The translations under genes and the position numbers were made by a program. A model generated the notes under the pieces. That model made no database searches. It was not told the DNA's origin and saw nothing but the letters and a program-made list of their open reading frames with translations. DNA of 64,000 nucleotides from Beverwykella pulmonaria (taxonomy: Eukaryota > Ascomycota > Dothideomycetes > Pleosporales > Melanommataceae), in NCBI GenBank assembly GCA_001599595.1, contig BCHH01000015.1, positions 835,431 to 899,430 of the forward strand, in the 5' to 3' direction. This document shows, in pieces, positions 1-64,000 of this stretch (its first letter is position 1; each line of letters opens with the position of its first letter).

Positions 1-1292
1 AAAAAAGGAGGCACAGATAGAGGAGAACCAATGAGATCTTGTTTCTACAGCCCATGCGAACCAGAATAGTGATGCGGGGATGAAGAGAGCGCCGATATTG
101 GCAAGCGGTAGTCTGTATTCTGGGATTGCCTTGTTGTCATTGCGCGCTGTGAGTGTTTTGTACACGTCGTCGATTCGGGGAACGAGAAACCACACTGCGA
201 AAAGGAAGCCCAAACCAGGGCCTAGATATAATAGCCCAACTTGCTCGGTAGTGAAGCCGTAGACGCCGGAGTAGATATCCTGGAAGCCTGTGTATAGACT
301 GTACGTCGTGCCAAAAATTAGCGCTTGATATACCGCCATGGTCGCAACAATAGGCTGGGCGAAGATCCTGGGCGGCCTGGATAGCGAACGCGCGAGCTTT
401 TGCCTCATAGGTCGTGAGTCCTCGCCTTCGAAGCGGTATTTCGTGCCATCTGAGTGTGCAGAATCGCGTTCATACTTTTTCTTCCGCCTACTCAGAATGA
501 GCGGTGCGTACGTCTCCTGGAGGAAATAGAACCCAGCAAGTGTGTTGACGAAACATATAATTGTTAGAATCCAGTAAATCCATCTCCACTCGAGCCATTT
601 CACGATTATGCCACCAAAAAGCGGACCGAGTGTAGGTCCAAGCAGAGGACTGAGAAGGTACCAGCCAAATATAGCAGCCCTTTCATTCGGTATGAACATA
701 TCGCTGATTGTGCCTCCTCCAATCGCGATTCCGACACTCCCGAAGAAGCCCGATATACTGCGTACAGCGATGAGGAACGCCGCATTTGGCGCGAGGGCGG
801 CAGGAATCTGCAAGATGGAGAAGCAGGCAAAGCATATTAGGTATAGCTTTCTACGACCGAAGGTCTCGGAGAGGGGCGCAAGGATGAGGGGGCCAATGCC
901 AAGCATCACTACGAAGCTGGTTGCTGTGCCAATGACGGATGTTGTGGACGTGTTGAAGTCTTCACCTATCTGAGCTACGCCAGGTGTGAACATTGAGCTG
1001 GCCAATGGACTAAGAACTAAGTAAGAAAGAATCAGTACGCGCTAGGTATGGAGAAACATGGAGGGAAATGCGTACTCGACATCATAGCAATCACAACGAC
1101 GTTGGTAAGCTTCTTCCTCTTCGGCCACACTTGCGGGTTCTCTGGATCATCATCTTCGAGTCGAAGGACCTGCTCAATGTCAAACTGTGATCTTCTTTCT
1201 TGCAGCTCAGATTCTGGCCCTACCTCTCGGAGGTCAACTTCCTCATTCGTCCACTGTTGCAGCAAAGGCGATATCTCGTCGTGGTGGGACAT
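1..1292 (-). CDS. MFS transporter of the DHA1 (drug:H+ antiporter) type, 3' part missing at the window edge
   Basis: Exon 1 is 1292..1076 and exon 2 is 1016..1, joined across a 59-nt intron (GTACGC donor, TTAG acceptor, phase 1). The start is the ATG at 1292, which gives a typical acidic cytosolic N-terminus (MSHHDEISPLLQQW) ending in NPQVWPKRKK just before the first membrane segment. Exon 2 stays open to base 1. It encodes at least six hydrophobic segments, the MFS motif-A region LSETFGRRKLY, the antiporter motif-C region LLGPTLGPLFGGIIVKW, and WRWIYWIL after it. A long charged central loop (around LSRRKKKYERD) follows transmembrane segment 6. This order matches fungal DHA1 exporters of drugs, polyamines or metabolites at the plasma membrane. 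The substrate cannot be told from sequence. The C-terminal transmembrane segments lie outside the window. The neighbouring 3.6 kb is empty, so no cluster context supports a specific substrate. Confidence 0.9.
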
Positions 1293-4200
1293 AATCGCTG
1301 TCAAGATTCCCGGTAATGCGAGAGCATGGAAAAGGAACAGAGCGGTGGGATATTGAGGCCAAGTATATAACCTCTTCAAACATAACACACCCTGTATATG
1401 TCTTTGCAGACTTTTTAGAGCATATTAAACCTTAAAAAAAGCTTATAGAGAGGCTTTAAGCTGACCTATCTATTGGGTAAAGCATTGTTAAGATCGACGG
1501 CGACGCGTCTTGGTTTTAAAGAGGTGGTATTGCTTTTTGTCGTTATCGATCATCTTGGCTAGCGCGATCTGTGATCGAACGGTGATCAGCTCAGGGACAT
1601 GGCTCACTTGAGGATCCGCCAATGAGAAACATTCACTCTTACCATTGCTTGGGTGTGATGGAATCATCTCACAACTTATATTAATAGTGCTCTGAACACT
1701 CCGCGACACCAAGAAACCCCTCATATATCAAAGTGATGAGACAGTTTACTTTACCTCAATATTTTAAATCACCTCTAGCTTATACATATGATAGAGATTA
1801 TAAAAGAGCATTCTTTGGTTGTCATGAGCCACAATTATATGTAAGCTATAGAATTGAGACCTTTTAAGAGTGCCTCTACTCTATGTGCTAGGATTGAAAG
1901 TTACCACCTCAACTCTCTAATAGTCCCCCCACACCACCACACTACGCTCTCATGCGATAGGGATGCGCACTGAGTAGTTAGTTGTATATACTTTGAATCA
2001 TTTCACCTCGTCACTCGTTCCCGATGTGTAGGTATAAAATGTACTTGCATCATCTATTTTTCCGTCTCACTTTCTTGCCTCTACAGACAACAATTTTAAA
2101 CCTAAATATCTAACGTACATCACTCGCTCTATTTCCCAAACAGTTTGTCTTGGATTTTAATGACTATCATTGAAGAGGAGGGCTCTATAGCTAGGAGAAT
2201 AAATTTTTAAATGAGACGTGGGTGTGGAACTCGTAAGGCTGCTGCATGAGGAACAGTGTGGGCGGTGCGAGGTAGATATCGTTGGATAGAGTGGCTGGTT
2301 GAAGGAAAATATTAGTTGGAGAATGAGGCAGGGTTGAGATTTTCAACGAATGGGAAATGTTACTGACTGTGGCGAGTGGAGCAACTCTAAAATCTATGCC
2401 AAAACTCCTCATAGGGTTCAGGTCCGCACATTTCAAAATGCCAATCCCTATCCCTGGCTTGGCTATATATAATGGCAGTGCTGCGGATGTTTGCCTCCCA
2501 ATTCTCCTTCAATCAAAAAATATCACACCACAACTAACGTTCAAAAGCCCAAAACCCGGGCGTCTGCGGGCGTCACAAAGACGTGCGAGGGCCCGTGCTG
2601 TACGACAAAGGCTGAATTTCAACCCCATGCTCAGTATGGGGGGTGTATTTAAAGGTATGCACCGCATAGCAATTGGACGTGAGATTTGAGGGGTGGGTAA
2701 GTAAGATATCTCCCAAGAGGCATTTGGGGTTGTTGAGGGCTATGTGGCAGTGACTAAGCAGCTGAGCAGTGTTAAATATGAGGTAAGTTGGATGGATATA
2801 TACTGCGTCATGGCCTTTATGAATGAGGAAAGTTACTTATTTAGTATGTGAATGAATGAATATTTGAAATTTTGCGCTATTGAGGCCACTATCATGGAAT
2901 GACAACGTACCATTAAGACTGGGAGATGATGTTCGAATACGCTAGCTGTTGTGTTTTAAAAACCACAACAAAGTCACTGGAAAGTGTCGGTGGCAAGGCA
3001 ATGGGAGATATGAACGATCAAGAATGAGTGTGGAGAATCGTGACCTCAAGAACAGCGAGATCAAGCGACGATGCCTCTATATCTTGTACAAGTAGCCATA
3101 AGCACAGAATGTCTATAATATGAGGATTGTATAAAGTGGTGCTCGAAATTAATGCTCTGTAAACTTTTTCACCAAAACTTCAAAAGAAACTCTCAACCCT
3201 CAAGTCCAAATCCGAAGACCAAGGTATTCTCTTCGACACTCTCAATACGTGAAACGTCAAAGCCTTGTACCGCGATACCAAACCCCAAAACCGGTTCAAG
3301 AATTGACTGGAATGCTGCAAGTATGTGTCTTTTCTCTCTCCTCTCTCCCTGCATCCCATTAAACCCGAATTAACTTCTCGCAAGGCGGATTTACCAGCGA
3401 GGTATCAGCACCAACAAAAACAAATGCAACTTGATTGAACAGTGGAAACTTGGAATAGGTATTCTTAGTACGAAAATAGCCTAGTATTAATTAAGATAAT
3501 TTTCTCTATATTTTGCTGCTTTTCTCCTCTTTCGCGTAGCTTTACTACTCTTCAACCCAGTTCCCACGTACCCAAGTTACAGTTCATTTCATCTTTCACG
3601 TGAAGACACTGAATTTAATTCGCTGAGTTGAATAACAAGTTTACTTCACTCCCAATAATTACAGTACTGAAAACATCATCCTTCAAATTAGGGTGTAGTG
3701 AGTAGCCATGTTTGCAGGAACGAAGAAAATCAACAAGACAAGATTTCAGTTTCGCAATTGATCATCAGTACAGGATTTGCTCTAAATCCCCGACTGAGTT
3801 TCTACCTTTCCTTCCATTCACATGAAAAGTGATAACCATGAAAATCAGAATGTTTCTTTATACAAATAAATGCAGTCTATCACTCTCATTGAGGCTATTC
3901 TCATCCCTTACATTGCCCACCGGAGGAGCACATCTCACACGTGCCCAATCACTCACCCAACTCTCCATTCATCCATCCATCCATCCATCCGCTCTCCTTC
4001 CCTAACGCATTTTCACCAATAACTCCCTCCATTCTAGCCTTTCTCCACCAACATCCGATCCGCAACGCACAACATCACTTCCGAGATTGCCTGCCCAAAC
4101 CCTCGTATCGGCGCCTAAATACGACGCGCAGCGCACTAGTCTATGCAGCCCATTAATGTACGCCTATCACTACTCACTCTATCAAGCGGCAGAATCCGCC

Positions 4201-4908
4201 CAGCGCCACAATATACGTGCCTAATCTAACCACAAACCACTTCGCCGGAACCGGAACCGGAAGACTCAACAATCAGGCAAGATAATGGGAAACGTGGCAG
4301 GTCTCAATCGCATCATGTCGGCATTTCTACTACAACGAGAAAGCTCGGCACTGGGAATATTCTCCGCATGTAATCAGATGAATGGTAATGTACTGTGTGG
4401 GAATGTACTCTAACGAGTAGTAGAAAGCTAAACTCAGTGCCAAGCATAACCAATATTTTCCAGAAAAGCCAGGGTTACACCGAGATATAAATCTAAGTAT
4501 TATATATGGGGGTCGAAAGCTGAAAAACCTATCATCTAGCTAGTAGTACACTCATATATTGTGGTGCGCCTGACTGCAATATAACAAAAAGGGGTAAAAG
4601 CCTGAAGAACAAAATATGAAACCTAAACACCAAAAAAGGCCCAAAAGTCAAGGCCGAAGCCATAGCCCGCTCAAAATAACATCCTGCGTGATGCAAGAGA
4701 TAGACGACGGTAGACAAGTCCCCGCCAACGCCAAAACCCAACATCCTAAACCAACAGAATAAGAAAGCGTAAGATTTTCGTACCGGTGTATATGCCGGCT
4801 GCAAGGTCGAAGTGAATTAAGGTCCAAGTGGCAGCAACGAAGCTCAGAAATTAACAACGATAGGCCAACGCCAGCGTTGAAACAGCGTTCATGATAACAA
4901 ATCCCATT
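1293..4908. other. Gene-poor AT-rich stretch
   Basis: About 3.6 kb upstream of the MFS gene and downstream of the Mis18-like gene. Open frames here are short, lack recognisable motifs and often depend on non-ATG starts. A small tetranucleotide repeat of ATCC lies at about 3971-3990. The two ORFs on opposite strands around 2191-2689 overlap each other, and neither shows a known domain. I see no transposon ends, tRNA or long repeats here. Confidence 0.5.
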
Positions 4909-7900
4909 CTAAGTCTCCATAGGGGTTGGTGCCGGCGCTCCCTTTACGGTCTGTAATGTTTCGCCTGTTGATGGTGGCACCTGCGCCCCATTAATATTCT
5001 CTCGTGGCTCGTTTTGAGGTTGAGGTCGCGCTTGCGGCCGCTCCTCCTCGTGATTAGTAGCATCGTGGTACTGGCTCTCTTGGCCCGAGTTGTCGCTCGG
5101 GGTCTGACCTTCATCGTCGGCATGGTCCATATCGACATCACCATCGTTCGGGCTCTGCGAGTTAGCGAGGCGATGGCGGTCGACCTGTTCCCGCTTGATC
5201 TCATGGTGGTGATCATGGTGACCTCGAACATGTGCCTGCGAGTGCCCAGACTGTTCTTCAAGTACCTTCCGGGCGTTGTCTTCCGCCTTCCTCGACTCCT
5301 CTACGCCCCTGGGGAACATCTTATTCATTACAAAATTGTGTTTCTTTTGGACGCTGGCAGTCAAGTCGGAGCCGGGAGGCATGAAGCTTGTTGGGCTCGG
5401 TGTTTGTTGATATCCGGGGGTAAAGCCCCGCTCTCCTCCCTTCTCCTCTTCCTTTCTTGCATGCACCTTGCGGAGGTTAGCCGCAGATGACTGCGAGCGC
5501 ATGTCTGGCCTGCCATCCTTGCGAATGAGGATGCCATCGGCATTTCGAATAGGTTTTGTTCGCGTCTTCTTGGTGTGTGCGTAAGGATCCATCGGCATAC
5601 CGCTCATGCCCACACTACCCGCGGTCACGCCTTGAAGCCCTAGACTAACAGCGCGACCACTAGAGCTTGGCCGGCCACTGGAACTGGAAGGGCGTCCTCC
5701 ACGCGTTGTCCCGCCACCGCCGCCACTTCCACGACGGATAATGCCTCCTCTAGAGCGCCCAAGAGGGCTATAGTATCCATTGGGACTGACCTGTGATTCC
5801 GTGGCGCCCTGCCAATCCTCCTTTTCCCATTCTGGTGTGCCAACTTGCACGTGGGCAGGCATGCTCTTCCGTCCGCGACCACCACGGCTCCCTGGGCCTC
5901 CACCTCGGCCACGGCCTCTGGGTGTGCGATGCTCGACGGTTCGTTGGGACTCAGATCGCCAACTATCGTCCGAAGGACCATCCTGTGTGCCATACGGAAC
6001 AAAGGCTGAATGCGAGTGCTGTGATAGGAGCGTAGATTCGGGTAGGGATTCGCGGGAATGCGCGTGAGACGATGGCAGCGAATGGGAATGCGTCTGAATC
6101 CTGGCATCAGAGTCGTCCGTGTCCACATTCTCGTAGACGTGTTGATGCGCATGACCTTGAGAGTTCCCATAGGCAACGCGGGGTTCAAGAGCAGCGAGTT
6201 TGGGGCGTTTTGGAGATCCCACAGGCTGTCCGATGGAATCGTGTGGGTCGTCGATACCGTTGGGATGGGCACGTTTGGCGCTTGTGTTGACGGTCACCCA
6301 CCCGCTCTGGGCCTGTGCGGGCTCAGCCTTCTGAGACACATCCGGGGTTGCTCCTGCAGAGTGGCTGCCGTGGGAATGGAAGGATTGGGGCCTGTGAACG
6401 GGGTGAACTGGAGTGTTAATGTGTGGCACGGCTGAGGGTGTCGAGTGGTAGGATTGAGCTGCATGTGAGGAATGGGCCGAATGAGCTGAATGGGCCGACG
6501 GCTCTCGCGGTGATTGAAATTGGTGCGCTACTTGCTGTGGCTGTGGCTGCTGGACAAGTGGCACAGTGGCGGCTTCTTCAAGTCGCTGAATCTTTTTCTT
6601 CATGATCTCGAGAGTAATTTTCAGCGTATCAACCTCGGTCGCCTTCTGGGAGATGATGGATACTTGGTCTGCCATGAGCTCGAGGGCAGCATCTTGAGCA
6701 GATACGGGGGCTCCGGCAATGCCAGCGTTCATCCCTCGCGCGGACACATCCCGCAAAACCTGCACTTCACGAGAGATGCTCTCGAGCATCTCGTGGATGC
6801 CTCGCATTTCAAGCTGCAGTCTTCCCACCGCCTCGTCGACGCGGTGTATCTCAGAACTTTGATGGTGCAGCTGGCCCTGGATCTCTCGACGGAGGCTCTC
6901 CGATGAGCCCTCGTAGCGTCGCATGTCGCGGCTGTGAGCAGAAAGAGCGCTGCTGTTCTGAGAGATTTGAGTCTGCAGACGCTCCAGGACATCGATCTGG
7001 ACCTCATTGGGGGACCGTGGGTAGTGTTGGCCATTGGTGCGTTGCTGCTCGACAGGCGAATGGACGTGCGACGTGACTGGAGGGAGATCCCGCGTGCGAT
7101 TGGTTAAGCCGACACTCGCCTCTTTGGGAAGTGGGTGGTGTGGTGGCTGTGTAACGTACTGCACATCGTGGACCGGCTTCACAGCAGGCGACGGCGACGG
7201 CAGTGGATTGCTGGGTGATTTCTGCGGAATCGAATGCGGAGGAACTGAGGCGGTAGGAGAGCGAACTGATGGCGGTGGCAGTGACTGACGATTGGCTTCG
7301 ACCTGGCGTAGCGGCTGGTGGTGATGATGATGGTGGTGCGGCTCGTGATGTGGCTCGTGGCGGCGGTGGTGGTGTTGCTGGAGACCTAACGATGGAGGTT
7401 GCGGTTGGGATGCATGCTGCACTGGACGCGTATCGACTTCCATCTCGTCGGCGGGAGCACTGACTGTTGGAACGGGTGATGTTGGTCTGGGTGAATCTTC
7501 AATGAGCAGCGGCTCTGGTGCAGCGTCCACCTGGGGCTCAACCACGATGCTCTTGTTTGGCGATATCTCGCATCGCAGTTCGATGCGCGGCAATTTAAAA
7601 AATTCCCTTCCCCTGCCGGATATATAAGTCAGTAAGAAAGAAGACGAATTGCTTGAGTTTGTGAGAAGAAAATGATAAATGTGGGCATACTATATGTTAT
7701 ATGGCGACGCTGTGTTAGTACATAGGCTCTGCAGGCGGCGTGCATGCACCACCCCGGCAGCCCAGCGCCACACAGGCGACCCGCATCACGCACCTCGGAT
7801 CGCAGACTTTGGAGCAAAACCAACAAGGAAAAATGAAAGGACTGATGAAGAAAACTTACCGGAACGATTGTTTGCCTTTCGGCGCGTCGACGGCGGTGAA

Positions 7901-8646
7901 TCTAAAGGCCGAGGTCAGTGTAGTTCTTCAACGTGGATGTGGACACCTGGGGCTTGCTCACCCCAAAATCTCGTTGCAGCTCGGATTGGGACAGGCCAGC
8001 GGCTGGATCAGACTGGGCAGGTGTCAGTAAAATGGTGTCGATAGGTAGGTTGCTCAGCGCAATGCGGACAGGCGGGTTTAATAGATGATAAACGTATAGT
8101 GTGGAAATTATTTGCAACGGCCGATTAGTGCAGGCGCGCTTGGAAAAAAAAATTAAAATACCATGTCCCCATTGATTGGAGCCGGGATAAGCTCTCATAA
8201 ATGCTAGGGGTTATTGATCGAGGGCTCGACTGGGAAAGGGAAATAATGTGTGACGACACAAGAGGGATCGGCCCAGGGCTAAAGGTAGCAGCTTACCATC
8301 CATCTAAATCCGTCGACATCGACGCCGCTTTTTGCTTGCCATGCTCCCTGAGTCCTGATCGATATGACCCGAGAAGCGCTGGGAGGTAGTACGTGCTCGT
8401 GATCCGGTACCACGAATTGTAGAATTCGCCCACCACCTGGAGACAGCGCTTGCAAACGCCTGTCGCAGACCTGTTTGCGGGCGACTGCGGAGACGGCGAG
8501 CCGTGGTCGACGCTCTCGGCCACCTCGACGTCTGCCTCTCCTTCGTCGGCCGTCGACGCAGTGCGCGATGCAGAGCGCTGGTGCTGGAGTTGCACCGCTG
8601 CTGCGGCTGTATCGCTAATACGAGCGCGTCGCCTTGTTCCTGCCAT
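4909..8646 (-). CDS. Mis18/Yippee-like zinc-binding protein with a long disordered, coiled-coil tail
   Basis: Four exons: 8646..8297, 8012..7962, 7901..7860 and 7612..4909, giving 1048 residues. Introns have GTAAGC, GTGAGC and GTAAGT donors and branch sites TACTGAC or ACTGAC; all phases agree. The N-terminus holds CKRC (C65, C68) followed by VVGEFYNSW. After the first intron comes GCLIQPLACPNPSC (C117, C124, C129) with NEILGF, then QSFRGREFFKLPRIEL. This pattern of CxxC..VGE, GC...C..C..xLGF and a terminal basic strand is that of the Mis18/Yippee fold, which in Mis18 helps load the centromeric histone CENP-A. Residues about 390-500 form amphipathic coiled coil. The rest is low-complexity: His-Pro-Gln rich near 225-250, an RGG-rich patch near 700, and a conserved-looking segment with KPIRNADGILIRKDG. 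Family Mis18 proteins are much shorter (about 200 residues), so the tail is unusual. The second metal site has four residues between its cysteines instead of two. Assignment to Mis18 is inference. Confidence 0.68.
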
Positions 8647-10148
8647 GGGTGCGAAGTACCTACTAACGGTTCCAACGTGTCCAGGGACAGTTCATCAGAA
8701 AATAGGCTAGCAGAGTCGACGACAGTTGCAATCGATGGAAATAGCAACCCAGCGTGAGATTGAGCCTTGCAAACGTTTCGATGGACGACGCAAGTGAGCG
8801 GGGCGGCTGCAGCGACGCCTCTAACAGATAGATAGCCCACGCAGAGCAGACGCTGACGAAGGAGCAGAAGGAGTGCGTGATACTGGCGAGCGCATGTACT
8901 GCGTAAGCGTAAAGGAAAAAAAAATAAAAATGTGTCTCGTAGGCGATGGCGCGGCAACGGTTTCAGGTGTGTGGCGACGAAGACGAAGCAAAGCAAGAAG
9001 AAAGACAAGATACTGTTGAGACTGCGATTGCGATTGGGAGGGCAACGAGATTGGCATTCAGGAAGCGTCGGCCCAGTGAGTTGAAAAAAGATTAGGGAGG
9101 GAAAGGGCGTCAAAGGCAATAATTAGCAAAAAGTTATTCCATGTTTAGCATGCTTCGCGACGTGCTTTTTGCCCAGCTGGGCCTAGTTTCACTTTTGGAT
9201 AGAGATAGATGCAGTCTATTACGAATGCCGCCTTACCTGCTATGCTGCTAACCCTGGCCCTCGTACAATGGGTATCGCCCAGTACGCAGGCTAGAACCCC
9301 AAGTGCCGTCCAAGTCTCGCTCTCCACTAATCACCATTAGTCCTTGTGCGCAAACGGCGGGCGTCATCATCGCGCATCGTGTGATTACCTGCTCGACATA
9401 ATTCCTTATTCACAGAGTGGGCCACTCACAGATGACGTGCCCAGTCGACGATAGCAGTTAATAATAATCGCGAGCGCGGCCAGTGCTCCTGGGTCTTAGT
9501 GCATTCGTATTATCTCTCAACCCGCCGCCGAACCGAACAACACGAATCGGCTCCCAAGTCTCCCAATCTTGCCATACATAATGCAGGAGCTGCCCTGATG
9601 CCTCGCGCGAATAGGCTCGTCGTGCAGCCTTCTGCAATAACATCGTCATCTATTTCCTGTCCTTCTGCACGAACCCCCCGGCCACCCTATACTTATTACT
9701 CTCAATGTGGCGCGGCATAAGCCGTTCACTTGGCCTATAATAGCCATGTGCTAGATTAATCTACGCAACGCAAGGGATTGGCTGCAGGGATCCTATTTCG
9801 CACATCAATGACAACAGTTTCATAATCTGGAAATGCCCGCTTCGGATGTTGCTGAGGCCTGAATCTATTCTTGATTAATGTGGTCTCGCTGCATGTTTCA
9901 ATTCGCTTTTGGCTCAACGTTGAGCATTCTGCCTCGATACGCCTCCAAAATGCCGCTAAACTAAGGCGATACAAGCGACACAACCGTTGTGCCAGCGCTC
10001 GCTCCTGTATAATGCCCTACACCAGTGTCCTATATTAGGCCTAATGTCCGCGCCTATATTGCCGTGCAATGCATGCCACTGCGGCTTGAAACAGTGTGCC
10101 ACTACGCTTCCGACACCACGTAGTACAAGTGGAACACAAATAATCCTC
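8647..10148. other. Intergenic region, 5' side of the Mis18-like gene
   Basis: About 1.5 kb between two minus-strand genes. The part next to 8647 is pyrimidine-rich on the minus strand and probably holds the promoter and 5' UTR of the Mis18-like gene. An overlapping 271-codon frame there has no coding signature. Nothing else is recognisable. Confidence 0.5.
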
Positions 10149-12677
10149 TCACTTTACCACGACGAATCCAAGCCCCTCTCGCGCGCGCTGGCATGCCTGT
10201 GAGAGGGCCTGTACTTCCGTATCCGTCCACTTGACGCTGAGGTTGTCCCAATTTTTTGTCTGATATTCGCGGAGATATTGTTGCCGCATTGCAGTCAGCC
10301 GGTGAATCTCTCGAGGATCCCCCGTTCCACTATACACGATAAATGCCGTGCAGCGTGGCAAAGAATCGAACACTTTGACAATGTGGTCGACGGTCCTAGA
10401 AACAGCGTCGCCGAGCTCGGCCCCGGTGACTTCCACCTCCTCGTCTCCTTCCGACGAGTATCCTAATCTCTTTAATGCTGTTTGTCGAATAATCTCGTAA
10501 TCAGTACTCCTTGCATCCTCCCACCATCCACGAATGAGTTCAAGCTCCCGGAATCGACTCCAAATAAAGTCTACCTTTTCAGCAGCGCCGTCTTTACCCT
10601 CAGCGTGACCTCCTACTGCACGCTCGATCCCTTCAACGACATCTGAATCACTCTTGCATCCAATAGCCATTTGCGCTTGACCACCATGTCCTCGAGTTGG
10701 ATCGCCCCAGTCAATCACCGCGCCCGTTCTTGACGAGCCGTTGGACTTTGGTCGTGTCGTTCGCCCCAACCTCTTGAAGATTGATTCTGCATTCGTTTCG
10801 CTGCTACCCCATCGTGGACCGCGCTCGCACTTCTGCTTGAGCAGTTCAAGACATGCACGGGCATCTTCGACGCTGTCGTGGCCTTTGGCGCCGTTCTTTT
10901 GGATCTCTGAGGAGAGGTATCTCTGCGCTAGGAACTTCAAAGACTGCTTATATGGTGGCCCTCGTGCATGTGGATAGATTATAGCTGTGTCGATGAGAAA
11001 TGGGTGCGTGAATTTGAGTGCATTCAGATCCGAATTCAGTGAGTGCCCTACAAGGATCGTGTGCGGAGTCATAAGTTCCAATAGCCGCTTTTGAATATCC
11101 GCGAGAGTGGTTGTGACATCTTGCAGCATGGCCTCTGTGATACCGGAGTACCTAGGAATAGTTAGTGGAATGTATGTCAGCGCCTGCTTGCGCACTTACT
11201 GCGTGAGGTAGTCCTTGATAGCTACCTCGGGGTTTACCAGTTCATCAAGCACCACGCTGCCGTCCCAGTCAACAATACTGACTCGCGTGAGCACAAACTC
11301 GTCGTGCTCCGACTTGCACATCTCGCAATCAACGGTCAAGATGCGCCTTCCCGCTGTTACACTGCCCTGCTCAATCTCGCTGTCGGGTACATCTCCGTCT
11401 TCGAGACACGCGATATTGCTGTCGACCCAACCGTCGTCTGTCGTCTGCTTGGCGGCCTTTCGGCTCTGATAGGCGGCATCTTTTGCCTCTGGTGTCGCAA
11501 ACCAGGCCGGATGGAGTGCATATTCATTTTCGCGTTGCTCAATGAGACTAGCGATGTACTCAGTAGCAGGCGTACGCTTATTCACCCAGTCCTTCGTGTT
11601 CTGGGGAAGCGGGCCCTTATGATTTGAGTTCTTCTTCATCTGCTTCTCCTCTTTGGTTTTTGGTATTTGTGAGCTCAGCATTGTGTGAATTGGTGAGTGA
11701 ACTTTATGATACTGATTGCCACGATGTTCGCCAGAGCCGCTGATAGGCCAAACGTGAGGGAATATGTCCGCGAGAGGCTTGAGAGCTTGGGGCAGTCGAT
11801 GTAGTTGAAGACTGGCTGGGTAATAGTCATCGGGTGAGATATGTAATCGTTTAGGCTTTGTCTCCTGTTTATCAGTAGGAGGCGAGCTGTCAAGAGTCTT
11901 CTGAGAATCGCCGTCCTGTGCAGATTTAGAGGACTGGGCAGAGTCTAGGGAAATGTCACCATTGAACATGCCCAGTTCCAATCCAGGAACCATGAGAACG
12001 ACAACTTGGCGTATATTCATGCGATGCCGTACAGACACCCACTGAGGTGCGTTACCATCTGCAAGTAAGTACAATACTAAGGATTGTAAGTCGGAGATCT
12101 TCAGTTTCGATTGCAGTCGAGCGTGATGGGAATGTTCGATGGCCGGGTAATTTCGGTCCACCTTGCGCTCCTTTCTACGCTTTTCTCTCTCTCTCTTCTC
12201 CATTGTAGGCTCGTCCTGTACATATGGCGAACACTCAGCAACCCGTTGTGTCCCCTCATCCTCGTTGTTGTCCTTCTTCGTTGTTGCGAACGGGTTGGCT
12301 GAGCGTGGGCCGGCGTCATGCCCTTGCGCAGCGAATGGGTTTATAGGGTGAAGTGAGTAATCAGCGGCTGTGGTCTTATGTTGGTGGATGTCGGTCTCCT
12401 GTTGTGTGGGCGGCGAGTTCGGTGCATGGGAGTTGAAATGACAACAGTGACAGTTGGAGTCATGCGCAGGGGAACGTTCCTGTCGATCGCCTAGGTCTTG
12501 AGACTTCCGTTTCTTCTTGGGCGCCCCGATTGTTGTCCAGCCGCCGCCGTCATCGTCGACGGCGGGCACTGGAGTCGGGTTGTTTTCTGCATGCGCTTCG
12601 TCCTTCAATCGCGCAAGGGTTTCACCGAGGCCGTAGTTGTGGACCTCCTCGTGGTGACCCCTTTTTCGCTTGACCAT
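10149..12677 (-). CDS. rex1: RNA exonuclease of the Rex1/REXO1 (DEDDh) family
   Basis: Two exons, 12677..11200 and 11151..10149, joined across a 48-nt intron (GTAAGT donor, CACTAAC branch site), give 826 residues. The start is the ATG giving MVKRKRGHHEEV; the longer open frame upstream has no ATG. The first 440 residues are charged and partly disordered with basic stretches (KKKRKS, REKRRKERK), suiting a nuclear or nucleolar protein. The exonuclease domain starts at about 445: TVDCEMC carries the catalytic D450 and E452, GHSLNSDL carries D534, and KGHDSVEDA carries H584 and D589. The intron falls inside this domain. In the family these enzymes trim 3' ends of 5S rRNA, tRNA and other small RNAs. 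The C-terminal 180 residues extend beyond the usual domain and are not recognised. Confidence 0.92.
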
Positions 12678-13345
12678 TTTGGGCTGAATACAGGCCCGAA
12701 GCTTGTAGAATGAGGTCTTGGGTGTGGAAGTCGCAGGGAGCCTGGGAGCTTCAAGAAAATGTTGATGCAGCAAACCGAGGATGGTCTGTGTTTCTGACTA
12801 TCCCGGATCGGGATAAGCACGGAAGCTTATCTAAGCCCCGTGATAACTTCACATATTTATAGTTATCGCTTCATCAGAACTAGCCTATTAATGAGATGGG
12901 GACTAAATATCTTTACTTTCACCGCCACTTTTAGCCTGTGCGTTAAGCGGTTTGCCTTTTCCTCTCAAGCAGATCCCAAACTACCGTTGAGGATGGCGGA
13001 CAAGAGAACGAGACACGACTATTGGATGGTATGAACTTAGAGAATTTTGTAGATGTAAGTTAACAGCAGGAGATCACCACGCTAGCTTCCCCGTTAACAA
13101 TGTCAGCAGACACCCAAAAGGATGGACGGAATACTGGTGCGCCAATCTAAAGGATTAATTCGCGAAGTACCATTCACGCCATCCTGACGAGATGCTCCTC
13201 TGAACCGCTGGCAACTCTGAGATATGTATTAATATGTAATCGTAGCCTGTACTAAGATGGTATTCGCTTGCCTTTGAGATGTGAACATGATATATATAAA
13301 GGCTCATTCCTCTGCAACTTCGCTCTTTGCGCTATCTAACCCGTT
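12678..13345. other. Intergenic region between rex1 and the RiPP-like precursor
   Basis: About 670 bp containing the 5' region of rex1 and the 3' region of the precursor gene. No coding frame or RNA gene is supported. Confidence 0.45.
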
Positions 13346-13603
13346 TTATTTAAACTGCCTCTTCTCTGCAGAAACAGCCTCCCCTTCAACACCCGCGGGA
13401 ACATTGTATCCAAATTGCCGTTTCTCAGCGGCAGCGGCTTCTCCTTCAACACCTGCTGGCACATTGTACCTGCCTCTTTTCGGCGACCGCGACCTCCCCT
13501 TCAACACCAGCTGGTACGTTGTAGCCAAATTGCCTCTTCTCTTCGGCTGCAGCCTCGCCTTCGATGCCAGCTGGTACATTGTACCCGAATTGCCTGCTCT
13601 CGA
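13346..13603 (-). repeat. Tandem 60-nt coding repeats of the precursor, four units, one 5 nt short
   Basis: On the minus strand four copies of a unit encoding FGYNVPAG(I/V)EGE plus an Ala-rich spacer and KR follow one another from about 13603 to 13348. Units 1 and 2 are in the frame of the signal peptide. Unit 3 lacks 5 nt just after its KRQ codons, next to about 13464. Units 3 and 4 then read in another frame to a TAA at 13346. Codons differ synonymously between the copies, so peptide rather than DNA identity has been kept. Confidence 0.85.
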
Positions 13604-13711
13604 CTGCTATTCAAATTAACAACGTCCTGGACAGAAATATTATCTTTACTTACTCGCAAGTGGAGCGGCAAGGACAGTTGCCACGAAGGCAAGGACCATA
13701 GTGTACTTCAT
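13446..13711 (-). CDS. Secreted repeat peptide precursor, dikaritin-type RiPP candidate
   Basis: Exon 1 (13711..13654) starts at an ATG and encodes 19 residues that look like a complete signal peptide (MKYTMVLAFVATVLAAPLA). A 47-nt intron (GTAAGT donor, TTAAT branch region, TAG acceptor; a CAG three bases later is equally possible) leads to exon 2, which reads to a TGA at 13446, 72 residues in all. Exon 2 carries two full 20-residue units. Each holds FGYNVPAG followed by a small acidic Ala-Glu spacer and a Lys-Arg pair, the classic Kex2-type cleavage site. This arrangement of signal peptide, repeated Tyr-containing core, acidic spacer and KR is that of UstA-like precursors of ustiloxin, phomopsin and asperipin type. 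The third unit is 5 nt short, so the frame is lost and the protein ends early. Two UstYa-family genes lie directly beside it. The family call is inference from architecture and neighbours; the core sequence matches none I know. Confidence 0.72.
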
Positions 13712-14326
13712 CTTGGTGGAAGTATAAGTGGTTTTTATGATATCAGAGAAGGGTGTCAGGCATGGGAGTCTGCACTGAGAGGAAAATCGAAGCTACTTAT
13801 ATCATGGCTCACTGCCCTGCACGCGCACTCTTCGACCGAAATAGTAACCAATTTCCCTCTCCAGCCTTCAACCTTCTGCTGCAACGGTAGCACAATTCTT
13901 CGACGAATAATAACAGTACTAGAGCAAGTAGTAGATACCCGACGTATCATCAACCCTTCATTTTGTGTGTGGGTGTTGGAAAGCCACAAACTTACCTTGA
14001 CCTTCCAATTCTAGGTTTTTGCTCTCCACCATTTGGGATATGGACATTGCATGCATGTTTTGGAAGTTGTTGGAACTAGGTATTCGCGTTAGCATCCCGA
14101 TATGGGACGCAACGTAGATCCACCAAACCCCCCAGTATGACCTTCCTCTTATGTACATCGCCGACATAATCCTCAAGCATCAAAATATCTGTGGTCGAGC
14201 TCTTTGGGTCTAAACCTCATCGCTAGGTCTTCCGGATCTGCTTCTCAGTCCCGCAGTCACTGTTTTATAGATTTCTTTTCTCTACAGTCCCACACAGCGA
14301 ATCTACAACACCACCATTCTCCCACC
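13712..14326. promoter_or_regulatory. Divergent promoter region between the precursor and the first UstYa-family gene
   Basis: The precursor (minus) and the UstYa-like gene (plus) start 615 bp apart and point away from each other, so this interval must hold both promoters and could co-regulate them. I see no clear cluster-specific operator. Confidence 0.5.
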
Positions 14327-15048
14327 ATGTTCCTCAGTGAGCACAAGACCAACACATACGAAGGAATCCATTATAAGACCCTCGAAGACGCAGACTCTCC
14401 ATCCTCAAATGGTCCCAAACCCTACCGTTTCCGCACCATTATCTTGCTCGTCACTGCCGGAATCACAACTACGCACCTTCTCATATTTTTCATCTTCCTT
14501 TCACGTCATACCATTACATCGAACCCACGCTATATTCACGATACTATCCCTGATGAAGACTGGAATCACTGCGGGCGCTCAAGTAAAGTAGCAATAGAAA
14601 AAGGATGTATTATGGAACCTCTTTTCTATGGCTGGATGCCCCCTCAGTGCGTCTTCAAAGAATTTAGCAACCGCTTTCCAGTTTTTGAGGATCGAGAATG
14701 GTTTCTAGACCAGAATCTCACTGTACTGGTTCCAAGCGAAGAGCTGTGGCTTGGGAAGCACATCACCATCTACACGAATAGGTCAGTATTCCACTCTCTT
14801 CAACGCAAGAAAAGAGATGCTGGATCGCGCTGATATTTCGTAGATATCACAGTGAACACTGTCTCTTCCAGTGGCGCAAACTGCAATACGGCATACACAA
14901 CCGGGTCGAGTTCCTAGATAACAAAACCGTCAGTCTAGGGCATTCAGGACATTGTGCCAATCAACTCAGCGGTGGACATTGCGAGGGTGCGCCTAATTTC
15001 AGTATTGTGGAGCTCGGGTTCTATAGATGTCGGAGGACGGTATGGTAA
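14327..15048 (+). CDS. UstYa-like (DUF3328-type) membrane-anchored oxidase candidate
   Basis: Two exons, 14327..14781 and 14844..15048, joined across a 62-nt intron (GTCAGT donor, TAG acceptor, phase 2), encode 219 residues. A short cytosolic N-terminus is followed by one transmembrane segment at about 36-60, so the protein is a type II membrane protein of the secretory pathway. The lumenal part has WNHCGRSS, GCIMEPLFYGWMPPQC and two H-x-x-H-C motifs, HSEHC (154-158) and HSGHC (185-189). Paired HxxHC motifs are the hallmark of the UstYa family, whose members oxidise and cyclise fungal RiPP precursor peptides. This copy belongs to the divergent branch with a Cys-rich GC-(M/F)-x-P-L-x-Y-x-W-x-P-x-x-C block. 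A good splice donor overlaps the stop codon (TGGTAAGT), so a further 3' exon cannot be excluded. Its position beside the repeat precursor supports a role in maturing that peptide. Confidence 0.75.
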
Positions 15049-15828
15049 GTGGATATCGGTTGGACTGCATATGCATGCGAGAAGGATGTTGGTTCAAGCA
15101 TTCCTTGGTATGGATTTTGGCGAACGTCTGGTTCGATAAGGGGTAGCATAAGTGTGGGTTTATGTGAGGACCGCGGGGGAAATAGTCGGATATTTTCCGG
15201 TTGTAGCTTTCGGGGTTGATGTGGCTGAGAAGAGAATGGTTATGCGGAAGAAGAAAAAATCATATTTGCATATCAACTCGTTTCTGTCCCTAGTAGGCCC
15301 CATGTTGAAATACATCGCTAGCCCGACGATGCTTGCTCAGTCTCCTAAAAGGAAGGAGCTCGATACCCGTAGGATTCAAGAATAACCGAGAACACTAGAT
15401 CTTACTTACCTTGTGAAGCCTATCGCCAAATCAACAAATATGGCTGGGCTAACTATTTCATGAGAGTCGGCGAATGGTGTCTTTGAGGTTAGAGTCGCAA
15501 AAGCTAGCAAACCTCTAAAACCAAAACATCTCTTACTTTGCATAACTAAGTTTTTTGGGTTCTACCGCATCTGAATGATTGTTCCACCAACTCACACCTT
15601 GACGCCGATCGTGCTGGGCCAGTACTACCATACATACGCACGAATCCATTTATGGCAGGAGCGCGGGTTCTCCGATAAATACGGACTACAGCCTGATGGC
15701 TTTGAGCGATCTACTCCATCCTTTTGCTGCCTTCAACAAGCATGGACCACACATAGGTTCATCTCGTATTTTCCAACTCCAAACTTTGCTCTCTCAACCT
15801 ACCACTCGCTACATCATCGTGCTTGGAT
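15049..15828. other. Spacer between the two UstYa-family genes
   Basis: About 780 bp. The open frame 15152-15385 has no ATG at its start and no recognisable motif. The sequence probably holds the 3' UTR of the first gene and the promoter of the second. Confidence 0.45.
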
Positions 15829-16706
15829 ATGGACAAGGACGACCTTTCCACCACGCCGTTCCTCTCTCATGAGGATGCCCTTCTAACTAAGAAACCTTCA
15901 CGACGGCGAAACTCACTTCTTCTCATATTAGCCACCGTTTCACTTCTTTCCACTAACCTTTTCACCTTCGCATTCACAACGCAGTATTTTCAATCATCCG
16001 TATCCGAGCCCCCCACTGGCATCCCTAAAATCCTATCATCACTCCCCCGCACAACTTCTCCTAGACTGCTAAACGCAACACTATATTCCTACGATAACAT
16101 CTACCGTAATCATTCCTCTCTCGAGACAGACGCTGCATGGCGGGCTCTCGTTCCCTCGGAAGGCGTCTTCTTCGTGCAGAAGGGCGATGAAGAGAGAGCT
16201 GGTATCGATGCGAAACGTCATGTGTATTGGGATGACAAAGAGAAAGGGTTAGTCGGGTATCCAGTGAGCAGTGAGGCGATACATCATTTACATTGTGTGG
16301 ATATGGTGAGGAGACATTTGTATTTTAATGTTGAGCATACGGCGAGGTATTACACCGAAGAGGAAAAGGGGGTACCGGAGAGGTATCGAATGCTACACAT
16401 CGGTGCGTATCATGCTCTTCATTTACGCCTAAAAGGGAAGGATTTTTCATTGTGTGGGAGTTAAAATTGATAAGAGATCACTGTATCGATATGCTCCGCG
16501 AACGACTTATGTGCACTGCTGATCTGGGCCTTATTCCAAGGTTCTGGTTGAAGGACGAGGGCACAGCGCCGGATTTTGCGCGCATGCATACATGTCGGAA
16601 TTACGACGCGATAATAGAGTTTATGGTGATGAATGCGCGTCCCATGCCGAAAAAAGATGAGATATTGCCGAAGGAGGGAGACTTCGTTCTGAAGGACTAC
16701 ATATAA
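15829..16706 (+). CDS. UstYa-family (DUF3328) oxidase
   Basis: Exons 15829..16402 and 16477..16706 with a 74-nt intron (GTGCGT donor, phase 1) give 267 residues. The ATG at 15829 is used because the longer frame upstream begins with TTG. Residues 1-28 are cytosolic and basic near the membrane (KKPSRRR), and one transmembrane segment spans about 29-52. The lumenal domain has WRALVPSEGVFFV, then HHLHCVDMVRR (HHLHC at 152-156) and, right at the splice junction, HIDHCIDMLRERLMC (HIDHC at 190-194), followed by TADLGLIPRFW. These are the two conserved copper-ligand motifs of the family, both intact. UstYa proteins catalyse side-chain cyclisation of ribosomal peptides in the secretory pathway. Together with the neighbouring UstYa-like gene and the KR-repeat precursor it forms a minimal RiPP locus. 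No methyltransferase, tyrosinase, peptidase or transporter gene lies immediately beside it. Confidence 0.9.
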
Positions 16707-18250
16707 TTGAGAAAATTATATGAGATGTTGACTGGATTGCACTGAGATGCTCAAGTATTGGTTAGGCTTGATTTGTTGAATCTTCAGGACCAGCGAGGCT
16801 GCAAAAATGCACCACAATCATTCTACGTGTGGCTGAATCCAACCAATCAATAACTGAAGCTCCCTCGTGTTACCTATATAGCTAGGGGCTGCACTGCGAG
16901 AGAATCAAAGGAATAGGAAAGACCCGCCCCGTAAAGGTTAATACACGCCGTGAAAGCTTCTGCGTGGCTTCGATTATTTTCTCAGAGCAGCTATACGTAT
17001 CTTCCTCTGCTGCGAGAGTGCACCTTGGTAGAAAACTGCCGAAGGAAGAGGGTGTGGCTAGCAAAGGCGATGTAGAATTGAAGTCACTGGGCTCTACCAA
17101 TGGTGTGGCCCTGATATGCTGATGAAGTGGCGAAAATTCAGATATGGGGCCTGTCGTGGTCTGTTGTCGTGATGTTTTGGATGCTTCCCGAGTGTTGTTC
17201 GTTGCCTAGGACCCACTTAAATTCAAGCTTTGCGGATTGGCCAATGGCAAAACGCCCTTCGGCACTAGTGCGCTATCTCATTCCCCAAAGTCTCACAGCT
17301 CTGAACATTTTTGAACCGCAACCTTTCACCTTCACCTTCATCACAACCGCGTTGTGGTGCGCGTTTCTGTTCGGCTTGTTGGTGTAGGTGAAGTTTTTCT
17401 TTTCAATCGCTCATGCCGATTTTGGAAACCCTGTGAAGCTGACAAATTGCGTCAAGAACCCGCGCCTTTGACTGGGCAACCTGCTTCCACCTCACCCCTC
17501 CTCCACTCCAATCCAAGGAGGCAAACATCTGCCTCGCCACGCATCCTCACGCCTCACCTCTCCCCACATAGTTTGGAGATTTAGAGAATATATAGTAAAT
17601 ACACTCCCTTAATACCCAGGCAGCGCTCGTCCTGCTTGTAATCGCACGAGTCGAGCTCATCCGAGAAACCTCATCGTCCGCCCAACTACTCCTCATCGCA
17701 CCGGGATTTACGGATAGTAGCGATATTTCTGGGTTGGAGGTGGTGGCCTGGCTTGAGTGCGTTCACGGCTGGGCTGAGAATAACGGGTCTGCAGAGCGGA
17801 CTTCCAGGAAAGCGGGGAGCGTTAGGACGGGCCAGCAGTGTCTGTAGTCCTCCACTTTATATAAGAGATTTTATGGTGTCCCATTTGCTTGGACGACATC
17901 CTGGGTTCTCGTGGTAGGCCTGGTTACCGACTGCACCCGTCCTGGAAGTTGAAAGAGTAGGCTAGAGGCCCTTTCACTTTCACTACCAACGGCACTTTGG
18001 CCAACACGCGTCAACAGGACGCGAACTCCATCCCAACGTCGCTGGGACTACAACCCCTCAACACGAAGTATACACGGTTCGCGTTTGGTTGCCTGGGTGT
18101 TTCCCTTCCCCGCTGGACTATTTAATTCCACCCACACCCCGCCTCTTTCAACGCTGCAGCGACCTTCCTAGTTGCCTCCAGCAACCCAACCTAACCGTCG
18201 CCGAGTCGTGCACCGTCTCAAGCCTTTCGTTATTAACGAACTACGCGGCT
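16707..18250. other. Intergenic region with the rad53 promoter
   Basis: About 1.5 kb. The final 250 bp before the rad53 ATG are an open frame without ATG, best read as 5' UTR. Several short frames in both directions show no domain, and no RNA gene is visible. Confidence 0.5.
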
Positions 18251-21200
18251 ATGGACAACGACGAACCGACGCAGCCGGCTACCCAGCAAGTGCTGGACCC
18301 TCGCAGGGTTGGAGGGAACCACTCCGGCCTGGACGAGAAGGACATCGCCGACGTCCTGGCCATACTGCACCCGGGATCACCCGGTGCTATCAAGATAGTC
18401 GAAGACACTGCAGACACGCGCAGACACCATGTCTTGCTCCGTAACTCGTACGACTCGTACGATGACGAGTTTAGCGATATCGAAGAGCAAGAAACGATAA
18501 TCATCGACAGGCCTGGCGAACAATCTGGCTACAACTCTCGAGCTGGAGCTGACCTCGCGCTCCGAATGTCATCCGTCGGATCCTTGAAGCACCCTAGCCT
18601 TGGCTTTGTCTTTGGTCGTAATGCTGCCAGCTCCGACATTGTGTTTGGCCAAGATTCGGGAAAGCGGATAAGCAATCAACATTTCCGCATCTACCTGAAC
18701 CCAGACGCTATTTTAATGATTGAGGACATGTCCACTAATGGCACTATTGTCGACGAGGTCCTGCTGAAGAATCGAGATCCGAGGTACAGCAAGGTGCGAA
18801 TGCTGGGGTCTGGCTCCATCATTTGCGTACAAAATGCCAGTGATGGCGATATGATCAAGTTCATCGTCCGCATTCCGTCTCGCGTCTCTCACATGGACCG
18901 CTTTCAGAGAAACCTCCGAGAATTTCTGACTCACTGTATCCCGGACGTGGACAAACCTAAAGGTAAGCATCGCATCAGTGTTGCTTCAGACTTCACTAAC
19001 TCTGCTGGTAGTCATTCAGCGATTGGAGAAACAGTACGGCGGGCCAAGGATGAAGTGGGATGGTGGTGACCGATACAATATCATAGGTTTGTGATTTGAT
19101 ATGGCACCCTCTTTTGTCGTGATTCTGACTTCGAGTAGGTCTCCTTGGAAAAGGTGCATTCGCTACCGTTCACCAACTGGCCACCAAGATGGAAGGAAAA
19201 CTTCTGGCCGCGAAAGAACTTGAGAAGCGGCGATTCATGAAGAATGGCCAACTCAATAAGAGTATAGATAACGAGATGAAGATCATGCAGGACCTCCGAC
19301 ACCCAAACATCGTTGAGTTCGTTGAGTACCACGATCAAGGAGACTACCTATACATCATCATGGAATACGTACGCCACGGAGATCTGCAGCTCTACTTGAA
19401 CAAAAATGGCCCGATGGGGGAAACACAGGCGAAATCCATGGCCAAACAGATTCTGAGTGGGCTCAGCTATCTCCATCGGATGAAGATAACCCATCGCGAT
19501 ATCAAGCCGGATAATATATTGATCTCCGATGTGGATCCATTCACAGTCAAGATTTCGGACTTTGGCCTGTCCAAGGTCGTCAAACACGACGAAACTTTCC
19601 TCAAAACGTTTTGTGGTACTCTGCTCTACTGCGCCCCAGAAGTATTCCCCGATTTCGACGGAACGCCCTCAAAGGGAACCAAGCGTCGACGCGGTGCAAA
19701 ACAGCAATTTCATTCTTACAGTTCGTCTGTAGATATCTGGTCGTTTGCCGCCGTCCTCTGGTTCGCGCTGTGCAACCAGCCACCGTTCGAAGGTATCGCA
19801 GATGCCACCGGCCGTGCGATGTACAATAACATCATGACCACACGCCTAGACCCGACTCCGTTGAGGCAAGCAGGCGTTTCTGAGAGTGGTATCAACCTTC
19901 TCTGTCAGATGTTACAAACGGATCCCGCCAATCGCCCCACAGAGCGACAATGTCTGCAACACCCATGGCTAAGGGACGATACCGCACTTCCCGATGATCA
20001 TGTTCTTCAGTCTATCGTGGAAGAAGACGAGTATGAGGAGACTGGCGAGCAGCTTTCTCAGCTCAACATTGATGCAGAAAACCTAGAATCCGGTGATGAG
20101 TTGGGTGATGATATTCTTGAGGACGAGGAATTTGACCAGCTTGTGAACAACAGGCAGTCAAAGAAGATTCGAACAGATCCACTTTTCCCGCGCAATCAGC
20201 TGCGAGATCTCGAGCATGTCTCCAGTGCTGCCCAGTCCTTTCATTCACAGCACGGCATCGATGAAGATGAGAGCTTCAAAGTCGTACAGAAACCTTCTGG
20301 CCGACCGCGATTGTTTGGAGAGATCGGACAGTCTGCCCTGCAGAGCTCGGGAATACTGAACGTTCATGCAAATGAAGCTCTCTCTCACGAGGCGTCCAGC
20401 AGTGCGGCTGCGGCACAGAGCGATCCATCTCGAAGCGGAGATTCCCGACAGGAATCGCCTCCACTCCAGGGTGTTCCTCGTCTTGATGGTGCTTTCTCTT
20501 CTCCGAGTTTGCTCGGCGCCGAATCCATGGTACGCGAGCTCAATATGGCATCTCCACATTCTCCTCTTTCCAATGCCCATAGTCCGAATGAGCCCACGAC
20601 GCCAAGGACTCCAGAGGTGCCTCAACATAACTCTCTGGAGCATTCAAACCAGCACCCTAGTCAGTTCAGCGATGCGACACCTAAGGCCAAGCCTCCAACG
20701 TTGAATCGCCAGATCAGCCTCCCGAAGACGGCGTCATTCTACTACGATCCCTACGACCCGAATACGCATAATCTCGAATATGCGTCCAAGATGAGTGGCT
20801 TTGATTTTGTTGGTGCAGCACAGGCAGCCAAAGCTGGTGCAAGCGAACTCGACGACACGATGAGGGTCTCAGCCCAGAATGACCAGTCCAGTGAAGGAGA
20901 GGAATCTGCGGCCGCCGGAATCGACCTTTCTCTACTGCCGGGATTGGATATCAAGCCGCCACCCCGACGGCTGGGCAAGCTCACCGCCACATCGGACTCT
21001 TTCGCACCAGGTCTCACCTTGATGATCGACCAGAGTCGCACTTCGTGGGGTCGCCTTCCTGAGAATACGCTTGTGTACGAAGACATCAAGGACACTCGTG
21101 TCCCCAAGATCGCCTTCATCATCTTTTGGTGGTCATCAAGCGACGATACCCAAGCGTCTGTAAAGGAGCTCTCTCAGCAAGGCAAAGATTGGACGACGCT

Positions 21201-21462
21201 AGACAGCCTCCATGTTGGCATCTTCACCTGTGCAACGTCAGGGATTAGTGTCAATGGCAAGCACCTTCGGAAGGTGGATGAGAAAGGCCGACCGCTATAT
21301 GGTCTCCTCCACAGTGGCGACATCATTCAAATTTATCATGCCTCGAAGGGCAGGGAGTGTCTCCGATTCAGATGTGAATTTTATCATGGGTCCGGCAAGG
21401 AGCCACGACCCTCTGGTCAAAGCTTCAACATTATCCCAGGTAACAAATTGCTGGACGACTAA
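18251..21462 (+). CDS. rad53: Checkpoint kinase Rad53/Cds1/Chk2 with two FHA domains
   Basis: Three exons, 18251..18962, 19012..19086 and 19139..21462, encode 1036 residues; the introns are 49 and 52 nt. The start is MDNDEPTQPATQQ; the open frame upstream begins with a TTG. FHA1 lies at about 115-190 with LGFVFGRN, the phosphothreonine-binding region KRISNQHFRIYL and STNGTIVDE. The Ser/Thr kinase domain runs from about 262 to 560: glycine loop GKGAFATV, AAKE lysine, catalytic HRDIKPDNIL near 380, DFGLSK and CGTLLYCAPE. Acidic and Ser-rich disorder follows. A second, weaker FHA lies at about 880-990 with TSWGRLPENT and GISVNGKHL. Two FHA domains flanking the kinase are typical of yeast Rad53 rather than animal Chk2. 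The protein transduces DNA-damage and replication-stress signals in the nucleus. A run of SP sites such as SPHSPLS in the linker are plausible phosphorylation sites. Confidence 0.96.
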
Positions 21463-22105
21463 TCAGTCTATCTCTCGGCTCTAAACACGCATTGGGCGTA
21501 AACGGCATAGAGAATCGGGGCACAGGAGTGCTCAAATCTTTTTACATCTTAGATCCGGAGCCTATCTGTATCTTAGCGGGTGCTGGGGTCATATTTTTGC
21601 ATGTTTTCTCAACCTGCATTTCTTTTGTTTACAGGGACACTGGAATCTGTTTGTTCGAGTGTGGAGGCGAATCAGAGGGCTTTTTATGGCTCGCACACAT
21701 CTCCTGGCTTCAGAATATCATGTTGATTGTCATCCAGATCTTTCCAATAAGCCACTGGCGCGAAGGGAAGTGTCTGGTGACGCGACACTTGAGGACAGTA
21801 TCGACATGCATGGCGCAATGTAGTAGGAGAAGGATACCGTAACTGAGCACCCGTTATTAGAACGAGTAACAATGAAATACTTCAATACAAATTCCTGATG
21901 CATGCTCTCACAGGCGCTGGGTCTTTTCACGATTGCCGTTTCTTAGTTGAGTGAATGTCAACGCCGAGACAACATGACACTAGCCTAAGCAGGCTAGGCA
22001 ATGGGCTGTCCCGAAGGTGACATCTGTCTCGAAGCGCAAACAACACCTCGCCGTTTGAGCTACATTTTGATCTTTCGTTATTGATACCTGCTCTCGCAAA
22101 CCACA
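21463..22105. other. Intergenic region between rad53 and yos9
   Basis: About 640 bp between two plus-strand genes, presumably the 3' UTR of rad53 and the promoter of yos9. The short frames here have no support. Confidence 0.5.
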
Positions 22106-23825
22106 ATGAGGAACTTCTGGGCACTTCCCGCATTCTTGCGCATTGCGCTTGCTAGCCCGCACGCTTTCAGCGTCTTCGACGACATCCTCGCCTTTCCACA
22201 GGTTCGTCCACACGTGCTCACACGTAAAGCTTCGTGACGCCGGCAATGCTAACAATCCAGAACAGTATGAGGTGCATTTCCCTAATACATATATAACTGA
22301 AAACGATGCTACATCGCTCCTCTCGCACGCCTCTCAGAGTGGCAGTTCCTCAACGATAAAAGCGCAAGAAACCCAAGAGCTCTCGAAGCCCGGCAAGCAG
22401 CCATCAGGCCCCGCACCCAACCATGCCACACTCGAAGAGACATACGAGGCCGTCGTGCTCGGGGGCCAGCGCTACCTCTGCAGTATCCCCGTGATCCCCG
22501 AAGAGGTACCCACGAACTCGACCGCGACTGCCGAACAAGTCAAAGCTGAGGAGGAGAAAGAGCTCATCCGCGCCGCGGACCGCGGATGGGAGCTACTCGA
22601 CGGCATGCAGGGCGAGTGCATATACTATCTGAGCGGGTGGTGGAGCTACAGCTTCTGTTACAAGGACGAGGTCAGACAGTTCCATCAGCTGACACCGAGT
22701 CAGGGGGTGCCGATTTATCCGCCTGTTGAGGATACGTCAGTGAAGAGCTACGTGCTGGGTAGGTTTTCGGGGAAAGGGAGGAAGAAGGGGACCGAGGAGA
22801 GGAAGACACTAGGCAGGGAGGAGGGTAGTAAGGAGGAGAAGCTTGATGATGAGAGGGTTAAGGAGAAGATAGGGACAGGGCTTGAGCTCGCAAAGCTGGA
22901 GACGAAGGGGAGTACGAGGTATATGGTGCAGAGACTGTCTGGTGGTACAGAGTGCGATTTGACGGGCAGAGAACGCAAGATTGAAGTTCAGGTATGCCTC
23001 AATTGCTCCCTTTTTACATCTATTCTCTGCTAATGCATGTTGCAGTTCCACTGCCACCCGCAATCCGCCGACCGCATCTCCATGATCAAAGAAACCTCAA
23101 CCTGCTCCTATCTGATGATAATCTACACTCCGCGCCTCTGCAACGACGTCGCCTTCCAGCGACCCCAAGAGAACCTCGCCCACCCCGTCTCCTGCCAACC
23201 CGTAATCCCCGAGGCCGAAGTCGACGCCTGGACCTCTCAGCGTCTCGTTGATCGCATCGCTGAAACTGAGCGCCTCGTCGCCCTCGAGCACGACAATCCT
23301 CTGCGCGACATGGAGGACCAAGCCGAGGGCACCACGCGCCGCCGGCCCATCATCGGCGGCATTGAAGTCGGCGCACAGATACTCGTTGGCAGCGAGGGCA
23401 AAGTCATCGAGAAAGGCGTCGTGGTTGGCGGCGGAAAAGAAGTATATGTCGGCACGGTTGCTAGTAGCGACGGCAAGACCATGTCCGCCGCTGAAATGAA
23501 GAAATTGAATATTCACGACCCGAAGGATGTCGAGAAGCTAAAGCGGAATGTGCAGAAGTTGGCGGGGAGGAAGGGGTGGCGCCTCGATTTGGTGGATACG
23601 CCTAGGGGGCGGGAGTTCAGGGCTATTATCGAGGCGGATGAGGAGACGCCGAAGGAGAAGGGGAGGGATGAGAAGAAGGGGAGCGGAGGCGAGGAGAAAG
23701 TGAGGGGTGGTGAGGAGAAAGGGAGGGGTATGAGGAAGGAGGGCGATGCGAGGGAGAAGGGGCATGAGGGGGATGAGGAGAAGGGTGAGGAGGGCAGTCA
23801 AGAGGTTTTTAAGGATGAGCTTTAG
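22106..23825 (+). CDS. yos9: Yos9/OS-9, ER-lumenal lectin of ER-associated degradation
   Basis: Exons 22106..22201, 22266..22991 and 23046..23825 give 533 residues. In intron 1 the acceptor AACAG keeps the frame, whereas the CAG five bases earlier does not. Residues 1-17 are a signal peptide (MRNFWALPAFLRIALAS). YEVHFPNTYIT follows, then the mannose-6-phosphate-receptor homology domain from about 148: GECIYYLSGWWSYSFCYKDEVRQFHQ, and after intron 2 FHCHPQSADRISMIKETSTCSY and TPRLC, which hold the Gln, Arg, Glu and Tyr positions used to bind trimmed N-glycans. The protein ends in KDEL after a 60-residue highly charged Lys/Glu/Gly tail, so it should be retained in the ER. In the family it passes misfolded glycoproteins to the Hrd1 ligase. 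The convergent neighbour ends 115 bp downstream. Confidence 0.95.
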
Positions 23826-23940
23826 GAGGTGCACATGCTTATTCTTGTAGCCTAAGTGTAGATAGCATCACAGCTCCCCTTCTGTACATAACTTCTATAT
23901 ACCATTTCTTCCATACCCATCCCTCCCTCTCTCTCTCCAC

Positions 23941-25329
23941 TCACACCGGCACCGTTAATGGATTCATAACGCTCGCCCCACCATCAACCCTCACCTCTGC
24001 CCCGGTAATGTAACTACTAAACCCACTCGCCAAAAACCCGGCCACACGTCCAACCTCCTCGGGCCTCCCCGCCCTCTCCAACCCAATAACCCGCTCTTGC
24101 ACCTCTTTACTCTGCAGCCCGGCGGGTGGAAACCCCTCTCCTCCATCCTTACCAGCACCTTGGCTCAAATCCACCCCGACATCAATCTGACCCGCCGTAA
24201 CCGCATTGATCCTGACCCCAGTTCCCTTCAGCACGGCTACGCCCGCCCTCACCACCCCCAGCGCAGCGTGCGAAGATATCGTAAATGCGGGACCCCAACA
24301 CCCGCCGTACGTCGCTGCGACGGACGTCACGACTATTATAGAGCCGTAGGGCACGGGTTTAGGGGCTGCGTTTGGATACGAGTGCAGCGGTGAGAGCTTT
24401 TGCATTGCGGCAGGGGCGTATTTGAGCGCGTAGAAGGAGGGGAGTGTGTTGGTAGTGAGGAGGGATTGGATGTCGGCGGGGGAAGTTTGGGTGATGGAAG
24501 GGGGACCGAGGATCGAGGTCGACGCGCACCAGACGTCTAGCCGGCCCCAGGAGTTGAGGATCTCGTCAATGAGCGTCAAAGTGTCTTCCTCGGACGAGGT
24601 AGAGTAGGGGTACCCGATTACTTTTGTGTTGGGGTACATAGTGTTTACGCTGGCCGCAAGCTCAGTGTAGGGGTCGCTGGGAGAGGCCGAACAGGCATAT
24701 ATGCAGGCAACTCCGTGAGCTGTAAAGAATGGCGTGTTAGCTGGGTGTGGGTTGAGCGTTTGGAAGTGGTCGGAGTTGAAGATGAAGTTGGAGTGGAGCT
24801 TAGGGGACGTTGAGGTGAAAGGTATGATATATCTGAATTCGGGAAATAGGTTCATGGATTGGAAAGATGTGATGTCGACCATGAATGGTAGAGAAAGATA
24901 TCAGAACGAAAATACACGGTGCTGGTGTCTGTATTGCACCCCACTATCCTTCAATTCGAAGAATGACAGCATCACATAAGAGCGCTCATTGTACCGAAAC
25001 CGTGACCAGAAGGGAAGGAAAGAGCTACTCACCAGCAAGCTCAGTCACAATTGCCTTTCCAACAGGCTGCGTAGCGCCGGTCACGACACAGACGAAACCG
25101 TACTACTCAATTCGAGTCAAATTAGCAGAGCTCTCTTATTTCCATTCCAATCACAGCTCCTTTCGAACAGCACTCTCAACGCTCTCCTGTCTGTCTTCCA
25201 GAAAGCAAGAGATACAGCAAAGTGGGACGAAAGAGACGAACTCACAAGTTTCCCATCCGCTCTATATGGCGAAAAGTGCTCTGATTCCGTGGTCCCCGGC
25301 GGTGCTTTCGATGCATTTGCGTCTGCCAT
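23941..25329 (-). CDS. Short-chain dehydrogenase/reductase homologue lacking the catalytic Tyr and Lys
   Basis: Exons 25329..25246, 25102..25033 and 24719..23941 encode 310 residues. The introns are 143 and 313 nt; the second is long for this window and could hide another small exon. The N-terminus is followed by a Rossmann strand and nucleotide loop YGFVCVVTGATQPVG, which deviates from the usual TGxxxGxG. VWCASTSI stands where SDRs have NNAG. The catalytic serine strand VTSVAATYGG is kept. The usual Y-x-x-x-K helix reads AFTISSHAALGVVRAG, with Phe in place of Tyr and His in place of Lys. INAVTAGQID and the C-terminal FLASGFSSYITGAEVRVDGG are standard. The fold is therefore clear, but dehydrogenase activity is doubtful. 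It may bind a nucleotide or ligand without turnover. Substrate and pathway are unknown. Confidence 0.82.
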
Positions 25330-25806
25330 CTTTCAAAGTTTTTCTTTCCACGCCAAATTCGAATTAGGATGAAGAACAAAGGTGACAGCGAGCTCAGCCA
25401 AAGCCAGCTCAACAGGATCTGCCATTGTTTTTGTTTTCTAGAGCTCGGCACTAGTCTAGTGCATCGGAGGTGGAGGTATCCACGGGGCGCGGAGATGTGT
25501 CGTGGTGCGAGCCTTATCAGGAGCTTATCGCGGGTCGCAGATCGCGGGAGAGCTCTGGATGGAGGGGCAATGGGTTTCTGGTGTAGATGGGCAAAGCAAA
25601 TACAGGTGCTGGGATGGACCCAATTGGGTGGTTGGTTAGAACTCAGGATCATTGTAGTGCAGAAATCTCCAAGGCTGTGAGGCCCGAGTCTAATTTCTAT
25701 GTGTCCTACGGCTAAGAGGCTTATGGAGAAACCTTTGTGTACCCATGCGAACCATCTCACGGTGTATCCAGCATCTGACACTATCCTCAATCTTAACAAT
25801 TCTCCA
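25330..25806. other. Intergenic region between the SDR homologue and cytidine deaminase
   Basis: About 480 bp holding the SDR promoter and the deaminase 3' end. Overlapping frames of up to 185 codons on the minus strand lack ATG-supported starts and domains. Confidence 0.45.
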
Positions 25807-26460
25807 TTATCCTGTCTTCTGCTTCTCCTCTTCTTCCCTCTTCATAATCGTCTCCCTTGACGGCAAGACATTCGGTCCAAAGCTCATAGGCAACAACTCA
25901 CCCAACGTCCTCACCTTGAATTCCCCGCCTTTATTAAACATGAAAACCGGGATCTCCAGCTCACAAAATTCCCTCAGAAACTGTCTGCACATGCCGCATG
26001 GTGAGCAGAAGTCGTCCATGTCGGTTGCTACACCGACTGCTTTGAAGGAGCCGATGCGATGGCCTTGCATGACGGCGATGCTCATAGCAACACGCTCTGC
26101 GCAGGTGCCGACGGGGTAGGAGGCGTTTTCGATGTTTGCACCTGTTATGATGGCCGAGGGAGAGGAGGAGGAGCGCAGGAGGAGCGAGGCGCCGACGCGG
26201 AAGAGGGAGTATGGGCCTGTAGCACGGTATTGTTAACACTAACTCCCAAATCCATATCCACTCCAGCTCCCCCAAACCCTCTTTGAAGAGAAGTCTAGGT
26301 ACAATCAGCGAGAGGTGGCGAGCTCACAATACGCCGTCGCCTTCGCATCAATGCACTTCGTACTCAGAATCTGCAATTCCTCGACTGAGAGACCGTGGAT
26401 CAACCCATCTTTCTCTTCGACAGCTTCTACGGCTACGGGCTTGAGGGGTGTCGTTGACAT
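25807..26460 (-). CDS. cdd1: Cytidine deaminase
   Basis: Two exons, 26460..26328 and 26216..25807, with a 111-nt intron (GTGAGC donor, GTTAACA branch site, phase 1) encode 180 residues, somewhat longer than the usual 130-150. The start gives MSTTPLKPVAVEAVEEKDG. The domain shows AYCPYSLFRVGASLLL, then NIENASYPVGTCAER with zinc ligand C83 and the proton-shuttling E85, and SPCGMCRQFLREF with ligands C118 and C121. These are the complete active-site set of the CDA family, which converts cytidine and deoxycytidine to the uridine forms in pyrimidine salvage. It is a soluble cytosolic enzyme and normally a homotetramer. The C-terminal Lys/Glu tail (REEEEKQK) is variable. No neighbour shares its pathway. 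Confidence 0.95.
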
Positions 26461-26989
26461 GGTGGAGGGAAGGAGAGACGGAGGGCTCCGATGCGTGGGT
26501 GTGGGATATTCGTGTTAAGCCGAGGCTTGCCGTGGGGCTAGGCTGCGAGGGGCAGGACTTCAACTAAATCACTGAGGATTTATTTAAAAGATGTGTTTTT
26601 GGAGCAGAAGAAGAAGCTGTGTTTATGTAGTTGCTCCTCTGAGCTGGTCTGGGTATTTGGAAGAGCTTGTCTACTTGTAGTGCTTCCTACCGTATTCCGT
26701 GCACTTGTTTGGCTGGAATGGTGGATGCGAAGAAAGCGAGCTGCAAGTAGTCTGAACATCGAAACGCCCTTCCAGCACCGCCCTTCCAGCGCCGCCCTTC
26801 CTCTCTGGATTCGGGGTCAATGCTGCACGAAGATAATCTTACTGTGCATAATAATCCAGTATATGTGATGTGTGGGTATCTTTCTAGGAAGCGATCGACC
26901 AAAGGTAGAATGCGCCAAATGCCATCCTAACACTATTCGTCTCACTATCGTACAATTCCCACTCTCTTCCATTATTCTAGGTCGTCCAT
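26461..26989. other. Intergenic region between cdd1 and jac1
   Basis: About 530 bp, holding the cdd1 promoter and the jac1 3' UTR. Nothing else is seen. Confidence 0.5.
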
Positions 26990-27721
26990 CTAATGCTCTA
27001 ATGAAATCGGTTTTCCCTTCTCCCACTTGTGCAAACTCTCCTTAATATTAATCCAGTACCGCAACCGAACCGCCTCATGCCTTGCCCCCTCCACATCATC
27101 CTTCCTAAACGCATCTTCCAGCTTCCCCACACTCCCCTCAATCCTGCCATCGTTATGCCTCTTCATCCCCTCTAAATCCTTCTCTGTCTCCGCCTCCTCA
27201 ATCTGCTCCTGTGTCTCTAGGACCTCCATCAGCAGCTCCGGATCCTCGATCTTCGCGTGCTCGTCCTCAGCGACGTCGATTCCCTTCAGGCTGAGCAGGT
27301 ATTGTGCTCGTAAAAGCGGTGATTGTAGCGTTTTGTAGGCTTCGTTTATGCGCGCGGACATGGCTTGCGCCTTGTTCTTGTTCTCAGCGGGGTGGAGATC
27401 GGGATGTGCACGCGATTGCAATTGCAAGAACTCTTTTTTGAGAGAGCCGAGGTCGATGGTGAAGTGGCCGTGGGGCGGAGGGCCTGATGGGAGAGTAGTC
27501 GGGAAAAATGTGTAGTGTGTCTGGGGTCGAGGATTCGTGTCTTCTCGGGACGTAGATTGTGATGTTGATTGGTTTCGGCGCGGTTGAATGGGTGAAGGGG
27601 TTCGATATGCGCAGAGGAGGCATAGTAATGGTCTTTGTCGCGCGTGGAGGGGCGAGATGGAGGATTCGGAGGTGAGAGATGCGCGCAGCCTAGACAGGCT
27701 TGCTGGGTGGGCTGAGCGCAT
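26990..27721 (-). CDS. jac1: Mitochondrial J-domain co-chaperone Jac1/HscB for iron-sulfur cluster transfer
   Basis: A single exon of 243 residues from the ATG at 27721. The first 50 residues are rich in Arg, Ser and Ala without acids (MRSAHPASLSRLRASL), as expected of a mitochondrial targeting peptide. The HscB-type J domain follows: HYTFFPTTLPSGPP, FTIDLGSLKKEFLQLQSRAHPDLHP with the essential HPD, and SARINEAYKTLQSPLLRAQYLLSLKGID. The C-terminal helical domain (ELLMEVLETQEQIEEAE, GMKRHNDGRIEGSVGKLEDAF, AVRLRYWINIKESLHKWEKG) is the Isu-binding three-helix bundle. The protein recruits the scaffold Isu1 to the mitochondrial Hsp70 Ssq1 or Ssc1. Length fits the family. Confidence 0.96.
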   Translation of the reverse strand: MRSAHPASLSRLRASLTSESSISPLHARQRPLLCLLCAYRTPSPIQPRRNQSTSQSTSREDTNPRPQTHYTFFPTTLPSGPPPHGHFTIDLGSLKKEFLQLQSRAHPDLHPAENKNKAQAMSARINEAYKTLQSPLLRAQYLLSLKGIDVAEDEHAKIEDPELLMEVLETQEQIEEAETEKDLEGMKRHNDGRIEGSVGKLEDAFRKDDVEGARHEAVRLRYWINIKESLHKWEKGKPISLEH

Positions 27722-28451
27722 GATGTTTTGCGGAAAGTGGAGGACAGTGGTAAAACACTCGCTCTGTGGTTTGGTTTACTGTGGGGGTGTGTGAGTGCAG
27801 GTTGCGATGACGGTTGAGTTGTGGTTTGCGGAGCGAGGTCGGAGGCGAACTTTCTTTGCGACGAGTTACGTCATCAACCCTCCAGGAAATGTATCACGAC
27901 TGATCCATCCAGATACATGTCTTCAACGTTGGATTAATAATAGGTATGGGTTTGGATTTCATGATAAGATGCTGATGATCTAATGGATAAGGAGATGTTG
28001 GATGCGAGTATTCAATCACCAAAACAACGAACACGACAGTCCAATTCTACCGTGTTCAATTCACCACATCATCTCCTCTCCTTCTTTTTCCCGCTCGCCA
28101 CACAGACACCATATCCCCTTCCGATTCTCTAGTGCGAATCTCAAGATCCCTAGGCACTTTCTCAAACGCTATGATCTTCCTCCGCCTCTCCTCGTCTTCT
28201 CCACTCCCAAGTGTGACTCCAGCAGTGAATTCCTTCCACTGCTTCACTGTGCCTATAGCGATATTTGGAACATGGAGTTTGGGAACGTAAGGTAAGGAAC
28301 TGGCCTATCTGCGTAACCCTGCCACAAGGCATTTGTCGAGCAATATACCGCACGATAAACTTCGAGCTTAGGGCCCAACGGAAACGGTTATCGGACGTAG
28401 CTGAAGCTACCAGACTCGTGCATATAGAAAGGCCAGAGTTGTGACCATTCA
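27722..28451. other. Upstream region of jac1
   Basis: About 730 bp. Two small minus-strand frames (28056-28247 and 28162-28452) overlap each other in different frames. One ends in a charged segment, KIIAFEKVPRDLEIRTRESEG, that looks coding, but I could not join it to a start with consistent phases. Confidence 0.3.
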
Positions 28452-29172
28452 TCAGAAAAGTTGATTCTACTCAAGCAAGCACTTGCCGATGCTGGATGCC
28501 TTCCCTTCGTAGATATCTTTCCTTTGTTCAAAAATGATAAGCCCAATTTCGGGCCGCAGGCCAAATGTTCTGCTCAAATCTCCAGCTAACAAAACACCTT
28601 ATCATTTTGACGTAGCCTGACTCAAATCTAGTTCTACAACGTTCCGCGCCAGACAAATTTCACCAAAGGATCCGATTACTCCATCAAACTTTTCGGAGTC
28701 CCTTCCATTCAGCACTTCGGCGGTCAAAACGAGATGGCCATCATGCCTTGTTACAATCCTGGTTGTTTAACCCAAGCTGGGCTACCCGCAAGGAAGGCAA
28801 CACACGTGTTCACACTCGTTCATCATATTATTTGGTGCGCTATATCCATCATCCTCACGGGGTTACCAAATGGAGGACTCAAGCCGAGGGAACATTTGTG
28901 CTTTCATCGAGAAGGAGATCCACAAGGTGCTCACAGAAAGCCACATCTTTGGAAAGACTTATGCTGCTGCGAAGAAGGAATTGCTCGACGTGACCAAGGC
29001 TTAAGGGGGACTGGGTTTTGGATAGGCCATGAAAACGGACGTTTCTAGTGAAGAAAAAGGCAAAGAAAAGGCTGACTCGGCCTCTCTGCAGAAGGAGATA
29101 CGGGAGAAAAGAGAAGCGCTTAATAGGGGAAACACGGCACAACTGCCACTGCCGTTATTTCTACGAGAATAG
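28452..29172 (+). pseudogene. Frame-shifted relic of an unidentified protein-coding gene
   Basis: Several consecutive stretches read like protein but lie in different frames. The first, 28452-28565, has LILLKQALADAGCLPFVDIF and PLFKNDKPNFGPQAK. From 28632 there is FYNVPRQTNFTKGSDYSIKLF with a stop just upstream. From about 28760 a second frame reads SYYLVRYIHHPHGVTKW. From 28903 a third reads FIEKEIHKVLTESHIFGK and stops at 29002-29004. From 29029 an ATG frame of 47 codons is rich in Lys and Glu. No single splice plan joins them with correct phases, so decay by small indels is likelier than introns. I do not recognise the family. An unusual multi-exon gene remains possible. Confidence 0.35.
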
Positions 29173-30050
29173 GAGATCCCTTGCACATCTGAAGGACGAA
29201 ACCTGGTGATGGCATTGATAGGGCATCTGGATGGTACCGGTTCATACTTAGAATATGAACATTAAAATTCTAGCTGTACCCAATGCATAGTTTGCCCCTT
29301 CCTCTAATTACCATTCTCTAATATGACAGAAGTTCGCCTCTGCATTCTCCTCCAACCGCGAAATACCGACCAAGAAATATCTAGAATAACCCGCAAGATG
29401 ACACTCATCCTGAATCTCATGTCTCTAGCTTTTCCGCTAGTCCACTCTAGAGAAGACATTGTATTGGAAACTGCTGTATTAAATCAAGCAGAAAGCGTGC
29501 TACCTTGCGATATGTAACGTATTAATGGGAATCCGGTTTATGCATTCCATGTTCGTGAAGTGGACCTGGGCGACAGATTTGAAAACTGTCAGGTAGGTGG
29601 CGGCGCTGTACTTGTTGAAGGAAGAGTCCCTTCCGCCCCACGATTTGACTCCTGGTGGCACCTTCGACTCAAGTTATTACCTAGCCTCAAGGCTCTGCAG
29701 AATAGTTTTTGCTTTTCATCTCCCACATGTTTGGAAACCTATACGTAACACAAGAGATCGTCGCCTCTTCCAACCAGTTATGTATGACAATGCTTTGGGT
29801 ATCCAGAATTACCATCTTTCCAAGCCTCATAACTGAAAGTGTGGTTATAACATTGTCGTAGCCATCCTAATCCATGGAGAAGAGACTAAAATTAGACTTT
29901 TAATAGAAGTGTACGAATAGGTTATGGCCATAGTGTGTGACTAAGAGCGAGTATTAGCTGGATCGGGCCGCAGAGGTTACTTCATCCGCAACGCTTTCTC
30001 TTTCCTCTCTAACTCTGATTATCGCCGCCGCTCGACACGATTGGCAATCG

Positions 30051-30100
30051 TCCGGATACCCTAGTGGTCAGCCCAGGAGCTCCAGTTCGAGTTATTCAAA
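30051..30100 (+). other. Possible decayed tRNA or tRNA-derived element
   Basis: TCCGGATACCCTAGTGGTCA resembles a tRNA 5' half with an A box, and AGTTCGAGTTA about 20 bases later resembles a B box. An oligo-T tract follows at about 30103. The anticodon arm is missing, so no functional tRNA can fold. Confidence 0.25.
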
Positions 30101-30294
30101 TATTTTTTAATCCTCAATTTTGCATATTTTCGGTTCATGGATGATATATACTTTGGCAACCGCTCCAGGAAAACATATACACACACACGTACACTGCGAG
30201 TACAAAATCACGATTACTTCCCGTACATCTTAGCACCGCACTGTCCTCGATTCGTTCACTGCACATTTTCGCCATTAGTCTCAATATCTTCACA

Positions 30295-31284
30295 ATGGCA
30301 ACCACGTCAGCCGCGAAGTCAGTCTCGGACTCCATCACATCTCTTCCTTCGCCAGCGCCGCCTTAGATAAGCCGCTCTCCCGAACCGCCATCCACTGCTG
30401 GAAGAACTCACTTCTTGATTGTCTGCGGAGCCCAAGACGAACGTAGGGATATTTGGCTTTTTACAGACTTTATCGGTCTTATAAAGGCCTTCAACGACAC
30501 GCACCCCCCCCCCCCCCGTGAGGCGGTTGCTACAACGTATTCCCGTACTAAAAGTGGTTTGGAACGACTGGACACGATCAAGTCAGTTTCGGGTTTTGCT
30601 AGAGATGACGACGACACTCCGTTAGCTACCTTCTCGAAGAACGAATCTCCGCTGTGGGAACAGGTCACTCCTGCAGGTGCGTTCTCACTCGCCGACACTG
30701 TTCTAGAGCGTATCCAAGGTGAAAGCCCACAGCTTTGCAAGGGTGATACCTTCAACATCATCCTTGTTTCCCATGGAAGCGAAGAAGATCACTTGATAAT
30801 AGGGCAATCCGTCTTGCATCGAGAACGGCTGGTTCAAGCCATTGACTGCTTCAGCCCCGGGGCTCAAGTAAACATCTTCATTAAAGCCTGTAACTCGGGT
30901 GCCATTCTGGTCGATGACGATGCAGCTTTCTCACAGCCACTTGTATTACGAGATAAAGCCCCGATTCCATCTTATCGAACCATCAACATTAGAAGTGAGG
31001 ATGAAAGCCCGCCATCAATGCGAAGTACTCCTCACAACCTACAATTACTGTCACGTGTCACACGTGTTCTACCATGTCCTATTCTAGCTGGCTCACCCTT
31101 CATGGGTATATATAGTCGTCGTGCGAGCAGTCAGCTCTTCACGTCTTTCACACTCTTTATACACACTTTACTCATCAGTCGATTGATTGCCTCTTCTCAT
31201 CGTGACAATTACCCCAGAACAGCCCTACCTCGTGGTGTAATTTTAGGCCTGGTCATAGCTAGGTTAAAGCAAGCGAACATCTAG
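30295..31284 (+). pseudogene. Caspase-like (peptidase clan CD) gene, apparently disrupted
   Basis: The only upstream in-frame ATG is at 30295 (MATTSAAKSVSD); after 23 codons the frame meets TAG at 30364-30366 and then stays open to 31284. The open part begins with a beta strand HFLIVCGAQDERRDIWLFTD. It continues to FNIILVSHGSEEDHLIIG, with the His-Gly motif, and VNIFIKACNSGAILV, with Ala-Cys-x-Ser-Gly. That His/Cys pairing after hydrophobic strands is the catalytic signature of caspase and legumain-like enzymes, and fungi carry many such single-domain proteins. A tract of 14 C at 30504-30517 codes for prolines within the frame and is prone to length change. A splice donor (GTCAGT) and acceptor (CCTTAG) near the stop do not rescue the frame. 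After about 30960 the sequence loses family character. Confidence 0.5.
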
Positions 31285-31868
31285 TCTCCGTCATTGACTA
31301 GTCATAAGTCAATCCCACGTTAGTCAACATGTGTAACGTCACTCTTGCAATTCGATAGTATCGATTATTTGGCTGCATGAAGAATGCTACTAGAGGGCCC
31401 TCTTACGACCCTTGTGTATGTACTGAAGCGCATTATGAGCCTCACACCAGCGACCCACGAGACACCATGCCAGGTTAAAGGATCGGTGGTGTTTTATATA
31501 CAGTCCTTCTCCTTCATGGCATCCAAATTCGGGAACGTTCTCCATGACACTGTAAGCCATACCCTCCAAAAACGGCGAGACCACCCGGGCTGTCGGAGCC
31601 ATAGGTTTTGCTAGACAACATTATTTCCAAGATGACTGATTCCAAACCATACATTTTCTACGTCCTCAGTGGGTCGACGTTCGCGACAACAACAGGTACC
31701 GTACCATCTTATGATTTTTCTCCGACAGGGAATGCTCACATGTTCGTTCGCTTACCAATTTGCCCCACATACCCCCATTGCTTTCTGTCAGCAATTTTTG
31801 TTTCGCTTTCGTCAAATATTAGTATATATATTTTAAAATCTGACAATGCTTTCATCAATTCAAACGAA

Positions 31869-31955
31869 GGTCTTATGGTCTAGTGGTATGATTCTCGCTT
31901 AGGGTTTTCTAAGCACGTTTGCGAGAGGCCCCGCGTTCGAATCGCGGTAAGACCC
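31869..31955 (+). tRNA. tRNA-Pro(AGG) with a 15-nt intron
   Basis: The 5' GGTCTTA pairs with TAAGACC near the 3' end, followed by discriminator C at 31955. The D arm carries the A box TGGTCTAGTGG. The anticodon stem CTCGC/GCGAG encloses TT-AGG-G, so the anticodon AGG is at 31901-31903 and decodes proline CCU (and CCC after A-to-I editing). An intron of about 15 nt (31905-31919) sits in the canonical place after position 37. The T arm is CCGCG-TTCGAAT-CGCGG, a perfect five-base-pair stem. The CCA end is not encoded, as in eukaryotes. Confidence 0.96.
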
Positions 31956-31958
31956 TTC

Positions 31959-31964
31959 TTTTTT
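31959..31964 (+). terminator. RNA polymerase III terminator of tRNA-Pro
   Basis: A run of six T begins four bases after the discriminator base of the tRNA. Confidence 0.9.
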
Positions 31965-33659
31965 ACGTCTTTGGAAAGCATTTGGAGCACGTCACTATGC
32001 CTGTCCAACGAAAAAGTTTTTAGTGTCTCTAGTCCTTTATGATATCCCTTCAATTATATATATATATATATATAGATAGAGGTATGATGGTACTATTCAA
32101 AGTGCTCGTGCTCACAACATGCAACTTTCATAGATTCAATCTTATTATTTTATGGCAGCAATTCGTTATCCATTGCGCCCAATTCTACCACGTGAAAGGA
32201 GACCATGAAAACTATAATCACTGCGTCCAAACAAAAAAGACGATTCGCCCCTCCAAGAGAAAGAGGAGTAAGAAATTATTAAGTAGGCTTCACAAGGTCA
32301 ATCATTTTCCCCACGAAGGTAATTGAGGCAGAGGGATGCAAGCATGTCATCGAAGGCTCTTCAATTTCCAGGGCTTCTGGAGGCGATAGTCCATCGCGTG
32401 GTATAGGTGCTCCTCTCAGAGCTAATGCTAGATTAAATAAAGTGTGTGCTACCTTTGATATTGTGCTTGCATGGTCGACGTGCGCCTGCAAAAAGGCAGA
32501 TGTGCAGATGAGCGAAATTAACCAAGTGAGAGCAATTATAAGTGTATATTAGACTACACGTTTGCTAGTTCTCATGATTACTGCAACACTGTTCGTTAGT
32601 TACATAACCCCCGCTCTATCACACTGAAAATGCAGCACACTAAACGTTTCCCCCTAACAATACACATTATGGCACGACAGTATGATGTTACCAACATCAT
32701 TATACACATACTACGAACAACCACTATTTGGACAACACAAAGGTAGCAGTTGGTGAATAGAGTTACGACGGGGGTGTAAGCACACGTACAGTGGCAGCAA
32801 GCCATCTTTGTATACATATGCCACTCTGTTTATTGAACTGCTGGAACTCTAGAATGGCGGCTGGCATATTGTTGGGAAAGTGCAAGGTTATCGAATTATA
32901 GGTATTCTCCGCCATTGTTCCTGGTAATGGAGAAAATAATCACCGTATGCTGTGTGCTTTGCATTCCCACGATCACTTCTAAGCCACACAGATTTGCGAA
33001 CGTCGACTTCACAAACGCATGTGCGCCAAGCGAGTAAAGATCTGCTTTCTGCGTTCATTTACCTACGGTCATGTTCAAAATATGGAATAGACTGGGAATA
33101 ACTTTCAACTACAATCTGCCTCCCAAGTTTCCAGACTTCTTGGAGTCGCCGGGGGGGGGGGGGGGGAAGCTACTCAGCGCCTCTCCCCTCGCCCCCTATA
33201 CGTATTCACCCCAGCGAGCGCATACAACATCTACTCCCACCACCCCTGCCCCAAACCCTCCACCCTCCACCTCTCACCTCTCAAGTTAAAGAACCGCCAC
33301 CAACCGCCCAACAAACAACACAGCTACCGTGCACTACACCACCGCCGTTTTGAAGTTTTCGGTCTGAAACTTGGCGACGTTGTAGTACTCCGCCTCCTAT
33401 CAACAATCTTCCAATGATATCCACTTAAATATATATTAATTATATCCTAGACATGGACTACTCAATATGCTTGCGCGCTTGTACTTGTAATCAGGCTGCA
33501 CAACGTTCGTCTTCATTTGCTTCATTAGTTCACAAAACTAATGGAAATATCTTATGATAATGCAAGCCACGAGGGTCATAACATCATAACACATTGAATA
33601 TCTAAGGGTATGAGTATCCCGCACCAAATCAAACCAAAATATATGTATATATATATATA
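31965..33659. other. Gene-free AT-rich stretch with simple repeats
   Basis: About 1.7 kb without a supportable gene. It contains a TA dinucleotide tract at about 32054-32075, a run of 16 G at 33151-33166 and a second AT tract at about 33639-33660 that runs up to the stop codon of the next gene. Open frames are short and without motifs. Confidence 0.5.
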
Positions 33660-36420
33660 TCACAGCCCCGCAAGCCCATCAATCTCGGGCGGACACTGCT
33701 CGCACAGATGATGATTACACGTTATACAATCGACATATCCATGTCTAGCCCAGGGCCCGCTTTGGCATGAACACTGCATTTCAGAAAAAATTAGTCGAGT
33801 CGATACGAAATGAAGTTGGAGGGGAGAGAGAAGGTTGATTTTGACTTACACAATATACGTCCATGCGCGCGCGCTTCTGACTGGGGTGAGAACGCGAAGC
33901 AGATGATGAGGGAGCGTCTTGTTCCGCGAGTCTCTTCCTTGAATTCGTGATATGCGCGGTGTTAGGGGTGTTGTGCTTTCCCGGTAGGGTAGTCGATATC
34001 GATGCAACGGACAGCTGCTCGGGCACTTGATCGCTTGTCCCGCTCCCGCTACCACCAGCTTCCTCCGCATCAAATCCATCCTCGTCCTCCTCGTCAAACG
34101 CCCACTTATCCATCTCCCTCTTCACCTCGCCTTTCTTCTTCCTCGCTTCAACACAAAGCCAGTCCTCGATGCCCCTCTTCTCCTTACAGAAATGGTAATC
34201 AATATGATCGAAGCGCTCATCCCACGCAGCATTCCTCTTTTTATCGAGCCGCCTGATGGTTTCACAGAAACCACACCAAAATTGTCCCTGACCGTTCTTG
34301 CCAATCCTGCTCGTCCTCACCTCGTGCGCACACTGCTCGGCCGACGCCATCCGATGCTGGCTCTGGAGATGTGCTGTGAACATTTCGGCGCGGTAGAATA
34401 GTTCACCGCACGGAGTCTGTGAAGATGAGGAAGGAAGCTGACATCGAAAACATTCTAATTGGAAGTGCTGCGAGTTCTCGTGCCTTTTCCAGTCGGATTT
34501 TGCGCCGAAGCGTTTGTGACATTTGGGGTATGTGCAGCCGTAGGGTTTGGTGTGCCGCTTCATGTGTTTGCGCATGTCACAGGAGCGAGCAAGGGTGAGA
34601 CCACAGCGCTCGCAGGTCAGTACATTGGTGGGGAAGCCTTTTGTGGGTCCGGTGCGCAAGGGTTTGTTGCTCTGCTTGAGAAGGGCGGTAATAGCTTGGG
34701 AGGCTTTGATGACTTCGCCTTTGGTGAGGGTGTCGCTCTCCTCGCTGGATGTGGGTGAGTCTTGAGTGGAGGGATTGTCCTTTTTGATTGTATTTGTGGC
34801 GCCGGTCAAGACGCGCATGACTACGTCCTCGAGATTCACGGTTTCGCCATTAGAAGAGTTTTTGATATCTTGCGTAATGATTTTGGAGAGTTTTTGAAGT
34901 GCTTGCCGTTGTTGATCTGCTTTGGTTTGGGGCGCGTTGGAGAGTTGTGGGGGAGGTAGTGGAGCTGCCTTGCCAGGAGATTGAGTGGAGGCAATTGTGG
35001 CAAGCGTATCGAGTCTTTCCAAATTGTTGTTTCGAGATGATGTTCCTGTTTTCGATTCGTATGAGGGCAATCGACCTTGGAGTTTGTATCCCGAATCCCT
35101 CCTGGAGTCGTGGCCAAATTCATCAGGATTCGATTGATCAACGTCCATGGCGAAATCATGACCACTGGTGTCGAAAGTGGAAGCCCAATTGCTCGTCTCC
35201 TGGTTTGGGGTTAAGCTTATTCCGGACACGGGATCATCAAACTCATTACCGGGGAACTGCTTCTCCGTACCTATTCCGGCCAACGTTGTGTCCATTGGAG
35301 CCACCGACAGGGTTTGAGGTGTAGTGGTCGACTCCTGGCGTCTATATTCAGACCTATAGTTGTTAGAACGTGGCAGGCGCCAGATACTTTATAGTCGTAC
35401 CTTCGAATGAGATTTTGCTCATCCTCGTCCTTATGCATTCGATGGATGTGCTGCTTGAAGTTGTCGAGACGCGGCCATATCTTTTCTCTATTTCTACAGG
35501 TCGCGGAAGCACATTGCCAAGAATTTTGCAACATGCCAATTCGATGGACACTCTTCTTATGCCGTATGAGATCATTTTCGGTAGTGAAGCCTTTGCCAGC
35601 TCGTCGGCAATTTGGCATGTTGCACTTGAACGGCTTGTTATGCTTAAGCATATGTTTTCTGCTCATCATGGATCAGCAGTTGCACGATGAAGGTTCTATT
35701 GACTACACACTTGTGATCCGATTTGCATTTTGATATCTCGTTGCAGGTCTCGCATTTGAACTCTTTGCCCGTAGTTGTACTCCGACCACTGTATTGCGAA
35801 GCATGGTCGGTGCTTATACTACGGAAAATATCCACAGGCTCGCTGACTGCAGAGTTAACATTCAGGTTGCCGACTTGTAAGGTCATTTCAGCGGGCAACT
35901 CTTGGTCAGTGCGCTCTGGGTCATTGCTTATAACGGAATGGGCCGGATGAGTGTAGTAGCCTGAGTCCGAGATCTCAGATCCAGGGCCCTCGCGGCATGA
36001 TCCGTAGTCCATGTTAGGCTGAGAGAAGTATGGACGGCCCAGGGCCCCGCCGGAGCCTCTTGGATTCTGCGAACTCCATGGGGCGTCGGCATAGAAACGG
36101 GCAATGGGATCCAGATTACTGTTGTCTATAGCCGTGCGGGGACGTGAGGGCTGGGGTGGAGCAAGCAGGGAAGCATTAGGAATCATTGAGTCTTGCATCG
36201 AAGCCCAACTCACACGAGAACCCCTTGGATTGGGAGCAGTCCTCGAAGTCTGAACCGATGGCGAAGGGCTTGGGGCAGGATTTCCCATGGTCCTTGGTCC
36301 AGGGTCAGACCATTGCGGGAACGACGCACTGCTGATATGAGACGGCTGGGCGTCGAAGTACTGCACGTCTTCATAGTTGAATGTTGGTGGTGGTGGGTAA
36401 GTGTTGTTTGGTTGTGACAT
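33660..36420 (-). CDS. C2H2 zinc-finger protein, probable transcription factor, with a Cys-rich C-terminal exon
   Basis: Four exons, 36420..35711, 35658..35401, 35353..33850 and 33773..33660, give 861 residues; the introns are 52, 47 and 76 nt with consistent phases. The N-terminal 210 residues are disordered, rich in Pro, Ser and Asn. Finger 1 (CETCNEISKCKSDHKKHMLKH) is split by intron 1. Finger 2 (FKCNMPNCRRAGKGFTTEND) leads to HKKSVH and a third Cys/His unit (WQCASATCRNREKIWPRLDN). A disordered linker with a leucine-bearing helix follows. Another block at about 567-620 holds LTCERCGLTLARSCDMRKH and YGCTYPKCHKRFGAKSDW, then more Cys/His pairs. The last exon encodes CSCQSGPWARHGYVDCITCNHH and LCEQC, a compact Cys/His module. 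The donor GTAAGT at 33849 supports this exon; reading through would give a different, non-cysteine tail. Likely nuclear; targets unknown. Confidence 0.85.
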
Positions 36421-38325
36421 GTCGAACGCTAGCCTACGTTAGCCACTGCCTGTGTCGTTGCCTCAGGCAGCATCGACGTCCGAGCTCAAAGACATTCCCT
36501 TTCTCGTCCTCTAGGATCAAACATGCAACCGCTAAATAAGGAAATACAAGACTTTGACATGGCGGCTAATGACTCTAGAAGGGAAGTTGAAGCAGCAAGC
36601 AAGTAATGGAACGCATTCTCACCTACCGGTTCACAGCCTGCAGCCTTGCGCCTGGCGGTTCAAGAGGTTCAGAGAGTCGAGTAGGCATGCGCAAGGTGTG
36701 CGTTGCATTAGTACTCTTGCACGCTGTCACCGCCCCGGCGGCTGACGACGGGCGCACGACTTCCTTGGTTCGTTTCCAGCGATCGGGGCCAGTCGGCGGC
36801 GCAGAAGAGGGACGTCGCTCGTCTGCTGCACGCGGCTACCGGTGTACGATACGGAAAGGTGTCGCGAGATGGATGCTGGGCGCGCACGCAGAACTCGGGA
36901 CGGGCTGGCTGGCTGGCTAGCTCACAACTCACTCACTCGCTCGTCTGGGGGTCCGGTAGGGCTGTCGTTTGGGCGAGTGAGGCTCTCTAGCCGGTATTCG
37001 TTCTGTCGTCGATACTGCACTGGGATGCAGACGTTGAGAGCGCGGCGGGCGGCCTCTGAGCGATATTGCAGAAGTAGGCAAACGGTTGCCTTCTTGCTGC
37101 CTTGCGCAGTGCCAAGCGATGCGAGGGATACTACAAAGCACGCAGTGGCTGTGTCGACGTCCTCCATCGAGCCCGCCAATCGGCGCCATTTATGGAGCGA
37201 TTTGGAGCGATTGAGGTCAGATTGCGCGGTCAGAGTGTCACCATCCATCCACATCGAGAGTCCTCCGTCAAGATGAGGACCGTTCGTGGCCGGCGTGCTG
37301 AAGCTCGCCCTTCTCGCCCTCCACCCGCAACTCACGCCCCAGTCTAGATCAGTCTTTGTTCTTGGATCAGTCTTTGTTCTCATTCCAAACGATTCTCTCC
37401 GTATCCCAACCCAACAACGCCCTCATATACATGCAGCCTCCTGCAATTCTCAACCCTCATGCTTAATCAATTCTCGCGCCGCAGTCCCAAACTTCCCCTT
37501 CGGTCAACACCCAATATGCATTCTCTAGACTACCCCGCTACGCTACCCATCACTAACAACCCCGATCCAGACCATCATCTCACCCATCTGACATGGGGCC
37601 ACGATGCACAGCACACATCAACCCCGACGCCCTAATCATAAGTGCATGCATAGCCCATTCGGCGCCCTCGTCCGTCCGCGTTTGTGGGTAGGACTCGAGC
37701 ATCGTGACTGCCCGCACTAGGCCTGCAGCCAATCGCAGCACAGTGCCCGTTTCAACCTCACAAGGCGCATCAGGGATGTCCTATGTCTTACCAATGGGGA
37801 GCGGCCAAGTGCCAGCGGGGATGCATCTGCTCGCTCTCCGGCGCACGCACATCATATCGGCGTTGACGAATTAGCACATCGGAGTCGACGAATAAAGTAG
37901 TAGGTAATGTGAAGACTAAGTGTGAGCGTGGTGCTGTTCATTCTGAGCCGCAATTCAAATCTTCTCTATGCCTAAGTAACTTGGTAAATTGGTAAACGTA
38001 AGGATAGTACGCCAGATATGCGTGCGCAAGCCGTTAATAGTCGTAACGGCCAGAACCTTTATGCTCCGGCCAGCCATAACTAGTCCGTGCCCTTCTATAT
38101 ACGAGACTCCAATGTGCGATAGGGATATCAAGTCAGAAAAAAAAGGAAAAAAGAGTGTTCTAACCTTTTCTCACTCAACATAAGAAATGAAAAAGAGTTC
38201 CATATCATCGAGTCTTTTCTCATCCAGCACACTGTATCCAACATAGCTCATCCATCGTACCTCATCCATCGTGCCTCATCTGTCGTGCTTCATCCGTCGT
38301 GCCTCATACGAAATACCTCATCTTC
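36421..38325. other. Intergenic region, promoter side of the 861-residue C2H2 gene
   Basis: About 1.9 kb between two minus-strand genes. The section 36600-37400 is GC-rich, and overlapping frames of up to 153 codons in several phases show composition effects rather than a gene. No RNA gene or repeat of note. Confidence 0.5.
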
Positions 38326-41300
38326 TCATTGACCCTGGAACGGGTAGCTGTGCTGCTGAGCTCCCATGTATGTCATTTCCTGATATGCCGATGGCTGCTG
38401 GTACTGCATTGCATTGCCTGCGTCGAACCCCATATCCGTCACGCCGCCGTTCGAGATGTTTTGCGGCTCACGCGTAAAGTATGTCGGTCCCATCGTGTCA
38501 GTCGAATACGGTGTCGTGTCGACCGGCGATGAAGTGAAAACGGGCTGTTGTCCAATTGCCGACACGGGCGTCATGGGGAACCGGTTCGGCCCGTTAGGTA
38601 TGCCGCCGTTGTGGTAGGGTTGGTTCGGGATCTGGAGCCCATTGACATAAGCACCTCGCATCTTCGCAGGTTCTTGCAATCCGGGATATGTTCGACCTGG
38701 ATAGTTTTGGGCGCTGTTCCCGACATAATTGGCATAGTTGCCCTTCTGCTGCTGATCCTTGTATGCCATCAGTTGCGGCGGAGGGTATGTGTGCATTACG
38801 TTGGAGGATGCTCCCGATGGAGACATATCTTGAGGGAATTGCCCAAAGGACGGATCAATTCCAGGCGCCAGAGTAAGGTTCGCGTTGTTTGGAATGTACC
38901 GTGACGGGTTATCGACAGGCGACCTGTTCGGTGTTGCCGAAAGCTTGCGTGACTCGGGCATCTCTACAACAGGACTTATGATGGTGTCGGCGTTCATGTG
39001 CTTTTGTTCCACGAGTGGAAGAATGGGCATGCTGATCTGCTCCATGTGTTTAGCTAGATGAACTGTCAACTTCTTCCAGCTGTTGCAGATGTTGCCACAG
39101 AATCGGCAAGGCTCATCCTTGGGTTGTTTCGTAGTGTCCTGACGACATCTTTCGACCAAGCCCCATATGTCATCTGAAGTGCCGTTAGCGGATGTTATGT
39201 TGCATTGTTGATGCCACATACCTGTATCTGCGTTCGGTGGAGCGTCCTTATTTCCTCCACGACCAGTGCGCGCTCGTGGCTCTGCAATTTTATGTTCTCG
39301 CACAAGATGCTGTACGAAATTGTCTTTCCGATAGCATGTGTGGTTGCAATCTGCAATCTGACAAGTCCAGTTCTCCAGCTGTCGATGCCTCTCGTTCTCG
39401 TGTCTGACCCAGTCGGCCTTGCGCTTGAACGACTTGGGTTCACCACAGTTGGGAAACGTGCAGGTGAAAGGCTGTACGTCCTCGTGGACATGTTTTGTCC
39501 AGTCAGATGGCTTGTAGAACTTCTTGACTTTGAAGCACAGAGGGCACTCGAACTCTGCGGGGAGTCGTTTGACAGGAGGGAGAGGGACACCGGACGGAAA
39601 CTGCGCCGAGACCACGGTCCCTTCGGGTGGAGGCTCGCCGTCATCGTCCGATGAGCCTGGTGCAGTGATTTGAAATCCGATGAAGGGTGCGTCAGAGTCT
39701 TTGTTCCCCGCTCGCGGGGGCAACTGCTTGGATTCGCCACCAAGTTCCGTGCAGAACTTGGCCGACGAACAGTTGCGGTTCTTGACAGCATTGAGATGCT
39801 TGACTTTGAACTCGAGGAGGCGTTTATATCTTCTTGTCTGTTCTTGTGTGATTCGCTCTACCATGTAGTCTACTAGGCGAGGGTTGAGTTGGCGAGCATG
39901 GGTCCTGAATCCTTCTGCCGTGGGAATGATGGGGTCGGAGCGAACCTTGAGATCCATTGTCACAGCTTCTTGTGCTTCGTCGTCGTCATCATCCCCTCCG
40001 TGACTCGGTTGCGGAGAAAACTTTGTTGCTTCAGTTTCTGCCAACGGTGAGGCCAACATAGGCATAGGTGGACCTCCATGTTGGGTCATGAGTTCAGCAA
40101 GTCCGGGTGATTTGCCTAAATCACTCCTACTTCTAGTGCGTTTAATCATAGTCTTGGCACCATGATACCATGGCCCGACTGTTGGGGTCAGGTTCGAAGA
40201 ACTAGGAGGACCAACATTTCCATGATTCGCAACACTGGTGTCTACTCTTGGGGACTTTGGACGTCCCCAACTGCCCATACGTTTGGGCTTCTCAATACCG
40301 GGCAGCTCCTTTGTTTTGTCACTCCCAGTGTCAAGAGGAGGCTGCACGGGGATGCTCCCTTTTCGTTTTAATAGATTGCTGGGAGCTCGTTTAGGCAGAA
40401 TGTTCTCTAAGAAACTAGGGCGCCGCTGTCTCTCCTTATGCTTCTTTGGGTCCGGCTCGATGGCCTTAATGACGCCTGGAGCGGCTCTAATGCTACCTAA
40501 GTCAGATTCACTTAGGCGACGTGATCCCACCGTTGCCGCAAGCGAAGCAGACTCGATGTCGTTGGCTCTGGAACGGAAGCGCGCCATTGCAGCATTCGAG
40601 GTAGGAGGCTGATAACGATTCCCAGACGTCGACGTTTGTACAGCTACGACATCGGTCCAGGGACGAACGAGAGCACTCATCCTGTTGCTTTCCATTGTGT
40701 GGGGGAAATACGAGTTGTCAGCATTGGTCGCGTTCATGTCAATCTCGGCGGGTGGCGATTCTGGTTCAGCATCCTCGTCATCCTCGTCGTCGTCGTAGTC
40801 ATCGTATTCGCTCCGTTCGTCTACGTAAACTCCAGGCCCAGGAATGCCAGAGTCATCAATACGATTAAAGTCTGCCCGCACCCCAAGGCCATACATTCCC
40901 CCAAAGTTTTGTCGATTAACATCATTCGTACTCTTTGCTCGGCGCCGAGTGGTGTGTGGTTTTAGCAAATCCTCTGTCAATGGCCGGTCCCCAGCTTCAC
41001 TGCCAACCTCACTCTTCGTCAGCCAATCTTGGACCTCGAGCTTCTTCTCCTCCTTCAATCTGTGTTGCGCAATATCTTCAATACTAGGGACCAACACATC
41101 CCGCATGGCTTCTCTGTCATCAGGACTCAACCCTGCATGGCTAGATCCTGCGACTGGTAGCCACGAACCATCTTCGCCTCTCTCTCTACTGCTCATGATA
41201 GGTACAATCCTTACTTGCTCATTAGGAGCGTCCTCGTCGTCGGAAGATTCGTCATTTGGGAAAGGTGAAAGGTGATTTCCGTGGCGGTGACTTCCATGAC

Positions 41301-42270
41301 TTCGTTTGCTCATGGGTCTACTCAGGTCGGAGGGTGAGGGCGACTCTCCTCTTGGGTAGTGCTCGATTCGGACAATAGGGCTTGTGAGATGCGCGCGAGG
41401 TTGTGGATTTGCGAGCGCGAGGTTGCCAGGGCTGTTGGTAAGCGCAGGGCTATGCTGCTGCTTGCTCGGCGTGGTTTGCATTGGCATCGGCGCGGGCCCA
41501 GGCGGCGTGGACGATGGTTGATACTCGTTTCCCGGGAATGGTGCTCCAGAGAAGTTCATGTTCCTAGAGACGTCGTCGGTAACGATGGGACTAGAGTCGT
41601 TTGTTGGACAAGGGGATAAGAGTTGAGAGTGAGACTCTGACCGAGGATTGCTTGGGAGTGGCTGCAGTTGCGCGGTAAAAGTAGCTAGGACGTCCTGCGT
41701 TATTGGAAGAGACATGCCCATGTTGTTTGAGTATTGGTCGTAACCATTAGTGGGAGGAATTTGTTCCACAAAATTGAGAGAGGCGAACTGGTCGTCTAGG
41801 AATTGTCCGTTGAAGCTCGGTGTCGTGTTGTAGCTGTAGTTGTTGGGATCACTCATGTATCCCGCTTCTGGGCTGAGGTGATCCACGGAATGCGAAGGCG
41901 AAATACTTTGGCCGGTACGGCTGTGGCCAGGAGAAAGGGTGTACGTTTGCGGCTGCATGTAAACATTGGGGGGAGGGTAAGATTGATTTAATAATTCAGG
42001 GTGCAAAGAGGAATCAAACGAAGACCCGGTGTTTGGGGTAAAGACAGATTCCTGACCGTTTGTGCTAGACGGGGGGAGGCTAGCCATCGGTCCATAATCA
42101 ATCATCGAAACGGGCTCTGCAGAATAGGTGAATGCACCTTGGGTGTTGTGTGGGAGAAGAAAGGTTTCTGGGGACGAGGCAGGAAGGAAGCCGTTGATTG
42201 ATTCATCTTCAGGGTGGCGCTGCTGGCGACGTTGTTGGCCGTGGAAAGCCTGTGGTCGAGCGTCCATCAT
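38326..42270 (-). CDS. Large C2H2 zinc-finger protein (1298 residues), probable transcriptional regulator
   Basis: Exons 42270..39222 and 39173..38326 are joined across a 48-nt intron. The intron is a multiple of three without a stop, so an unspliced frame also reads through; its GTATGT donor, GCTAAC branch site and CAG acceptor argue that it is removed. The ATG at 42270 (MMDARPQAF) follows a probable 5' UTR acceptor, CTTTTAG, at about 42290. The first 880 residues are disordered: Pro/Ser/Asn-rich, an acidic stretch (EYDDYDDDEDDEDAEPE) near 510, and a basic segment with RRPSFLENILPKRAP. Fingers lie at about 905-990 (FECPLCFKVKKFYKPSDW, FTCTFPNCGEPKSFKRKADW, WTCQIADCNHTCYRKDN). One more lies at about 1035 (CRFCGNICNSWKKLTVHLAKH). 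The C-terminus is Pro/Gln/Asn/Tyr rich. This arrangement is widespread in Pezizomycotina, but I cannot assign a named orthologue. Confidence 0.87.
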   Translation of the reverse strand: MMDARPQAFHGQQRRQQRHPEDESINGFLPASSPETFLLPHNTQGAFTYSAEPVSMIDYGPMASLPPSSTNGQESVFTPNTGSSFDSSLHPELLNQSYPPPNVYMQPQTYTLSPGHSRTGQSISPSHSVDHLSPEAGYMSDPNNYSYNTTPSFNGQFLDDQFASLNFVEQIPPTNGYDQYSNNMGMSLPITQDVLATFTAQLQPLPSNPRSESHSQLLSPCPTNDSSPIVTDDVSRNMNFSGAPFPGNEYQPSSTPPGPAPMPMQTTPSKQQHSPALTNSPGNLALANPQPRAHLTSPIVRIEHYPRGESPSPSDLSRPMSKRSHGSHRHGNHLSPFPNDESSDDEDAPNEQVRIVPIMSSRERGEDGSWLPVAGSSHAGLSPDDREAMRDVLVPSIEDIAQHRLKEEKKLEVQDWLTKSEVGSEAGDRPLTEDLLKPHTTRRRAKSTNDVNRQNFGGMYGLGVRADFNRIDDSGIPGPGVYVDERSEYDDYDDDEDDEDAEPESPPAEIDMNATNADNSYFPHTMESNRMSALVRPWTDVVAVQTSTSGNRYQPPTSNAAMARFRSRANDIESASLAATVGSRRLSESDLGSIRAAPGVIKAIEPDPKKHKERQRRPSFLENILPKRAPSNLLKRKGSIPVQPPLDTGSDKTKELPGIEKPKRMGSWGRPKSPRVDTSVANHGNVGPPSSSNLTPTVGPWYHGAKTMIKRTRSRSDLGKSPGLAELMTQHGGPPMPMLASPLAETEATKFSPQPSHGGDDDDDEAQEAVTMDLKVRSDPIIPTAEGFRTHARQLNPRLVDYMVERITQEQTRRYKRLLEFKVKHLNAVKNRNCSSAKFCTELGGESKQLPPRAGNKDSDAPFIGFQITAPGSSDDDGEPPPEGTVVSAQFPSGVPLPPVKRLPAEFECPLCFKVKKFYKPSDWTKHVHEDVQPFTCTFPNCGEPKSFKRKADWVRHENERHRQLENWTCQIADCNHTCYRKDNFVQHLVREHKIAEPRARTGRGGNKDAPPNADTGMWHQQCNITSANGTSDDIWGLVERCRQDTTKQPKDEPCRFCGNICNSWKKLTVHLAKHMEQISMPILPLVEQKHMNADTIISPVVEMPESRKLSATPNRSPVDNPSRYIPNNANLTLAPGIDPSFGQFPQDMSPSGASSNVMHTYPPPQLMAYKDQQQKGNYANYVGNSAQNYPGRTYPGLQEPAKMRGAYVNGLQIPNQPYHNGGIPNGPNRFPMTPVSAIGQQPVFTSSPVDTTPYSTDTMGPTYFTREPQNISNGGVTDMGFDAGNAMQYQQPSAYQEMTYMGAQQHSYPFQGQ

Positions 42271-45200
42271 GTCGTCGTATTGGCCAAGCCTAAAAGGAAA
42301 AGGAAGGCAGACTTCGAAACTGCTGTTGCGTGGGATATGGAAGGCGGTGATTGACGAAGGATCTGATCTCAATCTAGGGCAGACGCAAGGAACCGGAGGT
42401 AACGTGACTGGAATGCTTGTTTCTTAGGGAGCCATAGTGCTGCCTGGCCAGCTCGGGGGTAAGGTGATGCACTTGAGCGCTGTAGGAAGAACAATGGAAA
42501 TAAGCAAGAACAACGGCGCGACACGTCAGAGGGTCGGCGGCGGCGACGGCGGGAGAGAGGGGGAGCAAAGGAGAGGCGCGAAGTAGTGCAGCGAAGCCTG
42601 AGGAAGACGTTGGACTGATGAAGGCTCGTGGTGCGCGATCCGCCTCGCGCAGGGGTCAGACAACCGCGGAGGCTAACGGGCAGTGCCAGTCCTTCACGAG
42701 GATAAGAGCCGCCGGCGATGGGTTGCGGTGGGGAATTGGAGATGAGCGCGCGCGAGCCGCACTCGACTTTTTAGAGAGATGGCTGGTGGAGTGAGGTCTG
42801 CTGCGAACGAGGGCTAGCCGCAGCAGCAGAAGGAGACTTGGAGGCACCGGTCAAGGCTGACTGCTCTAGTCTTGAGAGCGACCAAGACGGGGTGGAGGGC
42901 TGGATGCCAAGGCGGGCGCGGAGGTGTACAAGAGGGCGAGTTGTAAAGGCGCCCCAGTGAATGCTGCTCTGCTCTGCCGACGGTGCTGGAGGGAGGGGAG
43001 AGCGAACTCAGACGCGATGACGAGATGGCCTGCGAGCGTGAATGGCGACTCGAGGCAGATTTACAGATTTGCGACGCGCACAGCCTCAGCACGCTGGAGA
43101 AAAGCACAAGAAGCGAGGACAAGGGCAACCCGTGAGTGGACGGGGCGTGCAGTGGCTATGCCCCTCGATGTCAAACGATCTCGCGAAAGCACCCGATTTC
43201 CTTTAATTGTACCATTTCCCCCATCATGCTACAAGCTTTGCTGCTCGTGGCGGAGATGCCTCTTTGCTCTCCTGTTCTGCGGTTGCCATTCCAGGGAGCG
43301 CCAACACTGACACGCACGCCGGCGCTTAGCATCAATCAAGCGGCGCTGAGAGGCTATATAAAGACGGCCAAGCCCAGGTACGATTGCAGCACATATATAT
43401 CTGGCATCTCGACCGCGGCCAGACAGGAACGGCACACGGCTCGGAATGGCCCGCCTCTGACCCACTCGCATGCTTGCTGAGTCGATTCTCCGCTTTGGCA
43501 CCTAGCCATGGACTGAATGTCAACTTGGAGAGGGGAGAGGGAGAGTGAGCCGTCGAGGCTTTCAGCCCTGCCGCGATGCAGCCATCCGTGCCCTCTCTCG
43601 TCTCATCACAGTGCAGACCACCCCTCCAAAGAACATGGAGCGTTGGTGGGGCTGCTCGGTCTTCCGGCTCCCCGATGCAATCACGGCAACCTTGGAAACT
43701 GACCTGACCTCTTCGTGGCGAAAAGATACAGCAACAGGCCACCTGGAGTTGTCGGAGAAATCTGAACGTTGAATTACTGTTCAGTTTTGGCGGGTACTTT
43801 GCCGAAAATAGCCATGTCTGGATCTGCCTCGACAAGACCGCCACATCAATGCAAGTGTACCCCTCTAATAAGTGGGTCCAGTGTATGTATAGGCATGGAC
43901 GCTGACTGTGGCTTCACGCTGTCGGTCAGAGCTGCTGGCGGACTGTGACGGCTGGATTTCAACGGGCATGGGAGATAGCGCGCGTAGAAAGGACCGACAT
44001 GCCCCACGGACTTGGAGAACTGCTGGGGGTCTACCCTCAGTAATCTAAGATCTTAACCCAAACCCAAGACTGCTGCAGCTCGCCTGCAGTAAACTGACCC
44101 ACGATACGAGTTGGCATTTACACTCAACTTTGCACCAGATCGTAGGTTGGTCATGTAAGGAACATGGTCTGAGCCCATAAGCTGCTTCAGCGCATGACTC
44201 GAAGGCTCGTGGTGCAGAGAAAACTAGAGAAGGAAACTTTCAGAATAATTGCTGTGGATTTCGTGCAGGATCACGATGCAGGTACCCGTTTGGCAGTTCC
44301 TGTATGTCTTATTGTATGATGGGACAGTCGGGGACGGGAATCTGAGGCGGGCGAAGCTTGACGGATTGTTCCCAAGGCAAAAGCTTACTGTTGCACACAG
44401 CTTACTAGAGGCCCCAGAAGGGATATGTGCTTGTCCGGATAAGTCGGTGCAGGTTCGTCGGGGACTTGACTGTTCCCGAAGCCGGGTCCAGACGCCTGTT
44501 GCTTTGGTGGTATGTTGACTGTTTGGTGAACTTATGATGTAGTTGACGTCATAATAAAAGCCCTAGTGAAGGAAAGTGTGATAGAAAGATGACAGGAGAA
44601 CCTCAATCTCACCTGTCGAGCGGGACTGACGCCTCAGCTCCTCAATATTTAGCTTTCAGGCATTCCACATGGTGCATCAGAATTGCTTTGATGCAGTCAG
44701 AGGCGAATGGCCAACCAAACATGGCCGGCCATGTCGACGTCGAGGAAAACAGCCTTGGAAGCATGCCCGGCACCAACCTCATGTTTGCTAGCTCTTCCGC
44801 ACCCTTGTCGTCTAAAGATCCCGCAGGTGACCAGCGAAGGCGGCAAGTAGCGGCACGACAGCCGGTACCTGTCGAGCAATGCCGGCGTGCAGGGTGTTGT
44901 GGGGGACGGTCCCCGACGTTGTGCATCTCCCGCTGGAGCGCGATCCGGCTACATAGAGCTGGCAAAGCGACAGTAGTCTGAGGATATGAGCCGTGAGGTC
45001 GAAATAAGATTGGCGTTGATTAATCAATGGGCGTGAGGCTCTTCATCCTGATTCCTTGAGGCTAAGTTTTTCCGCGCGAGAGTGGCAGTTGGTTGGGGGA
45101 GTGGAAGAAGTGCGGGCACCTTGGTCGGGGAAAAGGAGGCTAACGAGTGTGGAACTTGCACCGGGCTCTCTAAGGACCCTCATCGCCGTGGGGAACAAGG

Positions 45201-45536
45201 ACGTCTCAGCATTTCAAACAGTTTTTCTTGCTCATCCTCCTCGTTCCTCGTCGTCGTCTGTCCTCCTCATAACCTGCGCTGTCTGTCAGCAGTATTGCCA
45301 GCGTTGCCGTGGGAGTCATTATCATTTTCGCGCCACAACACATTTGCATGTGACAGCAGCACCGGACTCAAGATACTCGAGCACCGCACCACGTCAAGGC
45401 ATCGCTGGCCATTGAGGCGCTTGTACGGCCTTCCGGCTGCCCTCAACTCGAAATTCTTACTCTCCTACCGACTCCCACCGTTCAAACTTCCTCTAGACGG
45501 CTTCCCCGACCAGCAAAACTCCTCTTACAGCCTACC
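42271..45536. promoter_or_regulatory. Long divergent intergenic region
   Basis: 3.3 kb separates the start of the large C2H2 gene (minus) from the start of the next gene (plus), so it contains both promoters and probably long 5' UTRs. A 5' UTR intron of the C2H2 gene is likely near 42290-42370. Frames here (up to 170 codons) overlap in several phases and carry no domain. Confidence 0.45.
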
Positions 45537-46754
45537 ATGACCGCCCAACATATCCCCCCACCCAACTCGCGAGAGCTCCTCACGCCCCTCCTCGCATGTC
45601 TCTCAACAGCAGCGGCCTCAAAACAGCCTCCACCCGCCCTGATCCCGCTCCTCTCGCCCATCCTCCGCCAGCGCCTTCAGCTCCTCGCATCCGACAACTG
45701 GCTCCCTCTTCTCTGCTGGGACAAGCAGGTCGCCTCGAAGCTCCCCCAAATCCTCAGCACCATCCAACTCGAGCCGCACCCGGTGTCTGGCGAAATCGAA
45801 GTGGACGACCCCGACCGGATCCTCTATCGGCGATCCGACCCCGAGACTCTGCATTCCCGGCTAGTGCTCGGGGAATTCGGGCTCATACCGACATATCTGT
45901 GGTGCACGGGCGGGGAGAACGGTAATAGATGGGAGCTGGCCGAGCTCAGGGGTGCGGCGGATGCGGACGATGGGACGCAATGGTTCTCGAATATGAATGA
46001 GGCGAACGAGAAGGGTTTTCGGCGGACGGCGAGTGGGACGAATGGCGTGGTGCAGCAGACCACCACCGCGGAGGTTTCACAGCCGGAGCCAGCGCACCAA
46101 GAAGAGGATGACGACGATGCGTATTGGGCTGCGTACGACAATACCCCCGCCCAAACACCGCAACAGAAGCGCTCGCCCGCGCCGCCTAGCACAAACTCGC
46201 GGGTGCAATTCCCCACACAGTCTGAGCTCGAGTACTTTGCGAGATACGCCGCAGAAGTGCAGCCCGCGCTTGACTCCCACGACCCAGACGAGGAGGGCCT
46301 CGCGCCCGGCGAGTCGACGCTGAACGGCAACGCATTGAACATCCAGCGAGCGCCGCAGACCGAGCCCCTAGAGACAACAAATCTAGGACCAAATGGCTAC
46401 GATTCCTCGCTTCCCCCACCCTTCACCGCAGACACCAACGTTATTAAAGAAATCCGCAAAGACTCCCTCAGCGACTCCCCAACGGAACCAGCCGACGTCA
46501 TCGACTCGGATGACCGCTTCGCAGCGCTAAACCACCCCCGCCCTTCCTCTTCCGCATCCTCCAGCTCAGTAGAAAAACTAGAGCGTGAGGCCAAGACGCA
46601 CAGTCAAGCTGAGCTCGCGATCAAACAGCATATCAGCACCGATATGAAGAGCCTTTTCCGTCTCGCGAGGACAGCAGGGATTGACAGAGAGGAGTTCGAG
46701 AGGATTATTATGCGGGAGTTGGAGGTTCTCCCGCTGCTGGAGCACGACCATTAG
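45537..46754 (+). CDS. Fungal protein of unknown function, 405 residues
   Basis: An intact single-exon frame from the ATG at 45537 to TAG at 46752-46754. The first 150 residues look folded: LLTPLLACLSTAA, LIPLLSPILRQRLQLLA, NWLPLLCWDKQVASKLPQIL, and SRLVLGEFGLIPTYLWC. This part resembles a helical domain ending in a short beta region. The middle is acidic and disordered, with the motif EEDDDDAYWAAYDN. The end is helical again: IKQHISTDMKSLFRLARTAG followed by IDREEFERIIMRELEVLP. The two helical ends joined by an acidic linker suggest a scaffold or adaptor, but I do not recognise the family and assign no function. No signal peptide or membrane segment is seen. Confidence 0.85.
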   Translation: MTAQHIPPPNSRELLTPLLACLSTAAASKQPPPALIPLLSPILRQRLQLLASDNWLPLLCWDKQVASKLPQILSTIQLEPHPVSGEIEVDDPDRILYRRSDPETLHSRLVLGEFGLIPTYLWCTGGENGNRWELAELRGAADADDGTQWFSNMNEANEKGFRRTASGTNGVVQQTTTAEVSQPEPAHQEEDDDDAYWAAYDNTPAQTPQQKRSPAPPSTNSRVQFPTQSELEYFARYAAEVQPALDSHDPDEEGLAPGESTLNGNALNIQRAPQTEPLETTNLGPNGYDSSLPPPFTADTNVIKEIRKDSLSDSPTEPADVIDSDDRFAALNHPRPSSSASSSSVEKLEREAKTHSQAELAIKQHISTDMKSLFRLARTAGIDREEFERIIMRELEVLPLLEHDH

Positions 46755-47466
46755 CGGAAATGAGGTATGAAAGGGAAAGTTGATGAAGAGGAGGGGTTGG
46801 ACGAGATGAGATCAAGTTGAATCGCATTACATGCTCATCTCCTTGATATTAGCATTGGCATCTCTAGCAGCGGCTTTAGCATTTCTATCATATTCCATCG
46901 TCATAGCATTTTTACGGCGTTTGGGCATCTGGCCAAATTACATGACATTTTGGTTAGCTTTGGATTTGTTCATATGGTATGAGCGTGCAAAGGAGGGAAG
47001 AATACCCCGAAATTGAATGAATGATTTACCCATGTAGAACGCTCGGTTATTATATACGTGTGTGAGAAAAAAGCTGTGAATTATGTTGTAGACGGGCACG
47101 AGAAGACCGAAACGAATTTCTAGCCGAGGTGAGAGAAGGACTTGACCTCCATTGTCTGAAAGCAACATTCTAACCCCTAAGTAGTTGGGATGCTACGAAT
47201 GAGAGTGAAAGCACGCAGCAGCCACCATCTCGCGGAATTCCTATTAGACTTCAGATCAAAACGACTGAAAATACCATTTTTAGAAGAGTATTCAGGTTTT
47301 TAATAGCCTGATCCGAGATCACTCGACTCTCCGCTCCAGTCTGTAGACATGGACAAGATGCGCCCTTCCATACTCGCAGCCAAAAACTCCATTGTCGTGC
47401 AGATATCGCCTACAGTTGATTTATGTCCAAGTGCCAAATCCCTTCCCATCTATCTGCCCCCCACGT
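46755..47466. other. Intergenic region between convergent genes
   Basis: About 710 bp between the 3' ends of the 405-residue gene and spc2. A 61-codon hydrophobic frame (46831-47016) is not supported by context. Confidence 0.45.
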
Positions 47467-48272
47467 TCACGCCTTCCTACGCCTCCCACTTCCAGCCGCC
47501 GTCTTTTGCCCGCCAGCATTCGCCTTCAACTGCTCCAAGATCTCAATAGCGCTCGTATTAGCATTGACGATGCTCTCGGGGGTCGTGCCACTGCCTCTGC
47601 CGATTTCCTCGACCACATTATTTGGGTCTGCGGCGCCGACAACTGGGACTTCAGATGCAAGCCATTGCTGGAAGGGTTTGGCAACAAAGTAGCCGTCGGC
47701 GGTGAACCACCGGGTGAAGGGCGCGCGGATGTGGATCGTTTGAGAGGGGTTCGAGTTGTAGGGGGCGCGGGTGTAAGTTACGTCGACTTCGTAGACTGGG
47801 ATGTGTTTTTTGGCGGAGGTGCAGATGCGTATCTGTATTCTATGTCAGCATCACATTGCATGTTTATCAACTCGATCATGGATGGTTACTGACCTTGCCC
47901 GTCTTGCCTTCGCCCTCATACACCGCGCCCTTCTCCACAAACCATAGCCAGTACGTGAAAGCCGAGTTCAGAACCAGGTATGCGGCCACGGCGGGGGCAG
48001 TATATGGCTTCGAGGCTTCCCAGCCAAATTTCCAGTCGTAGTAGAATAGTGCACCGGCGATGGCCACAGCAGTGTAGCCAAGCGCTAATCGAATGTCGGT
48101 CTGCGTGTGCACTTGTTTGAATTTGAGGGAGTGGAGGTAATTGGGGAGCGCATCGTCGGTGGTGTTTTTGAGGTCTGCGACGTTATTAGCGTACATCACT
48201 TGGGGTGCATTCGCGGCCAACGAGGTGTATACCAGAGAGCGAGTGCACAGCAATTTTTGTGGTAGCAGACAT
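47467..48272 (-). CDS. spc2: Signal peptidase complex subunit 2
   Basis: Exons 48272..48233, 48174..47894 and 47832..47467 encode 228 residues. Intron 1 (58 nt) has the branch site GCTAATAAC; intron 2 (61 nt) starts GTCAGT. The 13-codon first exon supplies the ATG (MSATTKIAVHSLS). Cytosolic NTTDDALPNYLHSLKFKQVH leads to a first membrane segment LALGYTAVAIAGALFYYDW and a second, AAYLVLNSAFTYWLWFV. The remainder is a cytosolic domain with VYEVDVTYTRAP and FTADGYFVAKPFQQWL, ending in a basic tail. This is the full SPCS2/Spc2 pattern: two membrane spans with both ends in the cytosol. The subunit links signal peptidase to the Sec61 translocon. The gene starts 249 bp from emc3 on the opposite strand. 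Confidence 0.95.
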
Positions 48273-48521
48273 GGCGGACTACAATGAACAGTGGAAACTG
48301 GCTGTGGTGAAAGAATGTGAAGGGATTGGGTTGTGAGCCACGAAGCTCGCGATGGTGGTGCTCGGTGGGAAAGGTGTTCACAAGGAACGCCGCATCCCTG
48401 TCGGTCAGAAATCCGGAGCTTCCAGTGTCGTCTACCTCACGCTTCACCCACGCAACACCAGCCTCTCTCCCCTTTCCCTTCTGCCCCTCTCCGATCAACC
48501 ATCCGGTCTGATCCCACGACA
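48273..48521. promoter_or_regulatory. Bidirectional promoter of spc2 and emc3
   Basis: 249 bp separate two divergently oriented start codons, so both genes must share this region for their promoters and 5' UTRs. Confidence 0.7.
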
Positions 48522-49698
48522 ATGGCGCAACCTATAGTGCAGACGATCCATCGAGATCCCGCCCTGTTGTAGGTAGCTTGCGTCCTCTTCCAATGTGCGC
48601 GCGCTGATAATTCGACAGTTGGTGGATTCTGCTCCCCATCACGGTGGTCATGGTATGCGCTGCTATTCTCGCGCTCAAGAGCCCCAGCTGACGCGTCTCT
48701 CCCAGGTTCTCACAGGCATCCTCCGTCACTACGCCATGATCCTGCTCCAGACCACGCCGAAGAAGCAGACGCTCCCACAGATTCGCCAGCAGCGCTCCCT
48801 CGTGCGCGGCATCAACCTGCGCACCAACGCGAGGGTCCTCCCACCCGCCTCGTTCCAGGCCAGGAAGGCTTTCATGGTCTCGGCGTACCAGGACGGGAAA
48901 TTTTTAGCAGACCCGGAGTCGAGGGGCAAGCCTAGACCAAATCCCATGTCGGATCCTGCGGCCATGGAGGGCATGATGGGCATGATGAAGGGAAATATGG
49001 CAATGATGGTCCCCCAGACGCTGATTATGGGCTGGATCAACGCCTTCTTCTCCGGTTTCGTCATAAGTAAGTACCCAGCATTCGTTACTTTCCGACAAAC
49101 ACGACGCATATTGGCAAAATCACGAACTTGGCCATACCTTACGACTTTATGAACTCTAGTTTATTGTCTGGACATGGGCAATCCTGTGGCAATTAATTGT
49201 AATCTGGCAGGAGTATTGGTGGACTTGCAGAGCTCGTATTCCACTCGGGAGATGCCGAGCAGAAAATCGTTGCTAATCTATTGAACTCCAGTGAAACTGC
49301 CCTTCCCTTTGACGCCACAATTCAAGTCCATGCTCCAGTCTGGCGTCGGAACGCGTGATTTGGACGTGCGGTGGGTGTCGAGTCTATCCTGGTATTTCCT
49401 CACCCTGTTCGGACTCCAGCCTGTCTATAATTTCATCCTGGGAAGCAACAACTGTGAGTCGACTCCTGGCGCAACAATATTCTAAAGCGTCTCGTTTCGG
49501 AAGAGCTGACAATGCCTCTCTCTAGCTGCAACCCAGTCCACGCAGCAGATGGCAGCAAACCCGGGCGCGGGACTGATGGGCCCTGAACAGGATCCTGATA
49601 AGCTGTTTCTGAGCGAAGCAGAGAACTTGGAGGTTCTTGAATACCGGTGGGTTTTAGAAGGCGTCGAGGATCGCCTGCTTGCCAAGTTTGCTTCGTAG
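48522..49698 (+). CDS. emc3: ER membrane protein complex subunit 3
   Basis: Five exons, 48522..48568, 48619..48652, 48706..49066, 49292..49453 and 49526..49698, encode 258 residues; all junction phases agree. Intron 3 is 225 nt and ends GCTAATCTATTGAACTCCAG. The second exon is only 34 nt. Exons 1-3 give TIHRDPALFWWILLPITVVM followed by VLTGILRHYAMILLQTTPKK, a typical EMC3 start with the first membrane helix. Then come QQRSLVRGINLRTNARVLPP, NPMSDPAAMEGMMGMMKGNM and the membrane segments IMGWINAFFSGFVI and WVSSLSWYFLTLFGLQPVYN. EMC3 is the Oxa1/YidC-like insertase subunit of the EMC, which inserts tail-anchored and multipass proteins into the ER membrane. The methionine-rich cytosolic loop is the family substrate-capture element. 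Length matches the family. Confidence 0.96.
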
Positions 49699-51670
49699 AG
49701 GGACTGCAGCTGCGATGGCGTCAACTGCATCAACGATCACAAGCATAGAGGACCGCATCGGGAGACCAGGACATCGAGCGCATTCCTATTTGAGGAAGGG
49801 GAGGGTCCGGGGTGCTGTAATTATCATCCCGCGCTACCCTTTGTGGCGGGGTGCCTGAACCGCAGGGCCGGCCAGAGATAGTCCAATTCTATGACAGCCA
49901 TTTTGGTCCCAGCATGGTGGTTGAGACATGATGTTGAGCGTAAGCTGGAGCGCGACGATCTGCACGGTGGAAGCAGGCGCGCCAGAACAGGGTGTCAGGT
50001 GCCCATTAACTTTGAGGCACATCCGCCACGACAGGGCAAGACGATTTTTCTCGCCCATAGAATTCGCAGCAGAGCCGCCGCCGGGTGAACAACTTAGCTC
50101 CTTCTGGTAGACAGCATGGAAGCTCTCAGAGCACAGCTAGCCGCCAAATGCAGGGGGAAGAGGACGCTCAAGGTGTTGCCGTCTCGGCATGGCTGAGGGA
50201 TGGCAGCTCCCGCGCGTCCTCCACCTTCACCATCGACTTCCCCGCCATTCTGGCCATCCAATCTTCACCATCAACCCGCATCGCCCCCAAAAGTGCGCGT
50301 GCAGTGCGCCCTGACGCCCCCCCAGGACAGCAACGGGCCATCCATGGCGTGAGAGGGGAGTTGTGAGGCGGCAGTGGACTTGGGAAGCCAACGAGCCGCC
50401 GGAGAAAGCCTGCGCAGGCGTTCTTAACTTTCAACTTGATTTTCTTGCTGCTGGGCAAGATATCCCACGCCCTCTTAGTACCGCAAGGGTCGACTTTTAG
50501 GGCAGGCAAACGATGCGCTGCACTGCCCTGTCTTCGACTTCGGTGCCTAATTTGTGTGATACTCGAGGTCGAAGTTTGCGCCCCATCGCATCGCTCCAAT
50601 CGAGCCCGTCCACCACCACCACCCGCTCAACCCCTCAATGCGCTCCTTCTCGGTTGCTCTGCTCAATCAGCATTGCTTTTCAGCTCGGGTCAGGTCCGAG
50701 ACGGCGCAGGTGCGGGAGCACACAAACACTTGTGCACATCGTCTCTTGTCTCCTTTCTTATGCGCCGTCCTGGTGGAATGTTCCGCATGGTAGGGGTGGC
50801 ATGTTTCTCGCCTTGCCATCTCCACCGTTCGTTCAATCGTCTCTTCGCTTCTTCGGCCCCCAACGGCAAAACCTGGGGGACTTTCGTTAGCATTCACCCC
50901 AGCCGCTTTGTCCCCAGCGCTCCCGACGCTACTCAGTCCTCGGGACTCAGTCAAACCATGAGGGACCATTTGGTGGATCAAGAACTGGCAGTGATCTTCG
51001 GCATCCATCGCTTCACGTTTCTTTTTCCCTGAGGCGTACTTTCACACCTTTCCTCTTACGATCATGCACGCCCCGAGCTCGACGCCCACGGTGGCTGGCC
51101 AGCTGTCTTTCCCAAGGAGCAAGCTCAACCGGTGAATGCACATGCAGGGTCAATCCTGGATCTGCCTGTCGGCCCTTGTCACTCTTGTAATTGGGTGCCG
51201 TCGATGGCCGTGAATGAGGCTCTGCGTTGCTATTCATCCATAAATGGTGCGTACTTCAGGGCTCGCACCGTGGTATACCATACCAAAACACTCGGCGGTG
51301 CACAACCACATTCCGCTACCGTTTGTCTACCTTCAAGAGTTCGAAGCCTACTACCAATGCTTCGCCCCTTTGTTCTTCCATTTCCATCCCACCAATTCAA
51401 GGTCACCCTCCTACTGATCACTAGTTTCTGCTGCGACAGGATCTATATCAGTTGTCTAGTCGCCCAACATCAAAGTTACAATTAGTACTGCAAAATCAGT
51501 ATGCTTTACTATTCATTCTACTATTCTTTTTTAACTCAAGTTTCAGAGCCTACACATAAAATCCTTCTATCGACCAGCGGCTCGGCACTACCGACGCTCT
51601 TATCTGATTACCTATTGTTCTTGGCTACATTCACCTTACACCACTCACGCCACAACTCGTTTCGAGCAAC
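49699..51670. other. Intergenic region upstream of the 539-residue C2H2 gene
   Basis: About 2 kb. Many short overlapping frames in both strands between 50085 and 51485 have no consistent codon signature. Presumably it holds the promoter and 5' UTR of the downstream gene. Nothing else is recognised. Confidence 0.45.
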
Positions 51671-53290
51671 ATGACTTTCTCTCAGTATCACGATCTCCCT
51701 CAGATACCCTATGCAGAGGAACCGACATTCGCAGAGCATTTCAGAAACATGAACTTCTACCGAGATATCGGAGCTCGGCCAAGCAACGTTCCTGCAGGAA
51801 ACGTGGAATACAACGACTATGGTGACAACGGAATGCTCAGTATGCAACGAATGGAACGCTTCATGTACGACACATCTCCCATAACAAACGGTCTGCTGCA
51901 AGCGAAACTGGATCGTGGCATACCTCTTCAGACTCAAAATATCTGGCAATACGAGCAAGCATATCATCCAGCAGACTTTTATACCTACTCTCCTCGGAAC
52001 GGGTCTCCAGATAGGACTTCTGTGTCTGGCAACTCAAGTCACGCCCCCCATAACGAGCTTCGGTCGCCACAACCATTCAGCTCTGGTCCATATGGGAGTC
52101 CATGCGACTTTTCTCAATCTACACTGCCTTATTCACCTATGGAACGCTTCGATGAACGCCCCTCTAGACTTCCATTGTCGGATGGCATTATCAGTCTTCG
52201 CGAAATCGAGTACCAACACCCCGAAGCCGAAACCATCACTGAAGAGCACGAACATGACCAGGAACATGAACATGAACACGAGCATGAGCACGAGCATGAA
52301 CATGAACACGAGCAAATCGACTCGAAGCCCGAGTTTGAGTACAATCCAGAGACAGTCTACACTAAGACGGAATCCGCTCCAGAGACCTACCAACCCTTTC
52401 CAGATTCTGGCATTGGATCTGGCATTGGTAACTCCATTCGTGACGCCGAATCGGTGCAGCCCATGACGGTGAGCGACGAGGAAGCCTCCGACTCGGACTA
52501 CAAACCCCTGAAAACCAAGCGAAGACGGTCGTCCGCAACAAGCAATACCTCTCGCCAACCCCGTCGTCGCAACCGCAAGTCTTCCACCGCCTCCACACTC
52601 TCCACCTCCCCTCGCATCACTAAGAGAACGCGCAACTCCCCCACAACCACTAAGTCTACCCACAACACCTGCACCACCGACACCGACGCGCGCCCCTTCC
52701 CCTGTCCCCTTGCTGCCTACGGCTGTCAATCCAACTTCGTCTCCAAAAACGAGTGGAAGCGACACGTCGGCACCCAACACATCAAGCTCGGCTTCTGGCG
52801 CTGCGATCTCTGCACCACGACTGTAGACCCACACGACGACACCACAGTCTACCACAACGATTTCAATCGCAAAGACCTCTTCACTCAGCACCTACGCCGC
52901 ATGCACGCCGCGCCCACGCACCCATCTCGCGTTCAGCGCAGTACCGCGTACGTTGTCACCGAGGATAACATTGCAGAGCACCAGCAGCGCTGTTATCAAA
53001 CACTAAGGAGCACACCACCGCAATCGGGGTGCTTGTTCTGCGAGCGCGTGTTTCAGGGGCCAGTTAGTTGGGAGGAGAGAATGGAACATGTAGGGAGGCA
53101 TCTGGAGAAAGAGAGGAAGGGGAATGGGGTTAGCCTTGACAGCAAGACCTGGAATAGAGATGTGGCACTTGAGAGGTGGTTGTTGGTTGAAGGGTTGGTC
53201 TTGCTCGAGAGGGGGGAGTGGAGGATTGGGGATGGAAAGCCGAGGAGGCAGACACAAGAAGGTCGACATGAAGAGGAGGCCGACGAGTGA
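51671..53290 (+). CDS. C2H2 zinc-finger protein with a Glu-His repeat
   Basis: A single exon of 539 residues from the ATG at 51671. Residues 1-185 are disordered with Tyr, Pro and Ser. At 188-216 lies an almost perfect run of alternating Glu-His dipeptides encoded by GARCAY units. A basic stretch, KTKRRRSS to RQPRRRNRKSS (about 275-305), may be a nuclear localisation signal. The zinc-finger part begins at about 340: FPCPLAAYGCQSNFVSKNEW with H..H, FWRCDLC followed by DFNRKDLFTQHLRRMH, and at about 455 GCLFCERVFQGPVSWEERME with HVGRH. This is the same general finger layout as in the other two C2H2 proteins of the window. The C-terminus is charged. Probably a transcriptional regulator; targets unknown. 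The His-rich run could bind metal, but this is conjecture. Confidence 0.87.
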   Translation: MTFSQYHDLPQIPYAEEPTFAEHFRNMNFYRDIGARPSNVPAGNVEYNDYGDNGMLSMQRMERFMYDTSPITNGLLQAKLDRGIPLQTQNIWQYEQAYHPADFYTYSPRNGSPDRTSVSGNSSHAPHNELRSPQPFSSGPYGSPCDFSQSTLPYSPMERFDERPSRLPLSDGIISLREIEYQHPEAETITEEHEHDQEHEHEHEHEHEHEHEHEQIDSKPEFEYNPETVYTKTESAPETYQPFPDSGIGSGIGNSIRDAESVQPMTVSDEEASDSDYKPLKTKRRRSSATSNTSRQPRRRNRKSSTASTLSTSPRITKRTRNSPTTTKSTHNTCTTDTDARPFPCPLAAYGCQSNFVSKNEWKRHVGTQHIKLGFWRCDLCTTTVDPHDDTTVYHNDFNRKDLFTQHLRRMHAAPTHPSRVQRSTAYVVTEDNIAEHQQRCYQTLRSTPPQSGCLFCERVFQGPVSWEERMEHVGRHLEKERKGNGVSLDSKTWNRDVALERWLLVEGLVLLERGEWRIGDGKPRRQTQEGRHEEEADE

Positions 53291-56271
53291 ACTGCTCTGC
53301 TAGGTTGGATATAAGGAATGCTGTACATTGACGGCTAAAATAAGGCTCTTGATCGGACTGGTATGGCATCGGTATTGGTATTAGTATTGGTATATGGATA
53401 TGGTCAGCTGCGGCTAGGGCATGCAAAAGGTCTAGGTCCCTTCACGAATCTCCTTCTGGGCTACACTTTGATACCCTTTGGCGTTTGGAGCACATCATTC
53501 GCTTCATTTTCATTCTCACCTCGGGCTTGTCTCTATACATTTGTTTCTGCATCTATTTTGTATATCTCTTTTTGGTCATCATTGCTGCACCAAAGCCCAA
53601 AAACATAGTATGCATTTTCTTCGTTTGAGAAGCGTTTTGGGAATACCTTATAGATGCATGCCTGGGATATGATACTGTAGGCAGGATAGAACGCAAAATA
53701 CTATGCCACTTTGCTTCGATTCAATTTCCACTATTATTGCGCACTGTATTCTGCTCTAGCGTTTGTCTCATTCACGACCTCACGTAGAACGCAAAAATGC
53801 CCACACACCCGAAGCACCAAAATTGTAGAGAATACTAAAAAGTTACTCTCTTTAAAACAAAAGTTTAAACTACGAAAGTGAGACATAATATAAAGCAGAG
53901 CCTGCTCTATGGACTCTTTTAGTTTTAGGCAAAACTGTATTCTGTCAATGCTATGAGCGTTTTTGATGTGCGGGCTTTTTTGCGTTCTGCGTGGGCCTGC
54001 ATCTTGTCTTTTCGAGAGCAGTTGCATGTGCCCAACAAACCTGCCTTGATGGTGAAGCACAGCCCCATCTTGAAAGTTACCTCGACATTGTGCAGTCTTC
54101 GAGGGTATCTCAGCCCCCGCCAAATTTGAACAGCTGGCGAACACACTACCCTGTAAGCAACCTTAACATCTCTCTGCAGCACGAACGATGGGGCCAGGAG
54201 CACGGGAGGAGGGTGGGATACCGCATCTATATCAAGATAAAGACGTATATGCTACCGCCTTTCGATTTTCTGCGTGCATCGGTGCAGCGGATAGCCGATG
54301 CTGCATACATACTGCATTTTAAGTCAGGGTTGAAGAGTGCACAGCCACCAGTCGGTGAATCGAAGACGTGTGAGTAACGGTTAGGTAAACCGCGCCATGA
54401 TTGCCGAAACATGGTTTCTATCGCGCACATGCTTGAGAGGTTCAGTGGAGTGGATCAGACATGGTATGAAGTTTATCCATGGCGTGGGGAATGTGCCGTT
54501 CGGACTTCGAGAAGGATTTCGAGTGCTGGGGTACAGGAAATTGTGTGGAGCGAAGATGCGGTGGCTACTACATTCAGTTAGCTCTGATCGGTGATCGTTC
54601 ATTTTTCGACTCCCAATTGTTCCCTTTGGTACAGTAGAATAGTAGAATAGATAATAGATCGAGCGCCCGGGTCCCCAATTATTCAGTATGTATCCATCCC
54701 ACTCCCTCGCGTTCCGAAACCATCGTTAAGTGTCTATCTCGTTGACTGCGGCCCCTGCGTCATGTACTGTTCGCTCGAGTTGTGCGACACTGCATCTGCA
54801 TGATTTCAGATGTTTCCCACGTCGTCATTCATGCTATCCGCCGACGCCCAACTATGACATTAAACATTCTAAATGCCCATCTATCTTCACCGATCGCGAG
54901 CGGTCCTTGATGCGTTAGCCTGCGTTTCTGATGCCTGCAGAGGCCACCTGTAGGAAAGAAGGCAATGAGGCTGAGACATGCATGCATGCATACACGAGCC
55001 GATGCTTCTAAGGACGAGAAGGACTAATTCCTGGGTTATCATTCGTTTTGCGATTGCGCCTCACTATGGGAGATGATCGCTGTAGGGTGGTGCTACGGGG
55101 AGCTTGTTGGAGGGAACGAACGAGAGTAAGATGGTTTTCGGTTGTCCTGGCTGCATCGGAGGTAGGGTAGTTGAAGCATCTTGGTGAGACCCCACCTCAA
55201 GCGAAGGATTGCGAGTTGGGTATCTGTAGGCATAACCGGAGCATTATTGCAACTACTATGCGGGATGTATACCCACAATGTAACCCGTGAAGCACAGTCT
55301 CAGAAGAAGGCATTTGCTTTCTGTAGTACCGTACGAGGCAGTTTCTTGCCGACGTGTCTTTGAGACAAGTCTCTGCATTCTTATTTGTCGCCCCGAGTTC
55401 TCTTGAGCATGCAAGCTTGGGCGTTGAGTAGGTGCCTGATTTCGGCCTTATACGAAATGCGAGGTAGACGTTTCTCTCTCTCTCTCACTCACTCACACAC
55501 ACACACACTCTCTCTCTCTCTGTCTCTCTCTCGATTATTGATTAGAGAAGTGACGCCCGAGTTCTGGCTTCGTGCATCTGTACTTTGGGTAGTGTTTTGA
55601 CTTTTAGTAGCGCTTGTGGCTTTCTTCGGTGGCTGTTACTCGTTAGTGTGATGCATGTCTCCTTTAACGCTTCCTTTCTCCTTGCCCCGTACAGTAATCG
55701 GGATGCTTACCAAATATGGTACTAGATAATTCTAAACGTGCCCCAGAACAAAGAAAGCATGCTGTGCTGTCTTATCCGCATCGGAGCCCGTTTGACTCGG
55801 TAGTTGATTCCGTGGGAGGACGTTACACGGCAGCTGTCTTCTCTCCGACCCTGCATTCTCTAATGGGGGTCTACATGAAATGACGTTGTTACGTTATGCT
55901 CTTTAACGGTGAAAATGGTATTTGCTATGTGTGTCGTAGTCCGTATGTACTAGGTTGCTGGTTGATCGTTTACGCTCTCTCTTCCAAGGTTTGTCTACTT
56001 GCCTATGCGCCCAAGACATGAGCGGTAAGAAGATGAAAGACGATGGGCTTCTCATCGTTGATGGCGATGAGGGACGCTTCGATGGAGAGTGACGTCTTGG
56101 CATCAAGTTTCGTTTGTGAATGTTCACACACGTGCGCAGCCTACCCTGGAAATCTTGGCGCGTCGGCAAAAGGAAACACCGATCTTGACACCTGTTGGAA
56201 GCTCCAAGGTGCGACTTGTTACGCGGCCAGGGAAGCACCACTTTCTTTTATCCCACACAACATACAACACC
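53291..56271. other. Gene-free region between the 539-residue C2H2 gene and stt3
   Basis: About 3 kb of unremarkable sequence. Frames of 60-136 codons lack motifs. A compound microsatellite is listed separately. No tRNA or transposon ends were seen. Confidence 0.45.
55471..55532 (+). repeat. Compound (TC)n/(CA)n microsatellite
   Basis: About 60 bp of TC repeats, then ACTC and CA repeats, then TC repeats again with a single TG interruption. Confidence 0.95.
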
Positions 56272-58758
56272 ATGGCCGCTCCAGAGGAAGGCCAATTCCT
56301 CAAGCAGGCGAACAGTCAGAGCACTCGTGGCTTGCTGCGCGTCATCATCTTGTGCTTAATTGCGGGCGCAGCCATCTCGAGCCGTCTCTTTTCTGTTATT
56401 CGATTCGAAAGTATCATCCACGAATGTCGGTTGCTCAATCCCGCTTCAATTGTTCCATTAACTGACACGAGATGCAGTTGATCCTTGGTTCAATTTCCGG
56501 GCTACGAAATACCTCGTCCAAAATGGCTTCTACAGCTTCTGGGACTGGTTCGACGACCGTACGTTGCACACGACCTCGGATCCTCAGCCATCACTCCAAG
56601 ACATAGACAACGAACAAGAGACTGACTAGTATGAAACAGGAACATGGCACCCTCTCGGTCGAGTGACCGGTGGAACGCTCTACCCCGGATTGATGGTGAC
56701 GAGCGGCGTCATCTACCACCTCCTCCGATTGCTTTCGCTCCCGGTCGACATCCGAAACATCTGTGTGCTTCTCGCGCCTGGGTTCTCCGGCCTTACCGCG
56801 TTTGCGACCTATCTCCTGACGAATGAGATGGCCACATCGCCTTCCGCCGGCCTCCTCGCAGCCGCGTTCATGGGAATAACACCTGGGTATATTTCGCGCT
56901 CAGTAGCTGGAAGTTACGACAACGAAGCAATTGCCATCTTCTTGCTCGTATTCACCTTCTACCTTTGGATCAAGGCGGTCAAGCTTGGGTCGATGTTCTG
57001 GGGCGCGTTGACCGCGCTGTTCTACGGGTACATGGTGTCAGCCTGGGGTGGATACGTCTTCATAACGAACTTGCTGCCTCTGCATGCATTCGTGCTGATT
57101 TGCATGGGCCGATACAGCCCTCGACTCTATGTCAGCTATACTTCATGGTTCGCCCTAGGAACCCTTGCCAGCATGCAGATACCCTTTGTCGGATTTTTGC
57201 CCATCAGGAGTAGCGAGCACATGTCCGCGCTTGGTACGTGCTTTACAACAATATCAAAATAATAGTTACTAACCCTACCAGGTGTTTTTGGTCTCATCCA
57301 GCTTGTCGGCTTCGTTGACTTCGTCCGAGCCCAGCTCCCGAGCAAGCAATTCCAAACTCTGCTCCGCGCTCTTGTCCTCTTCGTCTTCGTCGTCGCATTC
57401 GGAGGTTTGGTTCTTCTCACGGTTTCTGGCGTCATCGCGCCCTGGACTGGCCGTTTCTACTCTCTTTGGGATACCGGATATGCCAAGATTCACATTCCCA
57501 TTATTGCCTCTGTGTCCGAGCACCAGCCCACCGCGTGGCCCGCCTTCTTCTTCGACCTGAGCATGATGATCTGGCTCTTCCCCGCCGGTGTCTACATGTG
57601 CTTCCGAACCTTGACTGATGAGCAGGTTTTCGTTGTCATCTATGCGGTTCTAGCCAGTTACTTTGCCGGAGTCATGGTCCGTCTCATGCTCACATTGACT
57701 CCGATTGTTTGCGTTGCTTCTGCGATTGCGTTCTCTCAAATTTTGGACACCTATCTCGACACAAAGACACCCAAAGTTGATTCCAAGGAGAACGGAGGCT
57801 CGGAGCCTGCTAAAGTGGTTGCAGCTGCTGTCTTACCTGACGGCCTTCGATCAACGAGAAGCCCATTGGTTGGCATCTACTCGTATACGTCCAAGCTGAC
57901 TGTTGTTGGATCTGCGGTGGTCTACCTTATGCTCTTCGTTCTCCACTGCACATGGGTCACTTCCAATGCCTATTCTTCTCCCTCGGTTGTTCTTGCCTCA
58001 AGACTGCCGGATGGCAGCCAACACATCATTGATGATTATAGAGAGGCGTACTACTGGCTCAGGCAGAACACGAAACAAGATGCCAAGATCATGTCTTGGT
58101 GGGACTATGGATACCAGATCGGTGGTATGGCCGACCGCCCGACGCTTGTGGACAACAACACTTGGAACAACACGCACATTGCGACAGTCGGCAAGGCCAT
58201 GAGTTCCAGGGAGGAAGTCAGCTACCCAATCATGCGCCAGCACGAAGTTGACTATGTCTTGGTCGTCTTCGGTGGTCTCCTCGGTTATTCCGGTGACGAT
58301 ATCAACAAGTTCCTCTGGATGGTTCGTATTGCTGAAGGCATCTGGCCCGATGAGGTCAAAGAGCGCAACTTCTTCACCCCGCGCGGTGAATACCGCGTGG
58401 ATGACGAGGCTACGCCGACGATGAAGAACAGCCTGATGTAAGTCACGACGAACCCGCCCGTTATTGCCGTTACTGACAACGTCACAGGTATAAGATGTCT
58501 TACTACAACTACAACTCGCTCTTCCCTGCCGGGCAGGCGCAGGACCGCGTACGCAACGCGCGACTTCCCGCAGAAGGCCCTCAGCTCAGCACCATCGAGG
58601 AGGCCTTCACTAGCGAAAACTGGATCATCAGGATCTACAAGGTCAAGGACCTCGACAACTTTGGTCGCGACCACCAGAGCGCAGTATCATTCGACAAGGG
58701 CCACAAGAAGAAGAGGGCGACGAAGAGGAAGGGACCGAAGGTGTTGAGGGTTGAGTAG
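56272..58758 (+). CDS. stt3: Oligosaccharyltransferase catalytic subunit STT3
   Basis: Five exons, 56272..56425, 56478..56558, 56640..57233, 57282..58437 and 58488..58758, give 751 residues, close to the yeast protein (718). All junctions keep phase. The N-terminal [12 protein letters not shown] (the first intron falls inside its codon for Phe) carries the catalytic Asp of the first lumenal loop. Many membrane helices follow, with [10 protein letters not shown] in between. [10 protein letters not shown] is the external-loop-5 motif with its catalytic Glu. The lumenal domain begins with [24 protein letters not shown], including the WWDYG acceptor-binding motif. The C-terminus is strongly basic ([12 protein letters not shown]). 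STT3 transfers the lipid-linked glycan to Asn-X-Ser/Thr in the ER lumen. Its product is read by Yos9, encoded about 32 kb away in the same window. Confidence 0.97.
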
Positions 58759-59682
58759 AGATTTCACACAAGCACTATCTTCCGTAGTATATTCTTGAGC
58801 CCTGTAAAAGTAAGCTTGCAGATTGGGTGGGCTGGCGTTTTGGGAAAAAAGAAAGACATAGCTCCCATTATCTCCCTCGTGACACCATGACAGTTGGTCG
58901 ATGGTGATATTCATCGTCGTTGCTAAAGGTTTCGAATTATGACTCTTTCTTCACATTCGGTATCGCTATCGTGGCCTGAGCGGGAGGGCGAAGGCAGAAG
59001 CCCTAGCTTACCACGAAAGCTTGCACCGCTGTCGTCCTCTTGCACCGCGTCTTCCCGTTAGTCGCACATCTTCTCCCGACTCCCTCTCCTCAACAACCTT
59101 TCCATATTCCCGCCTATTCAAATAGACACAAGCTCCACCCTCCACGACGTCCGGGGCCCTTGCACCATACACCGCAAGGTGACTCAACCGTTTCGACCTC
59201 TCTCCAGCTTCAATTAGGGTGCACGGAGCGGAACTTCTCGGCAATAAAGCCAACAGGCAGCTTCCACCTCGTCACTGGCCTTGGGCGCGCCCGCTTGTGG
59301 TCCTTCCTCAATCGTGTACCCCACTCGCCCCCTCCTCAACATGGTCGAAGAGTAGAGACGTGCGTTCGCTGAGTTCTTGGGCACCAATGCTCAAGCCGGC
59401 CATGTGTTTTATTCTTACCCTGTGTTAGTGCACCCGACTTGCCCCCCGGCACACGTGAAGCAGTGCAACTGACAATGACTAGAAGCCTTCACCCCAGTCC
59501 GTTCTTATATCCCCCGACATTCGCTCAACCCGTATCATCCATTTTGCGGCCTAACAGACAACAGGACGCAGGCAACTAACTTGCACTAGGGTGACAAACC
59601 TCCTACGGCTTCGACCCCCCTGCCTTTTGTCCAGCAGACACCGTTCTTCCGGCAAACATCATTCGTCTATCCCACTTCTTCT
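58759..59682. other. Intergenic region downstream of stt3
   Basis: About 920 bp. The last part is pyrimidine-rich and is likely the promoter and 5' UTR of the next plus-strand gene. No gene supported. Confidence 0.5.
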
Positions 59683-61344
59683 ATGCCTATCCCACCAAGG
59701 CCTCTGGGCGGGGACTACTACTACATGCCGAGAGTAACTTCGCAACCCGGTGTGCGACCTGGGGAAGGCGACTACTCCGTCCGCTGGCATTATAAAGATC
59801 CTCTGCCCCGATCTCCCAACGGACCGCATCCCCCACCAGATGTGAGGGCCAGAGAGCCGGTACGGCATTGTAGGCCCAAGGACGAATATTACCACTATCG
59901 CTACGAGGAAAAAGCCGAGAAAGAGGTGGCCCCACCACCCGCCCTACTCTGCCATGTCTGCAGTGACTGTGGTCAAATGCGCTCCGCCGGATTTCATCGT
60001 CAAAATCCTGTAGTCCTCGGAAAACCATTGGTGTCATCCTCCTGCCGCCGATGTATCAAGAAGAAAAAGAAAAAAGAGAAAGAATGCTGCGTGCGCAAAC
60101 ATATCCATGTGCGGGCCTGTAGGGCTGATGAGCCATGCGATTGGCCAGCCATCAATACCGAGACGGATGGAGAGCACAGGAGGAGGAGCAGAGTCCGTGG
60201 CAAATCTCACAGTATATACGTCTATCATCCTGGCGACCTACCCCATATGGTGAGGAGGAGGAGGAGTCAGACGCACCTGGAATTGAGGGTTTTGCAGGAA
60301 CACAATCCCATGAGGATTCTTAGGCGTCGAAGCGTCTCTCCAGTGCACGTCAGGGTTCGAGAGGAATGCCGTGAGGTGGAAGATCGTCTTGCCAAACACT
60401 CTATGCCCTATCGAGTTGGAGGCCCGAAGGTTCAGTTCACCACAGAAGCAGCTCGCCGTGCAACGAGGCCATTCTCAGATGGTGATCAAGAGCAGCCGAG
60501 ACGGCACGCTATTGATAGGCACAATATCAGCGAAGACTATGACTACCTTTACCAACGTGAGAGGCGATACCACAAAGAAGAACCTGATTCTCCGCCTCTC
60601 AGAAGTTTAGAGAATCTTCACATCCGCCACTTTTCTCCTGAGAGGGACCTGAAGAGCGCACCTTTCTATCGTCGCATCAAAGAGGTTCGCATCTGTGAGA
60701 GCTCTCTGTCTCCGCCTCAGAAGAGGACCGAGGAAGTTCGCGCTCGCAATGTCACCCCGTCTCCTCCCCGGGAGAGGATTGAAGAGATTCGTGTTCGCCA
60801 TGTCCCCCCGTTTCCGCCTCGGAAGAGGACCGAGGAGGTTCGCTTCCGTTGTGAGTCTCCGCCTAAGGCCTGCTACGACGAGGTTCGCGTCCGCCATATG
60901 CCTTCCCGTACCCGTGGCCGCTCCCCCGAACGCGCCAACGCGCCTTATCCATCACACCCACAATCCTCTGAGCGGCTTCGTCTCGGCCGCCATACTTTCT
61001 CTCATCGTCATAAAGTCATAAAGCGAGGCGCCTCACCACTATCAAAGCCGAAAGAGAAAGAGAAAGAGCAGGACTGGGACCAAGTCACAGCATCCGACAG
61101 CGACGATTCGGGCAAGATTGTGGATGTACGTAGTTGGAGGGGCATTGATGAGCGCGGTGAGCCGGCTACGTATGTGGAAAAGAAGATTGTACGTTTTATG
61201 GAAGGCGAGAAACCCGACGAGGGCAGGCATGTCTGTGAGCACGAACGACGCGACTTTGCACCACAGCGGCCTGATTATGCTCCCGAGCGACAGGAGTATG
61301 CAAGGGAATATGCGGCGCCGGCCCGGACCTGGAGGGACGTTTAA
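59683..61344 (+). CDS. Arginine-rich protein with a conserved Cys cluster and 22-residue repeats; function unknown
   Basis: One exon, 553 residues, from MPIPPRPLGGDYYYMPRV. At about 86-125 it has LCHVCSDCGQMRSAGFHRQN then SSSCRRCIKKKKKK, a CxxCxxC...CxxC arrangement that probably binds zinc. I recall this kind of Cys block (C-x-x-C-x-x-x-R-S...C-x-x-C) from uncharacterised proteins of many filamentous ascomycetes, but no function is known to me. Most of the remainder is disordered and rich in Arg, Glu, His and Pro, with RRRRSQTHLELRVLQEHNPM. Between about 313 and 406 there are five imperfect repeats around EVR(I/A/V)R..(S/T)P.PPRKRTEE. The C-terminus (WRGIDERGEPATYVEKKIVR) looks more ordered. 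No membrane segment or signal peptide. Arg/Ser-Pro content could mean RNA binding, but this is conjecture. Confidence 0.8.
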   Translation: MPIPPRPLGGDYYYMPRVTSQPGVRPGEGDYSVRWHYKDPLPRSPNGPHPPPDVRAREPVRHCRPKDEYYHYRYEEKAEKEVAPPPALLCHVCSDCGQMRSAGFHRQNPVVLGKPLVSSSCRRCIKKKKKKEKECCVRKHIHVRACRADEPCDWPAINTETDGEHRRRSRVRGKSHSIYVYHPGDLPHMVRRRRSQTHLELRVLQEHNPMRILRRRSVSPVHVRVREECREVEDRLAKHSMPYRVGGPKVQFTTEAARRATRPFSDGDQEQPRRHAIDRHNISEDYDYLYQRERRYHKEEPDSPPLRSLENLHIRHFSPERDLKSAPFYRRIKEVRICESSLSPPQKRTEEVRARNVTPSPPRERIEEIRVRHVPPFPPRKRTEEVRFRCESPPKACYDEVRVRHMPSRTRGRSPERANAPYPSHPQSSERLRLGRHTFSHRHKVIKRGASPLSKPKEKEKEQDWDQVTASDSDDSGKIVDVRSWRGIDERGEPATYVEKKIVRFMEGEKPDEGRHVCEHERRDFAPQRPDYAPERQEYAREYAAPARTWRDV

Positions 61345-63286
61345 GGGAGAAAATACGTGCTGTGGGATGAAGTCATCGGCTACTTAAGCAGTAGGATTTT
61401 TAGAATTACGGGGAAGATACGGTTTGGAACGAGCCAAAGCACTTCATACCGACAAGTAAATTTGGTGTACTGGATATACTCGAACTGAGAGGCAGGATTA
61501 GCAATGACTTGGGTGGTTGGCTGACGAGTGGATTCTGCGATTCTTGTGTACTAATATCCATATTTTCATTCCTTTCTCTTCTCTTGTGGCCAGATCTCTT
61601 TCTGTATTTCCCCTACTCTAGTTTCGTTTTATTAAACCTTTCCCTTCTTTTCTCCGTAGCCATAGTAAGTGCTGGGAGGCACTGGAATAGGCAGTGAACG
61701 ATTATAACGGTATTGTTTATTTGAAACAAGACTTTCAATGTGTATCTTGAACACAGTCTAGGATTAAGAATATCATGCATGTTCAGAATGTGTCGTGGTT
61801 GTGGTAAGAGCATGCCGTCCCAGCCCAGCCTCTAAAATATCGCCTCTATGCGTTGTTTTAGCCTCTAGTGAGTAGTATACAGGCAGTCGATAACGAGTCT
61901 CCGGATCTATGGGACGCTGCGAATCAAATTAGCGTTCAAGTCATTACAGGTAGGCTGAAGACATAACGAGAAATAGTAGAGGAGTATTTACGGAAAGCGG
62001 TTGTAAGAAAACCGGCAACAATTCAAGTGAGAAAGATCAAAACCCAAACCATACATTGCAAAATCAACAAACACATGCGCGCTTACAAATAATAATATAC
62101 CAATACGGGGCAAGGTTTAAAGGAATAATATCTTACAGTGTCCTTATGTTTGTAATGTACAGGGGACGGTTAAAGGGCAAAGGGACAAAATTCATCACCA
62201 ACATTAGAACCACAGAATCACCTGCAGCACCACAATTATGCAGATTTTTATATTTAAGATACTAGATATGGATTTCTTGTGGTATTAAGATGGTGTGATT
62301 GGCATTTTGTACAGAAATACTACATAGTTATGGCGCTGCGGGTGGTTAAGTTCTGGAGTTGCGCAGTGTTCTTCCTGTATCCTCGCACGGCAAGAAACAA
62401 CATTATCAGCCACCTTCAACGCTATAACTACATAGTATTTTGTAAGCAGAAGTGTGGAGGAAAGAGTCTCCAGATGTGTCTTCTGAGTGATGTATATATA
62501 TGACGGACTGATTAGTCAGTGGCATATCCACGTGACGGTATGGCGTCCGGGACTTACACCCCCTCAGTTTCGAACTTTTTGAAGCTGGTGTGATTGAAGA
62601 TCATCCCCTGCCTTTCTCATGCAGAGCTGCAATATGTGTGGGTCTGTCCTGCTGTAAGTGCGGTGTTCCGCTTTGTGCAGGCCTACCAACCACTTTTGGT
62701 GTAGTCCTAGATTGGTTAATTAGATTTGATGCTTCGTGTGTTCTGTATAGAGGTTGATGATTTGCAATAGTAGTGTATAGGAATTAATTGTTTGTAATAG
62801 CAATGTATAGAAATTGAATACAAAATAGATAAGATACACAAAATAGTTATAATAGAAAATCCTCAAAATAAAGCAGTGACACCAAGTGTTCATGTCGTTG
62901 TCTTAGCAATAGCTTTGTAGGAAGCGACTCAAGTGTGTAGTGAAGTTTCCACCTGTTGGTGGTGTCGGCGATTAATACGCCTGCCTCCCATTGAGTAACA
63001 ATAGAGCTGCGCGCTGCAATCGAAAGCTCTTCATTTGCGCCGCGGTTTCCGCTAATTTCTAAGCCAAATGAGCGTAGTAGTATTGAGTAGTGGAGGATTG
63101 AAAGGAGGTGTAAGTTTCGCGATTGTGGTTGCCAAGTACAGGTATCCATGCTGGGAGACTTTTGTCCTCCGACTGTAGAAGATTACGGAATAACGATAAT
63201 TCGTATAACCACGAAGAGCTTCCTTCCTTCCTTCCCACGGCTATCGCCGCAATGCGGCGTGAGTATCCTCGGGCGCTGCCGAAACT
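61345..63286. other. Gene-free AT-rich stretch
   Basis: About 1.9 kb of AT-rich sequence. A 100-codon minus-strand frame at 62847-63149, downstream of the ankyrin gene, has no domain. Its composition (Leu/Arg/Ser rich) is not convincing. Confidence 0.45.
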
Positions 63287-64000
63287 CTAGAGCGATAGCA
63301 GATTGACGACACCCTCATGCCTACCCGCCAAGTGCAACGGCGTTTGGCCATGGATATCCCTCGCCTCTTTGTCGGCGTCCCATTCGAGTAGTAGCCTAAC
63401 TGCGGCCTCGTGCCCGCCCTTGGCGGCCTTGTGGAGCGGTGTCTGCTCCTCGTTGTCCTTCGCCTCTTTATTAGCGTCCTGCTCTAGCAGTAACCCAACG
63501 GCCTCACTCGCGCCCGCAGCGGCCCTGTGAAGCGGTGTCTGCCCGTCGTTGTCCCTCGCCTCTTTGTCAGCACCCACCTCAAGTAGTAGTCTAACGACGG
63601 CCTGGCTCCAATCCGCCACCGCCTTATGGAGCGGTGTCTGTCCGCTGTTATCCTTCGCCTCTTTATTGGCGTCCTGCTGGAGTAGTAGTCTGACGATGGC
63701 CCCGAATCCCCTCGCGGCTGCCAAGTGGAGTGGTGTTTGTCCGCCGTTGTCCTTTGCCTCTTTATCGGCGTCCTGCTGGAGTAGTAGTCTGACGATGGCT
63801 TCGAACCCCCCTGTGGTGGCTAAGTGGAGTGGTGTCTGTCCGTCGTTGTCCTTTGCCTCTTTATCGGCGCTCCGCTGGAGTAGTAGCCTGATGATGGCCT
63901 CACGCGCCCCTGCGGCGGCCAAATGGAGTGGTGTCTGGCCATATATATCTTTCGCCTCTTTGTTAGCGCCCCGATCGAGTTGCAACCTGACGACGGTCTC
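63287..64000 (-). CDS. Ankyrin-repeat protein, 5' part beyond the right window edge
   Basis: The frame enters from base 64000 with no stop, so the real start lies outside; the first in-frame codons before the repeats are not an ATG. It encodes about seven 33-residue ankyrin repeats and ends in GRHEGVVNLLSL and a TAG at 63289-63287. The repeats share ADKEAKDNDGQTPLHLAA followed by VRLLLQQ, and are so alike in DNA that recent tandem duplication is likely. One unit lacks a single residue near 63490 (AVGLLLEQ). Such C-terminal arrays are common in fungal NACHT/NLR proteins and in other ankyrin proteins, so the missing N-terminal part decides the family. Function here is unknown beyond protein binding. 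Confidence 0.88.
   Translation of the reverse strand, partial: ETVVRLQLDRGANKEAKDIYGQTPLHLAAAGAREAIIRLLLQRSADKEAKDNDGQTPLHLATTGGFEAIVRLLLQQDADKEAKDNGGQTPLHLAAARGFGAIVRLLLQQDANKEAKDNSGQTPLHKAVADWSQAVVRLLLEVGADKEARDNDGQTPLHRAAAGASEAVGLLLEQDANKEAKDNEEQTPLHKAAKGGHEAAVRLLLEWDADKEARDIHGQTPLHLAGRHEGVVNLLSL

What the first reader, a model, noticed from the sequence alone, without database searches (positions are those of the whole stretch)
13346..16706. A minimal, apparently undescribed dikaritin-type RiPP locus
Three adjacent genes fit one pathway. The first is a secreted precursor with KR-bounded repeats containing FGYNVPAG; the others are two membrane proteins that each have two intact HxxHC motifs (HSEHC and HSGHC; HHLHC and HIDHC). 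UstYa-type proteins next to UstA-like precursors define ustiloxin, phomopsin and asperipin clusters. The core here differs from the YAIG/YVIG, YVIPI and FYYTGY cores known to me. The locus has no tyrosinase, methyltransferase, protease or transporter immediately beside it, so the product may be a simple cyclised peptide, or the missing enzymes lie elsewhere. The locus sits between the housekeeping genes rex1 and rad53, which suggests insertion into a conserved neighbourhood.
Basis: partly seen in the sequence, partly recalled or inferred. Interest (0 to 1): 0.88.

Follow-up and report, generated by a model that had tools for sequence, protein, structure and literature searches.

The report
Small fungal cyclic-peptide gene locus
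A fungal chromosome carries a three-gene set that probably makes a small modified peptide from a repeated precursor with two likely copper-dependent membrane enzymes, one of which belongs to a protein family not found in the Pfam family database, and the precursor gene is shortened by a frame break.

Summary
The locus is real but not quite as described. On the minus strand lies a secreted-type Kex2 repeat precursor (ATG 13711, one GT-AG intron) with four repeats carrying QFGYNVPAG cores. Repeat 3 is five bases short, so the frame breaks and the plain spliced product is 72 aa with two whole cores. Divergent from it are two membrane proteins, each with two HxxHC motifs. B (15829-16706) is a clear UstYa/DUF3328 (PF11807, 138.6 bits). 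A (14327-15048) has no Pfam match; it has 56 homologues, all fungal where a species is named, and the motifs are kept in 29 and 30 of the 32 that cover them. Profile comparison of A with UstYa is suggestive, not significant. A and B homologues carry consecutive gene numbers in Aaosphaeria arxii, and a decayed A fragment sits beside a decayed UstYa fragment elsewhere in this genome, so the pairing looks old. Best reading: a minimal dikaritin-like locus in which Kex2 frees the cores and A/B, as copper oxidases, cross-link Tyr in YNVP. Precursor-plus-UstYa loci are common in fungi; the new parts are the core and the A family. No product, expression or orthologous precursor is shown.

The parts
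13446..13711 (-). Repeat precursor gene, plain gene model: exon 1 13711-13654 (signal-peptide-like N-terminus), intron 13653-13607 (GT-AG, 47 nt), exon 2 13606-13446; 72 aa, two whole QFGYNVPAG cores, each between R/KR sites, then a short frame-shifted tail and stop
   Evidence: no homologue
13346..13445 (-). Rest of the array (most of repeat 3, repeat 4 and a natural-looking ..KRQFK stop) in another reading frame after a 5-nt deficit in repeat 3
   Evidence: repeat lengths 60, 60, 55, 60
13712..14326 (.). 615-bp divergent promoter region between precursor and gene A
   Evidence: coordinates; compared with the B promoter without a clear shared motif
14327..15048 (+). Gene A: exons 14327-14781 and 14844-15048, 219 aa, predicted TM helix (about 32-63), HSEHC 154-158 and HSGHC 185-189; no Pfam family
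15829..16706 (+). Gene B: exons 15829-16402 and 16477-16706, 267 aa, UstYa/DUF3328 (PF11807), HHLHC 152-156 and HIDHC 190-194

Best explanation
A small dikaritin-like RiPP locus. The precursor enters the secretory pathway by its N-terminal signal; Kex2 cuts after (K)R and frees ~18-aa units QFGYNVPAG(I/V)EGE... In the ER/Golgi lumen the membrane-anchored proteins B (a UstYa) and A (a second double-HxxHC protein outside PF11807) act as binuclear copper oxidases. Most likely they join the Tyr phenol oxygen to the beta-carbon of the Val two residues on (Y-N-V-P), as in the Tyr-x-Ile cores of known dikaritins; trimming by general peptidases and secretion follow. Shown: gene anatomy, the repeats and their codon-level constraint, the UstYa identity of B, conservation of A, one Kex2-type gene in the genome. 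Inferred: signal function, copper, cross-link type, that A and B act on this precursor, and that the shortened precursor is still used.
For: Repeats with KR sites and synonymous-biased variation. B hits PF11807 at 138.6 bits. A has 56 homologues; the two motifs are kept in 29 of 32 and 30 of 32 rows that have letters there, C82, C94 and C108 in all rows with letters (54, 55, 54). The AlphaFold model of A (pLDDT 84.6) has a long N-terminal helix and then each HxxHC on one of two successive long helices (no coordinates seen), as described for the copper enzyme CctR (PMC12435403, parts 1-2 of 3 read). A and B homologues have consecutive locus tags in Aaosphaeria arxii. A decayed A fragment lies about 200 nt upstream of a decayed UstYa fragment, same strand, on contig C12. 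Over many fungi DUF3328 genes are commonest at the gene next to a repeat precursor (PMC7329392, section 7 read). One PF01483 (Kex2-type) match in the genome.
Against: The precursor array is frame-broken. No precursor homologue was found. A has no Pfam match; hhalign of A against the B family is not significant (E 0.041, probability 1.3%), and with a wider UstYa alignment (E 0.024, probability 2%) it aligned the N-terminal/TM parts, not the motifs. No solved fold matches A. The gene next to the precursor is A, not the true UstYa. No expression or product data. The A. arxii A protein as annotated lacks both motifs, perhaps an unspliced model, perhaps decay. In Thozetella the A and B homologues are on contigs of different length.
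Confidence: 0.6

Rival explanations
1. The locus is decaying: the enzymes are still intact but the precursor has lost half its array, and the pathway is silent or on its way out.
For: 5-nt deficit and frame break in repeat 3; a related A/UstYa pair on C12 is already a relic, its A part with stops; the A. arxii A model lacks the motifs.
Against: A and B read through without stops with GT-AG introns; two whole cores with cleavage sites on both sides remain; the part of repeat 3 after the gap, and repeat 4, still show mainly synonymous differences (repeat 3: 8-9 synonymous against 2 non-synonymous codons per comparison; repeat 4 against 1 and 2: 8 and 6 against 1 and 0), which suggests a recent break.
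Confidence: 0.2
2. A linear Kex2-released signalling peptide (pheromone- or hormone-like); A and B act on something else.
For: Mating factors and other signals are made from Kex2 repeat proteins, and 6,120 of 7,878 such genes have no DUF3328 neighbour (PMC7329392, abstract and section 7); Gln-led cores could simply become pyroglutamyl peptides (inference).
Against: Divergent adjacency with A and a UstYa gene next to it; the core contains Tyr; per the abstract of PMC7329392 almost all (three exceptions) mating-factor or pheromone KEP genes lack DUF3328 neighbours.
Confidence: 0.1
3. A is not an oxidase of this pathway: a separate membrane protein family whose double HxxHC is convergent.
For: No PF11807 hit for A; 1 of 57 members only, at E 0.03; a similar weak match to the Fe/Mn superoxide dismutase hairpin; hhalign not significant; the 57-row A profile ranks UstYa ORFs only 1 in its top 10 and 4 in its top 20.
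Against: With the 36-row A profile UstYa ORFs make up 5 of the top 10 and 8 of the top 20 hits among 3,721 ORFs of which 34 are UstYa-like, against 0 and 1 for the reversed profile and at most 2 and 2 in 10 column-shuffled ones. Pairing with UstYa in A. arxii by gene number and in the C12 relic.
Confidence: 0.2

Closest known systems
Asperipin-2a cluster (aprA/aprY/aprT/aprR, Aspergillus flavus)
   Same: Small locus, Tyr-containing core from a precursor gene, DUF3328 oxidase, no tyrosinase among its four genes (PMC6514808 passages)
   Different: One DUF3328 protein, a transporter and a reductase beside it, core FYYTGY; here two double-HxxHC proteins, no transporter or reductase adjacent, core QFGYNVPAG
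Ustiloxin and phomopsin clusters
   Same: Signal-led Kex2 repeat precursor plus UstYa proteins; core has Tyr followed two residues on by a beta-branched residue (YAIG; the phomopsin core as given in the finding and recalled; here YNVP)
   Different: Tyrosinase and methyltransferase (ustiloxin), tyrosinase-type and S41 peptidase genes (phomopsin-type) belong to them; none was found here
CctR (cyclochlorotine hydroxylase, DUF3328)
   Same: Single TM helix, lumenal HxxHC(x)nHxxHC on helices; shown to bind two Cu per monomer (PMC12435403)
   Different: Acts on a non-ribosomal cyclic peptide; A here is outside PF11807
Kex2-processed repeat proteins (KEPs), Umemura 2020
   Same: Signal + KR-bounded repeats; 22% of 7,878 KEP genes accompanied by DUF3328 genes
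   Different: Core not found in the main text; the supplementary list could not be searched

Membership tests
Dikaritin-type RiPP locus | Precursor with secretion signal and repeated cores between Kex2 sites | tested here: met
   signal judged by eye from the sequence only; array frame-broken after two whole cores
Dikaritin-type RiPP locus | UstYa/DUF3328 gene near the precursor | tested here: met
   B, PF11807 138.6 bits, second gene from the precursor, with A between
Dikaritin-type RiPP locus | Oxidatively cross-linked product derived from the core | not testable with these tools
   needs metabolomics and deletions
Dikaritin-type RiPP locus | Tyrosinase, methyltransferase, transporter or peptidase in the cluster (classic but not required) | tested here: not met
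   none next to the three genes; 30 of 87 window ORFs scanned; an MFS gene lies at 1-1041, beyond the exonuclease gene; no tyrosinase match on contig C15
UstYa/DUF3328 (PF11807): protein B | Match over Pfam's cut-off and two HxxHC motifs | tested here: met
UstYa/DUF3328 (PF11807): protein A | Match over Pfam's cut-off | tested here: not met
   0 families at E<=1; 1 of 57 family members at E 0.03
UstYa/DUF3328 (PF11807): protein A | HxxHC(x)nHxxHC on helices after an N-terminal TM helix | tested here: met
UstYa/DUF3328 (PF11807): protein A | Remote homology to UstYa | tested here: inconclusive

The most novel reading that the evidence does not exclude
A founds an undescribed family of double-HxxHC copper oxidases, outside PF11807 and spread over several ascomycete classes, that works as an obligate partner (perhaps a heterodimer) of a true UstYa in peptide cross-linking, so that part of the fungal RiPP tailoring repertoire is invisible to Pfam-based mining.
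Probability: 0.3. Interest if true: 0.65.

Novelty: new variant of a known kind. Interest (0 to 1): 0.42.

Why it matters
Genome miners find dikaritins by DUF3328 hits next to repeat precursors. If A works like UstYa, a conserved family without a Pfam model is being missed, and the A+B pair would offer a test of whether such copper enzymes act as partners. The core itself (YNVP) would test whether 'Tyr, any residue, beta-branched residue' predicts the cross-link.

Full report
What is there. The window is part of a 45.6-Mb genome in 31 contigs with 58 UstYa matches (G000:C15:835431-899430), so a fungus, by its homologues one of the Pezizomycotina (inference); the species is not known to me. On the minus strand an ATG at 13711 opens a 58-nt exon encoding MKYTMVLAFVATVLAAPLA, followed by a 47-nt GT-AG intron and an exon with the repeats. 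The array has four repeats of 60, 60, 55 and 60 nt. Each of the 60-nt ones codes for a core QFGYNVPAG(I/V)EGE, a spacer and KR; repeat 3 lacks five bases just after its CAG, which breaks the frame. The plain product is 72 aa with two whole cores; what follows lies in the frame of an 86-aa open stretch, 13346-13606.

More than chance. In the first 14 codons of repeats 1, 2 and 4, 11 columns vary, 9 of them at codon position 3, and one codon changes residue (I/V); of all single changes to 13 codons of repeat 4, 30 of 117 are synonymous. The KR-repeat scan gives no other hit in the 64-kb window and none in 60 block-shuffled loci, and hits in 4 of 20 fetched UstYa loci of this genome (in L030 part of the repeat region is masked). 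At the finding's own locus the scan sees only the repeat 3-4 frame. The synonymous bias extends past the break, which suggests that the break is recent.

The two membrane proteins. B (267 aa) matches PF11807 from 22 to 240 at 138.6 bits and has HHLHC/HIDHC; its intron lies inside the second motif, and the relative P0057 departs from the family at the same place. A (219 aa) matches nothing in Pfam at E<=1 (NCBIfam, a prokaryote library, also gives nothing for A or B). A has 56 relatives at 31-74% identity, in named fungi and in metagenomes, all called hypothetical or uncharacterized where named; by genus names (recalled classes) they span Dothideomycetes, Sordariomycetes and Leotiomycetes. Of the 56, 29 contain two HxxHC, 1 contains one and 26 none; 9 of those 26 end in the K or R of the exon-1 border (my count from the list), and others show tails that look like unspliced intron, but I did not check each. 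In rows with letters at the motif columns, 29 of 32 and 30 of 32 keep HxxHC. C82, C94 and C108 are kept in 54 of 54, 55 of 55 and 54 of 54.

Is A a UstYa? By Pfam, no; 1 of 57 family members hits PF11807, at E 0.03. A direct profile comparison is not significant (E 0.041, probability 1.3%, though it aligns both motifs, wider UstYa set: E 0.024, probability 2%, but aligned at the N-terminal/TM part). The 36-row A profile ranks UstYa ORFs high: 5 of its top 10 and 8 of its top 20 among 3,721 ORFs with 34 UstYa-like ones; reversed profile 0 and 1; ten column-shuffled profiles at most 2 and 2. The 57-row profile is weaker: 1 of 10 and 4 of 20. No single hit is significant (best UstYa hit E about 0.1). 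That hit (L028) aligns across both motifs. The AlphaFold model (pLDDT 84.6) shows a long helix at 32-63 and the two motifs on helices 154-170 and 183-194; I saw no coordinates. CctR, a DUF3328 protein, carries two coppers per monomer, with its HxxHC motifs on paired helices in a predicted model (PMC12435403, parts 1 and 2 of 3 read). So A probably works like a UstYa; I do not file it as a member.

Do A and B belong together? In Aaosphaeria arxii the A relative is BU24DRAFT_459419 and the B relative BU24DRAFT_459418, both from a contig of 5,130,532 bases; consecutive tags suggest neighbours, but I could not read the locus, and that A model lacks both motifs. In Thozetella, the only other named species among the 4 hits of B, the relatives are on contigs of different length. 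In this genome a 50-residue A fragment with three stops (40% identity) lies about 200 nt upstream, same strand, of a UstYa C-terminal fragment in which the second motif is lost (PF11807 E 0.0008, 19.8 bits, under the cut-off of 25). A thus has one intact copy and one relic here; a further weak place on C7 (E 0.078) looks like chance.

Surroundings. Flanks are an RNase_T-type exonuclease on the minus strand (hit at 10152-11195; the adjoining ORF 11199-12797, probably the same gene, has no hit) and an FHA/kinase gene on the plus strand (17966-21459). Of 208 ORFs of 90 aa or more, 87 were kept after removing those largely overlapped by longer ones, and 30 were scanned; no tyrosinase, methyltransferase, peptidase or P450 hit appeared. 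The rest were not scanned there. An MFS transporter lies at 1-1041 and a short-chain dehydrogenase at 23944-24900, both beyond the flanking genes. GC falls to 46-47% over 13-17 kb against about 49-55% on either side. The genome search gives one Kex2-type P-domain match and 38 tyrosinase matches, none on C15.

Mechanism. Kex2 release and lumenal copper oxidation follow from what is known of the families. The core contains Y-N-V-P, that is Tyr, any residue, beta-branched residue; ustiloxin's core is YAIG, and phomopsin has a 13-membered ring closed by a Tyr-Ile ether (the phomopsin core sequence and the position of that Ile are recalled). [quoted passage not shown] I therefore expect a Tyr-O to Val-C-beta bond. 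That step is inference.

Known or new. KEP precursors with a DUF3328 neighbour are common: 1,758 of 7,878 (PMC7329392, abstract and section 7 read). A small cluster without tyrosinase is known from asperipin-2a (PMC6514808, passages). The core was not found in any open-licence main text nor in the main texts of the two KEP surveys; their supplements were not readable here. What is unusual is the pairing of a true UstYa with a double-HxxHC family that Pfam does not know.

Noticed in passing
L025 (G000:C3:343000-352900) 1943-2512 minus: Another repeat precursor near UstYa genes: 13 similar units like NDEAIAYPESYKR in one ORF; AYPESY is in no searched main text.
   Followed up: partly
L021 (G000:C17:311500-321400) 6417-6791 plus: Repeat precursor near UstYa genes with units like DRDEDIVYPDTGLYAENGKR; YPDTGLY is in no searched main text.
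   Followed up: partly
L017 (G000:C4:330500-340400) 4915-5526 minus: Signal-led repeat protein between UstYa matches with unusually long (~41 aa) units ending GKR.
   Followed up: no
L030 (G000:C7:2387500-2397400) 6887-7984 plus: Repeats with di-histidine (EPHHKGKGKK) near a UstYa gene; part of the stretch is masked and reads N.
   Followed up: no
L037 (G000:C12:57800-59400) 796-647 and 450-214 minus: Decayed A fragment with stops next to a decayed UstYa C-terminal fragment.
   Followed up: partly
G000:C3:4549360-4551225 and G000:C20:10504-14549: Tyrosinase matches lie about 0.5 and 3.2 kb from UstYa matches, so other loci of this genome may have the classic tyrosinase + UstYa make-up.
   Followed up: no
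G000:C12:220935-221066 plus (L012): Weak match (E 0.139, 34%) to the precursor in an open frame of 176 aa.
   Followed up: no
window 14327-15048 (protein A): The A profile (positions 146-189) weakly matches the N-terminal part of Fe/Mn superoxide dismutases (best E 0.0025, 9 chains at E<=10; Pfam Sod_Fe_N in 1 of 57, E 0.023). Could be convergence of a histidine hairpin.
   Followed up: no
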